Assembly (NCBI GenBank): GCA_022820025.1
Contig: JAJEGF010000030.1
Span: 62,001-126,000, forward strand
Direction: 5' to 3'
From: Chloroflexota bacterium
Lineage (GTDB): Bacteria > Chloroflexota > UBA11872
DNA: 64,000 bases
How positions within the stretch are numbered: the first letter of the stretch is position 1; the number at the start of each line of letters is the position of its first letter. The position numbers and the translations under genes are program-made. Of the stretch, positions 1 to 64,000 are shown one piece after another. The notes under the pieces are model-generated. The model searched no databases. It was not told where the DNA came from and saw only the letters and a list, made by a program, of their open reading frames with translations.

Positions 1-1256
1 CCCAGCGACAGGCTGCCGATCACCACGCCTGGCAGGCCATGGCGCAAGTACAAGTCGCCGGTGTGCGTCATGCCGAACGACGTTCGATTGCCCTCCACGC
101 CTCGGAAGGCGCTGCTGACCTGGGGCGAGAACGGCGCCGGCTTGTCCGGCCAGACCGCGCGCGGCACGAACGCAAAGGCGGGAATCAGTGCCAGGTCCGC
201 GCCCGTGACTTCCAGGTCCACGGCGTCGCCGTTCGCCAGGATCGACGCCACGATTTCACCCGAGGTGTGCCGGTTCGCCAGCGTCCGCAGCGCCGCGTGC
301 AGAAACTCGCGCGGGCCGGCCTTGACCAGTTCGCCAGCCAGCGCCAGGGGAGCGGTCGCTAGGCTCGCCGCATCCGTCGGCCGCTCAAGCACGCCCCGGT
401 GGACCCGATCCCGGTAGATCGTTACCGCGCCGAACATCACGACCACCGCCGCCGCAACGGCGAGCGCGAACCGCAAGCCGCCCAGCCGTCGGACCCGGAA
501 GTTGTAGAGCCCCGCCAGGCCCACCAGTAGAAATGCGAACACGTGCTTGGCCCCAAAGGCCACCGTGAACGTCGCCTCGATTGGCGCGATCACCGCAAGC
601 ACCGCCGCTGCAGCTCCAGGCCTTACTCGTTCCCGCCGAAACAAATGGACGCCGGCCAGCAGCACGGCGAACTGGCTGAAGCCGCCGATCTGTAGCAGGA
701 GGTTGAAGTCGTCGGTCAGCCGCTCCTGGAGATCGAGGCTGGCGAACGTAGCTCCCCGATCCAGCAGCAGCACGCCGCGGGCGATCACGCCAACGGCATA
801 GATCAGGCCCACGACCATCCACGGCGTCTGCGCGGGCAAGGCCACTGGTATCTGCGGTATCCGCCCAACCGCGCGTCGCCACCACGGCGCGTAGTAGCCG
901 GCGTACGTCAGCGTCAGCGCCAATATGGCCAGGGCCACCGCCGGCCCCCGCGTGTCGTCGATGTTGACGAAGATGAACGGTTCAGCCAGGTCGCTCCCGG
1001 CCTCGACCAGCAACGTCCGCATGCCGAAGTCGAGAAAGAAGAACAGTCCGATCGGCACGATCGGCTGGAACAGGTCGCCGCGGCTGATCAACGCATGTAC
1101 GGCGGGCGCCAGCGCCAACACCGACAGCACCACGGCCAGCGCGGAAACTGCGGATCCGGCGGGCAACGCGCCAATCAGGAGCGCGGCAGCCGCCCCCGCC
1201 ACCGCGGCGCCCGCGACGGCCAGCAAGGCGACCAGGAGCCGGCTCGAACGGCCCAT
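1..1256 (-). CDS. Polytopic membrane protein, O-antigen/oligosaccharide repeat-unit polymerase (Wzy)-like, 3' end beyond window
   Basis: Manual minus-strand translation from ATG at 1256 stays open to the window edge: MGRSSRLLVALLAVAGAAVAG...FIFVNIDDTRGPAVALAILALTLTYAGYYAPWW...IPAFAFVPRAVWPDKPAPFSPQVSSAF... Many TM segments and a 'PRAVWPDKP' loop typical of Wzy-like polymerases. Absent from the ORF track because it is open-ended. Confidence 0.65.
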   Translation of the reverse strand, partial: MGRSSRLLVALLAVAGAAVAGAAAALLIGALPAGSAVSALAVVLSVLALAPAVHALISRGDLFQPIVPIGLFFFLDFGMRTLLVEAGSDLAEPFIFVNIDDTRGPAVALAILALTLTYAGYYAPWWRRAVGRIPQIPVALPAQTPWMVVGLIYAVGVIARGVLLLDRGATFASLDLQERLTDDFNLLLQIGGFSQFAVLLAGVHLFRRERVRPGAAAAVLAVIAPIEATFTVAFGAKHVFAFLLVGLAGLYNFRVRRLGGLRFALAVAAAVVVMFGAVTIYRDRVHRGVLERPTDAASLATAPLALAGELVKAGPREFLHAALRTLANRHTSGEIVASILANGDAVDLEVTGADLALIPAFAFVPRAVWPDKPAPFSPQVSSAFRGVEGNRTSFGMTHTGDLYLRHGLPGVVIGSLSL

Positions 1257-1330
1257 GCCTAGAGTCGGCGCACGGCGCCGACCAATGACGTCCGCCCGGC
1301 GTGCACGCACCAGCGGGCGCCTCCTCGGAG

Positions 1331-2344
1331 CTAGGCCATTCGCTCCGCTTGCTCGCGCGAGATCTCGTGACGCAGCGGCTCACCGGCAACGTGGCGGGCG
1401 ATCTCGTCCACCATCCGGCCCATCTGCCGCGCTCGCGTTTCCAGCGTGAAACCGGCGATGTGGGGCGTGAGGACCGCGTTGGGCAGATCCCGGAACGGCG
1501 AGTCGGCCGGCAACGGCTCCTCGTCGAACACGTCCAGCACCGCATCGACATTCCCGGCGGCCAATACGTCGAGCAGCGCGTCCTGGTCCACCAGCCAGGC
1601 CCGCGCGCAGTTGACGAACAGCGCCCCCGGCTTCATCAGGTCCAGTTCCCGCCGTCCGATCATGTGGTGCGTCTCGGGCAGGATCGGCGCGTGCAGGGTC
1701 ACCACGTCGCTGGTGCGCATCAGCGTGTCCAGGTCCGCCAGTTGCACGCCCAGGTCGGCGGCCCCCTGCTCGTCGACAAACGGGTCGTAAAGCACCACGT
1801 CGGGCGTGAAGGCCCGCAGCAACGGGATCACGCGGCGCCCAACCATGCTGGCGGCAACCACGCCCACCCGTCGCTCGGCCAGCAATCCGCCGACGTTGGA
1901 ACCGCCGCTGGATTGTTTCCAGCCGCCGGCTCTCAGCGTCTCCTGGTGACCGATATATCCGCGCAGCCCCAGCAGGATGGCCCCAATGGTGTACTCCGCC
2001 ACCGCTTCGGCAATCACGTCCGCCGCATGGGTCACGCGGATTCCGTTGACCCAGGCCGACTCGTCCACGTAGGGACGGACGGAGCCGGCGGCGTGCGCCA
2101 CGATCTCCAGGTTCGGTGCGGCGGCTAGCGCCGCCAGGTCCAGCTTGGGACTGCCCCAACCGGTAATGACGGCCCGCACGTCGGGATCCAGGTGCTCCAT
2201 CAGGTCGTCCTGCGTCCAGGGTTCGTCGCCGTCGTTGCTGACCACGTGGGCGGCCAGCGTTTCCAGGCGGGCCTCGTCCTCGGGTTTCAGGGTCATCTCG
2301 CGCAGCGGCCGGTGCACGGTGACCACGATCGTTCCGGTAGCCAT
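1331..2344 (-). CDS. D-isomer-specific 2-hydroxyacid dehydrogenase (phosphoglycerate dehydrogenase-like)
   Basis: 337 aa; NAD-binding region (GVVAASMVGRRVIPLLRAF), TLHAPILPETHHMIGRRELDLMKPGALFVNCARAWLVDQDALLD, VFDEEPLP, TPHIAGFT. Confidence 0.85.
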   Translation of the reverse strand: MATGTIVVTVHRPLREMTLKPEDEARLETLAAHVVSNDGDEPWTQDDLMEHLDPDVRAVITGWGSPKLDLAALAAAPNLEIVAHAAGSVRPYVDESAWVNGIRVTHAADVIAEAVAEYTIGAILLGLRGYIGHQETLRAGGWKQSSGGSNVGGLLAERRVGVVAASMVGRRVIPLLRAFTPDVVLYDPFVDEQGAADLGVQLADLDTLMRTSDVVTLHAPILPETHHMIGRRELDLMKPGALFVNCARAWLVDQDALLDVLAAGNVDAVLDVFDEEPLPADSPFRDLPNAVLTPHIAGFTLETRARQMGRMVDEIARHVAGEPLRHEISREQAERMA

Positions 2345-2404
2345 GGGGCGGCGTTCACTTCCTCGGCGTGGGGTGGCGCAACATACCGCGCGGACGGGAA
2401 GCGC

Positions 2405-3598
2405 TCATTCCGTGGCCGCCACCGTGGCGTAGATTTCGCCCAACGCCCGCGCCGTTCGATCCCAGCGAAAGCGTCGAGCCAGCGCCAGTCCGGCAGCCTG
2501 CGCGCTGCGGCGCCTCTCGTCGTCCTTCAGCAGCCGCGCCGCGGCTGCCGCCAGCCCGCGCGTGTCCGTGGCGTTCGCCTGCAGGGCGGCGTCCCCGGCG
2601 GTCTCGCGAAACGCGGCGCAGTCCGAGGTGACCGCCGGCGTTCCGCAGGCCATGGCCTCCAGCGCCGGCCAGCCAAAGCCCTCCCAGTGCGACGGGGTCA
2701 GCAGGACCTGGCAGCAGGCATAGAGCGCGGGAAGGTCCGGCTCGGGCATATAGCCGGTTTCCGCGATCCGCGATTCCAACCCCAGGCTTCGCGCCAGCCG
2801 CCACTGGTCCGTGGTCAGGCGCTGGCCTGCTTTGACGAAGCCGCAGTCGACGTCGTGCGTTTGGCGCAGGGCGTGCACGACCCGCAGCGCGCCCTCGATG
2901 TTCTTGTAGGCATCGGCGCCTCCGACGTGCAGCAGCAACGGGATCTCCGGCAGCTCCAGCCGTTCACGAAGCCGGGCCACGCGCTCCGCCGCCGGAGCGC
3001 GAAAATGGTCCGCCACACCGCTGTGCACCACCTGCACCCGCGCCGGGTCGCAGTCCAGGTACCGCTGCACGTCGTCGGCCGTGGCCTGGCTGACGCAGAC
3101 GACGCGGGCGGCCCGCCGGAGATGGCGAACGGCATAGCGAAAGGCCGTGAGAGCGACGCGCGACGTTCGCGCGCCCGGAATCCGACCGTCGGCCATGCGC
3201 AGCAGCATCAGGTCGTGACAGGTCACCACCGTGCGCCGTGGCCCCAGCGTGGCTGCCAGGTGGGCGTACGAGTGGTCCACGATGTGATGCACGGTGGCCG
3301 ATTCGCCGGACACTCGGCGTGGGTAATCCGCGTAGCGCACCCGGTATTTGCCCACGTTCTCGGCCAGGCGTCCGAATGGGCTGTCGTCATGCTCCGGCCA
3401 TGGGGGCGGTGTCACCGTGTGCACGTTCAGCGGCGGGTCCAGGTACCGCAGCGCCCGCTCCAGCGTCCGGCCATAGCGGTCCATCGAGGGCCGGCACTCG
3501 CTGGGATTCACGAGATAGAGGTTGACGCGCGGCCGCGCCCTGGAACCCTCATCCGATGGCCGCTGCGCGCTCATGGCTTGCGTGCCAGGACTTCCCAA
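2405..3598 (-). CDS. Glycosyltransferase family 4 (GT1 fold)
   Basis: 397 aa; HVGGADAYKNIEGALRV, LLTPSHWEGFGWPALEAMACGTPAVTSDCAAFRE motif. Confidence 0.85.
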   Translation of the reverse strand: MGSPGTQAMSAQRPSDEGSRARPRVNLYLVNPSECRPSMDRYGRTLERALRYLDPPLNVHTVTPPPWPEHDDSPFGRLAENVGKYRVRYADYPRRVSGESATVHHIVDHSYAHLAATLGPRRTVVTCHDLMLLRMADGRIPGARTSRVALTAFRYAVRHLRRAARVVCVSQATADDVQRYLDCDPARVQVVHSGVADHFRAPAAERVARLRERLELPEIPLLLHVGGADAYKNIEGALRVVHALRQTHDVDCGFVKAGQRLTTDQWRLARSLGLESRIAETGYMPEPDLPALYACCQVLLTPSHWEGFGWPALEAMACGTPAVTSDCAAFRETAGDAALQANATDTRGLAAAAARLLKDDERRRSAQAAGLALARRFRWDRTARALGEIYATVAATE

Positions 3599-4248
3599 CT
3601 GGCTGCCCAGACCTGATTCAGCACCGGCAGCCGCAGCAGCCAGGGCGCGGCCCTGATCAGTCCCAGCTGCGCCGCCAGCGGTAGTGGGCCCATGCGATCC
3701 ACCCGCTCTACCTCGAATCCGGCGTCCAGGAACAGCTGGCGAACCGCCGCGCGGGTGAAGCCACGGCGGTGCGTGTAGTCGTTCCAGACCACGCGCGGCC
3801 GCGCCATCGGAACCGACGCCAGCGCCAACCCGCCGGGCCGCAGTACCGAGTGCATCTCGCGCACGGCGTCCCAGGGACGGTCCAGGTGTTCCAGCACGTC
3901 CCTGGCAATCACAGCGTCGAACCGCCTGCGCGGAAACGGCAGCCGCCGTCCCTCGTCGGCATCCCAGGCCACGACTCGGCCGTATCGACCGGCGCGTTCA
4001 AGAGCCCCGCGGTCGTGATCGACTCCGATCACGCGCACGCCGCACGGCGCCGCCCGCGAGACGCCGCCTGGTCCGCAGCCCAGGTCCAGCACCAGCCAGA
4101 CGGACCCCAGGCGTCGAAAGTACTCGCGCACGAGTTGGGGCGGCGCCCCGGTTCCCCGGTAGTACGCGCGCTTGCGAACCGGCGGCGCCGACTGGCCGTT
4201 CATGGATCGCGGCGTTTCGCCGGCCGGGTGCGGACTTGCTTCAGGCAT
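3571..4248 (-). CDS. Class I SAM-dependent methyltransferase
   Basis: 225 aa; VLDLGCGPGGVS motif I, FDAVIARDVLEHLDRPWDAVREMHSVLRPGGLALASVP. Confidence 0.85.
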   Translation of the reverse strand: MPEASPHPAGETPRSMNGQSAPPVRKRAYYRGTGAPPQLVREYFRRLGSVWLVLDLGCGPGGVSRAAPCGVRVIGVDHDRGALERAGRYGRVVAWDADEGRRLPFPRRRFDAVIARDVLEHLDRPWDAVREMHSVLRPGGLALASVPMARPRVVWNDYTHRRGFTRAAVRQLFLDAGFEVERVDRMGPLPLAAQLGLIRAAPWLLRLPVLNQVWAASWEVLARKP

Positions 4249-5363
4249 CCCGCCAACCGTCGCGCCACCACCGCGTGCGTGAAATGGCGTTGGACACGGA
4301 CCCGACCTCGCGCGGCCAGATGTTCGCGCAAGTCGGAGTCCTCGATCAGGCGCTGCAAGGCGGCTCGCAGCCGCCCGACGTCGCGCTCCGGAACTACGAT
4401 GCCGGCATTGCCGATCACGTGCGGAATCTCGCCGGAGTCCGTCCCCACCACCGGGCAGCCCGCCGCCATGGCCTCGATCAGCACGTGCCCGAACTGCTCG
4501 GCCCAGTCCGCGGTCGCATGGGACGGCAGAACGAGTGCGTCCAGCGCGGCCAATAGGGCGCTTACCCGGTAGTGGTCGGCGTCCTCGACCAGCCTCAGTC
4601 GCCCGGATAACGCTGCGTGTCTGAAGCGCATCTTCAACGCATCGCCCAATGGTCCCCGGCCAACCGCCAGGAACGTCCAGTCAAGATGCCCAAGCCCAAC
4701 CAGCGCCTCCGCCAGGTCCAGCACCCCCTTTTCGGGGATCAGTCGCCCGGCAAAGCCGAGGACAACGCCGGACAGCCCCAATTCGCGTCGTACCCGCCGC
4801 CGGGTCTGATCCGGCCGATCCGGCGGATCGACGCCGACCTGTGGCATGCGATGGATCGGGTGGCCGAAACCTGATGCGCGCAGTTGCTCGCAGGCCGCCT
4901 GGTTCCCGGCAAAGGCCGCTCGGGCCGCGCGCAGCGCACCGCGCTCCAGAATGCGCAGCGGCAGCGTCCATCGACGGTTGGGCGGGCTGCCCCAAGTGAA
5001 GAACGTGAACGTCGGACACCCCGGCAACAGCCGGGCCAGCCAGCGGCCCTGCAGGGCCAGCAGCGAGTGCGGCTCCTGCTCGACCAGCACGACCTCCGGC
5101 CGGAAACGCCTGGCCGCCGGCAGAAGCCGCGGGTCCACGTGAAAGGTCAGCGTGCCGTGCCCGCGAAACAGCGCCCGAGCGACGTGCAAGCGCACGCGGG
5201 AATGCGCCGGCGGCTCCGGGTTCACGAGTCCGAAGTGCGGATCCAGCCAGCCGTTCGGGACCGCCAGCAGGGCCGCATGCCCCGGCGACAGGTCGGCGAA
5301 CGCTTCCCACTTCCGCTGGTTGAATCGCCGCAGGTAGGTATGACTCAGCACCAGCACGCGCAC
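4200..5363 (-). CDS. Glycosyltransferase (GT4-like)
   Basis: 387 aa; GFAGRLIPEKGVLDLAEAL, LPSHATADWAEQFGHVLIEAMAAGCPVVGTDSGEIPHVIGNAG. Confidence 0.85.
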   Translation of the reverse strand: MRVLVLSHTYLRRFNQRKWEAFADLSPGHAALLAVPNGWLDPHFGLVNPEPPAHSRVRLHVARALFRGHGTLTFHVDPRLLPAARRFRPEVVLVEQEPHSLLALQGRWLARLLPGCPTFTFFTWGSPPNRRWTLPLRILERGALRAARAAFAGNQAACEQLRASGFGHPIHRMPQVGVDPPDRPDQTRRRVRRELGLSGVVLGFAGRLIPEKGVLDLAEALVGLGHLDWTFLAVGRGPLGDALKMRFRHAALSGRLRLVEDADHYRVSALLAALDALVLPSHATADWAEQFGHVLIEAMAAGCPVVGTDSGEIPHVIGNAGIVVPERDVGRLRAALQRLIEDSDLREHLAARGRVRVQRHFTHAVVARRLAGCLKQVRTRPAKRRDP

Positions 5364-5628
5364 CCGCCGCCACCCTTCCCTACGCCGGGTGGCTGCGTGT
5401 GAACCTAACCGGAACCGGCGCGCTCGAGACTTCGTGAGTACTGCGTCTCGGCCCGCCGTGGGAAAATGCGCGCGCGTAGCGCGCCCCGCCGCGCAGCGCC
5501 CATACGGTAGCGGTCTTGTGCCCGTTCTGTCTCCGGCGGGCTGTCGGAGATGCAGAGCAGGCAGGGCTGGCGGAGCGCGCCCGGGCTCGAATCATCGCGG
5601 GAGACCCTGAACGAGCGGCTGGCCAGCC

Positions 5629-7842
5629 ATGCGAACGCCCGATATCCACGATCTGCTGAAAACCCGCTTCGGCTACGACGAGTTCCGCCCGCTCCAGGCC
5701 GAAATCATCCAAACCGTGCTCGATGGGCGCGACGCCCTGGTGCTGATGCCCACCGGCGGCGGGAAGTCTCTCTGCTACCAGCTACCCGCCCTGTGCCTGG
5801 ACGGTTTGACGTTGGTGGTTTCGCCCCTGATCGCCCTCATGAAGGACCAGGTGGATGCCCTGCGCGCCAATGGCGTGGCGGCGGCCTTCGTCAACAGCAC
5901 GGTCCCGCCGCACGAAGCTCGCGGCACGCTGGCGGAGGGCAGGGCGGGCCGCCTGAAGATCCTCTACATCGCCCCGGAACGCCTGGCCGTTCCGGGATTC
6001 CGTGAGTTTCTTGGGTCAGTTGACGTCAGCCAGATCGCGATCGACGAAGCCCACTGTATTTCCGAGTGGGGCCACGACTTCCGTCCCGACTATCGGAACC
6101 TGCACGTGTTGCGCGAGCGCTTTCCCGCCGCGCCCGTCATGGCCCTTACCGCCACGGCCACCGCCCAGGTCCGGGACGACATCGTGAGGCAATTGGCGAT
6201 CCCGCAAGCACGGCAGTTCGTGGCCAGCTTTGACCGCCAGAATCTGACCTATCTCGTCCGCCCCAAGCGCGGGGCCTACGAGGCGCTGCTCAATCTCCTT
6301 CGACAGCATGCCGACGGCTCGGCCATCGTCTACTGCCTCTCCCGCCAGAACACCGAGGACCTGGCGGCGGACCTCGGCGACGAGGGCATCCAGGCGCTGC
6401 CCTACCACGCCGGCCTCGATCCGGCCGTTCGTCGAACGACCCAGGAACGGTTCATCCGGGACGAAGTCCGGGTTGTCACGGCGACCATTGCCTTCGGCAT
6501 GGGCATCGACAAGCCGGACGTGCGGTTGATCGTTCACTACCACCTGCCCAAGACCCTGGAGGGCTATTACCAGGAAACGGGACGCGCCGGCCGCGACGGG
6601 CTGCCCAGTACCTGTGTGCTTTTCTTCGGAGCGTCGGACCGGCACGCGCTGACCGGCTTCATTGAGCAGATCGAAGACGAATCCGAGCGCGCGCGCGCTC
6701 GGCACAAGCTGCAGCGAATGATCAGATACAGCCAGCTGCAGACCTGCCGCCGTGCGTACCTGCTTGACTACTTCGGCGAGGCCTACGACCACACGGCCTG
6801 CGGGAGCTGCGATGTTTGCCTCAGCGAGCGCGAGGAGTTCGACGCCACGGAAATCGCCCAGAAACTCCTCTCGGCCATCATCCGCACCGGCGAACGCTTC
6901 GGCGCCGCGCATGTGATCCAGGTCCTGCGGGGCGGGCGTGGGCGTCGACTGCGGGAATCGGGGCACCACCGCCTGTCGGTGCATGGCATCGCCCGCGACT
7001 ATGAACGGGACGAACTGCACGACATCGTGAGCCTGCTGGAAGACGCGGGGCTGGTCGGACGAAGCGCCGACCGCTACCGGTCCCTCGCCGTGACTCCGAG
7101 CGGCCGCGATTTCTTGCGCCGGCGCGAGCCGCTGACGCTCACCCGCGTCAAGCCGCTGGAGGACGATGCTCCCCAGCCCCGGCCCGGGCTCGATCACCTG
7201 GACTTCGACCGTGGCTTGTTCGACCGCCTGCGCGACCTGCGTTGGCGGCTGGCGCAGGCCCGAAATGTTCCGCCCTACGTGATCTTCGGCGACCGGTCGC
7301 TCCAGGAAATGGCCTGTTATCTCCCGCAGAGTCGGGAGGCGTTCTCAGGCATATCCGGCGTCGGCCGGGTGAAGCTGAACGAATTCGCCGACGACTTTCT
7401 GACCGTCATCCGCGACTACGCCGAACCTCTCGGATTGACGGAGCGTCCAAGAAAAACGGGGCGGACGCGGCGTGACCGCGCGACACGACGCCAGGGTTCG
7501 ACCTACCGCCAGACGCTGGACCTCCTGCTGGGCGGTCTGTCGATATCCGAGGTCAGCGAGCGACGGCAACTGACCGAAGCCACCATCATGTCTCACCTGG
7601 AACGCTTAATCGCCTCCGGCGAAACACTGCCGCTCGAGCGCGAACTACCGCCTCACGAGCGATTGACCCGCATAGAGCGGGCGTTTGCCGACGCGAGATC
7701 GTGGAATCTCACGCCGGTCAGGGATCTACTGGGCGACGACTTCTCCTACCAGGAACTACGGCTCGTGCGCGCCTGGCTGGACCAGCAAGGCCGAATGCCG
7801 GGTGACGGCTCGGACAGCAACGCCGAACGGCCGCCGGCCTGA
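5629..7842 (+). CDS. recQ: ATP-dependent DNA helicase RecQ
   Basis: 737 aa; FRPLQAEIIQTVLDGRDALVLMPTGGGKSLCYQLPAL, DEAHCISEWGHDFRPDY, TATATAQVRDDI, YYQETGRAGRDGLPS, RQC zinc cysteines, HRDC-like region. Confidence 0.95.
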   Translation: MRTPDIHDLLKTRFGYDEFRPLQAEIIQTVLDGRDALVLMPTGGGKSLCYQLPALCLDGLTLVVSPLIALMKDQVDALRANGVAAAFVNSTVPPHEARGTLAEGRAGRLKILYIAPERLAVPGFREFLGSVDVSQIAIDEAHCISEWGHDFRPDYRNLHVLRERFPAAPVMALTATATAQVRDDIVRQLAIPQARQFVASFDRQNLTYLVRPKRGAYEALLNLLRQHADGSAIVYCLSRQNTEDLAADLGDEGIQALPYHAGLDPAVRRTTQERFIRDEVRVVTATIAFGMGIDKPDVRLIVHYHLPKTLEGYYQETGRAGRDGLPSTCVLFFGASDRHALTGFIEQIEDESERARARHKLQRMIRYSQLQTCRRAYLLDYFGEAYDHTACGSCDVCLSEREEFDATEIAQKLLSAIIRTGERFGAAHVIQVLRGGRGRRLRESGHHRLSVHGIARDYERDELHDIVSLLEDAGLVGRSADRYRSLAVTPSGRDFLRRREPLTLTRVKPLEDDAPQPRPGLDHLDFDRGLFDRLRDLRWRLAQARNVPPYVIFGDRSLQEMACYLPQSREAFSGISGVGRVKLNEFADDFLTVIRDYAEPLGLTERPRKTGRTRRDRATRRQGSTYRQTLDLLLGGLSISEVSERRQLTEATIMSHLERLIASGETLPLERELPPHERLTRIERAFADARSWNLTPVRDLLGDDFSYQELRLVRAWLDQQGRMPGDGSDSNAERPPA

Positions 7843-7907
7843 CGCACGGGATTCGCCATTCGTGCGAAGCTCGGGGCGGACGACCCGCCGCCCCGGTTGA
7901 CGACACG

Positions 7908-8750
7908 ATGACCGACCTGCTGGAAGACGAATTTGGCGACATCATCGGCAAGGCCCGGTTTGGCCTGAACCTCTCGGCGGAGGACGTCGCCGGCCAGGTC
8001 GGCATCTCAACCGACGACCTCCAGGTGCTGGAGGACTGCGCTCGCAGCCCGACCACGGCTGAGAACGACGCCCTGGCGGCGCTGCTGAACCTGGACCCGG
8101 TGCGCCTGCTGGCCGTTGCCCGGGACGCCTACGTGCCCGACCCGGTGCCGCTGGACCACGGCGGCGCGAGCATCCGCGTCATTCCCTATCCACCCATGCG
8201 CGTCTATCAGTACGTGGTCGGGGACGTCCAAACCGGCCAGGCCGTCGTCGTCGATCCCGGCGCCGTGCCGGACCGGATCCTGGGCGTTCTGGCCGACGAA
8301 GCATGGACGGCGGCCGCAGTCCTCGTTACCCACGCGGACGCCGATCACATCGACGCGCTACCGGCGATTCACGAGGCGCTGAACGTCCCTATCTGGGTCC
8401 ACCCGAACGAACGGCCGCGGCTGCCCGCACTCGAAGGAGCCGACATCCGCACCTACGACCACGGCCAGCGGTTCCAGGCCGGGCCGTTCGAGATCGAAGC
8501 CCGCCGCACGCCTGGACACGCACCGGGGCATTCCTCGCTGGTGCTGCGCGACCTGGTGCTGGTCGGCGACGCCATGTTCGCCGGCTCCCTGGGACGAACC
8601 TCGCTGGGTCCGGCGTACTACGCCGGGCATCTGGCAGCCGTTCGCTCCCAGCTCCTGTCGTTGCCGGCGGCCACGCGTTTGTTTCCCGGCCACGGACCGC
8701 CAACAACGGTCGGCGAGGAGCTGGCGAACAACCCCTTCTTCGCATCGTGA
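7908..8750 (+). CDS. MBL-fold metallo-hydrolase with N-terminal XRE/Cro-type HTH domain
   Basis: 280 aa; N-term LSAEDVAGQVGISTDDLQVLEDCARSPTTAENDALAALL (HTH); C-term THADADHIDALPAI, GHAPGHSSLVL, VGDAMFAGSLGR, FPGHGPPTTVGEE (MBL motifs). Confidence 0.8.
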   Translation: MTDLLEDEFGDIIGKARFGLNLSAEDVAGQVGISTDDLQVLEDCARSPTTAENDALAALLNLDPVRLLAVARDAYVPDPVPLDHGGASIRVIPYPPMRVYQYVVGDVQTGQAVVVDPGAVPDRILGVLADEAWTAAAVLVTHADADHIDALPAIHEALNVPIWVHPNERPRLPALEGADIRTYDHGQRFQAGPFEIEARRTPGHAPGHSSLVLRDLVLVGDAMFAGSLGRTSLGPAYYAGHLAAVRSQLLSLPAATRLFPGHGPPTTVGEELANNPFFAS

Positions 8751-8835
8751 GCCGGGAATAGCCGAACTTCCCCTAAATAGGCGAGAATAGGCGGCGCGCT
8801 CCAGCGACGGGTTGTCTGCGGCTACGAGCCCCCCA

Positions 8836-9639
8836 ATGTTCGCCTTTGACATCTCAACTCGATTCGCAGGCTCCACCCTGCTCTTCCGGTCACTGTCGCT
8901 GGACGACGCGCTCGCGGCGCTGGCGCAAACCGAACTGACGTACGTGGATCTGTGGGCCACGCCGGGCGTGCTTGAGCACGTGAATCCCTTGAGCGATTCC
9001 GCGGATGAGGTGAGGGTTCGCGTGGAAGACCACGATCTCCGGCCCTCATCGATCTCGGCGTACGCCACGTTTGGAAGCGACCTGGTCGCACGGCTGGAGT
9101 TCGCGGCGGCCATTGGCGCCCCGTTGGTAATAGGGACCGCGCCGGTGCGCGAGTACGAACGGCGTGAGGCCGCCGACGACGTGCGGGCGCTGGGCCGCGC
9201 CGCGCAGGACCTGGGCGTGACCCTGGCGCTGGCCAACCAGGTTGGCACCTGGCTTGACGAGCCTTCCGAAATCGCCAGCTTCCTGGACGACGTGGGACAT
9301 CCACGCGTGCAACTGAGCCTCACCCCGCCGCACGCACGGTTGGCCAGTACCACGGTGCGCGCCGTAGCCGACGCCGCCGACGGCCGCGTGGGCCATACGT
9401 GTCTCTGGAGCGTCAGTCCCGCCATGCTCGACGCGGACAATCTGGGCCCTGCCGAGGACCAGGCGCCGGGCCACGGCACGGTCGATTTCCGCGCGCTGAC
9501 CTCCATGCTCGACGAGCGCAATTACTTCGGCATGTTCACGTTCATCTGGGGCAGCACGGAGAACGTGCCGCCCGAGCAGACCGTGGCCGCCATCGCCGCC
9601 GCCCGTGCTCACGTGCTCGACGTTTCCACCCCATCCTGA
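8836..9639 (+). CDS. Sugar phosphate isomerase/epimerase (TIM-barrel AP endonuclease 2 family)
   Basis: MFAFDISTRFAGSTLLFRSLSLDDALAALAQTELTYVDLWATPGVLEHV...; ATG at 8836 preferred over track start 8812 (TTG). Confidence 0.7.
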   Translation: MFAFDISTRFAGSTLLFRSLSLDDALAALAQTELTYVDLWATPGVLEHVNPLSDSADEVRVRVEDHDLRPSSISAYATFGSDLVARLEFAAAIGAPLVIGTAPVREYERREAADDVRALGRAAQDLGVTLALANQVGTWLDEPSEIASFLDDVGHPRVQLSLTPPHARLASTTVRAVADAADGRVGHTCLWSVSPAMLDADNLGPAEDQAPGHGTVDFRALTSMLDERNYFGMFTFIWGSTENVPPEQTVAAIAAARAHVLDVSTPS

Positions 9640-9720
9640 GTTCACCGGGTCGGCGCCGCGAACATGGGGTGCGTTTAGCCCTCGTGCTACGCTAGCCGCC
9701 GCCCACGAGATTGTGAAACG

Positions 9721-10803
9721 GTGCACAAAGCCCGGCAAAGCGTGACTCGCGCAGACAGGGACGAGACCCGTCCCATTCAAGGGCGTCGCAGTACACCATT
9801 GACTCGTAACCGCCGCATCTACGCCGCGCTCCTGGTTCCCGCCTTGGCCTTGGCCGTGGCCGCCTGTGGCGTCACCCCTCAGACCACGCTCGAACCCACC
9901 ACCGAAGCGGCCCGCACCGCGCGCGACCTGCTCATGTTCGTCTTCTGGGCCATGGTGGTCACCTTCGTGCTGGTGGAAGGCGCGCTGCTCTATTGCCTCA
10001 TCCGCTTCCGCCGCCGCAGCGGCGACGGTATCCCCGCCCAGACCCACGGCAACACCCCGCTTGAAATTGGCTGGACCATTGCACCGGCCATCCTGGTCGT
10101 GGTGATCGTCGTGCTCACTGTTCCGGCAATCTTCTCCAACGCACGCGCGGCCAGCCCGGACGCCCTGCAGGTTCGCGCCATCGGCCACCAGTGGTGGTTT
10201 GAGTTTCAGTACCCCGACATCGGGGTGGTGACCGCCAACGAATTGCACCTGCCCGTTGGCCGCGACGTGGAGATTCAGCTCGAAAGCAACGACGTGCTGC
10301 ACAGCTTCTGGGTCCCGAGCCTGCGCGGAAAGCTGGACATGGTGCCGGGCCGCGACAACAAGTTCACCATCAAGCCCGAAGTCACCGGCACCTTCCCCGG
10401 TCAGTGCGCCGAGTTCTGCGGAACGGCCCACGCGCTCATGAAGTTCTATGTGGTCGTGGAGACGCAGGCCGAATTCACCGCCTGGGCCGAGACCCAACGC
10501 GCCGAGCGCGTTCCACCCGCAAGTGACCTGGCCAGGCAAGGTGAAGAGACGCTGACCCTCGGCGGCTGCGTCGCGTGTCACACCATTCGCGGCACCGACT
10601 CGGCGGGCATCCTGGGTCCGGACCTGACCCACATCGGCGGCCGCCAGCACATCGCCGCCGGCCTCCTGGAGAACACGCCCGAGAACATGCGCGCTTGGTT
10701 GAGCGATCCGCAGGGCGTCAAGCCCGGCAACACCATGGTGATTCCCGAACTGACCACCGAGCAGCTTGACGCGCTGGTGGCCTACATGCAGGGCCTAAAA
10801 TAG
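9721..10803 (+). CDS. ctaC: Cytochrome c oxidase subunit II with C-terminal cytochrome c domain (caa3-type)
   Basis: 360 aa; signal/lipobox (AVAACG), two TMs, GHQWWFEFQYPD, VLHSFWVPSLRGKLDMVPG, CuA motif GQCAEFCGTAHALM, heme motif CVACH. Confidence 0.95.
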   Translation: MHKARQSVTRADRDETRPIQGRRSTPLTRNRRIYAALLVPALALAVAACGVTPQTTLEPTTEAARTARDLLMFVFWAMVVTFVLVEGALLYCLIRFRRRSGDGIPAQTHGNTPLEIGWTIAPAILVVVIVVLTVPAIFSNARAASPDALQVRAIGHQWWFEFQYPDIGVVTANELHLPVGRDVEIQLESNDVLHSFWVPSLRGKLDMVPGRDNKFTIKPEVTGTFPGQCAEFCGTAHALMKFYVVVETQAEFTAWAETQRAERVPPASDLARQGEETLTLGGCVACHTIRGTDSAGILGPDLTHIGGRQHIAAGLLENTPENMRAWLSDPQGVKPGNTMVIPELTTEQLDALVAYMQGLK

Positions 10804-10851
10804 GTATGCGCGCGCGACGCGGCCCACAGACGCCGCACGGAGGGTGACCGG

Positions 10852-12684
10852 ATGGCGACGGTAACGGCGACCGCCCCTGACACCCGTACGTTTGCCGGAA
10901 CGGCCTGGAGTTGGATCACCACGGTCGACCACAAGCGCATCGCCGTGCTCTACCTGGTCACCTCGCTCGCCTTCTTCATGCTCGGCGGGCTCGAAGCCCT
11001 GCTCATGCGCCTGCAGCTGGCCACGCCGGAGGCCGACGTCGTGTCGGCCGAGCGGTTCACCGAACTGTTCACCATGCACGGCACCACCATGGTGTTCCTG
11101 GCGCTCATGCCGCTCAGCGCGGCCTTCTTCAACCTGCTGGTGCCACTGATGATTGGCGCCCGCGATGTGGCCTTCCCGCGCCTGAACGCCCTCAGCTACT
11201 GGATTTACCTCTTCGGCGGCATCTTCATGAACATCAGCTTCGTCGCCGGCGGCGCGCCCAACGCCGGTTGGTTCGGCTACGCGCCGCTCACCGACACGGC
11301 CTTTGAAGCCACCCACGCCATCGACTTCTGGGCCTTCGGCCTCCAGATCCTGGGCGTCTCCTCGATCCTGGCCTCGATCAACTTCATCGTCACCATCATC
11401 AACATGCGTGCGCCGGGCATGACCCTGAACCGCATGCCCATGTTCGTCTGGATGAGCATGATCACGGCCTTCCTGATCATCTTCGCCTTCCCGGCCATCA
11501 CCATCGGCCTCGTCCTGTTGATCTTCGACCGCTACATAGAAACCAGCTTTTTCATTCCCGAAGGCGGCGGCGACCCCGTGCTCTGGCAGCACCTGTTCTG
11601 GGTCTTCGGTCACCCCGAGGTCTACATCCTCATCCTGCCGGCCATGGGCATCGTCTCCGAAATCCTGCCCACCTACTCGCGCAAGCCCCTATTCGGCTAC
11701 GCGGTCGTGGCCTACTCCGGAGCGGCCATCGCCCTGGTCGGCTTCGGCGTCTGGACGCACCACATGTTCACGGTCGGCCTGGGACCCATCGCCGACACCG
11801 CCTTCGCAATCTCCACCATGGCCATCGCCGTGCCCACTGGCGTCAAGATATTCAACTGGATCGCCACGCTTTACGGCGGCTCCATCAGCTTCAAATCGCC
11901 CATGTTGTTCGCCGTGGGCATGGTCTCCATGTTCATCATCGGCGGGCTCAGCGGCGTCATGCTCGGGTCGCCGCCCATCGACGCACAGGTGCAGGACACC
12001 TACTTCGTGGTCGCCCACCTGCACTACGTGCTGTTTGGCGGCACCGTGTTTGGCTTGTTCGGGGGCATCTACCACTGGTTCCCCAAGTTCACCGGCCGCT
12101 TCATGCACGACGGCTGGGGCAAGGTGCACTGGCTGCTGATGCTGATCGGATTCAACCTGACGTTCCTGCCTCAGCACATGCTCGGTATCGACGGCATGCC
12201 CCGCCGCGTGCACACCTACGCCGCCGACATGGGCTTCGACCTCTGGAACATGATGTCCACGGTCGGCTCCCTCATGATCGGGTTCTCGTTCCTGATCTTC
12301 ATCATCAACGCCCTGCGCTCCATCCGTCACGGCGAACCGTCCGGCAGCGATCCCTGGGACGGCGGCACCTTGGAGTGGACGATTCCCTCGCCGCCGCCCG
12401 TCTACAACTTCGCGCACATTCCGATCGTTGACAGCCGTTACCCCGCCTGGGACATCAAGCGCGGCGGCGGTCACACCGGCGCGGTGGCCACGGCTCCTGA
12501 GGCTGACGCCGAAGCCGACGAGCCGGACATCCACATGCCCAACCCCTCCTACTGGCCCATCGTCATGGCCGCCGGCATGGTGCTGGCCGCCTGTGGCCTG
12601 ATCTTCCACCAGGCATTCATCCTGCTGGGCGCGGTCCTCTTCGCCATTTCGCTGATCGGCTGGATCGAGGAACCCGCCGGATGA
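10852..12684 (+). CDS. ctaD: Cytochrome c oxidase subunit I
   Basis: 610 aa; TTVDHKRIAVLYLVTSL, MHGTTMVFL, WVFGHPEVYILILPAMGI, VWTHHMFTVG, DTYFVVAHLHYVLFGG. Confidence 0.97.
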   Translation: MATVTATAPDTRTFAGTAWSWITTVDHKRIAVLYLVTSLAFFMLGGLEALLMRLQLATPEADVVSAERFTELFTMHGTTMVFLALMPLSAAFFNLLVPLMIGARDVAFPRLNALSYWIYLFGGIFMNISFVAGGAPNAGWFGYAPLTDTAFEATHAIDFWAFGLQILGVSSILASINFIVTIINMRAPGMTLNRMPMFVWMSMITAFLIIFAFPAITIGLVLLIFDRYIETSFFIPEGGGDPVLWQHLFWVFGHPEVYILILPAMGIVSEILPTYSRKPLFGYAVVAYSGAAIALVGFGVWTHHMFTVGLGPIADTAFAISTMAIAVPTGVKIFNWIATLYGGSISFKSPMLFAVGMVSMFIIGGLSGVMLGSPPIDAQVQDTYFVVAHLHYVLFGGTVFGLFGGIYHWFPKFTGRFMHDGWGKVHWLLMLIGFNLTFLPQHMLGIDGMPRRVHTYAADMGFDLWNMMSTVGSLMIGFSFLIFIINALRSIRHGEPSGSDPWDGGTLEWTIPSPPPVYNFAHIPIVDSRYPAWDIKRGGGHTGAVATAPEADAEADEPDIHMPNPSYWPIVMAAGMVLAACGLIFHQAFILLGAVLFAISLIGWIEEPAG

Positions 12685-13277
12685 CCGCCGAGGCTCACGC
12701 CCACCACGAGGAGCACCACTCCTCCACCGGCCTCGACAACCGCAAGCTCGGCATGTGGGCCTTCCTGGGCTCCGAGACCATGTTCTTCGGCAGCCTGATC
12801 CTGGTCATGCTCATCAACAAGCACAACACGCTGGGCGGACCGGGTCAGGAAGTGCTGGACCTGGTCCTCACCTCGTTCACCACCTTCGTGCTGCTGACCA
12901 GCAGTCTTGCCATGGTGCTGTCGTTGGCCGCGTTCCGGAACGGCTCGCTGCTCTGGGGCCGCATCTGGCTCGGAATGGTCATGCTGATGGGGCTGATCTT
13001 CCTCGGCGGGCAGGTCTACGAGTTCACCGAGTTCGTAACCCACAAGCACCTCACCCCCTCCACCAACCTCTTCGGCGCCTCCTTCTACACCCTGGTCGGC
13101 TTCCACGGCGCCCACGTCGGCATCGGGGTCCTCTGGCTCGGCACCGTGTTGGCCTATTCCTGGCGCGGCCGCTTTCAGCCCGGCATGGACATGTGGGGCA
13201 TCGAGCTGGTCGGGCTGTACTGGCACTTCGTGGACCTGGTCTGGGTCGCCATCTTCACCCTCATCTACCTGATCTGA
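12681..13277 (+). CDS. ctaE: Cytochrome c oxidase subunit III
   Basis: 198 aa; KLGMWAFLGSETMFFGSL, GFHGAHVGIG, YWHFVDLVWVAIFTLIYLI; overlaps ctaD by 4 nt. Confidence 0.95.
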   Translation: MTAEAHAHHEEHHSSTGLDNRKLGMWAFLGSETMFFGSLILVMLINKHNTLGGPGQEVLDLVLTSFTTFVLLTSSLAMVLSLAAFRNGSLLWGRIWLGMVMLMGLIFLGGQVYEFTEFVTHKHLTPSTNLFGASFYTLVGFHGAHVGIGVLWLGTVLAYSWRGRFQPGMDMWGIELVGLYWHFVDLVWVAIFTLIYLI

Positions 13278-13627
13278 TGAGCGACACCCACGCCGCGCAC
13301 GGCGGCCACGGCGACGACATGGCGCACGACGCCGAGCATCGCCACGGCTACACCAAGTACCTCGTCGTCGGCGTCATCCTCACCGTCATCACCATCGTCG
13401 AGATCATGATTCCCAGCATCCCCGCCATCGCCGACGCCTTCACCCGCCCCGGGGTGGTGGGCTCGCTGCTGGTGCTCTCGTTCGCCAAGGGCGCGGGCGT
13501 GGTCGCCTACTACATGCACTTGCGGGACGACAACCGCCTGTTCACCGCGCTGTTCATGTTCCCCTTCAGCATCGCCTCCATGATCGTGCTGATCCTCTTC
13601 CTCTTTTTCTCGCTGACGGGCGGCTAG
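13277..13627 (+). CDS. Cytochrome c oxidase subunit IV-type protein
   Basis: MSDTHAAHGGHGDDMAHDAEHRHGYTKYLVVGVILTVITIVEIMIP..., 3 TM; ATGA overlap with subunit III. The track ORF 12755..13627 is over-extended upstream. Confidence 0.88.
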   Translation: MSDTHAAHGGHGDDMAHDAEHRHGYTKYLVVGVILTVITIVEIMIPSIPAIADAFTRPGVVGSLLVLSFAKGAGVVAYYMHLRDDNRLFTALFMFPFSIASMIVLILFLFFSLTGG

Positions 13628-13714
13628 GCTGGAAGGTAGGAGCTAGCGCGCACTGCCATCGCTGGCAAGCGCGGCGTTGCGATCAGCCAACACGGTAGGT
13701 GAGGAAGCGTTGAA

Positions 13715-14506
13715 GTGACCTTCTACCTCATCCCTGAAATCACGCTGGGCGTCGTGGTGCTGGTCGGCGCCTACGCCTACGCCGTCAGTCCCTGGAACCC
13801 GGACAGGCCGGGACGTGTCGGCCCGTGGCGCGTCAGCCTCTTTGTGATCGGGGCGGCAATCTTCTTCGCGGCCCTGCACCCGCCCATCGACACCCTCAGC
13901 GCCGAGTTCTTCAGCATTCACATGGTCCAGCACCTGATGGTGACCTTCATGGCGCCGCCGCTGCTGCTGCTGGGCATCCCGGCCTGGATGGTGACGCCCC
14001 TGCTCCGCCGGCCAATGGTGCGCGTCGCCTTTCGCTGGATCACCCAGCCCCTGGTCGCCGGGCTCACCGGCGTCGCCGTGTTCTGGGGCTGGCATCTGCC
14101 GACGCTCTACGAGGGCGCGCTGAACGACCGCATCATCCACGACGCGGCGCACGTGACCATGGTCGGCTCCGCGTTGCTGATGTGGTGGCCGGTGGTCAGC
14201 CGCGTCCCGGCCGCCCCCGCGGCCAGCGTGCCCATCCAGATGTTCTACCTGTTTCTGCTGACCCTGCCCTCGGGTCTGCTGAGTTCGCTCTTCGTCTTTG
14301 CCGGGGAACCCCTCTACCCGGCCTACCTGCTGGCCGCCGATCCCGGCGGCCTATCGGCCCTGGAGGACCAGCGGATCGGCGGTCTGATCATGAAGCTCGG
14401 CGGCACCCTCCTGCTCTGGACCGTCATCACCGTCAAGTTCTTCCGCTGGATGTCGCAGACGCCGGGCGAACGCGAACTGCTGGGTCGCGCCCCAAGAGGC
14501 GGCTAG
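13715..14506 (+). CDS. ctaG: Cytochrome c oxidase assembly factor CtaG (caa3_CtaG family)
   Basis: 263 aa polytopic; FFSIHMVQHLMVTFMAPPLLLLGIPAWM, FWGWHLPTLYEGAL, HDAAHVTMVGSALLMWWPV. Confidence 0.88.
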   Translation: MTFYLIPEITLGVVVLVGAYAYAVSPWNPDRPGRVGPWRVSLFVIGAAIFFAALHPPIDTLSAEFFSIHMVQHLMVTFMAPPLLLLGIPAWMVTPLLRRPMVRVAFRWITQPLVAGLTGVAVFWGWHLPTLYEGALNDRIIHDAAHVTMVGSALLMWWPVVSRVPAAPAASVPIQMFYLFLLTLPSGLLSSLFVFAGEPLYPAYLLAADPGGLSALEDQRIGGLIMKLGGTLLLWTVITVKFFRWMSQTPGERELLGRAPRGG

Positions 14507-14982
14507 CTACCGGACCCTGCCACGATGCTGGCCCGCGCGCCGCGCACTGCGTGGCCCGGCGTGGGATCCAACGCTTCGTACGTGCCCGGTTCCATGTCGG
14601 CTTCCAGGTAACCAGTCTGGCCCGGTCCGATCCGCGGCGAGTTGACCACGCCGCCCGGCAACCGGACCTCCAGGCTGTGCGTGTACGCGCCGATGTTGGT
14701 AATCGCAAATCGCACCCGCGGCGCGCTCGTGCGAATCACCGGCGGCAGAATTGCAAAGTCCCCGATCTGCACGGCCAGCTCCTCGCAAGTCGGCGGCGTA
14801 CAGGTCGTTTGCAGCGCCGTCACCGGATCCGGCGTGGGGTTCTCGATCACGGTCTGCATGGCGCCAACTTCACACGCGGCCAGTACGACAGCGACGGCGA
14901 CCAGTGCAATCAGACGCGGGGCAAGGGCGCGGGCTCGGGACATGCGGGGACAGCGATCCGTGGGGACTCGGGGCTGATTCAA
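14503..14982 (-). CDS. Lipoprotein with cupredoxin-like domain
   Basis: 159 aa; lipobox VVLAAC; ITNIGAYTHSLEVRLPGG...PGQTGYLEADMEPGTYEALDPTPGHAVRGARASIVAG resembles plastocyanin-like repeats. Confidence 0.55.
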   Translation of the reverse strand: MNQPRVPTDRCPRMSRARALAPRLIALVAVAVVLAACEVGAMQTVIENPTPDPVTALQTTCTPPTCEELAVQIGDFAILPPVIRTSAPRVRFAITNIGAYTHSLEVRLPGGVVNSPRIGPGQTGYLEADMEPGTYEALDPTPGHAVRGARASIVAGSGS

Positions 14983-15069
14983 AGCTTAGGGAAGCCCCCC
15001 ACCGCGCCGCAACACAATTGAGCGTGCCCGACAGTCAGCGCGTTGAAGCCAGAAACTGACCGACCCGTC

Positions 15070-15363
15070 TCAGGTCCAGAGCCTGTCTACGGCAACCAGC
15101 ACGCCGCCCAGTGCCGCGAGCAACACGATCAGCCGAATGGTCAAGCGCGTCTCGAGCGCGTGTAGATCCGCCTTCGTTGCGTAGTGCCGCAAAGTGCGAT
15201 CAAGCTCGTTGCGAAGTTCGCTGCGCTCATGGCGCAGTTCGCGTCGCAGGTCTTCCAGGGTCAACGGCCCGCTGTCCGCAGCCATTACACCAACTCCATC
15301 CCCGCCCCGAAACCGCCCCATCACTTCAGCCATTTTAGTTTCTGTCGCAGTACACAGTTGCAT
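15070..15363 (-). CDS. Small coiled-coil protein with C-terminal TM helix
   Basis: 97 aa; heptad-like LRRELRHERSELRNELDRTLRHYATKADLHALETRLT then LIVLLAALGGVLVAV. Confidence 0.45.
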   Translation of the reverse strand: MQLCTATETKMAEVMGRFRGGDGVGVMAADSGPLTLEDLRRELRHERSELRNELDRTLRHYATKADLHALETRLTIRLIVLLAALGGVLVAVDRLWT

Positions 15364-15725
15364 CCGACCGGCGCAGAGTTACCCAGCCTCGTCCCGACTG
15401 AACTTCGCCTGCAACCAAGCCGACCTGTCGGCGTATACTCAGGTAAGCGGTGACTTGCGCACCGCTGGGTCGGACGATGCGACGCGCGGGCGTTTTCGGC
15501 ACAAGCGCCTACCGCTTCGACAGGCGAACCATCCCTGTCCTCTTTCCAAACGCAGCCGCGCGACATCAGGCCGTCGGGAAACGCGCACGCCCGCGCGGCG
15601 GGTCGTCGTGTGTCCTGAGCGGTGGCTATCCGGCGGGGATGAGGGTTAGATTCAGGGAGCGCCGGGCACCCAACGCGCCGCAAGCGCGTCGGGACTTGCC
15701 GTAGCAGGGGGATGGTGAATGATCC

Positions 15726-16841
15726 GTGGCGGTTGAAGTCGCACTACATCTGAACGAGGAAACGCTCGAAAACGCCCTGGCCGAGCTTGTGGCCCTGGGC
15801 TCGGACCCGGGCTTTCTCAACAAGTCGGAACTCAAGAAAGTCCTGCCCGACGAGACCCACATCACGAAAGAAGTCGAGACCTGGTTCCGCATGCAGCTGG
15901 CCGAGGAAGAAATTGAGCTGCGCGACGAAGAACCGGAAGACACCGAAGGCAACGACGCCTCCAAGGTCACGACCATCCAGTCGCGACGGGAACGCGACCT
16001 GGAGCTCGAGTCCGCCAGCCAGGACACCGTTCGCAGCTACCTCAACGAGATTGGCCGAATCTCGCTGCTCACGGCCAAGGAAGAGGTCGACCTGGCGCAG
16101 CGCATTGAGCGGGGCGACGAGTCCGCCCGCGAACATCTCATCACGGCCAACCTGCGCCTGGTGGTGAGCGTGGCCAAGAAGTACACGGGCCACGGCATCC
16201 CGCTGCTCGACCTCGTCCAGGAGGGCAACGCCGGCCTGATGCGCGCCGCCGAGAAGTTCGACTGGCGTCGCGGCTACAAGTTCAGCACCTATGCCACCTG
16301 GTGGATTCGCCAGGCGGTTACCCGCGCCATCGCCGAGCAGAGCCGCACCATCCGGTTGCCGGTGCACGTGCACGAAAAACTCACCAAGTCCTACCGCGTG
16401 CAGCGCGACTTGCAACTGCGCCTGGGGCGTGAGCCGACCGACGACGAGATCGCCCACGAGATGGAGATGAGCGAAGAGCAGATCGGCGAACTCAAGCTCG
16501 CCGCCCGCCTGCCCATCTCCCTCGAAACGCCCATCGGCGAGGACGGCGACACCGAGATCGGACACCTCATCCCCGACGACGACGCCGTCGAGCCGGTCGA
16601 AGCCGCCACCTCCCAGATGCTGACCGAGCACCTCGAAGGCGTCCTGGAGATGCTGGATCCCCGCGAGCAGAAGATCCTGCGCATGCGTCACGGGCTCGAC
16701 GACGACACGCCCCGCACGCTCGACCAGGTCGGCCAGGAATTCGGGTTGACCCGCGAGCGCATTCGCCAGATCGAGTCCCAGGCCCTTCGCCGCCTGCGCC
16801 ACCCCCGCCTCGCCCGCAAGCTCAAGGACTTCCTGACCTAG
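15726..16841 (+). CDS. RNA polymerase sigma-70 factor, RpoD/SigA-type
   Basis: 371 aa; [106 protein letters not shown] start. Confidence 0.93.
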
Positions 16842-16866
16842 GCATCCGCGGTATCGACTGACGCAG

Positions 16867-16899
16867 CAAGCCCCGCCGGCCGCAGGCCGGCGGGGCTTG
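16867..16899. terminator. Bidirectional intrinsic-type terminator hairpin between convergent sigma factor and groEL
   Basis: caagccccgccggcc-gca-ggccggcggggcttg: perfect 15-bp stem, 3-nt loop, placed between two convergent gene ends. Confidence 0.8.
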
Positions 16900-16921
16900 A
16901 GAGTTTCCAGGTGGGTGCGGG

Positions 16922-18661
<1,740 letters not shown>

Positions 18662-18922
18662 TTAGATGAAAAAGGCGCAACGCGCCAAGCGGCACGCCGC
18701 AGCGCACCGACGTTCGGTCCGCAAGTGTAACGCAGGATTGCCTGCCGAGGGACACGAGAAAGCACCGGACCAAGCGAGTCACCATACCGGCCCGTTCGAG
18801 GCATCAACGTCTCGGACCACCTCCGTGGACGGCGCCGAAGCAACCAGCGGTCAATTTGCCGGCGTCGTTTGCCCTGTGCAGCGCCCCGGTGGGATCGAAT
18901 CCGAGCATGGGGATGGCGAGGG

Positions 18923-21766
18923 TCAAATCGGCCGCCAGCCGTGTACTACGTCGTACACCTGCGCATCCGACACGCTCCCGGCGTTCGAGACTTCAAACCG
19001 GAGCACTGGGACGATGGATACGATTTCTCGCATCCCACGGTCTCCCCGGCCGGTAAGCCGCAGCGCCAGCATCCAGGGACCCGGCGACTGAGTCCGATCC
19101 GACGCTTGGACCGTGGTGTAAGCCCCATCTGCTCCAAGCACCGCCAGTCGTGACTTCCGCGTATTGAAGTCGTACGAGTGGGTCGTCGTCCCCCTCCCCG
19201 TTGCCGCCTGGCCGGCAAACCACTGCTCGATTTCGGGTTGCCCGTCACTTAGCAGGTACGGGATGCCCAACGCCGACGAGTCTGTGGGCACCACGACCCA
19301 ATCCTGGCCCGTCCACTGATCCGGCGCTCGCTCTCTCATGGTGGCGGTGAACGTCAGTCGCCCGTTTGCGGCGACCACGTCCGTGATGCTGACGCTGAAG
19401 GGAGACGGCACGACATTCGGCAGCGCCGCGACACTGTCGTTCGGAGCATAGACGGCGACCCCGTCGCGCGAGTTTCGCCAGACTCGTCGCCATTGCGCCG
19501 GAGGAAACAGCCAAGCCTCGTGCGGCCGCGGCACGGCGACGAGATCCGGCACGTGCGCGCCCAGCGGTGTCACCGTCCAGGGCGCAGGCGTACGCAGATG
19601 CAGGATTTCCGGGTCTCCGCCGGCCCCCACGACCCGCGCGTGGGCAGTGACCGACGCGACACGAAGCAAACGCAGCTTATTGTCCCAGTCTGTCTGTGGC
19701 GGCACGTATATGACCGTTCTTGGCGCCACTGCCCGCAGCGCCTCGTATGAGGCCGGATCCGGGCTGGTCTGCAACGCGAGGAAGGCGGGTCGGACGCCGT
19801 AGAGGGCCTCGTCGCCATCGCGCGCAAGGAGGCTGAATAGACGTGGATCCGCAAGCCAACTCCTCGCCCTCGGCGAGAGCGTCGCGAGCCACGCGTCCGT
19901 GGCGTATACGTACGCTAGGTTTAGCCGCCTGAATGAGCTGGGTTCCAGGTAGTGGCTGGCATCTTGGTACTCGGGCCCCGGACGCCAGGTGAGTTGGATG
20001 AGGCCCGCGAATCCCCAGTGGCTCGAGCGCCCGGTGTTCAGGAGCACGGCTAGGTTCAACGACGTGTCGAGCACACGTGCGTTCACGTCTGTGTGCTCCC
20101 TGATGTAGGCGGCCAAACGACTCGACATGCGAGACATCGGATGCCGTCGGAGCGTCGCCGAATCGTCCTTCGCAAGCTCCGCGGGCCATCCCCAGCCGGC
20201 GTTGGCCAGCTGCACACCGTGACTGAGTGTGCGGCCCAGGCCAATTGTGGGAGCCGCGACCGTGGGCCAGACAACCAGAAGCGCGAACAGCGCGCTCGCC
20301 GCATACCGCCAGCGACTGGACCGCAAGCTGGCGAGGCGCGCGCTGAGTACAAGCAACAGAGCAACAAGCGCGAAGTTGCGAGCGTGTCCCGCCACACGCC
20401 CAAGATCTTGGGGTCGCGGCGGGTAATCGAGCGCCAGCCAGGCCAACACCATCAGAGCGGAACCCGTCGCCAGAACCAGTACCAGCCGATCCCGCCGCGC
20501 GAGAGCCGCTGCCGCTCCCGCGACCGCCACCGGTCCCAGGCTCAGCAAGCCAACGCCGCCAGGTCGTGCCTCGAGGCCACCGATCACCAACTGCCGGCTG
20601 GCGTCGAGGTTGCGGGCCCAGGTCAGGCCGGGCAGGCCCGTGCCGCCGCTCAGAATCCCTGTGAGCGCCCCGCCACCAAACAGTAGCAACAAGCCTGCCA
20701 CCGTCAGTCCCGCGCCCGACTGCAGGCACGGCGCCAGCATCGCGGCCCCCCTTCGACGGTCGCGGACGAGCCGCAGAGCTTCCAGGCCGGCCCACAGGGT
20801 CGCAACGACCGGCGCGAGCGTCGTCACCAGGAGGCCCACGAATCCAACCAGGCCCGCCAGCGTCAGAGTGCTGAGCCATGTTGGCCGCTTCGAGCGAGCC
20901 GCGTGCAGCAAGACGACGAACGCTAGGGCGTATCCAAGCGGAAACGCGGGGGTCCAGACATCGGGCAGTGCGGTCAGGCCTCTTCCGACAGATTCGTCCA
21001 GCGGCCAGAAGACCTCGGAAAGGGAAGTGTGCAGGCCGGCGGCCGGCAGTCCGGCTGGCAATGCGATCCCCAGGATTCCAGAAACCCCGCCGGGGGCACT
21101 CCAAACGAACGTATGGAGGCCGTAGCTGAGCAGTAAGGGGGCGAGCGTCAGGGTGGATAGCCACGATCCACACCTCCGCATGGCAGTGACCACCACCAGC
21201 GCAAACCCCACCCATACGTAGACGCCCACTAACTCCCAAACGAACGCCAGGTCCGGTCCCGCCGGGGGCGCCAGCAGCCCGGCCAGCAGACTGGCGCCGT
21301 AGTGATATGTGGCTGTTGCTTCTGGATTGGAAGGCAGAGCAGCAGGAAATCCACCGGCCCGGATGGAAGCGGCTAGTCCAAGATCCTGGTAGAAATTTGC
21401 GATTCCTACCTGTTTCCGGCTGGCGAGCGCGGCCCAGCCCAGTACCAGCACGGCGCCGACAAATCCGGCCAACGTGCGGGCGCGCAGGCGGAGTCGGGTT
21501 GGTGACGCCCAGGCCAGCGCGGCGGTCAGGCCCAGGATCACCGCCCACCCCACCGCCGCACCGGCCATCCCGGGCACCGCGTACATGACGAAGTTGACAG
21601 TGATGCCCCAGAGCGCCGGCCCGACCACCAGGCCCTGGGCCAGGCCCGACAGTTCGTCGTCCTGCCGCAGCGCCACGCGCACGACGACGTACCCAACAGC
21701 GGCCAGGACGGCCAGTTCGGCGGCCAGCAGCAGCAAGCCCGGCAACACTGCCGGATCGACGATCAC
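18923..21766 (-). CDS. Large polytopic membrane protein with C-terminal soluble domain, GT-C-like topology, function unknown
   Basis: 947 aa; many hydrophobic helices in N-terminal ~550 aa, TYHYGASLLAGLLAPP loop, then a long soluble region. Confidence 0.7.
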   Translation of the reverse strand: MIVDPAVLPGLLLLAAELAVLAAVGYVVVRVALRQDDELSGLAQGLVVGPALWGITVNFVMYAVPGMAGAAVGWAVILGLTAALAWASPTRLRLRARTLAGFVGAVLVLGWAALASRKQVGIANFYQDLGLAASIRAGGFPAALPSNPEATATYHYGASLLAGLLAPPAGPDLAFVWELVGVYVWVGFALVVVTAMRRCGSWLSTLTLAPLLLSYGLHTFVWSAPGGVSGILGIALPAGLPAAGLHTSLSEVFWPLDESVGRGLTALPDVWTPAFPLGYALAFVVLLHAARSKRPTWLSTLTLAGLVGFVGLLVTTLAPVVATLWAGLEALRLVRDRRRGAAMLAPCLQSGAGLTVAGLLLLFGGGALTGILSGGTGLPGLTWARNLDASRQLVIGGLEARPGGVGLLSLGPVAVAGAAAALARRDRLVLVLATGSALMVLAWLALDYPPRPQDLGRVAGHARNFALVALLLVLSARLASLRSSRWRYAASALFALLVVWPTVAAPTIGLGRTLSHGVQLANAGWGWPAELAKDDSATLRRHPMSRMSSRLAAYIREHTDVNARVLDTSLNLAVLLNTGRSSHWGFAGLIQLTWRPGPEYQDASHYLEPSSFRRLNLAYVYATDAWLATLSPRARSWLADPRLFSLLARDGDEALYGVRPAFLALQTSPDPASYEALRAVAPRTVIYVPPQTDWDNKLRLLRVASVTAHARVVGAGGDPEILHLRTPAPWTVTPLGAHVPDLVAVPRPHEAWLFPPAQWRRVWRNSRDGVAVYAPNDSVAALPNVVPSPFSVSITDVVAANGRLTFTATMRERAPDQWTGQDWVVVPTDSSALGIPYLLSDGQPEIEQWFAGQAATGRGTTTHSYDFNTRKSRLAVLGADGAYTTVQASDRTQSPGPWMLALRLTGRGDRGMREIVSIVPVLRFEVSNAGSVSDAQVYDVVHGWRPI

Positions 21767-22165
21767 GCCGACACCTCTGGCGCGATCAATGAATCGATTC
21801 GGTTAGCTGATCGCAACCCGAGGGTCGCGTAAAACTCCAGATGCTGGTCGACCCGCGTCGGCCCAGACTGCGTCAGCATTCAAACTTCCACTGGAACTGG
21901 AGCAAAGAGTCGACGATCAGATTCGCGCCGCTACCGTTCCGGCAGGTTAGCCCAGTGCGCCTCCCGGGGGCTGTGCGCCGCAGGATCACGTCCCGTACGG
22001 CTGACGTTGACAAAGTTGGAGGTCGCCAAGCCACTCGCACTGTAGGGTGCGGCAGGCGCAGAACCCTTGTTGCTCGGCTACAGAATCAACCAGCCGTTCA
22101 AACAAGCACTAACATAGTCGGACGAAGGAATGCCGGACCGCATCAGCTGACGATCCTCAGCCGCC

Positions 22166-22480
22166 CTAGCGCCCCTTCCAGTACGGGTTCGGGGACCAGT
22201 AGCGGCGGTTCTTGATGCCCAGGGCGAAGGTGGCCTCGGTGCTGAAGCGGATCGACGAGGTCAGCCGCGTCAGCGCGTCCTCACGAGTCGCCGCGCCCAT
22301 GGCCCGGTAGTCGCGGCCATCGATGACGGCGTTGGCGTTCCAACCCGACATGCCTTCCCAGACGCTGACCTCGACTTCAATGTCGTCAAACTCAATGTAG
22401 GTGACCTCGCGGTCGTCGCTCGTAGACGGGTCGGATGACACGGCAGTCCAGACGGTGGCGAAACGGTTCGCGATTATACG
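22166..22480 (-). CDS. Small hypothetical protein (start uncertain)
   Basis: C-terminal ~80 aa of track ORF 22166..23647 has protein-like composition (YIEFDDIEVEVSVWEGMSGWNANAVIDGRDYRAMGAATREDALTRLTSSIRFSTEATFALGIKNRRYWSPNPYWKGR); the rest is antisense to moeA. No clear ATG/GTG start seen. Confidence 0.35.
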   Translation of the reverse strand, partial: RIIANRFATVWTAVSSDPSTSDDREVTYIEFDDIEVEVSVWEGMSGWNANAVIDGRDYRAMGAATREDALTRLTSSIRFSTEATFALGIKNRRYWSPNPYWKGR

Positions 22481-22555
22481 GGTGCGCCGGCATGGACCGG
22501 TGGCCGCGTCGAGCGTGACAATGCAGGCAAGCCGCTCTCCGGACGCGCCTGCCGC

Positions 22556-23794
22556 ATGACGACGGACATCTTCTTCCAGATCGTGACGCCGGATGAGGCG
22601 CTGGCGCGCTTGTTCGAGCATCTGTCCGCCGTCTGGCCTAGCGAGCGCATTGGGCTGGACGTTGCCCTTGGGCGAGTCACAACCACCCCGCTCACGGCAC
22701 CCGAAGACAGCCCGGCCTTTGCCCGCTCGGCCATGGACGGCTACGCGGTACGAGCCGCCGACACCTACGGCGCATCCGAGGGGCTTCCCGCATTCCTGAC
22801 CGTGGACGGCGAGGTCCCGATGGGCGCCGCCGCAGAGCGGCCCCTGCAGCCCGGTACCGCCCAACTCATCCACACCGGCGGCATGTTGCCGCCAGCGGCC
22901 GACGCCGTGGTCATGGTGGAATACACCCAGCCGGTCGACGAAACCTCCGTCGAAGTCCTGCGCCCCGCCGCCCCCGGCCAGCACGTGATCCAGGCCGGCG
23001 AGGACCTGGCCGCGGGCGACGCGCTGCTGCCCGCCGGCCACCAACTGCGCGCGCAGGATCTGGGCGTGCTGGCCGCTCTGGGCATTACGGAAATCGAGGC
23101 GGCGATACGCCCTGTCGTTGGCGTGCTCTCGTCCGGCGACGAAATCGTGCCCGCGGACGCCCAACCGGCGCCCGGCCAGGTTCGCGACGTCAACGCCGTC
23201 ACCCTCGCCGCCCTGGCCTGCCAGGCCGGAGCCGAAGTACGCGAGTTCGGCGTCGCGCCCGACGACCGCACCGAACTGGAACGACTCGCCCGCGCCGCCC
23301 AGGACGCCTGCGACCTCGTAGTCATTTCGGCTGGCAGTTCCGTCAGCACCCGCGACATGACCGCCGACGTGATTGGCAGCCTTGGTCAGCCCGGCATCCT
23401 GGCTCACGGCATCGCCGTCAAGCCCGGCAAACCCACCATCGTCGCCGCGGCCGACGGCAAGCCCGTGTTCGGCCTGCCCGGCAACCCCGTATCGGCCATG
23501 GTCGTGTTCGGGCTGGTAGTGGTTCCGACCATTCGGCGACTGCTCGGAGCCGGTCCTGCCGATGGACCGCCCCGGCGACGCGCTCGCCTCAGCCGCAGCC
23601 TCGCCTCCCAGACCGGACGCATCGACTTCGTGCCAGCGGCGCTGCAACAGCGCGACGACGAGTGGTGGGCCACTCCCGTCCTCGGCCCGTCCAACCTGAT
23701 CGCCACCCTGGTTCGTTCCTCGGGTCTGATACGGATTCCGCTGGATGCCGGCGGCCTGCCGAAAGGCGCCTGGGTTGACGTCGAACCCTTCTGA
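22556..23794 (+). CDS. moeA: Molybdopterin molybdenumtransferase MoeA
   Basis: 412 aa; FARSAMDGYAVRA, IHTGGMLPPAADAVVMVEYT, GVLSSGDEIV, SAGSSVSTRDMTADVIGSLG, HGIAVKPGKPTIVA, GLPGNPVSAMVVF. Confidence 0.93.
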   Translation: MTTDIFFQIVTPDEALARLFEHLSAVWPSERIGLDVALGRVTTTPLTAPEDSPAFARSAMDGYAVRAADTYGASEGLPAFLTVDGEVPMGAAAERPLQPGTAQLIHTGGMLPPAADAVVMVEYTQPVDETSVEVLRPAAPGQHVIQAGEDLAAGDALLPAGHQLRAQDLGVLAALGITEIEAAIRPVVGVLSSGDEIVPADAQPAPGQVRDVNAVTLAALACQAGAEVREFGVAPDDRTELERLARAAQDACDLVVISAGSSVSTRDMTADVIGSLGQPGILAHGIAVKPGKPTIVAAADGKPVFGLPGNPVSAMVVFGLVVVPTIRRLLGAGPADGPPRRRARLSRSLASQTGRIDFVPAALQQRDDEWWATPVLGPSNLIATLVRSSGLIRIPLDAGGLPKGAWVDVEPF

Positions 23795-25733
23795 CCCGGA
23801 CCAGCGCGCCGTCTACCTCCACGACGTGCCCCTGGCCACGGCGCGCGAACGCCTGGCACAGGCCCTGGCCGAGCTACCCGACTGGCCGCCCCGCCGCACG
23901 ATTCGGCTGCCCCTGGACCAGGCCCTCGGCCACGTCACCGCGGCGCCCGTCTGGGCCGCCCTATCCAGCCCGCACTTTCCGGCTGCCGCCATGGACGGCG
24001 TGGCGGTTTCCGCCGCAGGCACGGTCGGCGCCGCCGAGACCTCACCGCGGCGACTCAAGCTGGACACCGAAGCCATCTGGATCGACACCGGCGACGCCAT
24101 GCCGCCCGACGCCGACGCCGTGATCATGATCGAAGACATCCACGACCGCGGCGACGGCTCGATCGAAATCACCGCCGCCGCCGCCCCCTGGCAGCACGTG
24201 CGGCCGATGGGCGAAGACATCGTGGCCTCGGAACTGGTGCTCCCCCAGGGCCGCCGCCTGGAACCCCGCGATCTCGGCGCCCTGGCCGCCGCCGGCCACT
24301 CCGAGGTAGATGTGGTCGCCCCGCCCCGCGTTGCCGTGATCCCAACCGGCAGCGAGTTGGTGCCCATTGGACAAACCCCGGAGTCCGGCGAACTGATCGA
24401 GTTCAACGGCCTCATGCTCGGCGCCCTCGCCGAAACCTGGGGCGCCCAGGCGCTGCGCAGCGAGATCGTGGCCGACGACTTCCACGCCATCCGCACCGCC
24501 ACAGGGGCCGCCCTTGAAACCGCCGACATCGTCGTCATCAACGCCGGCTCATCCGCCGGCCGTGAGGACTACAGCGCCCGCGTCGTCGCAGATCTCGGTC
24601 AAGTATTCGTCCACGGCGTCGCCGTTCGGCCCGGACATCCCGTCGTCCTCGGCGTCGCCCGAGGTAAGCCCGTCCTGGGAATCCCCGGCTATCCCGTGTC
24701 CGCCGCCCTCACGTTCGAACTCTTTGTCCGACCGCTCATCGACGAATGCCTGGGCCGCCCGTCTCCGCAGCGCCGCACCGTCAAGGCCGTCACCCCGCGC
24801 CAGCTCGTCTCCCACGCCGGTGACGACGAGTTCATTCGTGTTCGCGTCGGACGCGTCGGTGACCGCGTCGTCGCCGCCCCACTGGAACGGGCCGCCGGCG
24901 TCATCATGTCGCTGGTGCGGGCCGACGGCCTGGTCACCGTCCCGCGCTTTTCCGAAGGCATCGCCGCCGGGTCTGAGGTCGAGGTCGAACTCCTGGGCGA
25001 AGCCGAGGGCATCGAGCACACCGCCGTCGCCATCGGCAGCCACGATCCCGCCCTCGACCTGCTGGCCAGCGAACTTGCCCGCCGCTCGCCCCCCATGCGG
25101 TTGGCCTCTACCAACGCGGGCAGCTACGGCGGGCTGGTCGCCCTGCGCCGCGGCGAGGCGCACCTGGCCGGCTGCCACCTGCTGGACCCGGCCACCGGCG
25201 TCTACAACGAGGCCGACGTGCAGCGCGTGCTCCCCGGCCGTGCCGTCACCCTCGTCCACTTCGCCCAGCGCGAACAGGGCCTGATCGTCCCGCGCGGCAA
25301 TCCGAAGGGCCTGCGCACGCTGGCCGACCTCGTCCAACCCGGCATCCGCTTCGTCAACCGCCAGCGCGGCGCCGGTACCCGCATGCTCCTGGACCACCTG
25401 CTGGCCGCCGAAGGCATCGACCCGTCCGCAATCCTGGGCTACGACCGCGAGCAATACACCCACCTGGCCGTGGCCGCCGACGTGCACAGCGGCATGGCCG
25501 ACGTGGCCCTGGGCATCCGCGCCGCCGCCCGCGCCCTTGGGACCGACTTCATCCCCGTTGGGATGGAGCAATACGACCTCGTCATTCCCAACGAGCACCT
25601 GGCACACCCGCCCGTCGCCGCTCTGCTGGCCATCCTCCGCGATTCGACGTTTGCCGACGCCGTCACTGCTATGGGCGGCTACGACACGTCGCGCATGGGT
25701 GAAGTCATGGCCGAATTCGGCGGAGCCTCCTGA
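23745..25733 (+). CDS. MoeA-like protein with C-terminal periplasmic-binding-protein-like (PBP_like) domain
   Basis: 662 aa; MoeA motifs (AAMDGVAVSA, DTGDAMPPDADAVIMIEDI, IPTGSELVPIG, INAGSSAGREDYSARVVADLG, GIPGYPVSAALTF) then MRLASTNAGSYGGLVALRRGEAHLAGCHLLDPATG..., FVNRQRGAGTRMLLDHLL. Confidence 0.88.
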   Translation: MPAACRKAPGLTSNPSDPDQRAVYLHDVPLATARERLAQALAELPDWPPRRTIRLPLDQALGHVTAAPVWAALSSPHFPAAAMDGVAVSAAGTVGAAETSPRRLKLDTEAIWIDTGDAMPPDADAVIMIEDIHDRGDGSIEITAAAAPWQHVRPMGEDIVASELVLPQGRRLEPRDLGALAAAGHSEVDVVAPPRVAVIPTGSELVPIGQTPESGELIEFNGLMLGALAETWGAQALRSEIVADDFHAIRTATGAALETADIVVINAGSSAGREDYSARVVADLGQVFVHGVAVRPGHPVVLGVARGKPVLGIPGYPVSAALTFELFVRPLIDECLGRPSPQRRTVKAVTPRQLVSHAGDDEFIRVRVGRVGDRVVAAPLERAAGVIMSLVRADGLVTVPRFSEGIAAGSEVEVELLGEAEGIEHTAVAIGSHDPALDLLASELARRSPPMRLASTNAGSYGGLVALRRGEAHLAGCHLLDPATGVYNEADVQRVLPGRAVTLVHFAQREQGLIVPRGNPKGLRTLADLVQPGIRFVNRQRGAGTRMLLDHLLAAEGIDPSAILGYDREQYTHLAVAADVHSGMADVALGIRAAARALGTDFIPVGMEQYDLVIPNEHLAHPPVAALLAILRDSTFADAVTAMGGYDTSRMGEVMAEFGGAS

Positions 25734-25739
25734 CGATCC

Positions 25740-26183
25740 ATGGCCGTGTCCGACCCGCCAGTCCCGCAGACCGCCGAGCTTCCGTCGGCCGTGGCCGAGC
25801 GTGCGGCCAGCCGGCGCGGGCTTGGCCTGTTGACCGCCGTCGCTGCGCTCGGCGCGCTGATCTTCAGCTTCACGCTCGCGGGAAGGGGCCCGGCGCCGAA
25901 CTCATCGTTGACCCCCGTGGACGCACCCGTCGTCCAGACCGTGCCGGAAGCCTCCGGAGCCGTCGCCGTCAATGTTCTGGATGCTGACGCCCTTGCCTCG
26001 CGACTGCCCGGTGTCGGGCCCGTCTACGCCGCGCGAATCGTCCACGCACGCACCTTCTTCGGCCCGCTGCAATCCGCCGCCGACCTGCGCGCGCTGGGCA
26101 TTCCCGACGACACGATCACTCGCGTCCTGCCGCTGATTAGCTTTCGAGCGTCGGGTCGTTCTGGGATCTCGTCGCCCTCATGA
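25740..26183 (+). CDS. ComEA-like protein: N-terminal TM plus helix-hairpin-helix DNA-binding domain
   Basis: 147 aa; LLTAVAALGALIFSFTLAG TM; LDADALASRLPGVGPVYAARIVHARTFFGPLQSAADLRALGIPDDTITRVLPLI; lies upstream of comEC. Confidence 0.75.
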   Translation: MAVSDPPVPQTAELPSAVAERAASRRGLGLLTAVAALGALIFSFTLAGRGPAPNSSLTPVDAPVVQTVPEASGAVAVNVLDADALASRLPGVGPVYAARIVHARTFFGPLQSAADLRALGIPDDTITRVLPLISFRASGRSGISSPS

Positions 26184-26493
26184 CAAGCAGTGCGACGATC
26201 AGCAACACCACCTCGATCACGATCGGCAATAACGGGCCGACCTCACGGGCCCAGGCGATCACGCTGATGGTTATGGCGACGAAGAACAGCCAGAAGACCC
26301 GGCGCAGGTTGCGTCGCAGCGTCGGCGTCAGTCGCCGACCGCGCAGCGCCAGCAGCGCCATCGTGCCAACCAGGACACCCTCCACGATGATCGGCGCCGG
26401 TCCCGACTGCAGCGACCACACGAAGACGATCAGCGTGATGAAGAAGATTGAGAACATCGCGGCGAACAGTGCGCGTATCTGGCGGCGATCCAT
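26137..26493 (-). CDS. Small hydrophobic membrane protein
   Basis: 118 aa; about four TM helices (ALFAAMFSIFFITLIVFVW, IIVEGVLVGTMALLAL, VFWLFFVAITISVIAWA, LLPIVIEVVLLIVALLVM). Confidence 0.6.
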   Translation of the reverse strand: MDRRQIRALFAAMFSIFFITLIVFVWSLQSGPAPIIVEGVLVGTMALLALRGRRLTPTLRRNLRRVFWLFFVAITISVIAWAREVGPLLPIVIEVVLLIVALLVMRATRSQNDPTLES

Positions 26494-26592
26494 GGGTTTT
26501 TTCGGCGCAAGGGCTGGCGTCGAGAATCATACGGGGCGGGGCTGGGGCCAGGCGCCCTGATCGCCGGCGCCAGCGGCGCATTCCTCGCTGGC

Positions 26593-28758
26593 GTGGCCGC
26601 GACCGCCTGGTGGGGCGCGTCTCCGGCCTGGCTTACCGCCATCCTTGCGGTGGCGATTCTCTCGGCGGGCGCGGGCCGCCCGAAACGCCTGGCCGTCCTG
26701 CTCATCCCGGCCGCTCTCGCACTGGGTCTGGCCCGCACCGCCCACCACCAGCAGTCACAGGCGCCCCTGGTCAATGCACCGGTAGGCGTGGAACTCCGTC
26801 TCGAAGGCGTAGTCGTCGACGAACACCCCGGCGCCCGCCGAACGCTCCAAGTCCAGCGCGCTTTCCGTTCCGGTACCAAACCCGCGTCGGCTGCCGGCCT
26901 GGTGGAGTTCTTCGCCCCCGGCGGCGCGGCCCCAGCCGGCGCCCAGGTGGCCGTAACCGGCGCGTTCGAACCCTCCGAGCCCCCCGGCTCGCCACAGTTA
27001 CGGCGAACTGCCCAGACGTTCGCCGGTCGCATTGACACCCGAAACGTCCGCATCCTCACACCGCCGCCAGATACCAGCCCACCCTGGCTCACCCGTCTCC
27101 GCGATCACATCGACCGCAGCGTGCGCGGTGTCCTGCCCGAACCGCACGGCGCCCTACTCTCGGCCATCCTGGTCGGCAAACGCTCGGCCCTGCCCGGCGA
27201 CCTGCGCGCTGATTTCCTGGCGTCCGGCCTTATCCACGTGGTCGCCATCTCCGGCTTCAACATCACCCTCGTCGCCCTGGCCGTCCGCCGCATGGCCGGC
27301 TGGCTGATCGGCCGCTACAGCGTCCTGCTGGCCATGTTGGCCCTGCCGCTTTACGCCGCCCTGGCGGGCGGCGAGCCCAGCGTGGTGCGCGCCACGCTGA
27401 TGGGCGAGCTGATCCTGCTGGCCTGGCTGCTCGGCCGCGATACCGACGCGCTGGTCGCTCTGGCGGTGGCGGCGCTCGCCATCGTTCTCGTCGACCCGTC
27501 CGCCCTGGCCGACGTCGGCTTTCAACTCTCCTTCGCCGGCACGCTGGGCCTGGTCGTCATCGCACCAGGAGTCTCGGAGTGGCTGACCGCGCGCGCCCGA
27601 CTGCCCCGCCTCGCCGCCGAGCCTTTGGCGGTCACCGCCACCGCCAGCCTCATGGTCACGCCGATCATCGCCCACACCTTCGAGCGCCTGCAGCTGGCGG
27701 CCATCCCGGCCAACCTGCTGGCCCTGGCCGCGCCGGTCTGGATCATGCTCACGGGCGCGCCCGTCGCCATCTGGGCCGCCGCCGGCTGGCCCTTCGGCGA
27801 CGTGCTCGCCTGGGCTGCCTGGGTCCCGCTGGAGTACCTGATCCAGGCCGCCCGCCTGGCCGCCGAACTGCCGGGCGCCTCAATCCCAAACCCCGGCTTC
27901 AGCCTCGGACACGCCGCAGCCGTCTATGCGGCAATTGCCCTGCTGGTTGTGCTGGGCGGACGCCAGCCCTGGCGCATCCCACAGGTCCGCACGCGTCGCA
28001 TCAGATCCCTCGCCCTCGGGCTGGGCGTCGTCGCGTTCGCATTACCGCCCGTCCTGGCCGTGGTCGTCGCGCCGCGTCTGCTGCACGACCCGGCAACCCG
28101 GCTCACCGTCGACTTCGCCGGCGCCACACCCACCGTCTACGCCCGCCAGGCCGATTCCAGCCTCGTCGTCGCGGGCGATCGCCTGCGACCGTACGTGCTT
28201 GACGCTGCCCTGCCCGCATGGGACCCGACCGTCGATCTGCTGGCCATGCCACGCGGCGACGGTCGCGCCAGCGCCACGGCCCTGAGCCTGCTGGCGGAAC
28301 GGCCCGTGGCACTCGCGGCGGCGCCAACGCTGCATGGCCTGGGTCCGGCCCTCGTCTCGCGTGACGGCGCCCGCCGCGTACCGGTCGACGCGATCGGCAC
28401 GGCATCCAGCGGCGGCCTGACGATCGAACTGTTACACGACGAAGCCGGCGCTTGGACGAATCTATCGACCGCAGGCCTCGCGGTCCTGGTGGCGCCGCCG
28501 GGTGCTGCCCTGCCACCGCTCGGCGCATCGGCCGACGTCCTCGTCCTCACGCGGCGCAGCACCCTCGGTCCCTCCGACTTCGGCTCCCTTGGGACAGCGG
28601 GAATCCGCCTGCTGCTCGTTCCCCATCCCACTCGCGCACAGACCGCGGCGGTTGGCCTCAGCCCCGAAGGAGAACCGACCATTCGCGAGGTTGTTTCCGG
28701 CGCCATCGTCTCGATCCGATCGGACTCCGGCGAAATCGAGGTCCGCCAGCCGAACTGA
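26593..28758 (+). CDS. comEC: ComEC/Rec2-family DNA uptake channel
   Basis: 721 aa; LSAILVGKRSALPGDLRADFLASGLIHVVAISGFNITLVALAVRR, AGGEPSVVRATLMGE, DPSALADVGFQLSFAGTLGLV. True start may lie a little upstream. Confidence 0.85.
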   Translation: MAATAWWGASPAWLTAILAVAILSAGAGRPKRLAVLLIPAALALGLARTAHHQQSQAPLVNAPVGVELRLEGVVVDEHPGARRTLQVQRAFRSGTKPASAAGLVEFFAPGGAAPAGAQVAVTGAFEPSEPPGSPQLRRTAQTFAGRIDTRNVRILTPPPDTSPPWLTRLRDHIDRSVRGVLPEPHGALLSAILVGKRSALPGDLRADFLASGLIHVVAISGFNITLVALAVRRMAGWLIGRYSVLLAMLALPLYAALAGGEPSVVRATLMGELILLAWLLGRDTDALVALAVAALAIVLVDPSALADVGFQLSFAGTLGLVVIAPGVSEWLTARARLPRLAAEPLAVTATASLMVTPIIAHTFERLQLAAIPANLLALAAPVWIMLTGAPVAIWAAAGWPFGDVLAWAAWVPLEYLIQAARLAAELPGASIPNPGFSLGHAAAVYAAIALLVVLGGRQPWRIPQVRTRRIRSLALGLGVVAFALPPVLAVVVAPRLLHDPATRLTVDFAGATPTVYARQADSSLVVAGDRLRPYVLDAALPAWDPTVDLLAMPRGDGRASATALSLLAERPVALAAAPTLHGLGPALVSRDGARRVPVDAIGTASSGGLTIELLHDEAGAWTNLSTAGLAVLVAPPGAALPPLGASADVLVLTRRSTLGPSDFGSLGTAGIRLLLVPHPTRAQTAAVGLSPEGEPTIREVVSGAIVSIRSDSGEIEVRQPN

Positions 28759-28812
28759 GATCTCTCGCGGGGTACGATCCTTCGCGGTTCGGCTTCGAAT
28801 TGAGGCTTACCA

Positions 28813-29610
28813 GTGCATACAGCGGTTGTCGGCGGCGGGGCCATGGGCGCGTCGATCGTGCGCGGTCTGATCGCCCGCGGCGGGCTGGAGCCTGCCGACC
28901 TGACCGTGGCGGAAGTCGTCGCCGAACGGCGCGCCGCGCTCGCCGAGGACTACGGCATCGGGGTCGCCGCCGAAGCGGACGCCGCCGTCTCCGGCGCGGG
29001 CCTCGTCATCCTGGCCGTCAAACCCCAGAACTTCCAGGACCTCGCCCCCACCCTCCGCCCAGGCCTGGACGACACCGCGTTCGTAATCTCCATCATGGCC
29101 GGCGTCACGCTCGAAACACTGCGCACGGGCCTGGGAACTGACCGCGTGGTCCGCGTCATGCCCAACATCGCCGCCCAGGTCGGACGCGGCGCGTCGGTCT
29201 GGACGGCCGATCGCGGCGTCACGTCGGCCGACCGCAACCGCACGCGCGCGGTGCTGGGCGCGCTGGGCATGGAAGTCGAAATTGAGGACGAGTCGCTGAT
29301 CGATGTCGCCACCGCCGTCCACGGCAGCGGTCCCGCCTACGTCTACTTGCTGGCCGAAGCCTGGATCGATGCCGCCGCCGCCCAGGGTCTCGACCGCGAG
29401 ATGGCCACGGAACTGGTTCGGGAGACCATCGCCGGCTCCGCTGCCCTCTGGCAGGCCACCCGCAGCCATCCGGCCGCCCTGCGCGAAGCCGTCACCTCCC
29501 CCGGCGGAACCACGGCCGCCGCCCTCGAGGCCCTGGACCACTTCGACTTCCCGGCCGCCATGCGCGCCGCCATTGACGCGGCAACCCGAAGGGCGAAAGA
29601 GCTGGCCTAG
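28813..29610 (+). CDS. proC: Pyrroline-5-carboxylate reductase
   Basis: 265 aa; VVGGGAMGASIVRGL, LVILAVKPQNF, SIMAGVTLETLR, VRVMPNIAAQVGRG, AVHGSGPAYVYLLAEA, TSPGGTTAAALEALD. Confidence 0.93.
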   Translation: MHTAVVGGGAMGASIVRGLIARGGLEPADLTVAEVVAERRAALAEDYGIGVAAEADAAVSGAGLVILAVKPQNFQDLAPTLRPGLDDTAFVISIMAGVTLETLRTGLGTDRVVRVMPNIAAQVGRGASVWTADRGVTSADRNRTRAVLGALGMEVEIEDESLIDVATAVHGSGPAYVYLLAEAWIDAAAAQGLDREMATELVRETIAGSAALWQATRSHPAALREAVTSPGGTTAAALEALDHFDFPAAMRAAIDAATRRAKELA

Positions 29611-29668
29611 ACACGACGGCGCGTGCCTCTGCTAGCGTGCGCTCGAACTCACCCGGAGACTCAGCCCC

Positions 29669-30355
29669 ATGGCCGCCACGCTCACCGACGCCCAACTCGA
29701 CGAACTCAAGACCTTCGACTCCGCCACCATCGCCAACGCCATCGAGCCCTTCAAGGTTCGCGACCAAACGCTCGGCTACGTCGGCTCCAACGTGCGCGCG
29801 CTGTTTCCCGGCAAGGAAGAACCGATGGTCGGCTATGCCGTCACCGCCAAGGGCGACAGCACCACCTACGCCCGTCGCCGCGATCCCGCCCTGCAATTCG
29901 GGCTCTGGGAAGCCATGGACGCGTCGCCCAGGCCGTCCGTCGTGGTCATCCAGGACTCCGGCAACAACCCGTCCAAGTCCTGTCACTGCGGCGACGTGAT
30001 GGGCACGCTGATTCGGGCCCTGGGCGGAATCGGCCTGGTGACCGACGGCGGTGTTCGCGACCTTCCCGAAGTTGAAGCGCTTGGTCTTCACTACTTCGCG
30101 CGCGGACCCGTGGTGGCGCACGGCACGGCCGTGATCTACGACGCCGGCGAACCCGTGGTAATCGACGGTGTGCCCATCCAGACCGGCGACCTGCTGCATG
30201 GCGACGTGAACGGGCTGGTCATGATCCCCGCGGAAATCGCCGGGGAGGTGGCCGACGCCGCCCGCGAAGTCATCGCCGACGAAACCCGGCGCAAGGCCTA
30301 CGCCGACTCGCCGGACTTCACGATCCAGGGCTACCGCAAGCTGCTCGGCTTATAG
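29669..30355 (+). CDS. RraA-family protein (RraA-like / HMG aldolase-like)
   Basis: 228 aa; GYAVTAKGDST, VVIQDSGNN, GDVMGTLIRALGGIGLVTDGGVRDLPEVEALGLHYFARGPVVAHG, HGDVNGLVMIP. Confidence 0.85.
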   Translation: MAATLTDAQLDELKTFDSATIANAIEPFKVRDQTLGYVGSNVRALFPGKEEPMVGYAVTAKGDSTTYARRRDPALQFGLWEAMDASPRPSVVVIQDSGNNPSKSCHCGDVMGTLIRALGGIGLVTDGGVRDLPEVEALGLHYFARGPVVAHGTAVIYDAGEPVVIDGVPIQTGDLLHGDVNGLVMIPAEIAGEVADAAREVIADETRRKAYADSPDFTIQGYRKLLGL

Positions 30356-30417
30356 CGTCGCGGCACCCCGGCCGTGGCGCCCGTTGACAGCCGCAAGGCA
30401 CGGGCGGGGGCGGAGCC

Positions 30418-31590
30418 ATGGGCTCCGTCAAGGCGGTAAACATGCGAGTAGCCGTGGACGCCGTTGCCGCCGGCTCCGGCCTGCTGCCCGGCGCCGGTCC
30501 CCTGCGCCACACCACCGTCAACCTCGTCGCCGCGCTCGCGGATTTGGCGCCTGACACCACCTGCCACGTCTTCTGCCCGGCCTTCGCCGTCCTCGACGAA
30601 CTCACCGGTCGCCCCAACGTCTTGGTCCACCCGCTTCGCGCCGCCGTCCGTAATCGCCCCATCCGGATTCTCTACCAGCACACCGCCTACGCCCACGCCC
30701 TCCGTCGCGTCCGCCCGCACGTCACCCTGCACACCGTCAACGTCGCGCCAGTCACAGGTCCGCGGCCCCGCGTCGTCATGCTCCGTTCCCTGCAGGGATT
30801 CACCCACGCGCGCCAATTCGGCGGCTTGCGACGCTGCTACTTGCAGTCCGCGCTCCGTCGCTCGCTGCTCGCTGCCGATCGCGTGGTCGCCGGTTCCTCG
30901 GCTTCTGCCCACGACGCGCTGCGCCTGCTGGACCTCGATCCGAACCGCCTTCGCGTCATCCCCCACGGCCTGGCCCCGCACATCGCCAGCGCCCTCGACA
31001 AGCCGCTTCCGGAATGCCAAACGCAACGTCCCTACCTGCTCGCCGCCTCCACCCTATACGGCCACAAGAACTATCCGCGCCTGCTGCAGGCGTTCGAATT
31101 GCTCCGTCGACGCAACGCGATTCCGCACGAACTGCACATCGCCGGCGCCGACGCCGATCTCACCGCCGCCGACCTCCGTCGCATGGCCAAGGATCTGGGC
31201 GTAGGCGACGCCGTGAAGCTCCTCGGCCCTGTCCCCCACGACCGCATCGGCCCCTTGTACCAACAGGCCGACGCCCTGGTCTACGTCTCCCTCGCCGAAA
31301 CCTTCGGCCACCCGCCCCTGGAAGCCATGGCCTGTGGCTGCCCCGTCATCGCGTCCAACACGACCTCCCTGCCCGAAATCACCGGCGGCGCGGCCGAGCT
31401 GGTCGACCCGACCGACGTGCAGGCCATCGCCGCAGCCATCGAACGCGTCGTCACCCAACCACGGCGCCGAGCCGAACTAGTGGCCCGCGGTAGGCAGCGC
31501 GCCCAGGACTTCACCTGGGCCCGCACCGCCGAAAGCCTGCTGGCCGTCCTGCACGAAGCCGCCGACTCGACAGCGTCAACCAGTCGCTAG
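30418..31590 (+). CDS. Glycosyltransferase family 4
   Basis: 390 aa; LAASTLYGHKNYPRLLQAFELL, LVYVSLAETFGHPPLEAMACGCPVIASNTTSLPEITGGAAELVDP. Confidence 0.9.
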   Translation: MGSVKAVNMRVAVDAVAAGSGLLPGAGPLRHTTVNLVAALADLAPDTTCHVFCPAFAVLDELTGRPNVLVHPLRAAVRNRPIRILYQHTAYAHALRRVRPHVTLHTVNVAPVTGPRPRVVMLRSLQGFTHARQFGGLRRCYLQSALRRSLLAADRVVAGSSASAHDALRLLDLDPNRLRVIPHGLAPHIASALDKPLPECQTQRPYLLAASTLYGHKNYPRLLQAFELLRRRNAIPHELHIAGADADLTAADLRRMAKDLGVGDAVKLLGPVPHDRIGPLYQQADALVYVSLAETFGHPPLEAMACGCPVIASNTTSLPEITGGAAELVDPTDVQAIAAAIERVVTQPRRRAELVARGRQRAQDFTWARTAESLLAVLHEAADSTASTSR

Positions 31591-32453
31591 CTGTTTGAGT
31601 AACCCCGCCGCTCAAGCTCCGCGGCCATCCGCATCGCCGCCTCAACCCGATTCGGACCCTTCTTGTTGTAGAAAATCACGTAGCTGGCCGTCTCCGGCCC
31701 GTGCCGTGCCATAACCAGATCCGCCAGTTCGCCGATCTCAGAGTCCGTGTAGACGTGCCCCGCCCGCAGCGCCCGTCGCTCGCGAGCCGCGACCTCGCCG
31801 GCATCGTCGCGTCCCATGAAGCGGTAGTAGGCAACGTTCGGCGCCGTCAGTTCACGTACGGGTTCGGGCAGCCCGGCAGCCGCCGCGCGAGGCTCGTCGG
31901 GAATCACCATCGCCAGGCCGAGCGCCCGCAGCCGCTCCACCGTCTCGGCACCACGTTCACCCTCCAGCCAGCTCGCATGCCGAAACTCAATCGCAACCGG
32001 ATCTTCACCTAATCCATCCCGCAGGGCGGCCAGGTGCTCGTACGTCTCGGGTCGCGGGCGCACGTTCGCGCCCAACTGCACCAGGAAACCGCCAAACTTC
32101 CCGGCCTCCCGCAACGGCCGCACGCCTTCGTACTGGTTCTTGATGTACTCGGCCGCGAGCCGCGAGTCCCGCGGCCGGTTCGCCACCGCCCGGTGCGCCT
32201 TCACCAGGAACCTGAACGCCTCCGGCGTCTGCTGGGCCCACTGCGCGTAGACCGACGGTTCGATACGCCGATAAAAGCTGGCGTTGACCTCCACTAGCGC
32301 CAGCCGGGACGCGTAGTACGCCAATCGCTCTGCCGCCTTCGTCCCCCGCGGATAGAACCCCGTGTGGTCCGACCAATTGGCCGTACCGACCCAAACGCGA
32401 CCGGCGCCAGGCTCAGACATCAGCGGGGCTGTCTCCTCGGAGCGGCGCCGCAC
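31587..32453 (-). CDS. DUF72-domain protein (YecE-like)
   Basis: 288 aa; VWVGTANWSDHTGFYPRGTKAAERLAYYASRLALVEVNASFYR, FRFLVKAHRAV, VAIEFRHASWLE. Confidence 0.88.
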   Translation of the reverse strand: MRRRSEETAPLMSEPGAGRVWVGTANWSDHTGFYPRGTKAAERLAYYASRLALVEVNASFYRRIEPSVYAQWAQQTPEAFRFLVKAHRAVANRPRDSRLAAEYIKNQYEGVRPLREAGKFGGFLVQLGANVRPRPETYEHLAALRDGLGEDPVAIEFRHASWLEGERGAETVERLRALGLAMVIPDEPRAAAAGLPEPVRELTAPNVAYYRFMGRDDAGEVAARERRALRAGHVYTDSEIGELADLVMARHGPETASYVIFYNKKGPNRVEAAMRMAAELERRGYSNS

Positions 32454-32666
32454 GCCGCGCGTGCTTTCGCGAAACCGCGCGGAGGAGATTCCGACGGCGC
32501 GTCGGAGGCACGGCCGCCAGCCTTCGCCGCCGGCCGTGGCGGCAGGGGGATGCCCACGGCCCTCAACAGCGCGTCCGGCTTTCAGCCGACCTCTGGCAGC
32601 GAATCGCTGGCGGGCGGGTTGTAGGGGGTTGCCGCGCCGCCGGAATCTTCCTCACACGGTCAACTC

Positions 32667-32694
32667 AATATACCGTACAAAAAGCGAACGTCAA
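32667..32694 (-). promoter_or_regulatory. Candidate sigma-70 promoter for the DUF72 gene
   Basis: Minus strand TTGACG - 16 nt - TATATT in the AT-rich divergent intergenic region; not experimentally supported. Confidence 0.35.
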
Positions 32695-32756
32695 GCTCGA
32701 AACCCGCTTTGCTCTCGCCGTTGCTACGATGCGGCACCAGCTTCAAGGTCAACCCC

Positions 32757-33623
32757 ATGGCCCGCCCCAAGGTTCTCGTCACCGGCGCCGCCGGCTACGT
32801 GGCGGCCCAGATGCTGCCCACCCTTCGCGAACGCTACGACTGCACCCTCATCGACGTCACCACCACCGACCGCGACGGTGGTGAGGTTCCCGGCGTCCAG
32901 GTCCAGAGCATGTTGGACGACCGCGAAACCCTCCGCCCGCTCTTCACCGGCTGCGACGCGGTCATCCACCTGGCCTTCATTCGCCGCACCGAGGACGTCC
33001 GCGAGCACTTCGAGGGCGAGATGGACAACATCCGCATGGCCTACAACGTCTTCCGGCTGTCGCTGGAAGAGAACGTCCGCCGCGTCGTGATGGCCAGCTC
33101 CAACCACGCCGCCGACTTCTACGAGCACCTGCTGCGCAGCCGCGAGATGGACATGCTGCAAGCCACCAACGACATCCGCCCGCTCTCCGACAACTACTAC
33201 GGCTGGGCCAAGGAGTCCTACGAGCACCTGGGCTTCGTCTTCGCCACCGGCACGCTCGGCCGCAGGCTCCAGAACGTCCACATCCGCATCGGCGCCCCTC
33301 GCCAGCTCGATCCCACCGAGCTGTCGGGCGACATCCAGGGCTATTCCGTCCGCCGCAACCTGGGCGCCTACATCAGCCCGCGCGACCTGACCCAGCTCTT
33401 CGTCAAGTCCATCGAAACCGAGAACATCGACAACGAGTGGGGCGTTCCCTGGCAGGTCTTCTACGGCATCTCCGACAACACCCGCTCCTTCTGGGGTCTT
33501 GAGAACGCCCGCCGCGTCATCGGCTACGCGCCGGAGGATGACTCCGAGGTCACCTGGGCCCGCGAGGTGCACGACAACCTCACGTCCAAGGGCGTGGTCG
33601 GACGCGTCGGCCAGGCGCCATGA
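32757..33623 (+). CDS. NAD-dependent epimerase/dehydratase (extended SDR)
   Basis: MARPKVLVTGAAGYVAAQML..., YYGWAKESYEHLG (YxxxK); ATG at 32757 preferred to track start 32709. Confidence 0.88.
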   Translation: MARPKVLVTGAAGYVAAQMLPTLRERYDCTLIDVTTTDRDGGEVPGVQVQSMLDDRETLRPLFTGCDAVIHLAFIRRTEDVREHFEGEMDNIRMAYNVFRLSLEENVRRVVMASSNHAADFYEHLLRSREMDMLQATNDIRPLSDNYYGWAKESYEHLGFVFATGTLGRRLQNVHIRIGAPRQLDPTELSGDIQGYSVRRNLGAYISPRDLTQLFVKSIETENIDNEWGVPWQVFYGISDNTRSFWGLENARRVIGYAPEDDSEVTWAREVHDNLTSKGVVGRVGQAP

Positions 33624-34501
33624 GCATGGACCCGCCCGTGGAACGCCGTTGGGAACGCTGCCGGCCCCAGCAGATCTGGGACGCCCTGGCCGAGTTCCCT
33701 TGCGTCTACGTGCCGTCCGGACCTCTGGAATGGCACGGCCGCCAGAACGCCGTAGGCCTGGATGCCGTGAAGTCCACCGCCATCTGCCGACGGGCCGCCG
33801 AATGCACCGGCGGGCTCGTCTATCCGACTGTCTTTCTCGGCGCCTGGGAGGTCCCGTGGCCGTTGGGCATGCCCGCGGCTCCCGACCTGATCCAGTCCAA
33901 CACGCAGACCATCCTCGACTACCTGGCCTATCGACGCGCCGCGCTCGACGCCATGCGGCAGTCCGACCTCCTGGTCCTCGCCGCCGTGGACGCACACCTG
34001 CTCAGCGACTTCGACAAGCCGATGGACCACGCGGCCGCCATCGAGACCTCCATCATGATGTACCTCGAACCCGAAACCGTGGACCTGGCCGCCCTCGATC
34101 CGGCCCCCGACCAGTGGCCCGAAGGCGTCGGCGGCGACGACCCGCGCACCCACGCCAGCCGCGAGAAGGGCCGCCACTACGCCGAAACCCTGATCGACCG
34201 CATCACCGATGCCGCCCGCCGCCTCGTGGCGCTGGACGACCCCGTCGAACGACGCAAGCACCGCCAGTGCGTCGCGCAACAGGTGACCCTGGACGACATG
34301 GTTGTGTACTGGCGCGCCTACCTGGCCTCGGCCGATTCGCCCGGCAAGACACCGGACGAGTCCTGGAACGAGCACCTGGAGGCGTTCCGCGTGGGCGATT
34401 ACGACCGCGCCCTGCAGGCCGGCGGCAAGTCGATCGAGGCCGCCCGCCGGGCCACCGCCGGCCGCCGCCCCGCCGGTCGTGAAGGCGAACGCTACGTCTG
34501 A
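33620..34501 (+). CDS. Creatininase-family amidohydrolase-like protein
   Basis: 293 aa; VYVPSGPLEWHGRQNAVGLDAVKSTAICRRAAE resembles the creatininase GSxExHGxHLPLGxD region; ATGA-coupled to the upstream SDR gene. Confidence 0.6.
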   Translation: MSMDPPVERRWERCRPQQIWDALAEFPCVYVPSGPLEWHGRQNAVGLDAVKSTAICRRAAECTGGLVYPTVFLGAWEVPWPLGMPAAPDLIQSNTQTILDYLAYRRAALDAMRQSDLLVLAAVDAHLLSDFDKPMDHAAAIETSIMMYLEPETVDLAALDPAPDQWPEGVGGDDPRTHASREKGRHYAETLIDRITDAARRLVALDDPVERRKHRQCVAQQVTLDDMVVYWRAYLASADSPGKTPDESWNEHLEAFRVGDYDRALQAGGKSIEAARRATAGRRPAGREGERYV

Positions 34502-34636
34502 TTTCCCCACAGGCGGGTTCGGTCGAATAAGATAGGGCCGCCCAAAAGAGGCGATACCGCACCGACCCAAGCATCCCGGCCCGCTCTAGCCGCGCGCCGC
34601 ACTGTCGACACCGACCAAGGGAGCCACACGACCGCC

Positions 34637-36235
34637 ATGGCAAGCGACAAGAACCTCGACGACCTCGGCCTTACCCACACCGGCGACATCCACTGGAACC
34701 TCAGCACCGCCGCGCTGTACGAGCACGCGGTGCGAAACGGCGAGGCCGAACTCAGCAACTACGGCCCGCTGATCGCCATGACGACCCCACACACCGGGCG
34801 CTCGCCCAGCGACAAGTGGGTCGTGCAGGACGACGGAAACAAGGACGAAGTGTGGTGGGGTCCCAACAACCAGCCGTTCGACGAGGCCAAGTTCGAGCCG
34901 CTGTTTGCCCGCGCCTGCGCCTTCGCGCAGGGCCGCGACCTGTACGTGCAGGACCTCTACGCCGGCGCCGACGCCCGGTACCGGCTGCCGGTGCGCTTCG
35001 TCACGGCGTATGCCTGGCACAGCTTGTTTGTCCGCAGCTTGTTCATTCATCCCACGGCCGAGGAACTGGAGAACCACGACCCGCAGTTCACGGTGGTGAA
35101 CCTTTCGCCGTTCCAGGCCGACCCGGCCGTGGACGGCACCGGCACCGAGACCTTCATCGTCGTCAACTTTGCCCGCAAGCTGGTCGTGATCGGCGGGACG
35201 CGCTACGCGGGCGAGAACAAGAAGTCCATCTTTACCGTCATGAACTACCTGTTGCCCCAGCAGGGCGTGCTGCCCATGCACTGCTCGGCCAACGTGGGAT
35301 CGGACGGCGAGACGGCCCTCTTTTTCGGCCTGTCGGGCACCGGCAAGACCACCCTCTCCATGGACCCCGACCGCCCGCTCATCGGCGACGACGAGCACGG
35401 CTGGAGCGACGTGGGCATCTTCAACTTCGAGGGCGGCTGTTACGCCAAGACCATCAAGCTCTCCGCCGAGAACGAGCCCGAAATCTACGCCACCACCCGC
35501 CAGTTCGGCACCGTGCTCGAAAACGTGCCGATGGACCCGGACACTCGCATGGTCGACCTCGACTCCGAGGAGATCACCGAGAACACCCGCGGCGCCTACC
35601 CGCTGACGCAGTTGACCAACGTGGTTCCCGACGGCCTCGGCCGCCACCCGCGCAACGTCGTGTTCCTGGCCGCCGACGCCTTTGGCGTGCTGCCGCCAAT
35701 CTCGCGCCTCACGCGCGATCAGGCCATGTACCACTTCCTGCTCGGCTACACCGCCCGCGTGGCCGGCACCGAGCGGGGCGTCACCGAGCCTGAGGCCACC
35801 TTCAGCGCCTGCTTCGGCGCCCCGTTCCTGCCGCGTCCGCCCAGCGTCTACGCCGAAATGCTCGGCGAGAAGCTGGACGAGCACGGCTCAACCGTCTGGC
35901 TGGTCAACACCGGCTGGACCGGCGGCCCGGCCGGCGAAAGCGACCGCATCTCGCTGCCCTACACCCGCGCCATCCTCGGCGCCGCCCTCTCCGGCGCGCT
36001 GGACGACGTGCCCTACGTCACCGACGAGATCTTCGGCCTCCAGGTCCCCACCGCCTGCCCCGGCGTCCCCGACGACGTGCTGAACGCCCGCGGCCAGTGG
36101 TCCGACCCGGCTCGCTACGACGCCCAGGCCACCGAACTCGCCGCCCTCATGCACAACGCCTTCAAACCCTTCGCCCCCGGCGTCTCCCAGGCAGTCCGCG
36201 ACGCCGCCCCCCTGGCGGCACGGCCAGCGGGGTAG
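34637..36235 (+). CDS. pckA: Phosphoenolpyruvate carboxykinase (ATP)
   Basis: 532 aa; GRSPSDKWVV, MHCSANVGSDGETALFFGLSGTGKTTLSMDPDRPLIGDDEHGWSDVGIFNFEGGCYAKTI. Confidence 0.97.
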   Translation: MASDKNLDDLGLTHTGDIHWNLSTAALYEHAVRNGEAELSNYGPLIAMTTPHTGRSPSDKWVVQDDGNKDEVWWGPNNQPFDEAKFEPLFARACAFAQGRDLYVQDLYAGADARYRLPVRFVTAYAWHSLFVRSLFIHPTAEELENHDPQFTVVNLSPFQADPAVDGTGTETFIVVNFARKLVVIGGTRYAGENKKSIFTVMNYLLPQQGVLPMHCSANVGSDGETALFFGLSGTGKTTLSMDPDRPLIGDDEHGWSDVGIFNFEGGCYAKTIKLSAENEPEIYATTRQFGTVLENVPMDPDTRMVDLDSEEITENTRGAYPLTQLTNVVPDGLGRHPRNVVFLAADAFGVLPPISRLTRDQAMYHFLLGYTARVAGTERGVTEPEATFSACFGAPFLPRPPSVYAEMLGEKLDEHGSTVWLVNTGWTGGPAGESDRISLPYTRAILGAALSGALDDVPYVTDEIFGLQVPTACPGVPDDVLNARGQWSDPARYDAQATELAALMHNAFKPFAPGVSQAVRDAAPLAARPAG

Positions 36236-36264
36236 CGAAGAGACCGCGTTCCGTCCCTGACGCT

Positions 36265-36298
36265 GCGACCCGGCACCGTAACTGCGGTGCCGGGTCGC
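36265..36298. terminator. Terminator hairpin downstream of pckA
   Basis: gcgacccggcaccg-taactg-cggtgccgggtcgc: perfect 14-bp stem, 6-nt loop. Confidence 0.7.
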
Positions 36299-36365
36299 GT
36301 AGGATTGTGTGGTTGAAGCGCTTGCCCGACCTGCACGGCTCTGGTAGCGACACGGCGGGATACCG

Positions 36366-37571
36366 ATGCTCACGCACGTAGAGATCGAGGGATTCAAGAG
36401 CTTCGGTTCGCCCTCGTCCCGTCTTGACTTCGGCCCTCTCAACCTTCTTGTCGGTCCTAACGCATCCGGCAAGTCAAATTTTTTGGCCGCCCTTGAGTTC
36501 CTCCAGACAGCGATCATCAGCGACGTCGAGACCGCAGTCAATGAGTTCGGCGGCATCTCCGAAATTTGGAACAAGCGTATTAGAGATTACGATCGTTCGT
36601 TTCCAATACACATTCGCATCCGCGACTCTGCACCTGAAATGCTTGAGCCGTATGGATTTCCAAAGCATCGGCTTACGTCGTACAACTACGATCTTTCACT
36701 CGCTTTACGATCCGAGCATGAGCCACCGGTAATTCAATCAGAGCGTATCTATGCGAGAATCAATAATATATCAGGGGAACGTTTCATTTATCAGATGAAT
36801 AGAAGTGGCTCGTCTGTGAGGGTCGAAGATGCACTTGCTTCACGTGGTTCTCAAACCCGGAATTTTGCAGTCTATCGCTTAGCATCCGGAAGATCGGTAG
36901 CTGGTCTAACTTTCGACTATATTCCCCTTATAGTGTGGTCTCGTATTCGAGAGTGGAAATTTTACCACATCGACGCTTCTATAGCCAGGCAAGCCTATCG
37001 CGAAAACCCTGAAGCAGACCTCGGTTGCTTCGGAGAAAACCTGGCAGTCGTAGTGAATCGGCTAAAGCAACAAGGCGACGGAAGGAAGTTCACGGCCATT
37101 GAGGAAGCACTGCGTGGGATGGTGCCTGGATTCGAACATGTGCTGCCGGTCTCCATAGGTGCAAAGCTAGGTTTTCAGATTGCGGAGAGTAACGTTAGAA
37201 GCAGATTCAATGCAGGGTCTGTGTCCGATGGAACTGTACGTCTTCTGGCATTGCTTACCATACTGCTATCGTCGAGGCAAGGTGACTTGATCGCTATCGA
37301 GGAGCCTGAGAATGGTCTTCACCCGCATATTACGCCGGATATTATAGAGTTACTTAGGATCTGTTCGAACGATGGTGGCCAGATTTTTGCGACGACACAT
37401 AATCCGGCTTTTCTTGATGAAGCGAAGCCGGAAGAGGTATTTCTTTGCGACAAGATGGATGGCTTCACGCAGGTCGTGCGTGCGTCATCGTTGCCCGACA
37501 TTCATGCCTTTGGCCGCTCGTTCTCTTTAGGTGAACTCTGGGAGCAGGGAGCCCTTGGGGGTATACCCTGA
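36366..37571 (+). CDS. AAA_21-type ABC/SMC-like ATPase (OLD/RecF-like), putative defence ATPase
   Basis: 401 aa; MLTHVEIEGFKSFGSPSSRLDFGPLNLLVGPNASGKSNFLAALEFLQ (Walker A), SDGTVRLLALLTIL (signature-like), LIAIEEPENGLHPHI (Walker B), IFATTHNPAFLDEA (switch His). Low GC relative to neighbours. Confidence 0.88.
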   Translation: MLTHVEIEGFKSFGSPSSRLDFGPLNLLVGPNASGKSNFLAALEFLQTAIISDVETAVNEFGGISEIWNKRIRDYDRSFPIHIRIRDSAPEMLEPYGFPKHRLTSYNYDLSLALRSEHEPPVIQSERIYARINNISGERFIYQMNRSGSSVRVEDALASRGSQTRNFAVYRLASGRSVAGLTFDYIPLIVWSRIREWKFYHIDASIARQAYRENPEADLGCFGENLAVVVNRLKQQGDGRKFTAIEEALRGMVPGFEHVLPVSIGAKLGFQIAESNVRSRFNAGSVSDGTVRLLALLTILLSSRQGDLIAIEEPENGLHPHITPDIIELLRICSNDGGQIFATTHNPAFLDEAKPEEVFLCDKMDGFTQVVRASSLPDIHAFGRSFSLGELWEQGALGGIP

Positions 37572-37579
37572 CAATCGGA

Positions 37580-38152
37580 GTGGGAGTCGAGGGTCCTTCC
37601 GATCGCGCCTTTTTTGAAAAGGTGCTGCATCGGGAGTTCCAAGGTATTCGGTTTGATATCCGTGCGATGAAGAATCGACCGAAGTTGCTTCGTAGAGCTC
37701 CAGACTTGGTTGATAGCTTTCGAAGTCTTCACTATCCACTTGCAATAATTGTAGTTGACCGAGATTCCGATCCTTGTGCTTCAGTAACGGTCCATGAGTT
37801 TGATGGAAATCTTGTGAGTGCGACCCGTATGGAGCTGTGCCAGCGAGATCTGTTCATTTGCGTGGCGGCTGTAGAGCTAGAGTCATGGTATCTGGCCGAT
37901 CAAGAAGCTATTCGACACGCCATACCCGGAGCCACTTATTCCGCGCCAGTGGAAACCAGTCATGTGGGGGCCGCATCTACTCTCCGCAGGCTATGGAGAG
38001 ACGCTGGAGGGTCAGGACAACCTAGAGGGACTAAACCCCAGCTTGCAAGATCTGTGGCGGAGCACTTTGATCCCGCGAGGGCGCGGCGGCACTCCGAGTC
38101 GTTTGCGTACTTCTGGGACCGAGTCACGGTCGCGATCAACAGATCGTCATGA
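37580..38152 (+). CDS. TOPRIM-like / DUF4276-like protein, partner of the AAA ATPase
   Basis: 190 aa from GTG (frame open upstream: ..LTIGVGVEGPSD..); VEGPSDRAFFEKVL then LAIIVVDRDSDPC (E...DxDxD), VAAVELESWYLADQEAIRHAIPGA. Starts 9 nt after the AAA stop, or overlaps it if an upstream start is used. Confidence 0.72.
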   Translation: MGVEGPSDRAFFEKVLHREFQGIRFDIRAMKNRPKLLRRAPDLVDSFRSLHYPLAIIVVDRDSDPCASVTVHEFDGNLVSATRMELCQRDLFICVAAVELESWYLADQEAIRHAIPGATYSAPVETSHVGAASTLRRLWRDAGGSGQPRGTKPQLARSVAEHFDPARARRHSESFAYFWDRVTVAINRSS

Positions 38153-38229
38153 CTCATTCTTATTCGATTGTTGTCGCACCCCTTGATCAATGAAGTCGGG
38201 ACGGACTAAGGAATTCGGCTTGACCGCGC

Positions 38230-38258
38230 TTGACAAACCGTGCCCGTTTGCTTGAAAT
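38230..38258 (+). promoter_or_regulatory. Candidate promoter upstream of the lactonase gene
   Basis: TTGACA - 17 nt - TGAAAT, about 34 nt before ATG 38292; -10 is imperfect. Confidence 0.35.
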
Positions 38259-38291
38259 GCTTGACTAGGAGAATTCAATCCACTTCACAGC

Positions 38292-39353
38292 ATGACCACC
38301 CAGTACCTCGCCTTCATCGGCACCTACACCACCGGCGACAGCGAAGGCATCTACACCTATCGGTTCGATTCGGGTACCGGCGCCCTGGAGCGTCTGAGCG
38401 TCGTTGGCGGCATTTCCAACCCGTCGTGGGTGGAGATCTCGCCGTCAGGCCGAAACCTCTACGCCGTCGGCGAGGAGACGCATGGCGTCATCAAGGCCTA
38501 CGCCATCGACCCCGCCACCGGCGCCCTGACCTACCTGAACGAGCAGCTCACCGGCGGCCGGGTCCCCTGCCACATCAGCGTCGACCCCACCGAGTCCTAC
38601 GCGCTGCTGGCCAACTACGGCAGCGGCAGCGTGGCCATGCTGCCGATCCAGGCGGACGGAAGCCTGGCCCCGCTGACTGGCTTCGTTCAGCACCAGGGCT
38701 CCAGCATCCACCCCCTGCGGCAGACCGGACCGCACGCCCACTCGATCATTCTTGACGCCGCGAACGGCCGCGCCTTCGCCCCCGATCTCGGCATCGACAA
38801 GCTGCTGGTCTACGACCTCGACCTGGACAGCGGCACGCTGGCGCCCCACGAAATCTCCTGGGTCCGCACCCCGGCCGGCGCCGGACCGCGGCACTTCGAT
38901 ATCCATCCCAACGGCCAATTCGCCTACCTGATCAACGAGCTGGCGTCCTCCATCACCGTCCTGCGCTACTACGCGGACCTTGGCGTGTTCGGCGAAATCG
39001 AGACCGTCAGCACCCTGCCCGACGACTTCGACGGCGAGACCACCTGCGCCGACATCCACGTCGCGCCCTCCGGCAAGTTCGTCTACGGCTCCAACCGCGG
39101 CCACGACAGCATCGCCATGTTCGCCATCGACCAGGCCACCGGCCGCCTCACCGGCCTTGGCCAGGAATCCACCCAGGGTCAGACCCCCCGCAACTTCGCC
39201 ATCGACCCCTCCGGCGCCTGGCTCCTCGCCGCCAACCAGGACACCAGCACCATCGTCACCTTCCGCATCCACCCCCAAACCGGCCACCTCCACTCCACCG
39301 GCCAGGTAACCAACATCCCCAACCCCGTCTGCATCAAACTCCTGCCGGTCTGA
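38292..39353 (+). CDS. Lactonase-family beta-propeller protein (6-phosphogluconolactonase-like)
   Basis: 353 aa; YLAFIGTYTTGDSEGIYTYRFD, GPHAHSIILDAANGRAFAPDLGIDKLLVYDLD, GPRHFDIHPNGQFAYLINELASSITVLRY, KFVYGSNRGHDSIAMFAID. Confidence 0.9.
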   Translation: MTTQYLAFIGTYTTGDSEGIYTYRFDSGTGALERLSVVGGISNPSWVEISPSGRNLYAVGEETHGVIKAYAIDPATGALTYLNEQLTGGRVPCHISVDPTESYALLANYGSGSVAMLPIQADGSLAPLTGFVQHQGSSIHPLRQTGPHAHSIILDAANGRAFAPDLGIDKLLVYDLDLDSGTLAPHEISWVRTPAGAGPRHFDIHPNGQFAYLINELASSITVLRYYADLGVFGEIETVSTLPDDFDGETTCADIHVAPSGKFVYGSNRGHDSIAMFAIDQATGRLTGLGQESTQGQTPRNFAIDPSGAWLLAANQDTSTIVTFRIHPQTGHLHSTGQVTNIPNPVCIKLLPV

Positions 39354-39539
39354 ACATCGCGAGGGTCGGTCGGTTAACCGTCTAAATTCGAGATTCGCGG
39401 CTCATTAACCCGTTCTTCAACTCGCTGCCCGTCGGCGGGTAGAACCGACTCGGACTAGACCTCGGTCAAACAGACAGGCGCTGAGCACAGCCCTGACTCG
39501 TCGATGCAGCACCTTGCCGAGAAGGACACCAAGTGGTTG

Positions 39540-40403
39540 CTACGACCCACCAGCGAAGACCCGCATGAAACCGTCGATGAGCCCGAGGTTGAAGTCAAAG
39601 CTAAGGGCGATGGGCAAGGCATGCTCAATCGAAAAAGTGGCCAGCGGTCCCGATCCGCCGATTCCAAGGAATGAGTCACTTGAGAGGGCCGGATTGAGAG
39701 TCCATGGCGGCGAAGGAACGGCGAGCGAAATAGCTGTTGCCAGGACACCCAGGAACACCGCGACGGCGACGCCGGCGGCCAGTATTGCGCCAAGCGTTCG
39801 GCCATTGCTCAGGCCCAGCGATTCGCGAACGGCCAAATGGGTCCCGATCAGCACCCAACCGGCGATTAATGTCCGGAAGCCCGAGTCAAGCGACGGCGGA
39901 AGTTGCCAGGCCACAAAACCCCAGCGTGCAACATCGGTCGCAGGATCGGTAGCCAGGCCGATGATCGGTACGAAGGCGCGAACGAGGACCGGCGTGAGGA
40001 TGAGGAACAGGCCCGGCGCCTGTGCAAACGCAAGGCCGCGCGCGACCGACCCGAACCGTGGCGTCTGACAGTCGGCTGAGACCAGGCGCCCGCCAATGCT
40101 CCACAGCGCTGCAGCCCACACGGGCCAGGCTGCCAGGTGGACAGCGGTGTGCAGCGCGGCGATTGGCAGCGTTTCGTCCACAAACGTTTGCCACAGCAGG
40201 AGCTCGGTTCGACGTTCAAATGGCACGACTCTCAACATGGACAGCATGGTCCGGCCGCTTTCGCCAAGACCCACGCCAAGCGCCGCAAGCATCACCAGGA
40301 GCACCGCCTGCCGCGTGCTGGCGCCGGGGGCCGAAACCTCGCGGTAGAGGTCTGAATCCAGGCTCAGAGCGCGAATCGTTCCGCGAACTAAACCGCCGCC
40401 CAT
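39540..40403 (-). CDS. YIP1-family membrane protein, copy A
   Basis: MGGGLVRGTIRALSLDSDLYREVSAPGASTRQAVLLVMLAALGVGLG...; multiple TMs; ATG at 40403 preferred to track start 40478. Confidence 0.75.
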   Translation of the reverse strand: MGGGLVRGTIRALSLDSDLYREVSAPGASTRQAVLLVMLAALGVGLGESGRTMLSMLRVVPFERRTELLLWQTFVDETLPIAALHTAVHLAAWPVWAAALWSIGGRLVSADCQTPRFGSVARGLAFAQAPGLFLILTPVLVRAFVPIIGLATDPATDVARWGFVAWQLPPSLDSGFRTLIAGWVLIGTHLAVRESLGLSNGRTLGAILAAGVAVAVFLGVLATAISLAVPSPPWTLNPALSSDSFLGIGGSGPLATFSIEHALPIALSFDFNLGLIDGFMRVFAGGS

Positions 40404-40464
40404 TCGTGTCTGCGCGGTCGGCTCGGCTCGGTGCCCGGTGTCCCGCCCAGTGGGACGATCGGTG

Positions 40465-41256
40465 CTACCCACCGGCAAATGGGAAGAGGCGGAACAGGTA
40501 GCCCATCACCGCGCTGCCGAAGTCAAGGCCCAGATTGAAGTCAGACCCCGACGCAGCGTCAAAGCCCGAGGGAACCCCACGCCAATACGCGGTCGCGTAG
40601 TCGAGGTTCCCGGCGCGAGATACCGAGTTGACTGCGGCCCCCACCAGCACCGCGACGATGCCGGCTCCAATGCCGGCGCCGCACAAGGTGATCAGGGTGC
40701 GGCCGTTGCGTAGTCCCAACGCCTCTCGCGTGGCCAGAAAGGTCCCGATGAGGACCCAGACGGCCACCACGCTCCAAACACTGGAGGCCAGCAGCCCCAA
40801 CGGCGCTCTACCCACGCCGTCAGGGTCGACGCGTCCCAGCCAGAAGGCTCCGGCCAGAATCGGAATCAATACCAAGAGTGCGACGGGCGTCTGCGCGAAG
40901 GCCAGGACACGGGCCACAGGCCAGAATCCCGGCGCCCGGCCGTATCGGGCCACACGCCGGCCAATAGCCCAGACTCCGGCCGCCCACACCGGCCAGGCCA
41001 TTACCTGCGCAACGGCGCTAAACAGGACCATGACGCCTGCTTCGGCCATCGGCGAGTCCATTCCCACGAGCGCTGGTTCGTTCCGTTCAATGAAGTGGAA
41101 TGTCCTGGCGCCCCATGCAATGCCTGAAGCTGCGGAAGTGAGGACAACAATCAGTACAGCTTGATAGGAGCTGTTATCTGCGGTGGCGACTTCCCGGTAC
41201 AACGCCGGGTCCAGCCTCAGGGCCCGCAACAGCCTGTTGCCGAAGCCGTCCCCCAT
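40465..41256 (-). CDS. YIP1-family membrane protein, copy B
   Basis: MGDGFGNRLLRALRLDPALYREVATADNSSYQAVLIVVLTSAASGIAWG...; ATG at 41256 preferred because the track start (41367) lies inside a degenerate aminotransferase fragment. Confidence 0.75.
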   Translation of the reverse strand: MGDGFGNRLLRALRLDPALYREVATADNSSYQAVLIVVLTSAASGIAWGARTFHFIERNEPALVGMDSPMAEAGVMVLFSAVAQVMAWPVWAAGVWAIGRRVARYGRAPGFWPVARVLAFAQTPVALLVLIPILAGAFWLGRVDPDGVGRAPLGLLASSVWSVVAVWVLIGTFLATREALGLRNGRTLITLCGAGIGAGIVAVLVGAAVNSVSRAGNLDYATAYWRGVPSGFDAASGSDFNLGLDFGSAVMGYLFRLFPFAGG

Positions 41257-41321
41257 GGTCGCCTGCCTCGCTCCCGCGCCGACTCTGGCGGTCAGTCTGT
41301 CACGCGTCGCCGCCGAACGCT

Positions 41322-41400
41322 GCGTGGCTTCGCCAATCCTTCGGGCCCTGCTCAACGCTGTTGACACCGCCGTTTCGCTCCAGGCGTCGATCAGGCGGCC
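41322..41400 (-). pseudogene. Degenerate copy of the 3' end of the class-IV aminotransferase gene
   Basis: gtggcttcgccaatccttcgggccctgctcaacgctgttgacaccgccgtttcgctccaggcgtcgatcaggcgg aligns by eye with gtcgcttcgccgagcctccgggcctgctcaacgatgttcacgcccaccgtctcgctccacgcgtcaatcaggcgg (44203-44278), the end of gene 44195..45121. Confidence 0.75.
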
Positions 41401-41577
41401 ACGCCTGCCTCGCCATCTTCACCATCGCCTCCACCGGCGTCTGGCACCACGCCGCCAACCAGGACACCAGCACCATCGCCACCTTCCGCATCCACGCCCA
41501 AAACTGGCCACCTCCACCCCACCGGCCAGGTAGCCAACATCCCCAACCCCGACTGCAATGAGCTTCTGCAGGTCTGA
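41401..41577 (+). pseudogene. Degenerate, frameshifted copy of the 3' end of the lactonase gene
   Basis: gccgccaaccaggacaccagcaccatcgccaccttccgcatccacgcccaaaactggccacctccaccccaccggccaggtagccaacatccccaaccccgactgc...caggtctga matches 39229-39353 closely, with a +1 nt frameshift near caaaact; stop codon retained. Confidence 0.85.
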
Positions 41578-41775
41578 CTTGAGCTGCTGATTTGCCCTGA
41601 AGCGGGCGATGGCTCCCGGTTAAGCCCATAGCTCACGGAAAGCTGGTGCGTGTGACCTACCAGCGCGGACTCGGACGTCTAGACCCTGAGTCGCAGCCTA
41701 GGTGCCCTTGTTCGTCACTCCCAACGAAGGTCTGTCTCAGCTCACCGATGAAGGGTCACTTCCCGGGTTCAAGTA

Positions 41776-42648
41776 TCAAAATACCGCAATCCGAGCGAAG
41801 AGCCACGTTAGCGCTCGAATGAGGCCTAGATTGAAGTCAAAGCCACCTGAAATTGGGACTGCGGCGTCGAAGTAGATGGGATGTCCGGAAGTCTGGTAGA
41901 AGAAGCCGCTTGAGCCGAGAAAGTCCACGCTCTGGCCGGCCGATCCAACCGTTGGCGCCGTCGCGATCACGATCACGGTCACGATGCTGCCTAGCAAGCC
42001 AGCGATGGCCGCCCCGGCCATGAGTAGCGCGAACATGGTGCGAGCGTTGGTCAGGCCAAACGACTCGCGAACGGCGAGAAACGTCCCAATCAGCACCCAG
42101 ACGGATAGCAGCGCCTGCACGCCGAACACGAGCGATCTCCCGAGATGCAGGGACGCAGCAAGCGGACGAAGCAAACTGAAATCTGCAGGCAGCAAACGGA
42201 AGGCCACGAAGACGATAGGAAAAATGAGGGGAACCACCACAGCGAAGAAACCGTGTGCTTGTGCGAACGCGAGAGCCCGTGCAATCGCCCAAACTCCCGG
42301 CACCGGATTCTGTGCGAACACGTAGCGGGCAATTAACCAGAGTGCGACGGCCCACACGGGCCAGGCGGCGGCCTGCGCGGCCGCGCTGAGCCCTGCGGTT
42401 GGGATCCCGTACCTCCCATAGAACTCCCAAAAGAGCGCTAAATCATCATTCGCGCGGAAAGTCGCCCAGGGAGTCAGCACGACCCGCGCGCACGCGGCAG
42501 TCCCCACCCCGACGGCTGCCAACAGGACGACCAGCGTCGCCTGAAGCGTGATTCCGCCGGAAGCCGCTACTTCTCGATAGAGAGTCGGGTCCAGGCGCAA
42601 GGCTCGGCCTATCCTCTCGCGGAAGGCGGCAAACCAGATGGCACTCAT
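41776..42648 (-). CDS. YIP1-family membrane protein, copy C
   Basis: 290 aa; RALRLDPTLYREVAASGGITLQATLVVLLAAVGVGTAA plus TM helices. Confidence 0.75.
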   Translation of the reverse strand: MSAIWFAAFRERIGRALRLDPTLYREVAASGGITLQATLVVLLAAVGVGTAACARVVLTPWATFRANDDLALFWEFYGRYGIPTAGLSAAAQAAAWPVWAVALWLIARYVFAQNPVPGVWAIARALAFAQAHGFFAVVVPLIFPIVFVAFRLLPADFSLLRPLAASLHLGRSLVFGVQALLSVWVLIGTFLAVRESFGLTNARTMFALLMAGAAIAGLLGSIVTVIVIATAPTVGSAGQSVDFLGSSGFFYQTSGHPIYFDAAVPISGGFDFNLGLIRALTWLFARIAVF

Positions 42649-42708
42649 GGCAGCTGATCGCCCGGCGCCCGCCGTGTGGATACGCCGAGGGCGTCAGGGT
42701 CGTTGGCT

Positions 42709-43539
42709 CTAGAGGCGTGCATGGTCGACGAGCCGAATCAGATAGTTCACCACTGCGTCGCTGAAACTCAGGCCAAGATTGAAGTCCAAACCTCGCGATA
42801 CGTCGAACACGGAAGGGGACGCCAGCGAGTCGACCCAGGCCGCTCGTTGCGAACCGAATTCCCAGGTCACGATGATTCCGAGCAGCACCGAAAGGAGTCC
42901 AATGCCCGCGGCAACCGCGACCAGCGCGCCAAGTGTGCGGCCGTAACTCAGCCGAAGAGCTTCGTGCGTGGCCAGGAAGGTCCCCAGCAACACCCAGACT
43001 CCGACCACCGCCCGAACTGCGAATACCAGTAGGCCCAACGTCGATCCCTCGTCAACTCGAGGGTCTACTCGAGCCAGCCAGAAAGCCCCCGCCGCTATGG
43101 GAATCAGCACGGCGCAGAGTCCCGGCGCCTGCGCAAAGGCCAGCACGCGCGCAACCTGCCAGAAGCCCAGCGACCGACTCGGCGGCGCAAAGCGCCGTCC
43201 AAAGACCCACAGTCCAGCCGTCCAGACCGGCCAGGCGGCTACATGTGCGAACACACTAACGGCGGATACCGTACTTATCTCGGCCACGACCTGTTGCATC
43301 CATCGAACCGCGGGCTCACCCGTCACCAGCAGATGGAGAGCTCCGGCGCCCCACCCAACGCCCGCGATCCCTGCTGTGAGCACAACGACCAGGACCGCCT
43401 GCCAGGTGCTGGCGCCCGGCGCCGCCACCTCGCGGTACAGGCTGGGATCCAGCTGCAACGCGCGGCCGACCCGCCGAACCACGCCTCCCGGTGCTGCGAC
43501 TTGGCGATACAAGGCGCCGTCGATCAGGATGTCGTCCAC
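42709..43539 (-). CDS. YIP1-family membrane protein, copy D
   Basis: 276 aa; RALQLDPSLYREVAAPGASTWQAVLVVVLTAGIAGVGWGAG plus TM helices; extra N-terminal IDGALYRQVAAPGG. Confidence 0.75.
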   Translation of the reverse strand: MDDILIDGALYRQVAAPGGVVRRVGRALQLDPSLYREVAAPGASTWQAVLVVVLTAGIAGVGWGAGALHLLVTGEPAVRWMQQVVAEISTVSAVSVFAHVAAWPVWTAGLWVFGRRFAPPSRSLGFWQVARVLAFAQAPGLCAVLIPIAAGAFWLARVDPRVDEGSTLGLLVFAVRAVVGVWVLLGTFLATHEALRLSYGRTLGALVAVAAGIGLLSVLLGIIVTWEFGSQRAAWVDSLASPSVFDVSRGLDFNLGLSFSDAVVNYLIRLVDHARL

Positions 43540-43669
43540 GGCACGCCCAGTATCTCTGACCTGCTAATAATCCGTCATGGCTCTTGGCTGGATCCGTGCG
43601 TTTCTTGAGGCAGTGGCTGAGCCGAAGAATGACTCGACATATCCGGCTTATTTCCGACGTCAGCGTGTC

Positions 43670-44113
43670 CTAGTCTGTCGAAGCAATGCGCGATTTCCGG
43701 CATCCGGTTTCGTGCAAGATCTGCCTGATGTCACGCGGAAGCGCGGCATACGCTTCACTCAGTTGGTCATGCGATGTCTGTGCCGTCCGCAGCCTAGCCA
43801 TCGTCAAAGACTGATAGGGAACTCCATTTGGATCGAGGCCGCTCAGATAGTCTCGCAAGACCGTGAAACCGAAGAGATATGCCTCATGATAGTCCGCAAG
43901 TTCGGTAGGCGGATTGAGTTTCCTAAAGGCATTGACATGATCGAGCAGCCATTGCTGCCATTGACCCCATTTAACGAATGTCTCTGGATCTGGCTGGTCA
44001 CTCGAAATGGCTGCGCATTGGTCAGCGTAGGCTTGGACCGTCAATGGCGGCGTGTCTTCGCATCCCGCTAGGCACAGGACGACTAGAGCGAGAACGGCGA
44101 CGAGTTTCCGCAT
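43670..44113 (-). CDS. Hypothetical lipoprotein
   Basis: 147 aa; MRKLVAVLALVVLCLAGCEDTPPLTVQAYADQC: clear signal peptide and LAGC lipobox. Confidence 0.65.
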   Translation of the reverse strand: MRKLVAVLALVVLCLAGCEDTPPLTVQAYADQCAAISSDQPDPETFVKWGQWQQWLLDHVNAFRKLNPPTELADYHEAYLFGFTVLRDYLSGLDPNGVPYQSLTMARLRTAQTSHDQLSEAYAALPRDIRQILHETGCRKSRIASTD

Positions 44114-44194
44114 GACACGTACATAGTGTGGGGCGCAAACAAGCCTGTAAAGGAACTTGGCTAGTCAGCTTCGCCGGCAAGCAGCCGACGCGAG

Positions 44195-45121
44195 CTATTC
44201 CGTCGCTTCGCCGAGCCTCCGGGCCTGCTCAACGATGTTCACGCCCACCGTCTCGCTCCACGCGTCAATCAGGCGGGCGAAGAGGTCGCCGGGGTGGCCG
44301 GCGCCGACCTGGGTGCCGTTGACGCGGGTGACCGGTAGCAGGCAGTAGGGGGTGCTGCTCAGGAACGCCTCGTCGGCGGTGAAGACGTCGTAGAGGGTCA
44401 GGTCGGCTTCGCGGACCTCCACGCTCAGGTCCAGGCTCAGGTCGCGGACGGTGGAGAGGCTCACGCCGGCCAGGCCGGTGCCGGTGCGCGGGGTCAGGAT
44501 CGCGCCGTCGGAGACCACCATGAAGTTCGCGCCGGTGGCCTCGGCGATGCGGCCCTCCGTGTCCAACAACAGCGTGAAGGCGCCGGGGGCCAGGGCGTTG
44601 ACTTCCTGTTCGGCCAGCGCCAGGAACATGCGGCTGCGCGTCTTCATGCGCGGGTCCTGCGTTGAGATGTTGACCTGGCGGATCGAGGGCGTCACGCAGT
44701 GCGCGCCTTCCTCGTACGCGCGGTACCAGTACTTGAAGCCCAGCTCGTGCGTCCAGACCAATACTGACGGCCCGGCGTCGCCGCGTCCGACGCCAGGGAA
44801 CTGCGGGTGCGAGCCGCGGGTGATGTTGTGAAAGATCCAGGTGTCGCTGCCGTCCGGAAGGTCGGGGCTGTTGCGCTCCACGACCTCCAGCGTGACCTCG
44901 GTCAGCTCCTCGGAAGTCAGGCCCGGATCCAGCCGGCAATAGTCCAGCGAGCGGTAGAGCCGGTCGATGTGCTCCTTCGGCTTGAACGGCTGCCCGCCGA
45001 AGGTGCGCGTGGCCTCGTAGACAATCTCGCCGTAGATGATGGCGAGGTCGTTCGGCCAGTAGCGGGCCTCTTCCAGCGGGACGATCTCACCGTTCGAATA
45101 AGCCCAGGCGCTCGCGCTCAT
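44195..45121 (-). CDS. Class-IV pyridoxal-phosphate aminotransferase (BCAT/D-amino-acid transaminase-like)
   Basis: 308 aa; LAIIYGEIVYEATRTFGGQPFKPKEHIDRLYRSL, LLLDTEGRIAEATGANFMVVSDGAILTPRTGTGLAGVSL, DEAFLSSTPYCLLPVTRVNG. Confidence 0.88.
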   Translation of the reverse strand: MSASAWAYSNGEIVPLEEARYWPNDLAIIYGEIVYEATRTFGGQPFKPKEHIDRLYRSLDYCRLDPGLTSEELTEVTLEVVERNSPDLPDGSDTWIFHNITRGSHPQFPGVGRGDAGPSVLVWTHELGFKYWYRAYEEGAHCVTPSIRQVNISTQDPRMKTRSRMFLALAEQEVNALAPGAFTLLLDTEGRIAEATGANFMVVSDGAILTPRTGTGLAGVSLSTVRDLSLDLSVEVREADLTLYDVFTADEAFLSSTPYCLLPVTRVNGTQVGAGHPGDLFARLIDAWSETVGVNIVEQARRLGEATE

Positions 45122-45213
45122 ATCAAGAAATCCCTACCGGCGACTCGCGCGAGGGAGCCTAGCACCGGCTACCTGGCGCCCAATGTTTCACGTGAAACTT
45201 TGGGAATGGGTGA

Positions 45214-46161
45214 CTACTCGGGCAGCGGCTTGCGCAGGCGCCAGAACACGGCGTTGACGGTGGCGTTTACGGTGCGGGCGTAGAAGGCGTACGGGCCCGC
45301 GCCGTAGATCACGCCAATGTCCACGCCCCGCGCGCGCAGATCGGCCAGGGCGCGCTTGAGCAGCACCGTGCCCACGCCCAGTTGTCGGACCTCGGGCGAT
45401 ACGCCCATCGGACCCAGGCGATCCGGCGCCGCCACGTCGGTCACCGCGAATCCGCAGAACTCGCCGTCCTTCTCGGCCATCCACAGGGTGGGCGGGTCCA
45501 GCTTCAGGCCGGAGGTCGCCAGGTAGGCCCAGCGCCGCCCGACCGGGGCCGTGGCCAGGGCGCTCGGGTACTCGAACTCGCGCGCTACGTAATCCCATGC
45601 CTTCTGGTAGTCGGCCATCGTCACCCGGCGCACCCGTAGGCCGTGGTCGCGCTCCAACTCTTCTTCCTTCTCCGAGGTGTCCAGCGGGGTGTTGCGCAGG
45701 TCCACGTCCATGTCCATGCCGTCGCCCGCCCGCTCGTAGCCGCGCGCTTCCAGGAAGCACAGCGCCTCCGTGTAGCGCAGGTCCAGGCCCTGCATGAAGC
45801 GGTTGTTGCCGGCGATGATCGCCACCGACTCGCCGGCCCCCAGGCCGGCCAGCCGCTCCTCGATGTGATCGAACAGCCGGGTCGCGATGCCCTGGCGGCG
45901 CAGATCGCTCGCGACCGCAAACAACTTCACGCCGCCCACTGTCTGCAATTCCTCGCTCGGCGGCGCCCCGCAAGCCAGGCCGACCAGGCGGTCGCCCTGC
46001 CAAACCGTCGGGTTCAGGTCGGGATCGAAATCCGGGTCGTCGAGGATGCGGTCCTTGAGAATGGCCTCCGAGAACGGCAGGTACGCAATCTCGCGCTGGC
46101 ACAACGCCGCCGCCTCGGGCAGATCCCCGGCCCCCAGCGGCCGTAATGCCAGGTCCGTCAC
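45214..46161 (-). CDS. GNAT-family N-acetyltransferase
   Basis: 315 aa; LFAVASDLRRQGIATRLFDHIEERLAGLG and C-terminal GVSPEVRQLGVGTVLLKRALADLRARGVDIGVIYGAGPYAFYAR (two acetyl-CoA loops). Confidence 0.85.
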   Translation of the reverse strand: MTDLALRPLGAGDLPEAAALCQREIAYLPFSEAILKDRILDDPDFDPDLNPTVWQGDRLVGLACGAPPSEELQTVGGVKLFAVASDLRRQGIATRLFDHIEERLAGLGAGESVAIIAGNNRFMQGLDLRYTEALCFLEARGYERAGDGMDMDVDLRNTPLDTSEKEEELERDHGLRVRRVTMADYQKAWDYVAREFEYPSALATAPVGRRWAYLATSGLKLDPPTLWMAEKDGEFCGFAVTDVAAPDRLGPMGVSPEVRQLGVGTVLLKRALADLRARGVDIGVIYGAGPYAFYARTVNATVNAVFWRLRKPLPE

Positions 46162-47099
46162 AGCGCCTCGATCCAGCGGCTCAGCATCTCGAACTCACAC
46201 TCGGCCAGCGTACGCCCCGCCGGCACGCCGGGCCCGACTTCCGTCTCCACGATCAGATGTCCGCTATATCCGCGCCGCTTCAACTCCGCCAGGATCGAAG
46301 GCCAGGGCACGTGGCCTTCGCCCAGCGCCCGCTTCGCAAACCAGCCGGGACCCAGCCGCCGCCGCGGCGGCTCCATGCGCTCGATCCAGGTGCCGATGTG
46401 CTCGAGGTAGAGGCGAAACGGGTAGGCGCCCAACTCGGTGGAGCCGACGATCGAGTGATCCTTGACGTGCACATGCAACAACCGGTCCCACACCGCCCCC
46501 ACGCAGCGAGGCCCGAACGGCGTCGGCGTCTGCATCAGGTTGGCCGGATCGAGAATCAACCCGACCGCCGGGCGGTCAATGGCATCCAGCAACCGGTTGG
46601 CGCCGTCCGCCGATTCGGCCAATGAGCCGTGGTGCATCTCGATCGCCACCATCACCCCCAGGTCCGCCGCCGCCTCGGCGCACCAGCGCAGGTGGCGCGC
46701 CGCGCGCTCCCAGTGCTCGGGCTCGGCTTCCGGGACCGCCACCCAGCCCGGCCAAATCCGCACGCTACGAGCCCCCAGCACGGCGGCCCACCTCAGGAAC
46801 TGGTGCGCGATCTGCCTCTCGGCCAGGGCGTCCGCCTCATCCAGCAGCCCAAAGTTGCCGGCGTGCGAGGCAATGTTGGCGATCTCCAACCCCTCGAAGA
46901 GTTCCCCCAGGAGATCCAGCCGCGCGGCATCCGCATCGGGCGGCAACTGGTGACGCGTGCCGCGGAGCTCCACGCTGGCGTAGCCGATCTCTCGCGCCGC
47001 GGCGGCGAACTCGGCGGCCGAGGTGTCGTCAAACAGCAGCCCCGACAACGCCAGCCGCATGCCATTCCTCCGTTTCCGGCCGCCAATCTCCAGCCGCAC
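46158..47099 (-). CDS. Sugar phosphate isomerase/epimerase
   Basis: 313 aa; TIM-barrel pattern, DLGVMVAIEMHHGSLAES, VGLILDPANLMQTPTPF, LLHVHVKDHSIV, GYSGHLIVETEVGPG. Confidence 0.85.
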   Translation of the reverse strand: MRLEIGGRKRRNGMRLALSGLLFDDTSAAEFAAAAREIGYASVELRGTRHQLPPDADAARLDLLGELFEGLEIANIASHAGNFGLLDEADALAERQIAHQFLRWAAVLGARSVRIWPGWVAVPEAEPEHWERAARHLRWCAEAAADLGVMVAIEMHHGSLAESADGANRLLDAIDRPAVGLILDPANLMQTPTPFGPRCVGAVWDRLLHVHVKDHSIVGSTELGAYPFRLYLEHIGTWIERMEPPRRRLGPGWFAKRALGEGHVPWPSILAELKRRGYSGHLIVETEVGPGVPAGRTLAECEFEMLSRWIEAL

Positions 47100-47148
47100 C
47101 GTACGTCACCTTGAGCTACCCGTGTCCCGGCCCGCGCTGGCGCTTACG

Positions 47149-47961
47149 ATGCAAGGAGATGATCACCGCCAACAACCCAACGTGCCACGTCCCCTGAGAC
47201 GCCGAAGTCTGCTGGCCGCCGGCCTGGCGCTGGGCGCCGGCGCCCTGGCCGCCTGCGCCGACCCGCCAGCCCTGCCGCCCCTTCCGTTCGCGGACTCGGA
47301 CCGCGGCAACGTGACCTACCGCACCGCCGACGGCATCCAGGTCGTCGCCACCTTCACGCCACCCGACACCCCACCGCCCTGGCCCGCGGCCGTCCTGATG
47401 CACCAATACCAGGGCACGCGCGCCCAGTGGGACGAGATGACGCCGCACCTGTTGGCCGCCGGCCTGGCCGTCCTGGCGCCCGACGCCCGAGCCCATGGCG
47501 AGAGCCTGCGCCGAGTCCGCCCCGACGGCGGCTACGACTTCGAGACGGACCGGGCGAACACGCTGGACGACTGGCCGGCCGACGTTGCCGCCGCCGTCGA
47601 CTGGCTGACCGCTCGCCCTGATATCGACTCAGACCGCATCGGCGTCGGCGGCGCCAGCGTTGGAGCCAACACGGCCTGGATCGCATCCTCGGTGGTGCCC
47701 GCCGTCCGCCGGGCGGTGGCCGTAAGCGGACGTTTCGAACCCGGCCGCCTGCTGATGGGCGAGGACATCCCCAACTTCCAGCCCCGCGGCGTCCTCTTCC
47801 AGTCGGACCGCGAAGAATCCCTCCAGTCGCAAGCCCTCTACAGCCGCACCGCCGAACCCCGCCAGGTCTCCGTCTACGACACCCCCGGCCACGGCATCCA
47901 ACTCCTCAAACACCCCACCCCCCGCCGCGACTTCATCGCCTGGCTCGCCCAGGGGCTCTAG
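47149..47961 (+). CDS. Alpha/beta hydrolase lipoprotein (dienelactone hydrolase-like)
   Basis: LLAAGLALGAGALAAC lipobox; WPAAVLMHQYQGTRAQWDEMTPHLLAAGLAVLAPDARAHGES, RIGVGGASVGANTAW, DTPGHGIQLLK. Confidence 0.82.
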   Translation: MQGDDHRQQPNVPRPLRRRSLLAAGLALGAGALAACADPPALPPLPFADSDRGNVTYRTADGIQVVATFTPPDTPPPWPAAVLMHQYQGTRAQWDEMTPHLLAAGLAVLAPDARAHGESLRRVRPDGGYDFETDRANTLDDWPADVAAAVDWLTARPDIDSDRIGVGGASVGANTAWIASSVVPAVRRAVAVSGRFEPGRLLMGEDIPNFQPRGVLFQSDREESLQSQALYSRTAEPRQVSVYDTPGHGIQLLKHPTPRRDFIAWLAQGL

Positions 47962-48092
47962 CTGATCGAATTCCTGTGCAGCCTCCGGTCGGGCCGCAGT
48001 CTCTAGACTGAGCGCTGAACCTCTGAATTCGGAGTGGCGCACCAGTCTCTTCCTGCCTTCGGCTGAAACCTGCAACAGCAGCACCGGGCTAT

Positions 48093-49208
48093 ATGCGACT
48101 GGCCCGATGGTGTGCGTTCCTGTTGCTCGTTTCCATCGGACTCTACGCGTGCGCCGATGGCTCAAGGACAATGCTGTCGCGTACGCCCGGCTCGTGCTCC
48201 ATGAGTCCTGAGAACGAGCGGACGGTTCGGGCGGCTTGGACGAACCCTGCGTTCTGGCGTGATGCGACGGTCCCCCTGGTTCACGCCGCCATGGACTGTG
48301 GCTTTGACATCCAGGCAACGGATGATCGGGGCATGACACCGTTGCATCTTGCATCGGCGCATAGTCGGGATTCGGCGGTCATCAGAGCGCTAGTGGCCGG
48401 CGGCGCACGCATCGATGCCACGGACAAGCTCGGCTTCACTCCGTTGCATCGAGCGGCATTGTCCGGCCAGGAAACAGTCGTCTACGCCCTGCTCAACCAC
48501 GGCAGTGACATTCACGCCAGCAATTACCTCGGCAGGACTGCCCTTCACGTCGCCGCGGCTGATAGCTCCGTTGCGGGCGTGACTGCGGCCTTGCTGGAAC
48601 GCGGAGCGGACATCGAGTCCAGGGACGATACCGGTTCTACCCCGCTTCACGTGGCCGCCTACTTTGACAACCAGGTCTCTCTTGCCGTGCTGCTGGAATA
48701 CGGTGCGGACGTTGCGTCTCGGAACAACTTCGGCGATTCGAGCCTACGTTCAGCAGTACACAACGCCGGACCCGCCGTAGTAGAAGCCCTCCTGGAATAT
48801 GGTGCGGACCTGCACGAGACGGACAGCTATGGCGTCACCCCGCTGCACGACGCGGCTGCGGCAAGGAATGCGACGAACGTTTCAATACTCTTGGAACACG
48901 GCGCCGAGATAGAAGCACGAAACAACGGCGGCGAAACTCCCTTGCACGTAGCGGCACGCCAAGCCGCCGTGTTTGTTGTCAAGATTCTGCTGAGCCACGG
49001 CGCCGACATAGAGGCGAAGGATGATTACGGCCGTCCGCCGCTTGAAGCGGCAGCCTTCGGAGGCGACCGCGCCACAATGTCGGTTCTGCTGGACCGGGGC
49101 GCTGTTGTTGGCGATCTCTATTGGAGCGAACCAACGCTGCGCCAACTGATTGATGAGCTGAGGCCCGACGCCAGGCCAGCGGCTCCCGCCGCATCCGGCG
49201 GGACGTAG
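48093..49208 (+). CDS. Ankyrin-repeat lipoprotein/secreted protein, paralog 1
   Basis: 371 aa; signal peptide with LYAC; about nine ANK repeats (GMTPLHLASAHSRDSAVIRALVAGGARIDATDKLG...); C-terminal GDLYWSEPTLRQLIDE. Confidence 0.88.
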   Translation: MRLARWCAFLLLVSIGLYACADGSRTMLSRTPGSCSMSPENERTVRAAWTNPAFWRDATVPLVHAAMDCGFDIQATDDRGMTPLHLASAHSRDSAVIRALVAGGARIDATDKLGFTPLHRAALSGQETVVYALLNHGSDIHASNYLGRTALHVAAADSSVAGVTAALLERGADIESRDDTGSTPLHVAAYFDNQVSLAVLLEYGADVASRNNFGDSSLRSAVHNAGPAVVEALLEYGADLHETDSYGVTPLHDAAAARNATNVSILLEHGAEIEARNNGGETPLHVAARQAAVFVVKILLSHGADIEAKDDYGRPPLEAAAFGGDRATMSVLLDRGAVVGDLYWSEPTLRQLIDELRPDARPAAPAASGGT

Positions 49209-49227
49209 GCCGACCATCGAGCAGCCA

Positions 49228-49551
49228 GTGCGAAGCCCGGGACAGCGGCAGCGGAAAGTCTGCGCGACGTCGCGATGGAGACTGACGCCGCCCGGCCAGC
49301 TGCTTCTCGTTGGTCTGTCGGCCGTCGTGCTGACGTCCTGCGACGGAGCGTCAACACCGGAGCCGGCGCCTGCTCAGACAGCAATGTCGGCGGCCCTCAA
49401 CCCCGAGCCCGCCATGGTCGAATTCCTCCTGGAACACGGCGCGAATCCCGAAGCCACAGACAAAGATGGCGCCACGCCGCTTGACCTGGCCATAGCCGCC
49501 AACAATCAGGCCACCGCTCGCGTGCTGCGCGAACATGACACGGGGACCTAG
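49228..49551 (+). CDS. Short ankyrin-repeat protein, possibly a truncated paralog
   Basis: 107 aa; signal-like VGLSAVVLTSC, then MVEFLLEHGANPEATDKDGATPLDLAIAANNQATARVLREHD. Confidence 0.6.
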   Translation: MRSPGQRQRKVCATSRWRLTPPGQLLLVGLSAVVLTSCDGASTPEPAPAQTAMSAALNPEPAMVEFLLEHGANPEATDKDGATPLDLAIAANNQATARVLREHDTGT

Positions 49552-50671
49552 GCCGGGTGCCGGTCAACCTGCGGTGTGGCTCGGGCTGCTCGTCTTCGTT
49601 GTCGCAGGGCTGGCCCCGTGCGGTGGCGCCTCAAAGCCCGCGCTGTCGCGCACACCGGCTGCGTGCCCTGTCCTCCCGGAGTCGATCGGCGAGATTCGGG
49701 AGGCCTGGACGACACCAGAGTTCTGGGCCTATGCGACTGTGCCCCTTGTCCATGCGTCAATGGACTGCGGACTCGACGTCGGGGCAACGAATGAGGACGG
49801 CTGGACGCCGCTGCATCTGGCGGCGGCAGCCAGTCGGAGTCCATATGTAGTCAGAACCCTGCTGGCCTACGGTGCCGATTTGGAAGCCAAGGGCCACTCC
49901 ACCTACACGCCGCTACATCTCGCGGCGGAGGTGAGTCACGAACCGGCTGTCGTCGCCACCCTTCTCGACTACGGCGGCGATCTCAATGCCAGAGACGAGA
50001 TCGGCCAAACTCCGCTGCATATTGCGGCGCTATACAACGACGAATCTGCCGTCATTGACATCCTGATCAAGTACGGTGCGGACTCCGAGGCTCAGGACGA
50101 GTTTTCTTGGACTCCGCTACGCAACGCGGTCGAGCTCGGCAACTCGGTCGCCATCGAGGCCCTGATCGAGCACGGCGCAGATATTGAAGCGAAGGATAAT
50201 CTTGGCGACACGCCTCTGCATACGGCGATTCGAAGCGGGCACCCAGCCGTCGTCGAGGCCTTACTCAGGCACGGTGCCGACACCGAGGCCAAGGCCAGTC
50301 TCGGGCGCAATGCCCTGCTGCTGGCGAGCGCCAGCGGTAATCCAGCCATCGTCACCGTGCTGCTTGAGCACGGGGTCGACCTTGAATCCAGGGACGAATT
50401 CGGCAAAGCCGCACTGCACGTAGCAGCCGGGGAGGGGAATGCTGCCGCCGTCGAGATCCTGCTTGACTACGGTGCCGACATTGAATCCTGGGCCAGATTC
50501 GGGAATACACCGCTTCAGTCGGCAGCGCGCAATGGCGACCGCGCCACCATGTCCGTACTCCTGGACCGAGGTGCGATCGTCGGCGATCTCTACTGGAGCG
50601 AACCGACGCTGCGCCTGCTTATTGACGAGCGAAGGTCACGCTCAACGGCAGCAACGGCTGCCGGTTCCTAG
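49535..50671 (+). CDS. Ankyrin-repeat protein, paralog 2
   Basis: 378 aa; signal peptide; ANK repeats; same N-terminal PLVHASMDCGLDVGATN and C-terminal GDRATMSVLLDRGAIVGDLYWSEPTLRLLIDE as paralog 1. Confidence 0.88.
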   Translation: MTRGPRPGAGQPAVWLGLLVFVVAGLAPCGGASKPALSRTPAACPVLPESIGEIREAWTTPEFWAYATVPLVHASMDCGLDVGATNEDGWTPLHLAAAASRSPYVVRTLLAYGADLEAKGHSTYTPLHLAAEVSHEPAVVATLLDYGGDLNARDEIGQTPLHIAALYNDESAVIDILIKYGADSEAQDEFSWTPLRNAVELGNSVAIEALIEHGADIEAKDNLGDTPLHTAIRSGHPAVVEALLRHGADTEAKASLGRNALLLASASGNPAIVTVLLEHGVDLESRDEFGKAALHVAAGEGNAAAVEILLDYGADIESWARFGNTPLQSAARNGDRATMSVLLDRGAIVGDLYWSEPTLRLLIDERRSRSTAATAAGS

Positions 50672-50732
50672 CGCCTCTTTCGCACAGGCACTCGGTAGCC
50701 AAGCCGGCCAGTCGATGTCGGCAGACTAGGGC

Positions 50733-53342
50733 TTAGCCGCAGTCGCTGTAGCCGCAGGACACGCATTTCATGCAGCCTTCGGCGTAGTGGAGCTGGCTGC
50801 CGCCGCAGGAGGGGCAGGCGCCCACGAAGCCCTGGTCGCGCGCGGCGCCTTCGACGTAAGTCTCGGCTGCCGGCGCCGAACCGCTGCCGAAGGTCGGCGC
50901 GCTCTGGGGAGGCGCCGTCGCGACCGTCGCGGCCGGCTGTTCGGCCGGTTCGGACGTATACGTGCCCTCACCCTGCAGGTCCACCATGGGGACGAAGTCA
51001 CCGTTCTCGACGTCGATCCGCTTGGCCATGGCCTGGGCGATGCCGTCGCCGCAGGAAAGCACGCGTTCGGGGCCGAACCCGGCGGGCCGGTGGCAGGTGA
51101 TCCCGCGCAGGGTCTTCTGTACCTCTTCGACCGGCACGCCCGAGCGCAGCGCCAGCGATGCCAGCCGGCCGATAGCCTCGGTCTGCGCGGCGGCGCAGCC
51201 GCCGGCCTTGCCCAGCGTCGCGAAGGTCTCGAACGGAAGCCCGCGCTCGTCGTCATTGATCGTGACGAACAGCGGACCGCAACCGGTTCGAATGCGAGTC
51301 GTGGTGCCGTGAATCTGGTCGGGCCGCTCACGCTCGACCGCCGCGACGATTGGCAGCGGAATGTGGTCGGCATGGTCGTCCGAGGCGCCGTTCGCTGCCG
51401 GCGTCGGCGCCAGCTTGGGCGCATGGCCGTTGCTGTGGCCGTTGACCGGGACAGTCGCCACGGGCGCAGGAACCTCTTCGGCAGGCGCCGGGGCCTCGAC
51501 AGCCTGCGGCTCGTCGGTCTCGTCGCGGCGCGTCTTGTCGCCGGAGTCGCTGGTCGTCAGCACCTGGTAGTCGCGGCTGCCGTCGCGGTAGACGGTCACG
51601 CCCTTGCAGCCCAGTTCGTAGGCCCGCCAGTAGCCGCGCTCCACGTCCTCGCGGGAGGCCTCGTGCGGGAAGTTGATCGTCTTGGACACCGCGTTCTCGG
51701 TGTGCGCCTGGAACGCGCTCTGGATGCGGATGTGCCACTCGGGCGAGACGTCGTGGGCCGTCACGAAGATGCGGCGCGCCGACTCGGGCACGCCTTCCAG
51801 CACCTTCAGGGCGTCGTCCGGCGTCTCGCCGGTGATCCGCAGGCTGCCGTGGTTGGACTCGATGGCGTCCACCAGCTCTTCGCTGAAGAATCCGCGGCGG
51901 CGCGCGTAAGTCTCGAAAATCGGGTTCACGTAGCGCAGCGTGGTGGCGGCGTTGTCGTCACTGTCGCGCATCACGTTCTTCCAGAAGATCAGCGCAAAGA
52001 GCGGTTCAATGCCGCTGGAGGCGTCCGCAATCATGCTGATCGTGCCGGTGGGCGCGATCGTGGTCACCGTGGCATTGCGCCGCTCGCCGTGGCCCTTTCG
52101 ATCCCAGGCCGAGTTGATGAAATTGGGGAACGCGCCCCGCGCGGCCGCCAGTTCCTCGGAAGCGCGCCGGCCTTCGTCGTTGATGAACTGCATCACGTCG
52201 CTGGCCAGCGCCTCGGCTTCGGGGCTGTCGTAGGGCAGGCCCAGGTGGAACAACACGTCCGCCCAGCCCATCACGCCCAGCCCAACCCGGCGGTTGCCGT
52301 GCTTGACGATGGCGTCGATTTCTTCCAGCGGGAAGTTGGAGGCCTCGACCATGTCGTCCAGGAACCGAACGGACAGGTGCACGTCTCGCCGCAGCGCCTT
52401 CCAGTCGATGCGCGTGCGGTCGTCCGTGAGGTGCCAGTTGAGGTTCAGGCTGCCGAGCACGCAGGCCTCGTAGGGCAGCAGCGGCTGCTCGCCGCAGGGG
52501 TTGGTGGTGTCCTGCAACGCCACGTCCGGCGTCGGGTTGGTGCGCTCCAGGCGGTCCAGGAAAATCATGCCCGGTTCGCCGTTCAGCCAGGCGCCGTCGA
52601 CCAGGCGCTCCCAGACGTCGCGGGCGCGCAGGCGCTTCGTGACCTCTTGGGTACGCGGGTTGACCAACTCGTAGTCGGTGTCGTCGCGCACGGCCTGCAT
52701 GAAGGCGTCGGTGATACCGACGGAGATGTTGAAGTTGGCGATGCGGCCGTCCTCGGTCTTGCATTCGATGAAGTCGAGGATGTCCGGGTGATCGACGTTG
52801 AGGATGCCCATGTTGGCGCCGCGGCGGGTGCCGCCCTGCTTAATCTCGCCGCAGGAGTAGTCGATCATCGACATGAAGCTGATCGGCCCGCTGGCCACGC
52901 CGCCGGAGCTCCGCACAAAGTCGCCGCGCGGACGGATGCGGGAGAAATTGAACCCGGTGCCGCCGCCGCTCTGGTGAATGATGGCGGCGTGCATGTCGGT
53001 GGTCTTGATGCTGAGCAGGTCGTCATCGATCGGCAGCACAAAGCAGGCCGCCATTTGCGCGTAGCCCTGCGGCTTGCCCGCGTTCATCAGGCAGGGGCTG
53101 TTGGGCACGAAGCGCAGGCCGCGCAGCAGGTCGTACATCGAGTCAACGATCTCGTCGTGGCCTTCGGCGTCCACCCAGCCGCGTTCGCGCTCCACGTCAA
53201 CCACGCCGCGCACCACGCGGTCAAAGAACTCGTCCGTGTCTTCAATGGGGTGGTCGACGCGATCCTTCAGGAAGTAGCGCTTGCGCAGCACGGCCAGCGC
53301 GTTATCCGAGAGGTCCGGATACGTTGCGCCGTGCCTATGCAT
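50733..53342 (-). CDS. nrdJ: Vitamin B12-dependent ribonucleotide reductase (class II)
   Basis: [91 protein letters not shown]-terminal [27 protein letters not shown]. Start set to ATG 53342 ([25 protein letters not shown]), not track start 53591. Confidence 0.93.
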
Positions 53343-53820
53343 AACGCGTCTTTGATGGGACCGAGAACCTGTAGCTCGGTCGCCACCCTCCCCACGTGGC
53401 GGAAGGGATCTCCACCAGAGATCCATCCTCAGTATTACCACGCTCGAGTTCAGTACGTATTTGTCCCAGTCCTTCGCGAACCAGCGCCTCGTGCGCCCCC
53501 CAGGTGCCTGCGGAGTCCTGCGGGAAGGCCACGCCCATCGAAAACTCCGTTTCCGCGTGCCGCAGGCCAAAGAGGACCAGGTCATAGGCACCGGTCGACG
53601 GAATGACCTGCGCGAAATCTATGGCGAACTGCCGACCGTCGCGCGTCCGATGCAGTTCGCCGAGCAGTCTGATCACCGCCGCGCTCCTAATCTGAGTGCA
53701 CGTCCCCACCCGTGCGCCACGGCTTCGTGAATGAGGCGGTCCGTTGCCTCTAAGCTGCGACCCAAGCCATAGATCAGCGAAGGCCGCATACCACATATAG
53801 GTGGGGTGGAATCTTTGCAT
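53335..53820 (-). CDS. Hypothetical protein (start uncertain)
   Basis: IRLLGELHRTRDGRQFAIDFAQVIPSTGAYDLVLFGLRHAETEFSMGVAFPQDSAGTWGAHEALVREGLGQIRTELERG has protein-like periodicity; overlaps nrdJ start by 8 nt; N-terminus probably shorter than track. Confidence 0.45.
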   Translation of the reverse strand: MQRFHPTYMWYAAFADLWLGSQLRGNGPPHSRSRGARVGTCTQIRSAAVIRLLGELHRTRDGRQFAIDFAQVIPSTGAYDLVLFGLRHAETEFSMGVAFPQDSAGTWGAHEALVREGLGQIRTELERGNTEDGSLVEIPSATWGGWRPSYRFSVPSKTRYA

Positions 53821-54044
53821 CCCATATGCTGGGTGTCAACCCGACTTATCAACACTCAGGCAGCATCGGCTGTCCACAGTCCCGCCTGACGAGGCGTGGG
53901 GACGTTCCAGGGCTCGTCACTCCCTCCGTCCCTTGAAGTGGGAGCGGGCGAACGGTGTTCCGCGCTGTGATCGACGCCACGGACGGGCGCACAGGTTGTC
54001 CACCGCTCGTCCACACACCGGACGAGCGTCCGGGAAACGGATTT

Positions 54045-54695
54045 TCAGCCGGCGGCGGTCTGCAGTTCGGCGATGCGGCTGTCGCGGCCGACCACGATCA
54101 GCATGTCGCCCTCGATCACGCGCTCGGACAGGCCGGGGGTGACGATCAGCTCGTTGCCGCGCTTAATCACCAGCACGTTCACGCCAAACCGGGCGGCCAG
54201 GTTCAGGTTGGCCAGCGACTGCCCGGCGAATGGAGTGCCGTCGATCTCGGTGATGCCCAGGTGCGGCAGCAGTTCCAGGTAGTCCAGCATGCCGGGCGTG
54301 GAGACGCTCTGGGCCAGCCGCAGCGCCATATCCCGCTCGGGAAAAACCACGCGGTCCGCGCCAACCCGTTCCAGGATCAGGCGGTGCACCTCGCTGGAGG
54401 CCTTGGCGAAGACTCGCGGCACGCCCAGGTTCTTCAGGTGCGTGGTGATCAGCACGCTGGCCTCGACCTCGGCCATGGCCACCACGGCCAGATCCACGTC
54501 GGTGGCGCCCACCTCGCGCAGGACCGCCTCGTTGGTGGCGTCGCCCACGACGGCCTGATCCACGACGTCAGTGGCCATCTGGACGGCCTGCTCGGATGTG
54601 TCGAGCACAACGACCTCGTGCCCGGTCTCCGCCAGGGTGCGGGCCAGGCTGCTTCCAAACCGGCCGAGTCCGGTTACCAGGATCTGCATGGGCAC
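54045..54695 (-). CDS. TrkA/KtrA-type potassium uptake NAD-binding subunit
   Basis: 216 aa; ILVTGLGRFGSSLARTLAETGHEVVVLDTSEQAVQMA, VVGDATNEAVLREVGATDVDLAVVAM, C-terminal RCK_C domain. Confidence 0.92.
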   Translation of the reverse strand: MPMQILVTGLGRFGSSLARTLAETGHEVVVLDTSEQAVQMATDVVDQAVVGDATNEAVLREVGATDVDLAVVAMAEVEASVLITTHLKNLGVPRVFAKASSEVHRLILERVGADRVVFPERDMALRLAQSVSTPGMLDYLELLPHLGITEIDGTPFAGQSLANLNLAARFGVNVLVIKRGNELIVTPGLSERVIEGDMLIVVGRDSRIAELQTAAG

Positions 54696-54704
54696 GGTCG
54701 GCGG

Positions 54705-56066
54705 CTAACCGACCTTGATGGCCTCCTCCGGATAGCGGACCAGCGGTTGATGCTCGCGCGTGACGAGCGCCTGGGCAAGGGTCAGAGCCCCGAGACGGCC
54801 CACGAACATGGTTCCGATAAGCACGAGTTTAGAGGCCACCGTCAGATCGGCCGTAATGCCGGTTGAGTATCCGACGACGGCGAAAGCGCTCACGGCCTCG
54901 AACAGCAAGTTTGACAGCACCGTTTCCGAGCCGCGCTCGGCAATGGACATGAGCACCGTAGCCAGGAGCACAGCGACACCGGACAGCCCAACGACCGCCA
55001 GCGCGCGCATGACCGAGTGCTGGGCGATGCGCCGACCGAAGGCCTCTGGGAAGCGGCGACCTCGAATGTGCGACACCATCGCGATGAAGAGCACGCTGAA
55101 GGTGTTGACGGTGATCCCGCCGGTGACTGCGGCCGAGGCGCCCCCGATGAACATCAGGACGATCAGGACGATCAGCGTGTCGGTGTGGAGACGGCCCATA
55201 TCGATGGTCGAGAAGCCGGTCGTGCGCCAGACCGCGTGATTGAGCGCGGCGTTCGACCGCAGGCCGAGGTCGTCCTCGGGCACCGCGCCGCCGAAATCCG
55301 GCGAAAGCACCAGTAGCAGCAGGAATCCCGTGATCAAGAGGGCCGGCATGGCCGTCAGCACGATTCGTGATTCCAGCCCCAGGCGCCGCCACAGTCGCCG
55401 ACGTATCACGTCGAAGATCACCATGAACCCGATGGCGCCAATGATCGCCAGCGCCGCCAGGATGCCCACCGTCGTCGGGTCGTCGACCAGCCGCGCGAAG
55501 CTGTTGGAGCCGGGCTCGATGTCGAACCCCGCGTTGGTAAAGGCGGAAACGGCGTGAAAGATCGACCACCAGTGTGGGTTGTCCACCGACGAATCGCCGC
55601 GCACTCGCAGGAATAGCAGCACCGCGCCCACGCCCTGCAGGAACAGCGTCAAGATGGCGATACGCCAGAACAGCCCCTTCAGGCCGCCGGGTTCGCCGCG
55701 TCCGATGTGCTGGCCGAACATCAGGCGTTCGCGGGTGGACGTTCGCCGGCCGGCCAGCGAGAAGATCACGATGGCGCCCACGATGAAGCCCAGGGCGCCG
55801 ACCTGGATCAGCCCCAGGATCACGATCTGGCCGAAGAGCGACCAATGGTCGTGCGTCGAGACGACCGTCAACCCGGTGACGCACACGGCGGAGGTTGCGG
55901 TGAACAGCGCCACCAGGAAATCCGGTTCCTGACCTTCGGCCAGGGACAACGGCAAGGCCAACAGCCCGGTACCCACCAGAATCAGGCCGGCGAACGCGAC
56001 GATCAGGATGAGACCCGGCCGGAAGGGGCCGCGGCGCGCCAGGGTGGTGTCCACCTCCAGGCTCAT
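54705..56066 (-). CDS. TrkH/KtrB-type potassium channel subunit
   Basis: FTATSAVCVTGLTVVSTHDHWSLFGQIVILGLIQVGALGF, FHAVSAFTNAGFDI, RTTGFSTIDMG, FEAVSAFAVVGYSTGIT selectivity-filter repeats; ATG 56066. Confidence 0.93.
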   Translation of the reverse strand: MSLEVDTTLARRGPFRPGLILIVAFAGLILVGTGLLALPLSLAEGQEPDFLVALFTATSAVCVTGLTVVSTHDHWSLFGQIVILGLIQVGALGFIVGAIVIFSLAGRRTSTRERLMFGQHIGRGEPGGLKGLFWRIAILTLFLQGVGAVLLFLRVRGDSSVDNPHWWSIFHAVSAFTNAGFDIEPGSNSFARLVDDPTTVGILAALAIIGAIGFMVIFDVIRRRLWRRLGLESRIVLTAMPALLITGFLLLLVLSPDFGGAVPEDDLGLRSNAALNHAVWRTTGFSTIDMGRLHTDTLIVLIVLMFIGGASAAVTGGITVNTFSVLFIAMVSHIRGRRFPEAFGRRIAQHSVMRALAVVGLSGVAVLLATVLMSIAERGSETVLSNLLFEAVSAFAVVGYSTGITADLTVASKLVLIGTMFVGRLGALTLAQALVTREHQPLVRYPEEAIKVG

Positions 56067-56315
56067 GGCCACCCGCCGCGGCACGCGAACCACGCGGTCG
56101 CCGGCGCCCAGCGGCTGAGGGGCGCCATGGTGCCGGCGCGGCCCCGGCGGCATCAGACGCCTCCAGCCCGTCCTCGCTCAACCTCTGAGCGAGCCCAGGC
56201 GCGATCCAGTTGCGTCAACCGGCGCCACATCACAGCCGGGCAGTGTAGACCCGCGTTGACGCTGCGGCTGAGCGACCCCTAGGCTTCGGCGACCGGCCGC
56301 CGGATCCGAAGCCGT

Positions 56316-57347
56316 ATGCCTGAGCCATCCCCCGTACGCGTTGCCATGATCGGTGTGGGCGGTATCGCCTCCATGCACCTGGCCAACCTGTGGCGCATGC
56401 CGGAAGCCGACGTAGTGGCACTGGCGGACATTGATCTCGCGCGGATTCCGGACACGCTGCGCCTGGCCGCCGCCAGGATGTCACCGCCGGTCGAGCCGCC
56501 CACCATTGAGTCCTTTGATGACGCCGGCCGGATGCTGGCGGCCGTTGCGCCTGACGCGGTGTTCATTTCGGTTCCGCCGTTCGCGCATGGCGAGGTCGAG
56601 TACCAGTGCATTGAGGCGGGCGTGCCGATGATGGTGCAGAAGCCGGTTGGACTGGACATGCCCACCGTGCGCGGGATCGAGCGCGCCATCGCCGAGCGCG
56701 GCCTCATCACCGCCGTCGGCTACCAGACGCGCTACAGCCAGGCGGCCGACACGGCGCGTGAGCTGCTGGCGGACCGAACGGTGGGCATGGCCATCGGCAC
56801 CTACCTGGGCGGCATGCCCCGAACCGTCTGGTGGCGGGTGCAGGCGCAGTCGGGCGGGCAGGTGGTTGAGCAGGCGACCCACGTGCTGGACCTGCAGCGC
56901 TATCTCGTCGGCGAGATCGAGAGCATCCACACCGCCGCCGCGACGCGACTGATGACCGACATGCCCAATCTGGACATCGCTGACGTCTCGGCGGCCACGT
57001 TCCAGTTCGCCAACGGGGCCGTCGGCACGCTGCTGAACACCTGCGGGCTGAACGATGTGCCGGTCGAATCGTGGGACCATGGCGTCACCATCGTGGCGCG
57101 CGACTTGTCGATGTGGGTGTGGCACGAAGGCGGCCGGATCGCGCGGCCGGGCGAGGTGCGCGAAGTCACGAACAGCGCCGACGCCAAGTACCTCTTGGAT
57201 GAGGCGTTCGTGCGGGCGGTGCAATCAGGCGACGCCTCGAACATTCGTTCGACCTATGCCGACGCCGTGCTCACCCTGCGCGCGACGCTGGCGATCGAAG
57301 AGTCCGCGCGCTCCGGCTCCCCTGTGCGTCCCGCCGACCTGGGTTAG
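56316..57347 (+). CDS. Gfo/Idh/MocA-family oxidoreductase
   Basis: 343 aa; VRVAMIGVGGIASMHLANLWRMPEADVVALADID, VPMMVQKPVGLD (EKP-like), VVEQATHVLDLQRYLVGEI. Confidence 0.9.
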   Translation: MPEPSPVRVAMIGVGGIASMHLANLWRMPEADVVALADIDLARIPDTLRLAAARMSPPVEPPTIESFDDAGRMLAAVAPDAVFISVPPFAHGEVEYQCIEAGVPMMVQKPVGLDMPTVRGIERAIAERGLITAVGYQTRYSQAADTARELLADRTVGMAIGTYLGGMPRTVWWRVQAQSGGQVVEQATHVLDLQRYLVGEIESIHTAAATRLMTDMPNLDIADVSAATFQFANGAVGTLLNTCGLNDVPVESWDHGVTIVARDLSMWVWHEGGRIARPGEVREVTNSADAKYLLDEAFVRAVQSGDASNIRSTYADAVLTLRATLAIEESARSGSPVRPADLG

Positions 57348-57381
57348 AGAACCGTACGGCCAGACGCTCTCCGGTCTTCGC

Positions 57382-58221
57382 CTACTCGTAGGCGAAGTTG
57401 GCGCGAACCGTGGCCCGGATACGCAATTCGCCGGCTTCCACCGGGACCGCAGCCGCGGCGGGCGCGGCGGCCATTGGCCGGGCCATGGCGAACTCGCTGC
57501 GCGCCACCGGCACGTAGATGCTGTCTTCCTGCAGCGAGATCAAGCCGCGCACGCTGCCGCGCAGGGCGTCGGCCACCGCGCGCGCCTTGTCGGCGGCGTC
57601 CAGCGTGGCCAGCCGCAGGGCTTCGGCCTTGGCCGGTCCGTCGTCCTGCAGGGTGAAGCTGATCGAGCGCACGCTGTTGGCGCCCGCGCTCAGCGCCGCG
57701 TCGAGCACCCTGGAGGTCAGGTCAATCTTGTCGATGGTCACGGTGACGGTGTTCGCTGACCGATAGCCGACCGGATCGGCCGACACGGTGCGCTGTTCGG
57801 GCGCGGCGGGCGGGAAGACGGGCGAGAGGCTGAGGCCGGTCGTCTGGATCAGGACTTCCTTCTCGTCCGAGCTGACGCCGCGAATGGCCTCGATGAGTTT
57901 TTCGGCTGTGGAGTTCGCTTCGTCGGCCGCTTGGGCGGCAGTCTCGGCCGAAGCCTCGACGCCCAGGGTGACGATGGCGCGGTCGGGGGGCACCACCACT
58001 TCGCCCTCGCCAACGACGTGCAGACCGAAGGGTCGCTCGCCCGGCGGGATCAGCGTCGCGGCGCCGCCCACGTCGACTGAGCTTGGTTCCACGGAGACGT
58101 TCGGATCGCCGGCCTGGAACTGCCGCAGGGCCAGGAAGCCAACGACGATCAGGACCGCGACGATCGCGAAGATCGTCAGCAACTGCGCCTGCCAGGGGGC
58201 GCGCCGGTACAAAGCAAACAT
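57382..58221 (-). CDS. SIMPL-domain (DUF541) protein with N-terminal TM
   Basis: 279 aa; LHVVGEGEVVVPPDRAIVTLGVEASAETAAQAADEANSTAEKLIEAIRG..., YRSANTVTVTIDKIDLTSRVLDAALSAGANSVRSISFTLQD. Confidence 0.9.
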   Translation of the reverse strand: MFALYRRAPWQAQLLTIFAIVAVLIVVGFLALRQFQAGDPNVSVEPSSVDVGGAATLIPPGERPFGLHVVGEGEVVVPPDRAIVTLGVEASAETAAQAADEANSTAEKLIEAIRGVSSDEKEVLIQTTGLSLSPVFPPAAPEQRTVSADPVGYRSANTVTVTIDKIDLTSRVLDAALSAGANSVRSISFTLQDDGPAKAEALRLATLDAADKARAVADALRGSVRGLISLQEDSIYVPVARSEFAMARPMAAAPAAAAVPVEAGELRIRATVRANFAYE

Positions 58222-58257
58222 GCGCTAATCCTAGCCCGTTTGACCTAAACCATTCGC

Positions 58258-58300
58258 GCGAAGCGCCGACGACCTGCGTATCGGGCCGTCGGCGCTTCGC
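58258..58300. terminator. Hairpin downstream of superoxide dismutase gene
   Basis: gcgaagcgccgacg ... cgtcggcgcttcgc: perfect 14-bp stem, 15-nt loop, in the sod/SIMPL intergenic gap. Confidence 0.55.
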
Positions 58301-58315
58301 AGCGCAGGAGTCGGT

Positions 58316-58921
<606 letters not shown>

Positions 58922-59056
58922 GCTGCCGGTCCTCTTCTAGCGTCGGCGCCGCCGGCGATCCGGCGGGTCAAGAGCTCGAATCAATCCTAGCCCGTTGCGG
59001 GACGCTGCTAAAGCGGCAGGCGCACCAAAAGGACCGGAAATCCATGACGCTCGCCA

Positions 59057-59062
59057 TATAAT
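59057..59062 (+). promoter_or_regulatory. Candidate -10 element upstream of tRNA-Leu
   Basis: Perfect TATAAT 62 nt before the mature tRNA 5' end; no convincing -35. Confidence 0.3.
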
Positions 59063-59123
59063 CAGGAGCGTCCGCGTTCCCGTGGGCGGTTGTCTGTCTG
59101 TTCTGGACATGCACGTGTTTCAG

Positions 59124-59207
59124 GGGGAAGTGTCGGAACTGGTAGACGAGCGTGACTTAGGATCACGTGGAGATTTCTCCGTGAGAGTTCGAGTCTCTCC
59201 TTCCCCA
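59124..59207 (+). tRNA. tRNA-Leu (anticodon UAG)
   Basis: Acceptor GGGGAAG/CTTCCCC; anticodon stem CGTGA/TCACG with loop CTTAGGA (UAG); long class-II variable arm; T-arm GAGAG-TTCGAGT-CTCTC; discriminator A. Confidence 0.92.
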
Positions 59208-59250
59208 CCCGCCCCGCGACTGGCCGGTGGATTTCGCCCAGAGGACTGGT

Positions 59251-60633
59251 ATGCCCGCGACCGCTGAGAAGCTAGAAGGCAGCCGCGTTCGGCTCGCGGT
59301 CGAAGTGCCGCCCGAGGATTTGCAAAGGGAATACGGACGGGCGATTCAACGGGTAGGACGCCGAATCAAGATTCCCGGCTTCCGCCCCGGCAAGGCGCCG
59401 CGCCGCCTGGTCGAGAACGCCGCCGGCGTGGGCGCCGTGATGCAGGACCTGCTGGAGGCCGTGGTGCCGCGGGCCTACACCTCGGCCCTGGACGAGACCG
59501 GGGTGAACCCGATCGACCAGCCGGAACTGGACGTGCCGGAACTCCCGTCGCTGGACGCGCCCTTCCTGTTCTCGGCCGAGGTCGCCATCGCCCCGACCGT
59601 CGAGTTGGGAGACCTGGACGACGTGTCGCTCGACCTGTCGGTTGACGAGGTGTCCGAGGACGAGATCGAGGCCGAAATCGAGCAGTTGCGCACCACGCAG
59701 GCCGCCTGGGAACCGGTGGAACGTCCCGCCGTTGCCGAGGACATGGTGCAGACGCGCATTCAGATCGTGGGCGACGGGATCGAGCCCGAAGAACCGCAGC
59801 CCTACAACGTGCTGGTGGGCAATAACGGCTTTCCCCTGGGGTTCGATGGCGCCGTGACCGGCACGGTTGCCGGTGACCAAGTGTCGTACGACGCCCAGAT
59901 CCCGCCGAACGATCCGAACGAGGCGCTGCGCGGCAAGGACGTGTCGTTCGAGATTCAGGTGGACGGCGTCAGCGAGCGGCAGTTGCCGGACCTGGACGAC
60001 GAGTTTGCGCGCAGCGTGGGTCCCTTCGAGAACCTGGAGGGGATGCGCGAACGCATTTCGAGCTCGCTCCGTGAACGCAAGACGCACGAGGCCCAGCATG
60101 AGTTGGAAGAGCAGGCCGTGCAGCTCCTGGTGGAACGCGCCACCTTTGAGATCGCCGACGTGCTGATTGAACGTGAAAGCGCACAGGTTTTGAGCGAGCG
60201 CACGGACGCGCTGGTGCGCCAGGGTGTTCCCGTGGATACCTATCTCGCCATGCGCGAACAAACGCGGGACGACTGGGATGAGGAAGCGCGTCGCGAGGCC
60301 ATCAACCGCATTCACCGGGGCCTGGCCCTGGACGCCTACGCGGATGCGCACGACATCACGGCCGAGGTTGACGAAATGCAGGCCGAGGTTGACCGCGTGG
60401 CCGAGTACTACCCGCAGGAACGCCGGAACCTGATCCGTACCAACCTGATGCGCGACGAAGCGCGCCTCCGCGTGGCGACGACCGTTCGTTCTCGCAAGGC
60501 GCTGCAGGCGCTCGTGGCCGCGGTGACCGACGGCGCGGTGCCGCTGCACGATCACCACCACCACGACGACCCCCCGCCCGAGCTGGCAGTTGCCGCCGAG
60601 GCGGAGGATGACCCCGACGCCGAGCAGGCCTAG
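59251..60633 (+). CDS. tig: Trigger factor
   Basis: [43 protein letters not shown]; PPIase-like middle, C-terminal helical domain; directly upstream of clpP-clpX. Confidence 0.93.
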
Positions 60634-60660
60634 CGCCGACGGTAGGGAAAGGACTTTTGC

Positions 60661-61287
60661 ATGGGCATTCTTGTCCCGTACGTCATCGAGCAGACCGATC
60701 GCGGCGAGCGCGGTATGGATATCTACTCGCGCCTGTTGCGCGACCGGATCATCTTCCTGGGCACGCCCATCGATGACGCCGTGGCCAATACCGTCATCGC
60801 GCAGCTGCTGCTGCTAACCAGCGAGGACGCCGAAGCCGACATCAACATGTACATCAACTCACCGGGCGGCAGCGTGAGCGCCGGCCTGGCCATCTTCGAC
60901 ACGATGCAGTACGTGCCAAACGACGTGGCTACCACCTGCGTGGGTCTGGCCGCCAGCATGGGGAGCGTAATCCTGGCCGGCGGCACGAGCGGCAAACGGT
61001 CGGCGCTGCCGCACAGCACGGTGCTGCTGCACCAGCCGTCGCAGGGATTCGAAGGTTTCGTGCAGGCCGCCGATCTGCAGATTCGAGCCCGCGAGATCGG
61101 CAAGGTCCGCGACCGCATCGAACAGATCTTCGTGGACGCCACCGGTCAGCCGAAAGAACGCATCCATGCGGACTCGGACCGGGACTTCTACCTGACGGCC
61201 GAAGAGGCCCGGGACTACGGGCTGATCGACCAGATCGTGACCCCGCGCTCGGCGAGCGTGGGCCAGGACGGCAACGGCTCGGACTAG
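60661..61287 (+). CDS. clpP: ATP-dependent Clp protease proteolytic subunit
   Basis: 208 aa; [79 protein letters not shown]. Confidence 0.97.
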
Positions 61288-61341
61288 GCGACATGCCCCG
61301 ACCTCGGTACCCTGCCCGGACCTTTGTCCCTCGGAGCCGAT

Positions 61342-62619
61342 ATGGCGCGTAGTCGCTCGAACCGCGCGAGCTACCGCTGCTCGTTCTGCGGCAAAACGCA
61401 AGACCAGGTTCGCCGCCTGATCTCCGGCTCGGCCGGCGTCTATATCTGCAACGAGTGCGTCAATCTCTGCCGCGACATCATCGACGAGGAACAGACACGC
61501 GAGCCCAGCCCGCGGGCAATGGCCGGCCGGATTCCCACGCCGGAGCGGCTGTTCGAGTTGCTGAGCGACTACGTCATCGGACAGGACCGGGCCAAGAAGG
61601 TTGTGTCAGTTGCCGTCTACAACCACTACAAGCGCGTGGCCGCCGGCGCATCCGACGACGACTTTGAACTGCACAAGAGCAACATCCTGTTGCTGGGACC
61701 CACCGGCGTGGGCAAGAGCGAGATCGCGCGTACGCTGGCGCGCATTCTCAACGTGCCGTTCTGCATCGCCGACGCCACCGCCCTCACCGAAGCCGGCTAT
61801 GTGGGCGAGGACGTGGAGAACATCCTGGTGCGCCTTTTGCAGGCCGCCGACTTCAACGTCCCGCGCGCCCAGACCGGCATCATTTTCATCGATGAGATCG
61901 ACAAGGTCTCCCGCAAGGCCGATAACCCCTCGATCACGCGCGACGTCTCGGGCGAAGGCGTGCAGCAGGCGCTGCTGAAGATCATCGAAGGCGCGCAGGT
62001 CAACGTGCCGCCGCAGGGCGGGCGCAAGCACCCGCACCAGGACTTCATCCAGATGGACACGCGCGACATCCTGTTCGTCTGCGGCGGCGCGTTCGAAGGA
62101 CTGGACCGGATCATCTCCCGGCGCATCGGCCACGCGGCCGGCGTGGGCTTCGGCAAACGCGCCCACGGCGAGAAGGCCGAGAGCGTGATGCATGACGTCG
62201 CATCCGACGACCTGCTGAAGTACGGGCTGATCCCCGAATTCGTCGGCCGCCTGCCGGTGGTTGCGGCGCTGGACGAATTGGACGTCGAAGCGCTGGTCCA
62301 GATCATCTGCGAACCCAAGAATGCGCTGTTGCGCCAGTTCCAGAAGCTGTTCGAGATGGACGGCGTGGAGCTTGAGATCACCGACGACGGCCTGGAAGCC
62401 ATCGCGCGCCGCTCCCAGGAAACCAACACCGGCGCTCGCGGCCTCCGCACCACCCTGGAAGACCTCCTCATGGACACCATGTTCACCCTGCCGTCCAAGA
62501 AGGGCGTCAAAAAGGTGGTCGTCACGCGCGAAACCGTCGACTCCAACAGCGCCCCCATCCTGGTCACCCAGCCAGGCCACACCGAGGCCCAACAGCAACA
62601 GGCCGAAGAAACAGCCTGA
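61342..62619 (+). CDS. clpX: ATP-dependent Clp protease ATPase subunit ClpX
   Basis: [28 protein letters not shown] zinc finger, [34 protein letters not shown] 61342. Confidence 0.97.
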
Positions 62620-62722
62620 GGTAGGTACCGCGCCCTACGTCCAGTCCCACTCCGGCGGTTCACGGCACGGATTCACATCGTCAACGAGACCCGCAGGCGA
62701 ATTGACAGTCCGGGAGAGAACA

Positions 62723-63709
62723 ATGACGAAACTGGCAGCCTGGAGCTTCGACGCGCCGCACCGCGAGGAAGGCGCACAGCCGCCGCCGCGGAAGCTCGAG
62801 CGATCCCACATCGAACTCGAGCAACATCTCGAGGACTGGATCGCGAACGATGTGACGCTGATCGGCGAGGGATTCACCCTGGTCGGCCGCCAGGTGACGA
62901 TCGATGACGTACGGCTCGATCTGTTGGCTATCGACGCGCAGGATCGCTGGGTCGTGATCGAGATCAAGCCCGGGAGGCTCGACTCCGGCGCGCTGGGACA
63001 AGCGCTCTACTACGCCGCGTCGCTTGCACGACTCGACGCGGATGAACTCTACGACAAGCTGAAAACCGGGCTCGGCAAGCTCGGCAATGGGGAATCGTTG
63101 TCAGTGAGAGTGAAGCAGCAACTGGCTGGTGAGGTGGAGGAGCGGGAGATCGCGGTGCTGCTCGTCGGCGCCGGAATCCACGCCGGACTGGAACGCATGA
63201 ACGACTTCCTCGCACGCTTCGGCGTCCCAATCAGCGTCGTCAGCTTTGAGGTGTTCGAGTTGGAGGATGGCCCCAGGTTGCTGGTTCGCGAGGTAGTTGA
63301 GGAACCGGTCAAGCCGCCCGCGCCAAGGCACCGGTTGACCGTTGACGCAATTCGTGAACGGGCGAGCGAAGCGGGCGTGCGCGAGCAGTTCGATCGCTTT
63401 GTCCAGATGTCGGAGCAGGCGGGCCTGCCAGTACAGCCGCAACGAGCGTCAGTGAGAATCGCGCCACCGCAAAACCGCACCCGGTTCCTGATGTACGCGG
63501 GGCCGCGCGCCGGTGCGAACGGCGGCGGGTTGGAAATCTGGGTCGGTCCGGAGCGGTTTGCTGAGTGGTTTTCTGGCATTGACGAAGACGAGGCTGTCGC
63601 CGCGCTTGGTGGGTCCGAAGACGGCGGGTATCTGGCCGGCGACAAGCTCAACGAACGACTCGACCAAATCGAGCGCTTCCTGACAAAGCACTTCCCACAG
63701 CCGGACTAA
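62723..63709 (+). CDS. NucS/PD-(D/E)XK-like endonuclease-domain protein with C-terminal extension
   Basis: 328 aa from ATG 62723; VRLDLLAIDAQDRWVVIEIKPGRLDSGALGQALYYAASL (D...ExK...Q). Track ORF 62261..63709 is over-extended into clpX. Confidence 0.75.
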   Translation: MTKLAAWSFDAPHREEGAQPPPRKLERSHIELEQHLEDWIANDVTLIGEGFTLVGRQVTIDDVRLDLLAIDAQDRWVVIEIKPGRLDSGALGQALYYAASLARLDADELYDKLKTGLGKLGNGESLSVRVKQQLAGEVEEREIAVLLVGAGIHAGLERMNDFLARFGVPISVVSFEVFELEDGPRLLVREVVEEPVKPPAPRHRLTVDAIRERASEAGVREQFDRFVQMSEQAGLPVQPQRASVRIAPPQNRTRFLMYAGPRAGANGGGLEIWVGPERFAEWFSGIDEDEAVAALGGSEDGGYLAGDKLNERLDQIERFLTKHFPQPD

Positions 63710-63847
63710 CGGCAGTTAACGCCTATGAAGTCTCCGCGGGGCCGCCGTCAGAGAAAACTGCGCCGGTCAACCCCTCCAGCCGGTCCCTGAATAGCTTCGC
63801 GGCGCCCCGTAAACTCACGCGCCGACCCTCGAACCGGAGCCACCCGC

Positions 63848-64000
63848 ATGCGCGCCGTTGTCCTCTCCTACAGTCATCACGGGTTTGGGATGGGCCGCAC
63901 GGCCGTCCAGCTTGGGCATGAACTTGTCGGCGCGTTCGACCCGCTGGAGTCCGAACGGACGACCATGGCGGAGACCTTCGGCTGCCCCGTCTTCGACACC
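63848..64000 (+). CDS. Partial CDS, probable Gfo/Idh/MocA-like N-terminus, runs off window
   Basis: ATG 63848: MRAVVLSYSHHGFGMGRTAVQLGHELVGAFDPLESERTTMAETFGCPVFDT...; open to end of window. Confidence 0.45.
   Translation, partial: MRAVVLSYSHHGFGMGRTAVQLGHELVGAFDPLESERTTMAETFGCPVFDT

Follow-up and report, generated by a model that had tools for sequence, protein, structure and literature searches.

A HEC-01-type ATPase–DUF4276 gene pair flanked by metabolic genes in an uncultured Chloroflexota bacterium

Introduction

ABC ATPases of the OLD type, paired with nucleases, occur in BREX (PMC12839542), and in PARIS, which combines AriA (AAA_15) with AriB (DUF4435), AriB cuts tRNA-Lys once AriA has been triggered (PMC12409363, PMC12839542). 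OLD nucleases act on DNA (PMC12409363, PMC12796447). A further series of systems has been catalogued as Hma-embedded candidates, or HEC (Payne et al. 2024 preprint, as cited in PMC12988326 and PMC12111858). According to these two papers, HEC-04 and HEC-06 are antiviral, and phage interference was reported for HEC-04, or IbfA (PMC12111858), which resembles the locus described here in associating an ATPase with a TOPRIM domain and differs from it in being a single fused protein. As for HEC-01, no experiment or statement on its activity was found in the literature searched, a body of work outside which its source preprint lies (doi 10.1101/2024.01.29.577857), and a literature search for DUF4276, the family of its effector, returned no paper.

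Here we describe a pair of genes in a 64,000-nucleotide stretch of Chloroflexota DNA (hereafter the window), for which the original prediction had proposed an ATPase-TOPRIM immune module analogous to PARIS.

Results

Two overlapping genes encode an OLD/SMC-type ATPase and a small effector

The upstream gene (Table 1) encodes a protein with a Walker A motif (GPNASGKSN), a signature motif (SDGTVRLL), a Walker B motif (IAIEEPENGLHP) and a switch region with its histidine (TTHNPAF), that is, every ATPase element that had been read from the sequence, and the key residues of these motifs are invariant or nearly so among relatives. The C-terminus of the ATPase is likewise conserved (FSLGELWEQGxLGG). 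The protein matches Pfam AAA_21 with an E-value of 7.3e-36, so these motifs are not chance occurrences. Its structural model (pLDDT 85) resembles SMC heads, the OLD nuclease 6p74 and PtuA of Septu and retrons, with E-values of 1e-10 to 1e-14.

When only standard start codons are allowed, the effector reading frame runs from a GTG at 37580 to 38152 and encodes 190 aa, a start that would cut into what is presumed to be the first TOPRIM strand. In the window and in two related genomes, G001 and G003, the ATPase stop codon overlaps with a CTG (CTGA), a GTG stands at the equivalent position (GTGA) in G034 and G037, and three more distant pairs have a GTGA or ATGA overlap. In the close relatives, the N-terminus is conserved downstream of this CTG or GTG as (L/V)(T/K/R)(I/V)GVGVEG, and with the CTG start residue 3 of the effector falls on position 3 of the HEC-01B profile, at a slight gain in score. 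Because relatives keep a CTG or GTG at this place and the HEC-01B alignment improves, the effector probably starts at the CTG and the two genes are probably coupled by a 4-nt overlap. The tight or overlapping coupling that had been anticipated is thus resolved as CTGA, and the anticipated length of about 190-200 aa fits both the CTG and the standard start.

Table 1. Coordinates of the gene pair and its surroundings in the window.
Feature	Position	Strand	Remarks
Left flank: ATP-type phosphoenolpyruvate carboxykinase (pckA), host gene	34637..36235	+	named from sequence
Leader between pckA and ATPase	36236..36365	+	contains hairpin
HEC-01A-type ATPase, OLD/SMC-type ABC ATPase head (AAA_21)	36366..37571	+	401 aa; own TOPRIM domain absent
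CTGA stop/start overlap joining both genes	37568..37571	+	4 nt
HEC-01B-type effector, DUF4276 with TOPRIM-like catalytic residues	37568..38152	+	194 aa; start probably CTG 37568
Right flank: 7-bladed beta-propeller lactonase, host gene	38292..39353	+	25 bp from pckA in seven same-genus genomes lacking the module here

The pair matches HEC-01, not PARIS

Comparison with PADLOC models, one of the checks that had been proposed, assigned both genes to the same system. The ATPase matches HEC-01A (PDLC04178) at 1.3e-54 over residues 2-397, and the 194-aa effector matches HEC-01B (PDLC04202) at 5e-17, with residues 3-189 of 194 on profile positions 3-200 of 204; the 190-aa version scores slightly lower (1.2e-16), and the top HEC-01B score is only 60 bits. 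The effector passes Pfam DUF4276 (4.7e-10, 40.5 bits, cut-off 30.2) and fails DUF4435 (E 0.07-0.11, 12.6-13.3 bits, cut-off 27), as the original prediction had suspected in calling the second gene DUF4276-like rather than DUF4435. The ATPase also matches AriA, at 4.8e-37, more weakly than HEC-01A. Since the HEC-01A, HEC-01B and DUF4276 profiles are all matched and DUF4435 stays far under its cut-off, the module is classed by these profiles as HEC-01, an already catalogued candidate system, and represents no new kind of system.

The window pair has the same two proteins as HEC-01 in the same order, both models being matched over nearly their full length. Relatives of the pair are embedded in defence operons, whereas the window copy is a divergent, chromosomal Chloroflexota member that stands alone between metabolic genes; no defence gene was found among the ten neighbours tested. 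With PARIS it shares the split between an OLD-type ATPase and a separate TOPRIM effector, and the logic of the two systems is probably analogous. PARIS itself was rejected: the effector is a DUF4276 protein of 190-194 aa, to be compared with the 238 positions of the DUF4435 profile, and AriA is not the best match of the ATPase. The original interpretation is supported in substance, the precise name being HEC-01. Class 1 and 2 OLD nucleases and Gabija GajA likewise combine an ATPase head with TOPRIM catalytic residues (hhalign E 9e-6), but ATPase and TOPRIM are fused in OLD classes 1-3 and in Gabija, whereas they form two reading frames with a 4-nt overlap in the window, and both assignments were rejected for this reason; in addition, the tested neighbours of the pair include no defence helicase. 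Finally, MADS Mad3 is related to the ATPase (5.8e-30) and Mad4 weakly to the effector (0.014). These scores lie far under the curated cut-offs (104.8 of 420 bits and 15.5 of 160 bits, respectively) and MADS was rejected on that account; moreover, no tested neighbour gene matches any defence model.

Profile comparison relates the effector, which carries a DxD motif, to TOPRIM nucleases

The relationship of the effector to TOPRIM domains was examined with three profiles, built from 22 effectors of the window type, 14 core DUF4276 proteins and 25 OLD-type TOPRIM domains of the same phylum. In hhalign comparisons, the effector profile matched the OLD TOPRIM profile with a probability of 83% (E 9e-6), the VEG glutamate and the DxD falling in register, which agrees with the E...DxDxD layout initially noticed. 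It matched core DUF4276 at 97.9% (E 5e-13), the match of core DUF4276 by itself to OLD TOPRIM was weaker (33%), and all controls (PEPCK, lactonase, ATPase and reversed profiles) stayed below 1%. Searches of PDB sequences with the effector, by phmmer and by profile, gave no match. AlphaFold2 modelled the 190-aa effector with a pLDDT of 75 and a weak core (below 50 at residues 61-69), and the top four Foldseek matches of this model were OLD C-terminal domains at E-values of 0.2-0.7, below significance, perhaps because only 8 sequences were usable and the 190-aa version misses the first four residues of strand 1. Of the predicted TOPRIM fold, the profile relationship thus stands and the fold model falls short of significance. 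Given the profile match and the aligned catalytic residues, the placement of this DUF4276-type effector with the TOPRIM nucleases is supported, not structurally proven. Elsewhere in the window's genome, a second OLD-type TOPRIM (C18:3807-3998) lies in an open frame of 736 aa, and this length suggests that it is probably fused to an ATPase.

The effector contains the motifs VEGPSD, VVDRDSDPC and VELESWYLAD, and an alignment of 8 relatives shows no variation at E4, D60, E101, W103 and L105 (190-aa numbering); the last three of these residues belong to the VELESWYLAD motif, whose apparent conservation had been remarked upon. In the clade of the window, these motifs read VEGPSD, VVDRDxDPC and ELESWYL, and their counterparts in core DUF4276 are VEGQTEE, TTMIDYY and HEFEALL(F). 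The second acid of the DxD (DxE in some members of the window clade) is thus a tyrosine in core DUF4276, an equivalence of the aspartate stretches that was read from the motifs, hhalign giving no clean alignment there. An effector clade that keeps a DxD where core DUF4276 has DxY is, to judge from these motifs, a new point.

Both genes travel together and recur in defence operons, on plasmids and on phage contigs

A survey of the phylum detected DUF4276 in 59 of 399 genomes, whereas 14 control genomes gave no match. At 28 of the 30 DUF4276 loci examined, the ATPase lies directly upstream, which amounts to all 28 loci with upstream sequence; at the other two, the contig ends 9-13 bases past the effector match. 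The distance matrices of ATPase and effector correlate (r 0.90, 20 pairs), none of 5000 permutations reaching as high a value. As far as loci and distances can tell, the two genes are co-conserved and co-diverging, and the co-conservation on which the original prediction had been staked beforehand held. One effector gene (G037:C261:7609-8166) contains an in-frame TAG, and this copy may therefore be decaying.

A single conserved housekeeping position of the homologs had been named as an argument against the prediction; the homologs lie instead in defence operons, plasmids and phages. In one locus (L110), BrxC/PglY and PglX enclose the HEC-01-like pair, BrxF lies upstream, and HEC-02A/HEC-02B (9549-11086) come directly after the pair and PglX within a single operon of the BREX type. 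A core pair follows WYL-domain and SNF2 genes and precedes a methyltransferase gene on an Aeromonas plasmid, and another lies between a methyltransferase gene and an Mrr gene on an Ideonella plasmid, both inside operons of the restriction-modification type; on a Piscirickettsia plasmid the core pair is alone. On three other viral contigs, the pair has DNA polymerase A, SSB or capsid genes in its vicinity. The plasmid copies were found only with the core DUF4276 query: a tblastn search of phage and plasmid records with the window effector gave no match, nor did a search of viral contigs with the effector alignment, and a scan of genome contigs retrieved four close relatives only. A match was present in 8 of 101 genomes, most close relatives being without the module.

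The pair occupies a variable site behind a conserved leader

Seven genomes of the same genus lack the module here and have 25 bp between pckA and the lactonase gene. The pair fills this gap in the window's genome (G000), G001 and G003, and in G010 the gap holds two membrane-protein genes of the type seen downstream in the window. The G+C content is about 0.5 across the pair and 0.64-0.73 in the flanking stretches. Between G000 and G003, the flanking genes are 95% and 93% identical in DNA, as against 58% for the ATPase gene and about 61% for the effector gene, so that the module alleles have diverged far beyond the genes around them. Trees of the flanking genes, which bear on the ancestral state of the empty site, are weakly supported and discordant. 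Insertion sites differ, since the module adjoins the lactonase gene in the window's genus and a miaA-like gene in G034 and G037. Taken together, these observations make the pckA-lactonase gap a variable site, which is a new point, and the pair is most likely a horizontally acquired, portable module.

The last 80 nt of the leader (36286-36365) are 99% identical in G003, though the ATPase gene behind them is only 58% identical, and a search of 23 other genomes did not find this segment. Such conservation may mark either a functional promoter region or a recombination boundary. The leader hairpin (about 36266-36297) has perfect, G+C-rich arms of 13 bp with no T-run behind, and the whole leader folds with a z-score of -3.5. 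A dispersed repeat was considered for the hairpin and rejected, as it is single copy in the genome.

Downstream of the lactonase gene, 39540-43539 of the minus strand encodes at least four divergent proteins with multiple membrane spans, an N-terminal ALRLDPxLYREV and a C-terminal FNLGL; one of them was tested against Pfam and gave no match. Interspersed with these genes, at about 41360-41574 of the plus strand, are fragments of the lactonase 3' end, and similar fragments are present in G004, G005, G006, G007 and G010, suggesting repeated segmental duplication around the lactonase gene.

Discussion

The window pair is most likely a two-gene anti-phage module of the HEC-01 type, in which the ATPase would sense infection and gate a metal-dependent TOPRIM nuclease. 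The ATPase, made together with the DUF4276/TOPRIM protein, would probably bind it and hold it inactive. On sensing a phage-derived trigger, the ATPase would change its nucleotide or assembly state and so free or activate the TOPRIM protein. The latter would then cut nucleic acid by metal catalysis, using the Glu of VEG and the Asp of DxD, with host tRNA or another RNA (as for AriB of PARIS) or DNA (as for OLD proteins) as the most plausible substrate, and this cleavage would stop the infection, presumably with an abortive outcome.

Overlapping genes, a small effector, a patchy distribution and carriage on plasmids are also what a selfish toxin-antitoxin pair might display, with a TOPRIM toxin held by the ATPase and persistence ensured by addiction rather than by phage defence, and Pfam indeed describes AAA_21 as a putative AbiEii toxin domain. 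Homologs inside BREX and restriction-modification operons are not what addiction by itself would lead one to expect, and we consider this explanation distinctly unlikely, bearing in mind that the toxin-antitoxin and defence readings are compatible with each other. The SMC and Rad50 heads among the best structural matches of the ATPase, together with Cran1, an archaeal OLD-family protein that functions in the cell cycle and seemingly not in defence (PMC12796447), evoke an SMC/Rad50-like pair with a TOPRIM-like partner, active in DNA repair or chromosome maintenance. Housekeeping genes show no such distribution, however: most close relatives are without the pair, its insertion loci differ, and it is carried by phages and plasmids, all of which renders such a role very improbable. 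It is barely conceivable that the module regulates the pckA-lactonase unit that it interrupts and has no connection with phages. Its place between two metabolic genes of the same strand and the strong conservation of the 80-nt leader in G003 would suit such a function, but homologs elsewhere have unrelated neighbours, and the seven relatives with the 25-bp spacing do without the module at this very site.

A broader proposal, which we regard as speculative and rather unlikely, would combine the two new points. HEC-01 would then hold at least two effector chemistries, the metal site of the DxD clade differing enough from that of core DUF4276 to act on a different substrate, and the pckA-lactonase gap would serve as a small hotspot of cargo exchange, with defence alleles being replaced behind a conserved leader that is retained.

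In conclusion, the window offers a clean, minimal copy of HEC-01 that stands alone, and the empty site in relatives is evidence of its gain or loss. DUF4276, a family without an assigned function in Pfam, can now be grouped with the TOPRIM nucleases by profile comparison, and this grouping opens a specific catalytic-mutant test of a little-studied defence effector.
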